The notes beneath the pieces are model-generated. The model was not told the origin of the DNA and did not search any database. It saw nothing but the letters and a program-made list of their open reading frames with translations. DNA of 16,311 nucleotides. It comes from Parcubacteria group bacterium GW2011_GWA2_50_10b (GTDB lineage Bacteria; Patescibacteriota; Minisyncoccia; Phycocordibacterales; Zambryskibacteraceae). The stretch is taken from positions 1-16,311 of the forward strand of contig LCQJ01000008.1 of the NCBI GenBank assembly GCA_001004085.1, in the 5' to 3' direction. A program made the position numbers and the translations under genes. Shown in pieces: positions 1 through 16,311 of this stretch; position 1 is the stretch's first letter, and each line of letters begins with the position of its first letter.

Positions 1-984
1 GTGGTCGAGAAAGCCCAGGACGGACGTTTCTCCATCAAACTCGATGCCGCCGAAATCGAAGTGCGTACCTCGCTTCTGCCCGGGCCATACGGCGAATCGG
101 TGGTTTTGCGTGTGCTCAATCCGGACGCCATTTCGGTCGAACTCGAACACCTCGGCATTCATCCGAAACTGATGACCATCCTCCAGAAAGAAATTAAAAA
201 ACCGAACGGCATGATTCTGACCACGGGACCGACTGGCTCAGGCAAGACCACCACCCTCTACGCCTTCCTGAAAAAAATCTACACCCCGGAAATCAAGGTC
301 ATCACCATCGAAAACCCGATTGAATACCATATCGAAGGTATCGTCCAGACCCAGGCTGAGGCTGAGAAAGGCTACACCTTCGCCGAAGGCTTGAGGAGCG
401 CCTTGCGCCAGGACCCGGACGTCATCATGGTCGGAGAAATCCGCGACGAAGAGACCGCCGGGGTAGCGGTCAACGCGGCGCTCACCGGGCACCTAGTGCT
501 CTCGACGCTTCACACCAACAATGCCGCCGGCTCTTTCCCTCGGCTTCTTGACCTGGGCATTAACCCCAAAGTGATGAGCTCGGCGGTCAACATTTCCATC
601 GCCCAGCGTCTGGTCCGCACCCTCTGTCAGGCCTGTAAGAAGGAAACCGTTCTTGAGGGCAGAGAAAAAGAGCTGGTGGAGAAAATCTTGGCCGGCATTA
701 CGGACCAAAGTTACCTGGAGGGGGTGCAGAAAGAGAAGCACTGGACATCGGTCGGTTGTCCGGAGTGCAACGGCTTGGGCTACAAGGGTCGCATCGGCGT
801 TTATGAGGCCATCCTGGTCGACAACGAAATTGAAAAGGCGGTCATCGCCAACCCTTCGGAACGCGATATCCGCGAGGCGGCCAAAAAACAGGATCTCTTG
901 ACACTTGAGCAAGATGGTATTTTGAAAGTATTAAATGGAGTAACAACCCTTGAAGAACTGGGGCGGGTGGTTAATATGGAGTAA
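1..984 (+). CDS. pilB: PilB/GspE-family secretion/type IV pilus assembly ATPase, 3' part (5' end outside window)
   Basis: Hexameric cytoplasmic ATPase that powers pilus assembly or type II-like secretion. Visible in order (residues counted from the window edge): the end of the N-terminal ATPase subdomain, Walker A GPTGSGKTT at 76-84, Asp-box ITIENPIEY at 101-109, Walker B region DPDVIMVGEIRDE at 138-150, and His-box TGHLVLSTLHTN at 162-173. A C-terminal zinc-binding C2 module has CxxC pairs at C209/C212 and C253/C256. The family usually has about 550-580 residues; this reading frame is open at base 1 and begins in the middle of the fold, so the GTG at base 1 is not the real start. PilB and GspE cannot be separated confidently, but PilB is the usual form in Patescibacteria, which carry type IV pili. 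The gene ends with TAA at 982-984, just before a REP-like palindrome. Confidence 0.93.
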   Translation: MVEKAQDGRFSIKLDAAEIEVRTSLLPGPYGESVVLRVLNPDAISVELEHLGIHPKLMTILQKEIKKPNGMILTTGPTGSGKTTTLYAFLKKIYTPEIKVITIENPIEYHIEGIVQTQAEAEKGYTFAEGLRSALRQDPDVIMVGEIRDEETAGVAVNAALTGHLVLSTLHTNNAAGSFPRLLDLGINPKVMSSAVNISIAQRLVRTLCQACKKETVLEGREKELVEKILAGITDQSYLEGVQKEKHWTSVGCPECNGLGYKGRIGVYEAILVDNEIEKAVIANPSERDIREAAKKQDLLTLEQDGILKVLNGVTTLEELGRVVNME

Positions 985-986
985 GA

Positions 987-1005
987 CCATTCGACAAGCT
1001 CATGG
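987..1005. repeat. REP-like palindromic element
   Basis: CCATTCGACAAGCTCATGG, with CCAT/ATGG ends, lies 3 bp after the pilB-like stop codon. Its core TCGACAAGCTCA matches one of two short palindromic families I recall as widespread in environmental and CPR genomes. A copy of the partner family (core GAGCGAAGTCGA) lies at 13456-13475. Extragenic position right behind a gene is typical of REPs. Confidence 0.55.
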
Positions 1006-1016
1006 TAAATCGAGCA

Positions 1017-1160
1017 CGTAAATCTCTAAGCAACACTTTAGGAATGCACCAAAAGCTAAACGATTCTTTCAAGGATGGCATCAGTGGCCACAAGGGTACC
1101 AAAAGCGTCCTTAGAGAAAAGTCCAAACGCCCCGAAGGGCGCGTTGCTTAGAGATTTACG
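1017..1160. other. 144-bp segment closed by perfect 18-bp inverted repeats (structured RNA or MITE-like)
   Basis: The left arm CGTAAATCTCTAAGCAAC (1017-1034) is the exact reverse complement of 1143-1160. The 108-bp interior holds a strong small hairpin, CGCCC-CGAA-GGGCG (about 1127-1140), and a second CTTAGAG at 1110-1116 that could compete with the 3' arm (1147-1153) for the same 5' CTCTAAG. No ORF of note and no T-run follows. It lies between the pilB-like gene and ruvB, ending 52 bp before the ruvB start. It could be a structured RNA, a ruvB leader element or a non-autonomous insertion. I matched it to no known RNA family (not tmRNA, SRP RNA or RNase P RNA), and I see no clear target-site duplication. 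Confidence 0.55.
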
Positions 1161-1212
1161 GGCTGGATAAGAACTGATGACTTCTTTTCTAGACTAGCAC
1201 AGAAAACTTTTT

Positions 1213-2277
1213 ATGTCAAGTCAAAAGAGCAAAGCACCAAAGGAAGAAAAGGCGGCCGAAGAAGCCGGTTACGCTTCGTTTTTGGACAAGGAACTGCGGC
1301 CCTCAAGCTGGGCCGACTACATCGGCCAGCAAGCGGTCAAAAACAACCTCAATATCCTCATCCGGGCCGCCACCGAACGCGGAGTGCCGCCCGAGCACGT
1401 GCTCTTCTACGGCCCTCCGGGGCTTGGCAAGACCACGCTTGCCCACTTGGTGGCCAAGGAGACCGGCCGCAATCTCAAAATCACTTCCGGTCCAGCCATC
1501 GAGCGTGTCGGCGACCTGGCCTCAATTCTTACCAACCTCTCCGCCGGCGACATACTTTTCATCGACGAAATCCACCGCCTCAACAAAACCATCGAGGAAG
1601 TGCTCTACCCGGCCATGGAATCCGGTGTGCTCGACATCATCATTGGCAAAGGCCCGTCGGCGCGCACCATTCAGCTCGAATTGCCGCCCTTTACCCTGCT
1701 TGCCGCCACCACCAGGGTCGCCATGATTTCCTCGCCGCTCCGCAGCCGCTTCTCCGGTGGAGTGTTCCGTCTTGAGTTCTACACCGAAGAGGAAATTGCC
1801 GAGATTTTGCGCCGTTCGGCCAAAATCATCGGAGTGAATATTGAGAAAGGGGCGGAGAAGGAAATCGCCAAACGCTCGCGCTTCACGCCACGCACGGCCA
1901 ACTACTTCCTCAAGCGCGCCCGGGACTTCGCCCAGGTGGAGAGCCGGCCGTTCGATACCGAAACCGTCAATCTCTCCCTCAAACTCCTTGGCATCGATGA
2001 AAAAGGTCTTTCTCCCGCCGACCGGCAGCTTCTCGAAGTGATGGCGGACAAATTCGGCGGCGGGCCGGTCGGCCTCGGCACTTTGGCGGCCGCGCTCTCA
2101 CTCCTCACGGTTACGAACATCTGGGTAAAAAAGTGCCGGCCAATCTCCAGAAAAAACTTTTATAAAAGATTGCTAAATTCTTCTTTAGAAATATCTAAGT
2201 CGCGTAAAATCCCAGAGAGAGTTCCTTTAGGTATTTCTCCTCCATGCACTGGAATTGTAGTACGCCGCCCATCTTGA
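1213..2277 (+). CDS. ruvB: Holliday junction branch-migration helicase RuvB, with disrupted C-terminus
   Basis: AAA+ motor that drives branch migration of Holliday junctions with RuvA. Walker A GPPGLGKTT is at residues 67-75, Walker B IDEIH at 117-121, sensor ATTR at 165-168 and the Arg-finger region PLRSRF at 175-180. The lid has TPRTANYFLKRARDFA, and the winged-helix domain starts at about LLGIDEKGLSPADRQLLEVMADKFGG. The frame is normal through GPVGLGTLAAALS (base 2100), then continues into about 58 residues unlike RuvB that run antisense through hicA. The true family ending is found in another frame at 2100-2165, and about 30 residues of the winged helix between the two are missing. The ATPase part is complete, but the DNA-binding wing would be non-native. 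Real mutation, strain chimera and assembly error all remain possible. No Shine-Dalgarno site is evident before ATG 1213. Confidence 0.9.
   Translation: MSSQKSKAPKEEKAAEEAGYASFLDKELRPSSWADYIGQQAVKNNLNILIRAATERGVPPEHVLFYGPPGLGKTTLAHLVAKETGRNLKITSGPAIERVGDLASILTNLSAGDILFIDEIHRLNKTIEEVLYPAMESGVLDIIIGKGPSARTIQLELPPFTLLAATTRVAMISSPLRSRFSGGVFRLEFYTEEEIAEILRRSAKIIGVNIEKGAEKEIAKRSRFTPRTANYFLKRARDFAQVESRPFDTETVNLSLKLLGIDEKGLSPADRQLLEVMADKFGGGPVGLGTLAAALSLLTVTNIWVKKCRPISRKNFYKRLLNSSLEISKSRKIPERVPLGISPPCTGIVVRRPS
2100..2165 (+). pseudogene. ruvB: Detached RuvB C-terminal tail in a shifted frame
   Basis: Reading from ACT at 2100 gives TPHGYEHLGKKVPANLQ..., then stop TAA at 2163-2165. This fits the family ending (GR-V-T--AY-HLG-K-P). 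The upstream ruvB frame is two bases off, so the tail cannot be joined without a frame change. The expected linking segment (the EPYL... to RTPRGR part of the winged helix) is absent, which indicates a deletion of about 90-100 bp not divisible by three. The stop overlaps the 3' end of the convergent hicA. Confidence 0.7.
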
Positions 2278-2384
2278 TGTTTAAGCATCAAATGACTGCC
2301 TTTCATCTTGCCACGTGGTATAAAACCCAAGTTAGACAAAATTTTTACCAGTTTCTTCGAAGTTACTGGTTGGAGCCTAGGCAT
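2160..2384 (-). CDS. hicA: HicA-type mRNA interferase toxin
   Basis: A 74-aa, basic, dsRBD-like toxin of type II HicBA systems that cleaves mRNA when freed from HicB. Family hallmarks are visible: VTSKKLVKIL at the N-terminus, KGSH with the putative catalytic His31, DGRRTTIPVH at 38-47, and KGTLSGILRDLDIS at 53-66. Length is normal for HicA. It follows hicB with an 8-bp overlap (2377-2384), so the two are translationally coupled in hicB-hicA order. A GAAGG lies 3 bases before the ATG. It is convergent with the damaged 3' end of ruvB. Confidence 0.92.
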   Translation of the reverse strand: MPRLQPVTSKKLVKILSNLGFIPRGKMKGSHLMLKHQDGRRTTIPVHGGEIPKGTLSGILRDLDISKEEFSNLL

Positions 2385-2631
2385 GAGCCTTCGTTTTTAA
2401 TTTAAAGGAGATTGTTTCAAACGATTCGAAGCTTTTGTCATCTGGGATCTTTTCCTCATCATAGTTTAAGCCTTCCAAATAAAGCTCCATGGCTTCGCGC
2501 AAATTCTTTTTAGTCTCAAGTATAGTTTTGCCGAAAGTGTGGCAACCTGGAAGAGCTGGAACATAGCCATGGAAATACTTGCCGTCGGGTTCAATAATTG
2601 TACGATATGTGTAATTCTTCATGGATGACAT
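2377..2631 (-). CDS. hicB: HicB-type antitoxin
   Basis: Antitoxin with the partial RNase H-like HicB fold. It shows YRTIIEPDGKYFHGYVPALPGC, then HTFGKT, and NLREAMELYLEGL. I chose the ATG at 2629-2631 because AAGAG lies 4 bases upstream. ATG 2620-2622 (MKNYTYR...) fits the family N-terminus equally well, and a longer form from 2658 is possible but adds nonconserved residues. No obvious DNA-binding helix-turn-helix follows the HicB core in this 84-aa form; the short C-terminus (SFESFETISFKLKTKAHA) may serve toxin binding only. A second, broken HicB N-terminus lies at 15258-15317. Confidence 0.9.
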   Translation of the reverse strand: MSSMKNYTYRTIIEPDGKYFHGYVPALPGCHTFGKTILETKKNLREAMELYLEGLNYDEEKIPDDKSFESFETISFKLKTKAHA

Positions 2632-2722
2632 ATTACTCTTAATAGACGGGCTAAACAAGCCTTTTTTTCCGCAACAAAAAACCGCCAGTGTCTTTTGCCT
2701 CCGAAGAGTAAAGCGGGCGATT

Positions 2723-2743
2723 TGGGCACCTGGGAGGTACCCA
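2723..2743. other. Hairpin in the hicB-yebC gap
   Basis: TGGG-c-ACCT-ggg-AGGT-a-CCCA forms an 8-bp stem with one mismatch and a 3-nt loop. No T-run follows on either strand, so a simple intrinsic terminator is unlikely. It lies in the 190-bp gap 2632-2819, where the first part of yebC is missing. A short tandem (TATAAGC TATAAGC) follows at 2771-2784. I see nothing else in this gap. Confidence 0.35.
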
Positions 2744-2819
2744 TATTAAAGGTGTCTAGACGCCACTGTGTATAAGCTATAAGCTAGGGCCGCGGCTCAT
2801 CTCGACCGCTTCCAAGCAA

Positions 2820-3236
2820 GTGAAGGGTGACGTCTCTTCTCCCATCTTGCGCGCGGCCATAGATAAGGCGCGCGAATACAACATGCCGGCGGACAATATC
2901 GAGCGTGCAGTCAAAAAAGGTTCCAGCACAGATGCTCAAACGATGGAAGCGATTACCTACGAAGCCTATGGTCCGGGCGGTTCGGCGCTCATTATCGAAG
3001 CTCTGACCGAAAGCAGGAATAGAGCGGCGCAAGAAGTGAAATTTATTCTTTCCAAACACGGTTTCGAGCTGGCCACCCCCGGTTCGGCCGCTTGGGCCTT
3101 TAAAAAAGAAAATCATGAATGGAAGCCGACCATGACCATTCCCCTCTCGGAAGCAGACGGCCAAATTTTATCAGCGCTCATTGAAGAGCTCGAAGACAAC
3201 GATGAAGTCCAGGATGTCTACACTAATGCCGAATAG
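2820..3236 (+). CDS. yebC: YebC/PmpR/TACO1-family protein, N-terminally truncated and shortened
   Basis: The family acts in ribosome rescue/translation or as a DNA-binding regulator, and is classically next to ruvC. Conserved blocks are GDVSSPILRAAIDKAREYNMPADNIERAVKKG, YEAYGPGGSALIIEALTESRNRAAQEVKFILSKHG, and the ending LEDNDEVQDVYTNAE. The normal start (MSGHNKWSKIK... type) is missing. Family-like residues appear from about 2793 (RLISTASKQ) without an ATG, and a stop lies at 2757-2759, leaving GTG 2820 as the only plausible start. After GSAAWAFKKE the protein passes almost directly to TMTIPLSEADG, so about 60 residues corresponding to the middle domain of E. coli YebC seem absent in frame. 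The shortened middle may be lineage-specific; the lost N-terminus looks like damage. It overlaps ruvC by 11 bp. Confidence 0.85.
   Translation: MKGDVSSPILRAAIDKAREYNMPADNIERAVKKGSSTDAQTMEAITYEAYGPGGSALIIEALTESRNRAAQEVKFILSKHGFELATPGSAAWAFKKENHEWKPTMTIPLSEADGQILSALIEELEDNDEVQDVYTNAE
3175..3222 (+). repeat. 48-bp direct repeat, copy 1 (inside yebC 3' end)
   Basis: Identical over 48 bases to 4470-4517. This copy encodes LIEELEDNDEVQDVY near the end of yebC. Together the copies bracket ruvC, the NYN gene and the intervening cassette; the distance from copy start to copy start is 1295 bp. Confidence 0.9.
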
Positions 3237-3705
3237 GGTGCTCGCTATCGACCCGGGCTTTGACCGTATCGGGGTCGCGGTTTTAGATAAAGATACGGTC
3301 CTTTTCTCCACCTGCATTGAAACCAACCGTAAACAGCCACACGAAGAGCGTTTGCTAACCATAGGCGAAACGGTGAGAAAAATAATAAAAAAGTGGCAAC
3401 CGCAAAGCTTAGCTATTGAAACTTTATTCTTTAATCAGAATACCACTAGCGCCATTAAGGTGGCCGAAGCGCGTGGCGTCGTCCTCTTTGAGGCGGCCAC
3501 GGCTGGGCTTAAGGTCTTTGAGTATGGACCACAGGCGGTAAAGATCGCCGTGACCGGCTACGGCAAGGCCGACAAAGCCGCAATTAATGGTATGGTAAGA
3601 AAGCTGGTAACCATCCCTAAAAGCACCGCCAAAAAGCTAGATGACGAACTTGACGCCATCGCGGTGGGGATAACACATTTAGCATCAACTAGCAAACATA
3701 AATAG
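3226..3705 (+). CDS. ruvC: Crossover junction endodeoxyribonuclease RuvC
   Basis: Resolvase that cleaves Holliday junctions symmetrically. The start is ATG 3226, giving MPNRVLAIDPGFDRIG and overlapping yebC by 11 bp; an upstream in-frame extension to 3181 would lie wholly in yebC and is nonconserved. All four expected acidic residues are visible: D9 in AIDPG, E65 in LAIETLFF, and D140 and D143 in LDDELDAIAVG. The 159-aa length is normal. The NQNTTSAIKVAEARGVV helix and the YGPQAVKIAVTGYGKADK region are canonical. Its codons are more AT-rich than those of the RuvC ghost downstream (4519-4638), so this copy may be the imported allele. Confidence 0.95.
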   Translation: MPNRVLAIDPGFDRIGVAVLDKDTVLFSTCIETNRKQPHEERLLTIGETVRKIIKKWQPQSLAIETLFFNQNTTSAIKVAEARGVVLFEAATAGLKVFEYGPQAVKIAVTGYGKADKAAINGMVRKLVTIPKSTAKKLDDELDAIAVGITHLASTSKHK

Positions 3706-3732
3706 ATAATTTATGTTAACATTGCTTTTCAA

Positions 3733-4302
3733 ATGACTAGCAAAAAAGTAAAAGAAGTGCGTACTGGTGTTTTTATAGACGGTTCAAACCTTCTATGGGC
3801 CATGATAAGAAAAGATGATAAGGGAGATAAGATTAATTACGATATTTGTTTTGAAAAGCTAAAAGAATTTCTAAAAAAGAACTACTCTCCTGTTTTTTAT
3901 AATTATTACGTTTGTGAGGATAATGTGGCGACCTCTGAGCCTTATCTTAGCAGGTCAATAAAACAGAAAAACTTTCTAAAGAGACTAGAGGGATACGGTT
4001 ACAGTGTAAAAAGGAAAGACTTAAAAGTATTGAAATCTGGGGGAGCAAAATGTGACACGGATGTAGAGATTGTATTAGATTTGCATAAATATAAAGACGA
4101 TATTGATAATATAATTTTGTTTTCAGGAGACTCAGATTTCAGAGGAGCAGTAGAAACATTCTTTAATATGGGTAAACATATTAGAATTTATTCTTTTAAA
4201 AGTTCACTATCTTGGGAATTGAAGGAATTTGCTATAAAAAATCCACGCTGTAACTATAAACTCCTAGATGAGCTAAAAGATAAGCTGGAAAGGATACGGT
4301 AA
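3733..4302 (+). CDS. NYN-domain (LabA/DUF88-like, PIN-type) putative ribonuclease
   Basis: A 189-aa protein with the NYN/PIN-like metal-dependent RNase fold. The acidic motifs are FIDGSNLLW (D16, N19), CDTDVEIVLDL (D108, D110, D116) and FSGDSDFRGAV (D133, D135). No additional domain such as OST-HTH is evident; the C-terminus is a short basic helix. The gene is clearly more AT-rich than pilB, ruvB and PBP1, suggesting transfer, and it lies inside the segment bracketed by the 48-bp direct repeats. No Shine-Dalgarno site is visible before ATG 3733, 27 bp after the ruvC stop. The specific RNA target cannot be told from sequence. A defence, toxin-like or RNA-turnover role are all possible. Confidence 0.85.
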   Translation: MTSKKVKEVRTGVFIDGSNLLWAMIRKDDKGDKINYDICFEKLKEFLKKNYSPVFYNYYVCEDNVATSEPYLSRSIKQKNFLKRLEGYGYSVKRKDLKVLKSGGAKCDTDVEIVLDLHKYKDDIDNIILFSGDSDFRGAVETFFNMGKHIRIYSFKSSLSWELKEFAIKNPRCNYKLLDELKDKLERIR

Positions 4303-4321
4303 GTATTTATCCACATATACG

Positions 4322-4353
4322 TTGACAGTATATGCCCACTTCACATATACTGT
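4322..4353 (+). promoter_or_regulatory. Sigma70-type promoter overlapping a 10-bp inverted repeat
   Basis: TTGACA (4322-4327), an 18-bp spacer, then TATACT (4346-4351). ACAGTATATG (4325-4334) and CATATACTGT (4344-4353) form a perfect inverted repeat spanning both hexamers, so a dimeric repressor could sit exactly on the promoter. CCCAC (4335-4339) can alternatively pair with GTGGG (4352-4356). A perfect DnaA-box-like TTATCCACA lies just upstream at 4307-4315. Expected transcription start is near 4358. Confidence 0.6.
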
Positions 4354-4368
4354 GGGTGTTAGATATTA

Positions 4369-4400
4369 CCGACCCCCAGCAATGGGGGTCGGGTCTTTTT
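4369..4400 (+). terminator. Rho-independent terminator
   Basis: CCGACCCCC (4369-4377), loop AGCAAT, GGGGGTCGG (4384-4392), then GGTCTTTTTATTATT. A perfect 9-bp GC-rich stem followed by a T-run. It would end the ruvC-NYN transcript, and would also stop transcription from the promoter at 4322-4351 after only about 40-45 nt. Confidence 0.88.
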
Positions 4401-4428
4401 ATTATTGGAACTATAAATTACGAATTAC

Positions 4429-4457
4429 TTGACAGTATTATTTTTTAATGATAAAAA
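4429..4457 (+). promoter_or_regulatory. Possible second TTGACA promoter
   Basis: TTGACA at 4429-4434, and 17 bp later the weak -10 TAAAAA (4452-4457). The ten bases TTGACAGTAT are identical to those at 4322-4331. It points toward the 48-bp repeat and the acidic ORF at 4684. The weak -10 keeps confidence low. Confidence 0.3.
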
Positions 4458-4469
4458 AGCGCCAGATAA

Positions 4470-4517
4470 CGCTCATTGAAGAGCTCGAAGACAACGATGA
4501 AGTCCAGGATGTCTACA
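4470..4517 (+). repeat. 48-bp direct repeat, copy 2 (yebC fragment)
   Basis: Exact copy of yebC bases 3175-3222, here without the rest of yebC on either side. It is joined at 4518 directly to a RuvC C-terminal remnant, so it marks the far edge of a duplicated or inserted segment. Confidence 0.9.
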
Positions 4518-4518
4518 G

Positions 4519-4638
4519 ATGGAGAGTATGGTCCGGAAACTGGTCTCGGTGCCCGCGAGCGCCGGCAAAAGGCTCGATGACGAACTCGACGCCATCGCGG
4601 TGGGGATAACACACCTTGCGACCCAAAAGGGTATCTGA
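4519..4638 (+). pseudogene. ruvC: RuvC C-terminal remnant (second ruvC copy)
   Basis: A 39-codon frame encoding MVRKLVSVPASAGKRLDDE and LDAIAVGITHLATQKGI, then TGA. Hand alignment with the end of the intact RuvC gives 25 identical residues of 31 (from MVRKLV to HLA), including both C-terminal catalytic aspartates. The 26 bases 4588-4613 are identical to 3652-3677. It is more GC-rich than the intact gene and so resembles the bulk of the window. The first three quarters of this ruvC are missing: the sequence goes straight from the yebC fragment to this tail. It is non-functional as a nuclease because D9 and E65 are lost. Confidence 0.85.
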
Positions 4639-4683
4639 TACAAATAAGTGCATTCGAAATTTAAAAGTAACGTTTATTGAAAA

Positions 4684-4854
4684 ATGGAAGATGATATCTT
4701 AAAGGACGATGAACTTGAGCCTGAAGCCCCTCTTGATGAGCTTGAGGGCAAGAAGAAAAGCTTGCTCGATGACGAAGATGTGGAGAGTATTGAGGACCTG
4801 GCCGAAGAGGAGTTGGAAGAGGAAGAGCCTTTCGACGACGTAGACACGATGTAG
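4684..4854 (+). CDS. Small highly acidic protein (hypothetical)
   Basis: A 56-aa frame from ATG 4684 to TAG 4852-4854. By my count 28 of 56 residues are Asp or Glu, including an ELEEEE run, with only four lysines, three of them as KKK. No known domain is recognised; it is probably disordered. It follows the RuvC remnant by 45 bp and is followed 15 bp later by a strong terminator, which supports real expression. Small acidic proteins occur next to ruvC/yebC in related genomes as far as I recall, but no function can be assigned. The opposite-strand frame is serine-rich and is a shadow. Confidence 0.6.
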   Translation: MEDDILKDDELEPEAPLDELEGKKKSLLDDEDVESIEDLAEEELEEEEPFDDVDTM

Positions 4855-4869
4855 GCCCTAAGGGCTGAC

Positions 4870-4903
4870 AAAAACCCCGCTTCGGCGGGGTTTTTGTTTT
4901 TTT
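4870..4903. terminator. Bidirectional intrinsic terminator
   Basis: AAAAACCCCGC, loop TTCG, GCGGGGTTTTTG, then more T. A 6-bp GC stem with an A-run before it and a T-run after it serves both the acidic ORF (plus) and tyrS (minus), whose stop codon it touches. Confidence 0.93.
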
Positions 4904-6026
4904 ATTCTCTCATCACTTTAATGAACCGATGCTTGCCGATGCGGTAGACCCCACCGGGGAGTTCTTTGACCGCCCCTTCTTTCTCGAGCCGGTTAAATTC
5001 CGACTTGGAGGAAACCAGCCCGTGCTCGACGAGCACGTCCCGCAAGACCGCGTCCTTGCCGATTTTGACGGTCTTAATATCTTTCGGCGCTTCGCCCTTG
5101 GAAAAAGTTTCTTCAAAATTTTCTTGCGCTTCTTTCGCCACCTCTTCGCCATGGTAAAGCTTGGTGATTTCAAAGGCCAAGCGCATCTTGGCCTCCTTGG
5201 GATGGCCTTTCATAATCTCTGTGATTTCATTTGTAGGCACATCGGTTAAGCATTCAAAATAAGTTTTGGTCAAATTATCGTTTATCGACATAAGCTTGCC
5301 GTACATATCATTCGGCAAATCTTCCAGATAAACGGCGTTATTGTAAGTTTTACTCATCTTGCGACCATCCGTACCTTCTATCAGCCGCGTGGTTAGCACA
5401 AACTTATCGCGCTTCTTGTAAGCCGTCTGAAGAGTCCGCCCCGCAAGCATATTGAATTCCTGGTCACTACCACCGAGCTCACAATCCACGTCGAGCACTA
5501 CCGAGTCATAGCCAACCATGATCGGGTATAAAAATTCGTGGAGCGAAATGGGGTTGCCCTCCTTGATACGTTTATCGAACATGTCACGCTGGATGATTTG
5601 TTGCACCGTAAATTTGCTTGTCAAATCAACCAGGTCGGCAAGTTTCAAAGCATCAAGCCATTCATGATTGTATTTCACTTCAATTTTAGACAGGTCCAAT
5701 ATCTTGCTAGCTTGTTCTTTGTATGTTTGGAAATTCTTCTCCACCTCCTCTCGGGTTAATGGCGCGCGCATCGTGTCGCGCCCGGAGGGGTCCCCGATCA
5801 TTGCCGTAAAGCTTCCGACCAGAAAAACGACTTCGTGACCGGCATCAGCGAAGGCTTTGAGTTTGCGAAGCGGCACGGAATGACCCAGATGAAGTTTCGC
5901 CCCGGTCGGATCCACTCCGAAATATACCCGCAATTTTTCTCCAGATTTAAATTTCTGCTCGGCCAATTCTCTTGGAATAACCTTTTCGACTGAGCGTGAA
6001 AGCAGTTCTGCCACGTCTTTATCCAT
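4902..6026 (-). CDS. tyrS: Tyrosyl-tRNA synthetase
   Basis: Class I synthetase that charges tRNA-Tyr. YFGVDPTGAKLHLGHSVPL carries the HIGH box (HLGH, residues 46-49). The GDPSGRD motif is at 78-84, ELGGSDQEFNMLAGR at 183-197 reads as the tRNA/tyrosine-pocket segment, and the KMSKS box appears as KMSKT at 223-227. The C-terminal S4 RNA-binding domain is about residues 320-374 (LRDVLVEHGLVSSKSEFNRL). Length 374 aa is near the short end of the TyrZ-like bacterial type. A 12-bp palindrome lies just upstream of the start. Transcription is divergent from the PBP gene across a roughly 100-bp gap. Confidence 0.96.
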   Translation of the reverse strand: MDKDVAELLSRSVEKVIPRELAEQKFKSGEKLRVYFGVDPTGAKLHLGHSVPLRKLKAFADAGHEVVFLVGSFTAMIGDPSGRDTMRAPLTREEVEKNFQTYKEQASKILDLSKIEVKYNHEWLDALKLADLVDLTSKFTVQQIIQRDMFDKRIKEGNPISLHEFLYPIMVGYDSVVLDVDCELGGSDQEFNMLAGRTLQTAYKKRDKFVLTTRLIEGTDGRKMSKTYNNAVYLEDLPNDMYGKLMSINDNLTKTYFECLTDVPTNEITEIMKGHPKEAKMRLAFEITKLYHGEEVAKEAQENFEETFSKGEAPKDIKTVKIGKDAVLRDVLVEHGLVSSKSEFNRLEKEGAVKELPGGVYRIGKHRFIKVMRE

Positions 6027-6036
6027 GAAAGTATAC

Positions 6037-6048
6037 TAACATATGTTA
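6037..6048. promoter_or_regulatory. 12-bp palindrome upstream of tyrS
   Basis: TAACATATGTTA is a perfect palindrome 10 bp before the tyrS ATG (6024-6026). It could be an operator. A TATACT on the tyrS strand (6035-6030) lies only 3 bases from the ATG, too close for a standard -10 of this start. Confidence 0.35.
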
Positions 6049-6066
6049 AAATGAGTGTTCGAATGA

Positions 6067-6132
6067 ATCCCGTACGAAATTTATGTTATATGTTTATCAC
6101 ATTTTATAAATTATGTTTATTTCGTACGGGAT
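6067..6132 (+). repeat. 66-bp palindrome-ended element, copy A (PBP1 start)
   Basis: ATCCCGTACGAAAT (6067-6080) is the exact inverse of 6119-6132, and the last two bases are the AT of the PBP1 start codon. Compared on the coding strand with copy B (8626 to 8561), it aligns without gaps over 66 bases with 9 differences. Both arms, GTTATATGTT (6085-6094) and TTATAAATTA (6104-6113, except for its last base region) are conserved, while the middle varies. Centres of the two CGTACG cores are 52 bp apart, close to five helical turns. It could be a paired operator/promoter or a mobile initiation cassette; TATAAA (6105-6110) is a candidate -10. Confidence 0.8.
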
Positions 6133-8296
6133 GAAAAAATTCCTGAAAAGGATGCGGCATTCCAACCTTTCTCTGGCGGCCGCGGCCGTCACACTCTTTG
6201 CCCTCGGTCTCTCCATCCTCTGGCTGGCATCGCTGCGCATCCCGGCCCTCGAGAGCATCTCGGAGCGCCAAATCGACCAGTCGACCAAGATTTACGACCG
6301 CACCGGCCAAATCCTCCTCTATGACCTCTCCAAAGACGTCAGGAGAAACCAGGTGACCTTTGAAGACATCTCTCCTTACATCAAAGCGGCCACCATCGCC
6401 ATCGAGGACCGTTCTTTCTACTCCCACCGCGGCTTTATCTTGAGCTCCTTCCTGCGCGCTGTCTGGGTTAACCTCACCACCCTCTCCTTCAGCCAAGGAG
6501 GTTCGACCATCACCCAGCAAGTGGTCAAAAACTCGATTCTGACCAAGGACAAGACGCCGACCAGGAAACTCAAGGAATTGATTCTCGCCCTCAAACTCGA
6601 GAAAGTCCTCTCAAAAGAAGAAATTCTTTCTCTTTACCTCAACGAAATCCCTTATGGCGGCACCATTTACGGCATCGAGGAGGCGGCCCAAAACTTCTTC
6701 GGCAAAAGCGCTCGGGATGTCACTCTCTCTGAAGCGGCTTATCTTTCCTCCCTGCCCAAAGCTCCAAGCTTCTACTCTCCTTATGGCTCCCACCAAACGG
6801 AACTTGAGGCTCGGAAAAACCTGGTGCTCTCCGAAATGCTCAAGAACGAATTCATTACGCAGGAAGAATACGACGCCGCCATGAAGGAAGGGTCGGTCTT
6901 CAAAGAGAAGCAGGATACGGGCAACATCAAAGCGCCGCACTTTGTCTTTTTCGTCATCGATTACCTGGCGAAGAAATACGGTGAGGACGCCGTCCAGAAC
7001 AGCGGCTTTAAAATCGTGACCACCCTCGATTACTCGATCCAGCGCGACGCCGAAGCCATTGCCAAGAAATACGGCCCCATCAACAAGGAGAAGTTCAACG
7101 GTGAGAACAACGCCATGGTAGTCATCGACCCGAAGACCGGCGATATCCTGGCCATGGTCGGCTCCAAAGATTATTTCGATAAGGAAATCGACGGCAACTT
7201 CAACGCCGCCATAAGCCACCGCCAGCCGGGTTCGACCTTCAAGCCATTCGTCTACTCGGTCCTCTTCAATAAAGGCTACACCGACCAGACGGTGCTCTTT
7301 GACGCGCCCATCCAGTTCTCGACCTCCTGCGCGGGGGACTTTCTGGTCACCGACGACAAATGTTACGCGCCCGGCAACTACGATGACCTCTTCAGGGGCC
7401 CCATGACCATTAGAAACGCGCTCGCCCAGTCCATCAACGTTCCAGCCGTCGAGGCGCTTTACCTCGCCGGGGTCAAGAATTCCATCAAACTGGCCGAGAG
7501 TATGGGTATCGAGAGCCTGACCGATACTTCAAACTACGGCTTGTCGCTGGTCCTCGGAGGCGGGTCGGTGTCTCTGCTTGATATGACGGCGGCTTATTCC
7601 GTATTTGGAAACGACGGCACAAGAAATCCCTATACGCCGGTGCTCTGGGTCGAAGACGCGCAGGGCAACATCATCGACAAGCATATTCCGTTCCCGCGCC
7701 AGGTGCTCCCGGAGCAGACCGCGCGCATTATCTCGAGCATTCTCTCCGACAACACTGCGCGCACACCAGGCTACGGCCCCAACTCCCCGCTCTATGTCGC
7801 CGAACGCGATGTGGCGGTCAAGACCGGTACCTCAAACGACTACCGAGACGCCTGGATTATCGGCTACGCTCCCAATATCGCCATCGGCGCCTGGGTCGGC
7901 AACAACGATAACTCGGAGATGGAGAAGAAGGTGGCCGGACTCATTGTTTCGCCCATGTGGCGAGATTTGATGGATAAAGTCCTGCCTACCCTGCCGGCCG
8001 AATCGTTTACCCCGCCGACACCCGAAGACTCTTCCAGGCTCAAGCCGATACTGCGCGGTGAATTGGGCAGCGAGCCGCACTCTATCCTCTACTGGGTGGA
8101 CAAAGACAATCCTCGCGGTCCCATACCGAGCTATCCGGGCAACGACCCGCAATTCAATAATTGGGAATACGGTGTTAAGCGCTGGGCGGCTACTCACGGC
8201 TTTGGCGCCTACGCCACTCCGGTTACCACCGAGCCGGCCCAGACTCTGCCGCCAACCCCGGCTGACGCGGGCTTCATCCCTTTGCCGGCCAACTAA
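6131..8296 (+). CDS. Class A penicillin-binding protein (PBP1A/1C-type, bifunctional transglycosylase/transpeptidase)
   Basis: A 721-aa peptidoglycan synthase. It has a cytoplasmic basic start, a transmembrane helix at about 12-34, and a GT51 glycosyltransferase with EDRSFYSHRG (92-101), GGSTITQQVVKN (123-134), RKLKELILALKLE and EEAAQNFFGKS. The transpeptidase has SxxK as STFK (S368, K371), SxN as SIN (434-436) and KTGT (564-567). The Pro/Thr-rich C-terminus is about 660-721. The start is ATG 6131: an in-frame ATG at 6113 lies in the 66-bp element, and copy B has AAG at the equivalent position but keeps the later ATG. The stop is 5 bp from the convergent DciA-like stop. C400 and C411 could form a disulfide. 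Confidence 0.95.
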   Translation: MKKFLKRMRHSNLSLAAAAVTLFALGLSILWLASLRIPALESISERQIDQSTKIYDRTGQILLYDLSKDVRRNQVTFEDISPYIKAATIAIEDRSFYSHRGFILSSFLRAVWVNLTTLSFSQGGSTITQQVVKNSILTKDKTPTRKLKELILALKLEKVLSKEEILSLYLNEIPYGGTIYGIEEAAQNFFGKSARDVTLSEAAYLSSLPKAPSFYSPYGSHQTELEARKNLVLSEMLKNEFITQEEYDAAMKEGSVFKEKQDTGNIKAPHFVFFVIDYLAKKYGEDAVQNSGFKIVTTLDYSIQRDAEAIAKKYGPINKEKFNGENNAMVVIDPKTGDILAMVGSKDYFDKEIDGNFNAAISHRQPGSTFKPFVYSVLFNKGYTDQTVLFDAPIQFSTSCAGDFLVTDDKCYAPGNYDDLFRGPMTIRNALAQSINVPAVEALYLAGVKNSIKLAESMGIESLTDTSNYGLSLVLGGGSVSLLDMTAAYSVFGNDGTRNPYTPVLWVEDAQGNIIDKHIPFPRQVLPEQTARIISSILSDNTARTPGYGPNSPLYVAERDVAVKTGTSNDYRDAWIIGYAPNIAIGAWVGNNDNSEMEKKVAGLIVSPMWRDLMDKVLPTLPAESFTPPTPEDSSRLKPILRGELGSEPHSILYWVDKDNPRGPIPSYPGNDPQFNNWEYGVKRWAATHGFGAYATPVTTEPAQTLPPTPADAGFIPLPAN

Positions 8297-8301
8297 CCTG
8301 T

Positions 8302-8562
8302 TTATTTATAAACAATCCGGGAAACCGAAAGGCGGTAAACTTCTTTCAGTTCGTCTTTAATGGCCGCTTCCTTCAGGGCAATTTCATTTTTAACGGCCGG
8401 GGAAGCGGAAATTTCAAGCACCCCGTCTTTCCATAATATTTTATCGGCCGGAATTCCGGCACCGGTTCTTTTTTGAATGACCGCGGCAATCGTCTCTTTG
8501 GTCTCGGTATCTTTGTTTAAAGCTTTGGAAAACCTTTCCAGGAGGGAGAGAAGGTTTTTCAT
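8302..8562 (-). CDS. DciA-like (DUF721) protein
   Basis: An 86-aa protein. The N-terminal helix is short, and the core I-QKRTG--IPADKILWKDGVLEISASPAVKNEIALKE---KDELKEVY-LSVSRIVYK follows the DUF721/DciA pattern: a strand, then a basic stretch, an alpha helix and a final V--I-V-type strand. DciA loads or activates the replicative helicase in most bacteria lacking DnaC. Position downstream of dnaN on the same strand supports this, since DUF721 genes often follow dnaN/recF. The family match is by eye and the protein is short, so the assignment is moderate. Its ATG is formed by the end of the 66-bp element (copy B). Confidence 0.65.
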   Translation of the reverse strand: MKNLLSLLERFSKALNKDTETKETIAAVIQKRTGAGIPADKILWKDGVLEISASPAVKNEIALKEAAIKDELKEVYRLSVSRIVYK

Positions 8563-8626
8563 CCCGTACGAAATAAACTTAATTTATAACTCGGGTTGAA
8601 CATATAACGAAAATTTCGTACGGGAT
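8561..8626 (-). repeat. 66-bp palindrome-ended element, copy B (DciA-like start)
   Basis: Arms ATCCCGTACGAAAT at 8561-8574 and its inverse at 8613-8626. Read on the minus strand it ends in GGGATGAAAAAC, exactly where the DciA-like gene starts. It begins 10 bp after the dnaN stop. Orientation is opposite to copy A, so the two copies form an inverted pair around the PBP1/DciA-like gene pair (6067-8626). Core-to-core distance is again 52 bp. Confidence 0.8.
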
Positions 8627-8636
8627 TCATGGCGGA

Positions 8637-9740
8637 TTACGACTGATTCATCGGCATGACAAGGTAGAGGAAACTGGAGTCGCCAACGCCCCGAATGACA
8701 ATCGGCTTGGCCTGGCCCTTGAAACTCAAGGAGAGGCTGTCGGTGGAGAGTGATTGGAAACAGTCGGTAAAGTAACGGTGATTGACGTTAATGGAGATAT
8801 CTTCGCCTTCAAGCACGGCCTCGACTGATTGCACGCTCTCGCCCACCGTCGAGTTCTTGGACTCTATTTCGAAGTGCTTGTCCTTCGGGGAGACTTTGAT
8901 AGTCAGCTGGTTGAAAGCATCGGAGAAAATAAGGCTGGTTTTAAGGGAGTTAATCAGGTCCTGTTTCAAAAGCACGGCGGTCGAAGTGGCGTCTTTGGGG
9001 ATAATCTGGCGGTAATCGGGAAAATTCCCTTCGATGATGCGCGAGACCAAGTAGACCCCACCGGAACGCAGCGCCACCTGGTGTTCTTCTATGGAAAGTG
9101 AAATTTCTTCTTCCCCGCGGTCGAAAATCTTGATGATTTCCAGGGCGTTTTTCTGGGGAATGAGAATGTTTTTAAAATGAGGCACCTTCTTGATTTTGAT
9201 TTTCTTCTCCGCGAGCCTAAAGGAATCCGTGGCCGCAAAAACCAGAAACTCTCCTTCGTGGGTAATAGAGATGGAAGAAAGCTCGGGCTTAATGCTTCCG
9301 GTGGCAGCGGCGTAAATAACCGACCTCAAACCGAAAACCAAGTCCCTGGCCGGCAGCGAAAAGGCGTTGTCGTTGCTGATTTCCGGAATAATCGGAAAAT
9401 CCTCGCTCGGCAAAGTCTTAATGGTGGTTTTGGTGCCCTTGGTTTTGACTTCAAGTGTTTGTTCCTTGCTGTTTAAGGTGATATTGCGGTCGTTTGAAAG
9501 AGAGGAGATGAAAGAAGTAATGACTCTGGCCGGAACTACCGCTATCCCCGGTTCACTAACCTTAACCGGCACTGAAATAGAAATACCCAAATCAAGATTA
9601 GTAGCCTTGATAACCAAGGAGTTCTGGCGGGCGTCCAGATAAAAACCGGAGAGTACCGGCAGACTTGGGTTCTTGCCCGCAATCTTATCCGCCTTGTTGA
9701 GCGCGTCCTCCAGTTGTTCCTTAATTCCTTCTATTTTCAT
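8637..9740 (-). CDS. dnaN: DNA polymerase III beta subunit (sliding clamp)
   Basis: A 367-aa clamp with the three-domain beta fold. It begins MKIEGIKEQLEDALNKADKIAGKNPSLPVLSGFYL, shows the domain-2 region EFLVFAATDSFRLAEKKI and the domain-3 region SVEAVLEGEDISINVNHRYFTDCF, and ends with PIVIRGVGDSSFLYLVMPMNQS, the typical clamp C-terminus with the MPM motif. It dimerises as a ring that tethers the replicase. It follows dnaA on the same strand across a 202-bp gap, the usual dnaA-dnaN order. No Shine-Dalgarno site is visible; TATATATG abuts the start. Confidence 0.97.
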   Translation of the reverse strand: MKIEGIKEQLEDALNKADKIAGKNPSLPVLSGFYLDARQNSLVIKATNLDLGISISVPVKVSEPGIAVVPARVITSFISSLSNDRNITLNSKEQTLEVKTKGTKTTIKTLPSEDFPIIPEISNDNAFSLPARDLVFGLRSVIYAAATGSIKPELSSISITHEGEFLVFAATDSFRLAEKKIKIKKVPHFKNILIPQKNALEIIKIFDRGEEEISLSIEEHQVALRSGGVYLVSRIIEGNFPDYRQIIPKDATSTAVLLKQDLINSLKTSLIFSDAFNQLTIKVSPKDKHFEIESKNSTVGESVQSVEAVLEGEDISINVNHRYFTDCFQSLSTDSLSLSFKGQAKPIVIRGVGDSSFLYLVMPMNQS

Positions 9741-9942
9741 ATATAAAATTTGTTACTACTATTAGAGGTGTGGATATGTGGGTAGTCGGTTTAACGGCTT
9801 AATAACAAAGTTTTTTAGAATTTTTAAAATTACTGATTGGGGAGAACATGCTTCTGTTGGGGAAGCTTTTATAAGAAAGGGCGTTTTCATCCGTCCCCTT
9901 ACCCCTTTATTAACATTATTTCCAGAATCTTTCCACATACTA
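9741..9942. other. dnaA-dnaN intergenic region, possible origin segment
   Basis: A 202-bp gap with AT-rich stretches (9800-9835, 9905-9920). It has only weak DnaA-box-like sites: TGTGGATAT at 9769-9777 (inverse ATATCCACA, one mismatch to TTATCCACA), followed by TGTGGGTAG, and CTTTCCACA at 9929-9937. No clear cluster of perfect boxes is present. An origin is expected near dnaA by convention, but the sequence alone does not prove one here. No ORF is supported. Confidence 0.35.
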
Positions 9943-11292
9943 CTACACAGTAAGCAGACTCCTGATTTGACCCACTTCATCCACCAAAGACTGGTCTTCT
10001 TTGATGTCGTTTTTGATTTTCTCGCATGAATGGATAACAGTGGTGTGGTCCCTACCACCCAATTTCTGGCCGATAGAGGGATAGGAAATGTTGAAATCTT
10101 CGCGCAGGATATACATGATAATTTGCCGGGGGCGGATAACCTCTTTATGCCTGGTTTTCTCGTAGATACTATCTTCTTTGATGTTGTAGAAATCGGAAAT
10201 AATCCTGACCACGTCTTTGACCGCCACGTTCTTCTTCGGCCGCACGGTGTTTTTGATGTAATTTCTTACATCAATCATGGTGATTTCCTTTCCTTTGAGT
10301 TGCGCCTGGCATAAGAGCGCGTTGACCGCCCCCTCAAGCTCCCTGATGTTGCCGTTCAGGCTGTGGGCCAGATAATCGACTATCTCGGTTGAGAGCGGCA
10401 AACCCTCCCGGACGGCTTTGGCGGCGATGATGGCGATACGTGACTCCTTGTCCGGCGCGGGGATGTCGACGGTCATACCGGCCGAAAGGCGCGATTTGAG
10501 CCTCTCTTCCAGTCCGGTGATGAAATGAGGGTGCTTGTCCGAGGAAAAGATGATTTGGCGGTTGTTGTCATAAAGAGTGTTGAATAGGTGGAAAAGCTCT
10601 TCCTGGAACTTCTGTTTATCGGCGAAAAACTGGATGTCGTCGACAATCAAGACGTCGTATTTGCGGTATTTCTCCTTGAAAACGTTCATTTTCTGGTTCT
10701 GGAGGGCGTTCATGCAGTCCTGGCCGAATTGCTCAGAGGTCATATAGTAGACCTTCTTGCCAGGCGAGGTGGTTTTGACATGGTTTCCGATGGCCTGGAT
10801 AAGGTGCGTTTTGCCGTGGCCGGTCGAGCCGTGGATGAAAAGCGGGTTATACATGATGCCCGGCTTCTTGATGACGGCCTGGGCGGCGGCGTGGGCCAGT
10901 TCGTTGAACGGACCGATAACGAAATTCTCGAAAGTGTAGCGCGGGTTCAGATTGTCGTCTTTGTTGACCTCCACTTCGGCCAAAGGCAGCTCTTTGGTGT
11001 GGGTTTCCTTGCCCGGAGTCCTTTCCTCGCGGCGCCTGGACTCTTCTTTGTTGACCACGTACTCGATGGCGTGGACTGAGCTCTCGAGGTTCCTCAGGCT
11101 TTTAAGGATGGTGTTGTGGTACTTGGTCAAAAGCCACTCTTTGACGAAGGCGTTGGGGACGGAGAGCACCACTACCCCCGAATCTTCCTTGACGATGCGC
11201 GTATCCTTGAACCAGGTGGTGAAATTGGCGCTGGAGACCCCCAATTCCATCTCGACCAGAACCCTTTGCCAAAGCTGTTTGTAATCCATCAT
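9943..11292 (-). CDS. dnaA: Chromosomal replication initiator DnaA
   Basis: A 449-aa initiator AAA+ ATPase that binds DnaA boxes and melts the origin. Domain I is about 1-80 (LWQRVLVEMELGVSSANFTTWF), followed by a short charged linker at 82-115. Domain III has Walker A GSTGHGKTH at 155-163, Walker B VLIVDDIQFF at 214-223, and SSDKHPHFITGLEERLKSRLSAGM with the Arg-finger region. Domain IV is a helix-turn-helix with signature GGRDHTTVIHSCEKI at about 413-427. Start is ATG 11292, or the adjacent ATG 11289. It is divergent from rpmH, a classic origin-side arrangement. TATACT (11313-11308, minus) is a likely -10. Confidence 0.98.
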   Translation of the reverse strand: MMDYKQLWQRVLVEMELGVSSANFTTWFKDTRIVKEDSGVVVLSVPNAFVKEWLLTKYHNTILKSLRNLESSVHAIEYVVNKEESRRREERTPGKETHTKELPLAEVEVNKDDNLNPRYTFENFVIGPFNELAHAAAQAVIKKPGIMYNPLFIHGSTGHGKTHLIQAIGNHVKTTSPGKKVYYMTSEQFGQDCMNALQNQKMNVFKEKYRKYDVLIVDDIQFFADKQKFQEELFHLFNTLYDNNRQIIFSSDKHPHFITGLEERLKSRLSAGMTVDIPAPDKESRIAIIAAKAVREGLPLSTEIVDYLAHSLNGNIRELEGAVNALLCQAQLKGKEITMIDVRNYIKNTVRPKKNVAVKDVVRIISDFYNIKEDSIYEKTRHKEVIRPRQIIMYILREDFNISYPSIGQKLGGRDHTTVIHSCEKIKNDIKEDQSLVDEVGQIRSLLTV

Positions 11293-11336
11293 GAAATTTA
11301 TTGGTACAGTATAGCTTTTAGGACTAAGATAAAAAC

Positions 11337-11365
11337 TTGAAAAGAAGCTGAAATATGTTTATAAT
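11337..11365 (+). promoter_or_regulatory. rpmH promoter
   Basis: TTGAAA (11337-11342), a 17-bp spacer, then TATAAT (11360-11365). This gives a start near 11372 and a leader of about 18 nt before rpmH ATG 11390. A close match to the sigma70 consensus in the dnaA-rpmH divergent gap. Confidence 0.8.
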
Positions 11366-11389
11366 GTGTTTATAACCTGTTGAGAAAAA

Positions 11390-11524
11390 ATGTCTACAAC
11401 ATACCAACCGAAAAAAAGGAAGCGTGCCAGAACCCACGGCTTTCTTTCGAGGCAAAAGAGCAATACCGGCAAAAGGACTATCAGAGCCAGACGCCGCAAG
11501 GGCCGCAAGCGCCTCGGGCTTTAA
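11390..11524 (+). CDS. rpmH: Ribosomal protein bL34
   Basis: A 44-aa, strongly basic protein starting [20 protein letters not shown] and ending KGRKRLGL. It has the family signature [16 protein letters not shown] and the [11 protein letters not shown] tail, and normal length. It is a component of the large ribosomal subunit. It is transcribed divergently from dnaA and its stop TAA shares a base with the rnpA start (TAATG), so the two are coupled. No Shine-Dalgarno site is evident in the short leader. Confidence 0.97.
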
Positions 11525-11775
11525 TGCCGCACTTCTCTTTAAGGGTTTTGCCGGGTGACGAGGTTAAAATCGCCGTGCCGGTTTCCAAAAAAATCGCCAA
11601 AAAGGCGGTCACCAGAAACCTTATCCGCCGCCGGGTCCGCCCTATTTTGCGTGAGCTCGTCTCCAATCTTAAGCCGGCCACTTATATGATTATTGCTAAA
11701 GCGGGAGCGGAGAAAATCAAGGGAAAGGAGTTAAAAGAAGAGCTGGTTAGGTTAATTAGGTCAATTAGAAATTAG
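11524..11775 (+). CDS. rnpA: Ribonuclease P protein component (short form)
   Basis: Protein cofactor that helps RNase P RNA process pre-tRNA 5' ends. From ATG 11524 it is 83 aa: FSLRVLPGDEVKIAVPVSKKIAKKAVTRNLIRRRVR with the RNR signature (R31-N32...RRR), then a C-terminal helix. Most RnpA proteins have about 110-120 residues, and the usual N-terminal helix (R-R----F--V--G type) is absent. The frame stays open upstream through all of rpmH to a TTG at 11380, but that extension ([16 protein letters not shown]) does not look like RnpA. Position after rpmH and before yidC is canonical. Confidence 0.92.
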   Translation: MPHFSLRVLPGDEVKIAVPVSKKIAKKAVTRNLIRRRVRPILRELVSNLKPATYMIIAKAGAEKIKGKELKEELVRLIRSIRN

Positions 11776-11791
11776 GAATTATAATGACTTA

Positions 11792-12508
11792 ATGTCTTTC
11801 CTATACCACACTTTTTTCTTCGACCCGCTTTACAACGCTCTCATGCTCTTGTTCAAGGTTCTGCCTTGGGCGGATGCCGGCATTATTGTCATCATACTGA
11901 CCATTCTTGTCCGCTCGGCCATCTTCCCTCTCTCCCGGAAGGCGGTGTTGACGCAAGTCAAAATGGCGGAAATCGGGCCGGAACTGGAAGCCATCAAAGA
12001 GAAATATAAAGACAAGGCGGAAGAGCAGGCCAGGCGGACGTTGGCTCTATACAAGGAAAAAGGGGTTAACCCGTTTTCCGGAATACTGGTTATCATTATC
12101 CAGATTCCTATCATTCTGGCTCTCTATCAGATTTTTCTCCATTTTCCCGAGGTTAATACCGAACTGCTTTATTCGTTTATCAAGGCTCCGGAGCACGTCA
12201 ACACTGTTTTCCTGGGGCTTCTCGATATTAGCGCCAAGAGCGCTCTGATTGCGTTTCTGGCCGCCACCACCACTTATTTCCAGTTCCAGGTCTCGATGCA
12301 GGGTCAAAACAAACCCAAAGGCAATTCATTTGGTGACAATCTGGCCAAGAGCATGCAAAGCCAGATGAAATACTTTTTTCCGGTCCTGGTTTTCTTCATT
12401 TCTTACAAGATTTCCGGCGTTATCGCCCTCTACTGGCTGACCACCAATCTTTTCAGCATCGCCCAGGAGCTTTTTGTCAGGCGGAATATTAAAGCGGTTC
12501 AAGCTTGA
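11792..12508 (+). CDS. yidC: YidC/Oxa1-family membrane protein insertase
   Basis: Inserts proteins into the cytoplasmic membrane, alone or with SecYEG. It is 238 aa with hydrophobic helices at about 28-47, 95-117, 150-168, 193-210 and 211-227. R41 in the first helix (ILVRSAIFPL) matches the conserved groove arginine. The cytoplasmic hairpin KMAEIGPELEAIKEKYKDKAEEQARRTLALYKEKGVNPFSG is typical. It has no large periplasmic domain, as in Gram-positive-type and CPR YidC. It lies 16 bp after rnpA in the rpmH-rnpA-yidC operon. TATAAT at 11780-11785 sits 6 bases before the ATG. The 3' end overlaps the convergent minus-strand gene by 20 bp. Confidence 0.96.
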   Translation: MSFLYHTFFFDPLYNALMLLFKVLPWADAGIIVIILTILVRSAIFPLSRKAVLTQVKMAEIGPELEAIKEKYKDKAEEQARRTLALYKEKGVNPFSGILVIIIQIPIILALYQIFLHFPEVNTELLYSFIKAPEHVNTVFLGLLDISAKSALIAFLAATTTYFQFQVSMQGQNKPKGNSFGDNLAKSMQSQMKYFFPVLVFFISYKISGVIALYWLTTNLFSIAQELFVRRNIKAVQA

Positions 12509-12908
12509 GGGCCCACAGGGAAAGATCTCTTTTGTTGGTGAAAATCAGGTAATCTTCGTTCGGGGATAGTTTCAGGTCACTGGCATCGATATCCATATTC
12601 AAACTGGCCTTGGGTTCGGAAAGTATTTGGGCAATCTCGGTGTTTGTATCAAAGCGCCAGATGCGGTCCGAGAAATGCGTGACCCCGCGGTACCAGTTGT
12701 CCGGCTCGTTGCCACCGATTTCGCTTACGGGAGAGCCGCAGTAGATAACACCCCGGTTTTTGCCGCTCCAAACGCATTTTTCGGCAATGGTGGCCAGAGG
12801 AATATCGATGACAGCTCCGGTCTGCAGGTTTTTGGCTTCCATTCCGGCCCCGCCGTTTTGATTATTATACGAATAAGCGATATGGGTGCCGGAAGAGTCG
12901 GCCATCAC
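12489..12908 (-). CDS. C-terminal half of membrane-anchored beta-propeller-like protein (frameshifted)
   Basis: A 139-aa frame containing repeated beta-propeller-like units: MADSSGTHIAYSYNNQNG, then CVWSGKNRGVIYCG, then LKLSPNEDYLIFTNKRDLSLWALKL, which resemble WD40/PD40 blades. It begins at GTG 12908 inside the stop of the upstream frame (GTGA overlap). The two frames join into one sensible protein if TTAAGGTGATGG is read with one more A (SSLK-VMADSSG). This suggests a single-base loss in an A-run, natural or sequencing. No independent signal or start is evident, so it is most likely the second half of one gene of about 380 aa (12489-13630). Confidence 0.75.
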   Translation of the reverse strand: MMADSSGTHIAYSYNNQNGGAGMEAKNLQTGAVIDIPLATIAEKCVWSGKNRGVIYCGSPVSEIGGNEPDNWYRGVTHFSDRIWRFDTNTEIAQILSEPKASLNMDIDASDLKLSPNEDYLIFTNKRDLSLWALKLEPL

Positions 12909-13630
12909 CTTAAGCTACTGCCTGCCGCCGACAGCCGCCAATCGGTGAAAACGGAAGAAAACAGCGTTTTCAGGGCGATGTTGTTGAAAGCCGAAGAGAC
13001 TATCGAGCCCGAATCTTTTAAAGAGTAATAGAGGGTATTGCCGGCTCCGACAGCGACACTCTCGATGTCCCCGCGCAAGACGGCAGCCGAGATTTCATAG
13101 AGTCCGTCAGTACTCGTCGCCTTGGGAGGAGTCAGGGTGAGAGCCAGATTTTCGACCGTGTCGGAATCGTCTTTGAGAGAACGCAAGAGCACCGCTTGAC
13201 CGTCCGTTCTGAAATACACTTCATAAATTTTGGGCAAGGTCTTGTTAGCCACCCTCTTTTTTTCCAGGGCGCCCATAGCTGTGTCTTTTGGCAATATTAC
13301 CTCGAAAATGTGGCCGGTGGCCCGGTCGACATAGCGAACAGCCACGGTCGAACTCGATTTGTTGAAAGCTACGGCTCCGGCCACCGGTTCCACCGCCAAA
13401 CGGAAGAGATTGACCGTCGGTTGTCCGAATTCGTCGAATTCTCCCTGGTTGCTTGTCCCGAGCGAAGTCGAGGGATCGGTTGGTTGTCCAGAATTCTCTC
13501 CCGAGCCGAAGGGCAGGGCGTTTCTAATACTTTCTGCCAAAGGGGCATTATTGTTCCTAAAAAACATCACCCAAATAGCTAAAGCCAGGATGAGTATAAG
13601 GCCGGAAAAGATGAAAATTTTCTTTAACAT
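12905..13630 (-). CDS. N-terminal half of membrane-anchored beta-propeller-like protein
   Basis: A 241-aa frame starting at ATG 13630 (MLKKIFIFSG), one base after the pilin-fusion stop. A longer frame to 13714 lies wholly in the upstream gene. It has a single N-terminal transmembrane anchor at residues 4-24, then a low-complexity linker at 25-70, and beta-rich repeats such as VEPVAGAVAFNKSSSTVAVRYVDRATGHIFEV and YEVYFRTDGQAVLLRS. The linker contains DPSTSLGTS (52-60), encoded by a REP-like palindrome. It ends at TGA 12905-12907 by an apparent -1 frameshift; the remainder is 12489-12908. It is probably exported and anchored on the outer face of the membrane. No enzymatic motif is seen. Confidence 0.8.
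   Translation of the reverse strand: MLKKIFIFSGLILILALAIWVMFFRNNNAPLAESIRNALPFGSGENSGQPTDPSTSLGTSNQGEFDEFGQPTVNLFRLAVEPVAGAVAFNKSSSTVAVRYVDRATGHIFEVILPKDTAMGALEKKRVANKTLPKIYEVYFRTDGQAVLLRSLKDDSDTVENLALTLTPPKATSTDGLYEISAAVLRGDIESVAVGAGNTLYYSLKDSGSIVSSAFNNIALKTLFSSVFTDWRLSAAGSSLR
13456..13475. repeat. REP-like palindrome inside a coding region
   Basis: TCCCGAGCGAAGTCGAGGGA, with core GAGCGAAGTCGA, the partner family of the element at 987-1005. It lies in the linker of the propeller-like gene and is translated in frame as part of DPSTSLGTS on the minus strand. Confidence 0.6.
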
Positions 13631-13631
13631 A

Positions 13632-14495
13632 TTAATTAATGACTGTGTGCCAGTGAGCTCCTGTTGATGTCCCTCCTGTGCCGCCGCCAGCGGATTCATA
13701 TGTAAAGGTGACATTATGACCGTTAAAGTTCATGATTTTGCGATAATTATTGCTTGGCACGTTAGCATTTCCGGTAATATATTTGTTTAGATTAACATCA
13801 GGGCGAAGGTCAACTATCGGATTACCTGGCCCATGAGTGGCATGTCCTCCCTCCGTACCGCCCGTTATTGTTACATTACAACCACAATTTGTTTTTAAAT
13901 TTATCAATCCGGTAATGGCGTTAGGAGGTAATCTGTTCAAGTTCGTGCATCCGGTCGTTACGTTAGCAAAGCACGGGCCGTTATTTGTATAAACATTTTG
14001 ATCTTCAAGCTGGTCTCTTATTCGGTTACTTTCAATTATTTGGGCTGTGGTTAGAGGCGTGCCTGTTCCGCCAGTTGTGCCAGGCAGGGGCGCGGGGCTA
14101 ATCGGTTGGGGTGTGATATCTAGATTAAATTCGACCAGCTTTGGGTTAATGGTATAGAGTATAAGCCAGGCGGCGAGTGCTAGCATTAGGCCCCACAGAG
14201 CGTTCTCAATAGTCTTTTTGGCATCACTCTTGCCCTCGGAGGCGGCGGTGGCAATGTACTGGATGCCACCGAAGATGATGGTGACGACGGCCATGGCAGT
14301 GGCAAGTCCTATCATGAGTTTGAAGAGCCCGGGGATGAAAGTTTTGGCGTTGGCGGTTGGGCTTACACCTCCCTCCGGCCCGTTAAGCGGTATGGGCGCC
14401 AAGAGAGTGTACTCTGTCGGCGGGGCTGGATCTACGGCAAAGACTGAAACCGGTAAGAGAAAGCAAAGAGAAATTAGTAAAAAGTATTTTTTCAT
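13632..14495 (-). CDS. T4SS-type pilin fused to an M15-like Zn-peptidase domain
   Basis: A 287-aa secreted or membrane protein. Signal peptide at 1-20 (MKKYFLLISLCFLLPVSVFA). Two hydrophobic helices at about 57-80 and 101-118 are linked by GGIQYIATAASEGKSDAKKTIENALWG, the layout of T4SS/VirB2-like pilins common in Patescibacteria. A Pro/Gly/Thr-rich linker at 128-155 leads to a C-terminal domain with GGHATHGPGNPIVDLRPD (H218, H221, D229) and the terminal GAHWHTVIN (H281, H283). These match the H...D...HxH zinc pattern of VanY/D-Ala-D-Ala-type M15 peptidases. C175, C183, C204 and C206 may form disulfides. It overlaps the Ig-like gene by 4 bp (ATGA); GGAG lies a few bases before the ATG. The domain assignment rests on motifs. 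Confidence 0.75.
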   Translation of the reverse strand: MKKYFLLISLCFLLPVSVFAVDPAPPTEYTLLAPIPLNGPEGGVSPTANAKTFIPGLFKLMIGLATAMAVVTIIFGGIQYIATAASEGKSDAKKTIENALWGLMLALAAWLILYTINPKLVEFNLDITPQPISPAPLPGTTGGTGTPLTTAQIIESNRIRDQLEDQNVYTNNGPCFANVTTGCTNLNRLPPNAITGLINLKTNCGCNVTITGGTEGGHATHGPGNPIVDLRPDVNLNKYITGNANVPSNNYRKIMNFNGHNVTFTYESAGGGTGGTSTGAHWHTVIN

Positions 14496-15178
14496 TGTTC
14501 TCCAAATTGTACTAAGAAGCCTTTCCTGGCTTCCTGCGTTATTTTATCTTTATTGGAAACGGTTATGGATACTTGGGAGGAGCCGGAAACATCATCTGGT
14601 GCGCGGTATGTGACAGAATCACCGGTTTCTACAGCTCCGGTATTGGTGCGCCACGCAAAGACTAAGGAGCTATCCTCACGGTCGGTCACGTCGAAAAACA
14701 AGGGAAAAGCCGAAAAAGTGATTTCACTTTCATTCAAACGGTAATTGCCGCCAACTTCTTTGTGGAACATGAAGCCGTACAGAGGATTGTTTTCATAAAC
14801 TAGAAGCGAGGGAGAGACGGGAGTGAGAGCAACGGTGGCGCTTGCAAGTACCTCATCGGTGTCAGAGAGAATCTCCACTTTAACCGTTTGCGTTCTGGAG
14901 AGGATAGTGTCGGTGTAAGAGAAATTATTTTTGCCAATCCCATTTAAGTTGCCCAGCACCGTGCCGTTCTTGGTCCATTTATAGTAAAGATTGGCGGAGC
15001 TGCCGAGGCCGTGCGAGATGGCCAAGAAGCTCACCTTGGTTTGTTTCGACCACAACGTCCGGCCTTGGTAGAAAGGCGGTACATAACCATTTCCTTGCCA
15101 GAGCAGGTCGACTGATTGGGCGAAAACGGGAGTAGACAGTAAACAGTAGATAGTAGATAGAAAGAGAAGCTTTTTCAT
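14492..15178 (-). CDS. Secreted Ig-like/PKD-like beta-sandwich protein
   Basis: A 228-aa protein with a signal peptide (MKKLLFLSTIYCLLSTPVFAQ) and beta-rich body. Segments such as LYYKWTKNGTVLGNLNGIGKNNFSY, TVKVEILSDTDEVLASATVALTPVSP and LVFAWRTNTGAVETGDSVTYRAP----GSSQVSITVSN look like two tandem Ig/PKD-type domains (W-K-NG and F-W--N patterns). No catalytic motif is seen. It is the first gene of the minus-strand operon with the pilin fusion and propeller protein, so it is probably part of an extracellular pilus or envelope assembly. Specific function unknown. Confidence 0.75.
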   Translation of the reverse strand: MKKLLFLSTIYCLLSTPVFAQSVDLLWQGNGYVPPFYQGRTLWSKQTKVSFLAISHGLGSSANLYYKWTKNGTVLGNLNGIGKNNFSYTDTILSRTQTVKVEILSDTDEVLASATVALTPVSPSLLVYENNPLYGFMFHKEVGGNYRLNESEITFSAFPLFFDVTDREDSSLVFAWRTNTGAVETGDSVTYRAPDDVSGSSQVSITVSNKDKITQEARKGFLVQFGEQ

Positions 15179-15185
15179 TAGAAAA

Positions 15186-15194
15186 ATTATAACA
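15186..15194 (-). promoter_or_regulatory. Extended -10 promoter of the Ig/pilin/propeller operon, leaderless start
   Basis: On the minus strand TGTTATAAT (an extended -10, TGnTATAAT) lies 7 bases before the ATG at 15178-15176. Transcription would begin at or within one base of the start codon, so the mRNA would be leaderless. No good -35 is visible at 16-18 bp. Confidence 0.6.
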
Positions 15195-15257
15195 CGAAAA
15201 ATATAACCACTACCTCGTCTTTATGATATGGCTGGGAAAAAGCTCTATACTGGGCAC

Positions 15258-15317
15258 ATGAAGCATTTGCAATACAACCTTGTTTTTAGGCCAGAACCGG
15301 AAGGCGGCTTTACCGTC
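15258..15317 (+). pseudogene. HicB antitoxin N-terminal fragment
   Basis: ATG 15258 encodes MKHLQYNLVFRPEPEGGFTV, the standard HicB opening (---Y-----PE-EGG-TV). The expected V-P-LPGC--G then fails: homology stops at 15317, exactly where the 27-bp direct repeat of the transposase unit begins. The frame runs on nonhomologously to a TAG near 15390. An in-frame ATG at 15228 would add ten residues. The remainder of hicB is not found beyond the right repeat. Confidence 0.6.
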
Positions 15318-15343
15318 CATTCTCACATAGGTCTTGCCTCTGT
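15317..15343 (+). repeat. 27-bp direct repeat, left copy of transposase unit
   Basis: Identical over 27 bases to 15999-16025, starting CCATTCTCACATAGG. On the minus strand it supplies the last codons and the TGA stop of the transposase gene. Confidence 0.88.
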
Positions 15344-15985
15344 GTTTACAAGCCAATCAAGAATTTCCTTCTCGAACACCTTTTCATTCGGAAGATAGTC
15401 AGGAAATGCAGTACGGTTGATAATTATCCTTTCTGGTCTTAGCTGATTTAAGTAATCTGAGTAGCTAGAAAAATAGTACTTCCTTAAATATTCCACACAT
15501 TTATTTAAATCTTTAATTCCGTTTTCTTTCCAATCTTTTTGTATAAGTTTTATGGGATTAAGATGTATATAGGAGAATAAATATTTAAGATAAGTATCAT
15601 TTGAAGCATGCTCAGCTTTAAATTTACCCTCAAAAAGAGATCCTGTTCTAGAATATTTAGCATTGTAATACATCGATAATCCGGTGCTGAATTTTTGCAT
15701 GAACTTACTAAGACCCCCTTCTTCAATCGGTGTAATAAGTAAATGAAAGTGATTTGGCATTGCGCAGTAAGCTCCAATGTTAATTATTGGATTACCTCTA
15801 TCTATAGAATAAATGTCACCCTCGATATCCCTTATTACAAAGTTTTTGTGTGAATTGGAAAGATAAAGTAATTTAAGAAAATGATAATAGTCGCTAGCGT
15901 CATGAAATATTTGGCGCTTATCGTTTTCCCTGTTATAGATATGAAAATATTCGCCGGGAACAAAAGAAGTCTTTCGGATTGCCAT
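15323..15985 (-). CDS. IS200-like / REP-associated tyrosine (Y1) transposase
   Basis: A 220-aa single-strand HUH transposase. The start is ATG 15985 (MAIRKTSFVPGEYFHIYNREN, the family's typical opening); a longer frame to 16063 only reads through the right repeat. YCAMPNHFHLLITP carries the HUH motif (H79, H81). The helix SMYYNAKYSRTGSLFEGKFKAE (104-125) holds candidate nucleophile tyrosines (Y106, Y107, Y111) and the R-G-LFEG-FKAE block of RAYT proteins. YLFSYIHLNPIK follows. It appears intact. It is AT-rich relative to the core genes. It lies within a unit whose ends are 27-bp direct repeats, next to a broken hicB. Confidence 0.9.
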   Translation of the reverse strand: MAIRKTSFVPGEYFHIYNRENDKRQIFHDASDYYHFLKLLYLSNSHKNFVIRDIEGDIYSIDRGNPIINIGAYCAMPNHFHLLITPIEEGGLSKFMQKFSTGLSMYYNAKYSRTGSLFEGKFKAEHASNDTYLKYLFSYIHLNPIKLIQKDWKENGIKDLNKCVEYLRKYYFSSYSDYLNQLRPERIIINRTAFPDYLPNEKVFEKEILDWLVNTEARPM

Positions 15986-15998
15986 ACTATCAAGTTTA

Positions 15999-16025
15999 CC
16001 ATTCTCACATAGGTCTTGCCTCTGT
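15999..16025 (+). repeat. 27-bp direct repeat, right copy of transposase unit
   Basis: Exact copy of 15317-15343, spaced 682 bp from it. It lies in the 5' leader of the transposase gene, 14 bp before its ATG. Confidence 0.88.
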
Positions 16026-16030
16026 ACAGT

Positions 16031-16049
16031 GTTAATAATAAGTATTAAC
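16031..16049. other. Subterminal hairpin beside the right repeat
   Basis: GTTAATA-ATAAG-TATTAAC, a perfect 7-bp AT stem with a 5-nt loop, 5 bp outside the right repeat. IS200-like transposases recognise hairpins near element ends, so it may mark the right end. No equivalent is evident at the left. Confidence 0.4.
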
Positions 16050-16064
16050 CCCTCTTTATTCATA

Positions 16065-16311
16065 TCAGTTTAATTGTTGCCATTTATGAATATTTGTTCT
16101 TTCATAGTCTCGTGAGCGTCGTGAGGCTACTGTCCCAAATATTTTATCCTTGTTTTTACTTCGCTCTAAAAGGTAACTTTTTAAATACGTATCCATATAT
16201 TCTTCTTTAACATGCTTGTCACCAGCTTTCCACCCCATTTCATTATTTTTTATAGCCGATTCTCGTGCTTCTTCAGCGATGTAACTGGGAATTAAAACTA
16301 CATGTTCATCT
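16065..16311 (-). CDS. Unrecognised protein, C-terminal part (gene continues past window)
   Basis: An open frame entering from the right edge and ending with TGA at 16065-16067, giving about 82 residues. Readable pieces are HVVLIPSYIAEEARESAIK, MGWKAGDKHVKEEYMDTYLK and RSRDYERTNIHKWQQLN. It is rich in charged residues and probably helical. No signal peptide or membrane segment is visible in this part. I do not recognise the family. It is on the same strand as, and 79 bp upstream of, the transposase start, and is AT-rich like the rest of this edge. Confidence 0.6.
   Translation of the reverse strand, partial: DEHVVLIPSYIAEEARESAIKNNEMGWKAGDKHVKEEYMDTYLKSYLLERSKNKDKIFGTVASRRSRDYERTNIHKWQQLN

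Follow-up and report, generated by a model that had tools for sequence, protein, structure and literature searches.

Two genes in the 16,311-bp stretch of Parcubacteria DNA under study (hereafter the window) begin within copies of the same 66-bp repeat, which raises the question of whether this repeat controls both genes or was inserted at their starts. The copies, located at 6067–6132 (plus strand) and 8561–8626 (minus strand), align without gaps and differ at 9 of 66 positions. All nine mismatches fall in the inner 38 positions and none in the 28 positions of the arms, which are perfect 14-bp inverted repeats in both copies. The CGTACG core of the arms is found at only four places in the window, all in the two copies; as shuffled sequence contained at least four occurrences in 29 of 200 shuffles, the core by itself is not rare. 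The AT at the end of each copy is the AT of a gene's ATG (ORF 6131–8296 and ORF 8302–8562). In all of these respects, the initial annotation of the locus is borne out. Its "DciA-like" label for the second gene could not be confirmed, as this ORF has no Pfam match at an E value of 0.001. A search of Rfam with both copies returned no family up to an E value of 10.

The sequence around the copies is consistent with insertion. An ATGAA direct repeat brackets copy 1 (6063–6067 and 6131–6135) and, on the minus strand, copy 2 (8630–8626 and 8562–8558). These flanking repeats delimit a duplication of TGAA and an inserted unit of 64 bp (Table 1). Both copies are thus placed in the TGAA of an ATGAA start codon with 4 bp duplicated, and the GGGA end of the element gives back the A of the ATG. 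Empty sites are present in relatives. The PBP1 start carries no insert in L307, L311, L319 and others, several of them from the same genus, and the junction between dnaN and the small gene is without an insert in 8 of the 14 relatives listed (L259–L262, L266–L269); in the other six, no small gene could be recognised immediately downstream of dnaN within the stretch examined. The initial annotation had proposed that lack of the element at these genes in close relatives, with flanks unchanged, would count against its reading; the insert is indeed missing and gene order is preserved, a result that speaks for insertion and against regulation. Taken together, insertion of an element is well supported by these sequence comparisons.

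Table 1 Coordinates of the features at the two element copies in the window.
Feature	Position	Strand	Basis or remark
Left ATGAA, original start-codon target, copy 1	6063..6067	+	Sequence; TGAA 6064–6067 is the left duplication copy; gene start without insert in L307, L311, L319
64-bp insert, copy 1, same sense as PBP1	6068..6131	+	Ends TCCCGTACGAAAT / ATTTCGTACGGGA (13-bp terminal inverted repeats); duplication of 4 bp; one of 13 family copies in the genome
Left arm ATCCCGTACGAAAT, copy 1	6067..6080	+	Sequence
Right arm ATTTCGTACGGGAT, copy 1	6119..6132	+	Sequence; A6131 begins the restored ATG
Right TGAA duplication, copy 1	6132..6135	+	Sequence; with A6131 gives ATGAA
Open mini-ORF MNPVRNLCYMFITFYKLCLFRTG*, copy 1	6063..6134	+	Translation; begins at duplicated ATG and stops at a TGA that overlaps the start of PBP1
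Inserted 64-bp element, copy 2, sense to downstream gene	8562..8625	-	Arms and TGAA duplication as in copy 1
Left ATGAA, original target, copy 2	8626..8630	-	Sequence
Right TGAA duplication, copy 2	8558..8561	-	Sequence
Open mini-ORF MNPVRNFRYMFNPSYKLSLFRTG* across copy 2	8559..8630	-	Translation; final TGA overlaps next start codon
Class A penicillin-binding protein (PBP1), Transgly and Transpeptidase domains	6131..8296	+	PF00912 E 6.8e-59, PF00905 E 3.6e-23
Small ORF, 86 aa, after dnaN	8302..8562	-	Without Pfam match at E 0.001

A genome-wide search shows that the two copies are no private pair. In the 384-kb, Parcubacteria-like genome, a single element family accounts for 13 copies. Ten of these are pairs with arms of the CGTACG type (allowing two mismatches at most), one of them 277 bp long, and three are pairs of a sister arm type. 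A lone arm-like site without a partner was also found on contig C25. An identical 4-mer is present on both sides of all 13 copies. Among own-genome copies, the inner sequence differs at 113 of 380 compared positions and the arms at 0 of 280, indicating that these copies do not stem from one recent burst. In pairwise comparisons of the inner part, transitions and transversions number 53 and 60 for five own copies, versus 1416 and 959 for 18 copies from the element-rich genome G457, which is no convincing case for hypermutation of the inner part in G457. Related elements are also present in further Patescibacteria, in Omnitrophota and Planctomycetes, and in a small number of other groups; two scans of viral contigs for ORF-length versions with GTTAGAAAT arms returned 0 stretches each.

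These findings bear on the two readings offered by the initial annotation, of which the "mobile initiation element" comes close to the evidence and the paired operator/promoter cassette does not. According to the latter, a dimeric regulator would bind two CGTACG arms set five turns apart and co-regulate a wall synthase and a replication gene. Invariant arms around a variable middle, together with the constant arm spacing in five copies, would agree with such an operator pair. Against it, the genes at element copies are functionally unrelated (rpsD, pgk, ruvX, hsp20, prsW, PBP1), core-to-core spacing ranges from 48 to 283 bp across the family, and at contig C19 a nuclease gene lies between the arms. 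The AT-rich block ACATATGTTAAAAT just upstream of the PBP1 start (L305, L307, L311, L312), which resembles a promoter on visual inspection, is not part of the element and persists whether or not the insert is there. In view of the duplications, the empty sites and the unrelated genes, the cassette was rejected as extremely improbable.

The C19 copy points to what the full-length element may be. On this contig of the same genome, CGTACG arms surround a GIY-YIG ORF upstream of ruvX, and the same kind of arms encloses a single ORF for a GIY-YIG nuclease of ~86 aa in several other genomes. The right arm encodes the last codons of the nuclease (..RTG or ..LTG), and the nuclease ORF may end in a stop that overlaps the start codon of the following gene. 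The C19-type protein matches PF01541 with an E value of 1.1e-16 and 61.3 bits (cut-off 22.6), and its nearest solved chains are the UPF0213 proteins BH0048 (1zg2, E 7e-8) and EF2693 (1ywl, E 0.003). Residues Y5, Y16, H30, R61 and E62 are invariant in 120 of 120 aligned homologs and R26 is present in 119; we take the conserved Tyr/Tyr/Arg/Glu set to correspond to the known GIY-YIG catalytic residues. The query and the 120 homologs listed end in FRTG in 97 of 121 cases. Homologs at an E value of 1e-15 were detected in at least 118 of the 379 genomes searched, and are named "GIY-YIG nuclease family protein", "excinuclease ABC subunit C" or "putative endonuclease" in the sources. When ORFs longer than 200 aa and duplicate sequences were removed, 86 GIY-YIG loci were left. 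Of these, 24 have a perfect 11-bp terminal inverted repeat, compared with 0 of 85 shifted control windows. For proteins that end in TG, 20 of 23 have a perfect repeat, and CCGTTAGA lies within 17 of these 20. Four of the 24 repeats (L291, L298, L067, L247) differ in sequence and possibly have no connection with the element.

The short copies appear to derive from this nuclease-bearing form. Their arm version is that of the resident nuclease element, namely CGTACG in the own genome, GTTAGAG in G457 and GTTAGAAAT in G443, among the arms listed. In four short copies of G443, the 20 nt inside the right arm match the resident nuclease element at 17, 13, 14 and 14 of 20 positions, values reached by 0, 7, 2 and 2 of 2000 shuffles, respectively. 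Seven short copies of the own genome were compared with the nuclease gene, and inner similarity is significant for C10 only, where the segment between the arms codes for the N-terminus of the nuclease (matched by 0 of 400 shuffles). It is weak for C4 (39 of 400), and the five gap-free 66-bp copies show no significant similarity (78–231 of 400). Judged by these sequences, the most plausible reading of the short copies is as non-autonomous derivatives of the GIY-YIG element, and the 66-bp repeat is quite probably a MITE-like copy of a tiny insertion element with the GIY-YIG nuclease as its mobiliser.

Mobilisation in trans by another enzyme, for example of Y1/IS200 type, with the GIY-YIG gene as a passenger or an invading homing gene, is unlikely. 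A Y1_Tnp gene is located in the same window (15326–16063) and 62 of the 86 GIY-YIG loci are without a perfect repeat, both of which would fit such an arrangement. Y1 systems are not known to make target duplications or to use long terminal inverted repeats, and both are present here. Moreover, the arm itself supplies the codons for the nuclease C-terminus, and the agreement in arm version between short copies and the resident nuclease element would not favour a passenger. By eye, no larger arm pair was seen among the arms listed, a check that mismatched arms would escape. Between the ends of C19 and the other full copies read, no transposase of a known class was found, the GIY-YIG protein alone being encoded, and we infer that it is the mobilising enzyme.

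The target was read from elements located by their arms alone (50 pairs and 43 elements from G457, G134 and G219/G186/G453, in genomes mostly picked for a prior pattern match or a nuclease element) and from a larger set. Identical flanking 4-mers were observed in 38 of the 50 arm-only pairs (maximum of 19 in 2000 permutations). These pairs lie at start codons in 39 of 50 cases, versus 353 of 20000 random positions and 164 of 589 ATGAA words. In G457, exact TNNA-type duplications flank 28 of 31 elements; only 9 of the 31 are at start codons and 22 are elsewhere, and strict start-codon targeting was dropped on this basis. Exact duplications were fewer in G134 (4 of 7) and in G219/G186/G453 (1 of 5). 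In 120 elements chosen for exact duplication, a set that shows base preference and not duplication frequency, T occupies position 1 in 113 and A occupies position 4 in 115. As read from these sites, the element targets TNNA rather than start codons per se. Several full copies have no exact duplication, and a subtype with the left flank ACTTG recurs in which the left duplication is absent. Fifty-nine elements came from a pattern containing GA..ATGA, and are thereby biased toward start codons; they are included both in the 120-element set and in a 141-element set, of which 107 are at starts and 34 were dropped.

At start codons the insert may also affect the transcript. Both window copies fold as RNA better than 200 of 200 shuffles (z of −3.0 and −3.3), and the arms covary, with inner position +2 complementary in 120 of 120 elements against a shuffled mean of 64.5. 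The five gap-free 66-bp own-genome copies all contain an open mini-ORF ending in ATGA. These features, along with the recurrence of the ACTTG-flanked subtype, would suit a domesticated insert kept by the host as a cis-acting RNA hairpin or mini-ORF for translation control. This is quite unlikely: covariation is also expected from one protein recognising both ends or from DNA hairpin pairing, a coupled mini-ORF is found in only 22 of the 107 start-codon elements with an internal stop in 54, and most G457 copies lie away from start codons. With so few coupled cases, translational coupling is ruled out as a general rule. A 5′-UTR hairpin in the mRNA is a possible by-product of the element.

For the GIY-YIG element, the following route is proposed. 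The full-length form, ~250–300 bp, consists of ~13-bp terminal inverted repeats around one single-domain GIY-YIG nuclease ORF. As the sequences themselves show, the element inserts into TNNA with duplication of those 4 bp. At the TGAA of ATGAA, the terminal GGGA or GGGG supplies the first base of a new ATG or GTG, so that the rebuilt start codon leaves the host gene intact behind the insert; at such sites, the nuclease's TGA stop overlaps the restored start (ATGA). The protein may recognise the two arms when paired, possibly in a hairpin or cruciform, and nick the element ends and the target strands, 4 nt apart. Gap filling would then give the duplication, and short copies would be mobilised in trans. 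The association with start codons would arise because insertions at gene boundaries survive selection, combined with the TGAA target and the start-restoring end. GIY-YIG enzymes typically leave overhangs of 1–2 nt, not 4, which counts against this model.

The element resembles insertion sequences and MITEs in several ways. It has terminal inverted repeats that are perfect or nearly so, it duplicates 4 bp of its target, and its copies are dispersed, some with an ORF and some without but sharing the same ends, with empty sites in relatives. In contrast to these, its sole ORF seen is the ~86-aa GIY-YIG nuclease instead of a DDE, HUH/Y1, serine or tyrosine enzyme, and its end restores a start codon at TGAA targets. 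IS200/IS605, REP/RAYT and HEARO/IscB also have palindromic ends, and HEARO inserts next to ATGA. These systems use a Y1 enzyme and are not known to make a duplication; unlike IS200/IS605 and RAYT/REP, the elements read here have duplications and no Y1 ORF between their arms. GIY-YIG homing endonuclease genes (I-TevI type, free-standing Seg genes) are likewise selfish inserts carrying a nuclease gene. A homing endonuclease has one long cognate site. No such long conserved target was found for this element, which occupies 4-bp TNNA targets in unrelated genes and has a duplication and inverted-repeat ends. Homing enzymes are reported, unlike transposases, to recognise only the uninterrupted target site and not their own mobile DNA (PMC1564403). 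Small GIY-YIG proteins (UPF0213-like; PF01541) have the same domain, with the gene here lying inside terminal inverted repeats with target duplications.

In the literature surveyed by title and the start of the abstract, no bacterial GIY-YIG elements with terminal repeats are described. On balance, the sequences favour a DNA transposon of a new class, whose whole transposase would be a single ~86-aa GIY-YIG nuclease, with hairpin-forming inverted ends, TNNA cut with a 4-nt stagger, ends that rebuild start codons and couple the host gene to the element stop, and miniature copies scattered in Patescibacteria and other uncultured bacteria. Known bacterial transposition enzymes belong to a few catalytic classes. 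If correct, a GIY-YIG transposase would add another, within an element of ~280 bp, and would provide a reason for many of the tiny GIY-YIG genes of Patescibacteria. The copies described here show that an insert can strike the start of rpsD, pgk or PBP1 with the protein unchanged. Finally, apparent N-termini of the form MNPVRN.. are element sequence, which is a caution for gene annotation.

Re-reading of the sequence confirmed the initial annotation of a 66-bp element at 6067-6132 (+) and 8626-8561 (−), at the starts of the PBP1 gene and of a small gene after dnaN, including the 9 differences between the copies and the arm structure of inverted repeats with CGTACG cores. Outside each copy lies a short direct repeat, which had not been used in that annotation, giving the layout ATGAA / TCCCGTACGAAAT..ATTTCGTACGGG / ATGAA. 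In both copies, the duplicated word is TGAA, and the inverted repeat ends with the A that precedes the right TGAA; these two features therefore set the boundaries listed in the table.

Coordinates of the element copies and of the direct repeats at the Y1_Tnp gene
Feature	Coordinates	Remark
Element copy 1	6068-6131	Bounded by TGAA duplication
Element copy 2	8562-8625	Bounded by TGAA duplication
27-bp direct repeats	15317-15343 and 15999-16025	Near or at both ends of Y1_Tnp ORF

The genome to which the window belongs (384 kb, 31 contigs; the window is contig C8) was searched for the arm, at most two mismatches being allowed. Ten of the pairs obtained are of the CGTACG type and three of a sister type (such as CCCGTTAG/CTAATGGG), and contig C25 has a single arm-like site with no partner. 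An identical 4-mer is observed on both sides in 13 of 13 pairs (TGAA, but TGAG for C21 and C16), and the fifth flanking base also agrees in 12, the exception being C10 (CTGAA left, ATGAA right). Judged by eye, the inner sequence of the C4 copy seems to have the opposite orientation. Pfam matches were obtained for seven of the eight proteins scanned downstream of the copies: PBP1, PrsW, Hsp20, ribosomal S4, RuvX, PGK and a pilin methylation motif, the last below its curated cut-off. For the gene after dnaN, initially described as DciA-like, the Pfam scan gave no match, and the ORFs behind the C10 and C21 copies have only 25 and 5 codons, respectively. The same element is also carried by G008, a genome of the same genus.

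Empty sites are found in relatives. Of the 14 relatives listed from the same genus, 8 lack the insert between the dnaN stop and the same small gene, which overlaps this stop or begins 3 to 21 bases after it (TTAG-ATGAAGAATCT in L260, TTG-ATGAAAAATCT in L266 and TTGGG-ATGAAAAATCT in L268, to be compared with TCCGCC-ATGAA-element-ATGAAAAACCT in the window); the other six have another arrangement after dnaN. The PBP1 start lacks the element in L307, L311, L319 and others. In L306 and L318, the PBP1 start has another short insert (ATGACCCGTTCGACTACGCTCAGGGTCATGG..), which also contains an inverted repeat. L315 (G007, same genus) instead has a member of the family described here, with GTTAGAAGT arms, at the start of tyrS, the PBP1 neighbour, the start codon being read by eye.

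Among 50 pairs selected by arms alone, 38 have an exact 4-bp duplication (permutation maximum of 19), and 39 are located at a start codon, relative to 353 of 20000 random positions and 164 of 589 ATGAA words. Here, a start-codon location was counted if the ORF had at least 60 aa, or 30 aa when running off the locus. Variable flank letters are mostly equal left and right (ATGAG/ATGAG, ATGGA/ATGGA, ATGTA/ATGTA). The CCCGTTAGAG arms of genome G457 gave 43 forward and 51 reverse matches, corresponding to dozens of elements. Of the 31 elements analysed there, 28 show exact duplications, of TGAA, TTTA, TAAA, TCAA, TTAA and other words, and only 9 are at start codons. Analysed alongside, G134 shows an exact duplication in 4 of 7 elements and a start in 1 of 7, and G219, G186 and G453 together show 1 of 5 in both respects. 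In 120 elements that had been selected for exact duplication, the duplicated word is TNNA, with T first in 113 and A last in 115. As read from the duplications in the arm-only pairs, in G457 and in this 120-element set, the target rule is TNNA. Insertion at a start codon is a favoured outcome, since ATGAA contains TGAA and the end base of the element, either A or a G that yields GTG (L230, G457), rebuilds the codon. In one subtype, ACTTG replaces ATGAA as the left flank and the right arm is ATTTCTAATGGGATG, with a G·U pair as RNA. This subtype precedes an ORF of at least 78 codons at eight loci (L147, L148, L157, L219, L223-L226), and L215 has the flank with no such ORF behind it; it is possibly a domesticated or differently targeted form.

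Upstream of ruvX on contig C19, 249 bp lie between CGTACG arms and ATGAA repeats and hold one ORF, for an 86-aa GIY-YIG protein whose closest solved chains are UPF0213 proteins. The final codons of this nuclease (FRTG and TGA) consist of the right arm plus the ATGA of the host, and an FRTG C-terminus is found in 97 of 121 proteins (the query and 120 homologs listed of 2371). A set of 86 distinct GIY-YIG loci was gathered from the genus, the phylum and 24 element-bearing genomes; in 24 of these loci the ORF ends carry a perfect 11-bp inverted repeat, as compared to 0 of 85 control windows. The repeat is present for 20 of the 23 proteins that end in TG, with CCGTTAGA contained in 17 of these 20 and a CGTACG version in C19; four of the 24 loci (L291, L298, L067, L247) have other repeat sequences and may be unrelated. 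In L249, the captured start codon (MNPVRPFYYTYIL..) can serve as the beginning of the nuclease ORF, which terminates in ..LTG, its stop falling on the next ATGA. Judged by eye, no larger ORF-bearing pair was seen among the exact-arm pairs listed, the longest of which (379 bp, G219) contains a GIY-YIG gene. The GIY-YIG genes of L054 and L061 lie between ATGGATCCGGTACT.. and ..CAGTAACCGGATGGAT, another arm version that likewise repeats start-codon-like sequence. Other small GIY-YIG genes (L049, L052, L053, L057, L069, L254) directly adjoin apparent tRNA genes, recognised by eye, and in some of them a segment of the tRNA sequence recurs on the far side of the insert; this looks like a parallel target-restoring habit.

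The short copies belong with the full ones. In the window's genome, they have the same rare CGTACG arm as C19, which alone among the three GIY-YIG genes of this genome showed the terminal repeat, and the CCCGTTAGAG arm is absent there. G457 combines dozens of GTTAGAG arms with two 276-bp nuclease copies that have the same arms, and G443, in which no GTTAGAG arm occurs, combines GTTAGAAAT short copies with a nuclease element (right arm exact, left arm one mismatch off). The C10 inner sequence translates as MLYTYYIKN.., resembling the nuclease start (0 of 400 shuffles as good); similarity was not significant in the other six short copies tested from this genome. In four G443 short copies, 17, 13, 14 and 14 of the 20 bases inside the right arm agree with the nuclease element (equalled by 0, 7, 2 and 2 of 2000 shuffles), compared with only 7 to 12 of 20 at the left ends.

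In the five gap-free copies of the window's genome, the arms differ in 0 of 280 comparisons and the inner sequence in 113 of 380. At the variable inner arm positions +2, +3 and +4, the two arms of a copy complement each other in 120, 119 and 117 of 120 elements (64.5, 105.8 and 107.5 with shuffled partners), and from +5 inward these elements show no excess over the range of the shuffles. Either the two ends have to be equal for recognition by a single protein, or they have to pair as DNA or RNA; both cases would be compatible with a hairpin-recognising nuclease. Eighteen G457 copies with 57 bp between arm cores have a constant length, a pyrimidine-rich strand, identical arm cores and strongly diverged inner sequence, and their inner arm position pair is A-T in 12, G-C in 5 and A·C in 1. 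At the level of sequence comparison, insertion, duplication, empty sites, shared ends and start restoration are demonstrated. We infer cutting by the GIY-YIG protein, the manner of strand joining and mobilisation of the short copies in trans. No description of bacterial GIY-YIG elements with terminal inverted repeats was found in the literature searched, mainly open-access journal articles.

Both window copies, like all five gap-free 66-bp copies of the genome, contain an open mini-ORF that begins at the duplicated ATG and runs without interruption to a TGA overlapping the restored start. Of 141 elements found, 107 are start-codon elements: 22 are coupled, 14 are in frame with the host gene, 54 are stopped inside, 16 have no left start codon and 1 is of another kind. 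With this proportion coupled, coupling was rejected as a general rule; it may help in some copies.

A degenerate-pattern search identified 59 elements, distributed over 57 stretches of named genomes, in Nomurabacteria, Kaiserbacteria, Komeilibacteria, Saccharibacteria, Omnitrophota, Phycisphaerae, WOR-3 and others. Of 379 genomes sampled from the phylum, 5 have closely spaced exact GTTAGAAAT arms, and any single arm version is therefore sporadic. Arms recur several times per genome in 24 genomes containing them, where a reversed control pattern is found 0-1 times per strand and genome, and 27 of 34 single exact arms examined have a partner arm with one mismatch nearby.

Elsewhere in the window, a Y1_Tnp (IS200-like) gene (15326-16063, −) has perfect direct repeats near or at both ORF ends. 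An exact second copy of the 48 bp at 3175-3222, the end of an apparent yebC, lies at 4470-4517. The next ORF looks ruvC-like by eye, and 88 bp of it (3590-3677) have an 80% match at 4526-4613. These repeats bracket a 189-aa ORF (3733-4302), and 3175-4613 looks like a duplicated or replaced segment. Finally, in the region 1213-2658, a ruvB-like frame has seemingly lost its usual C-terminus near 2125, as judged by eye, and is followed by a small minus-strand ORF (2377-2658) that presumably resembles HicB antitoxins.
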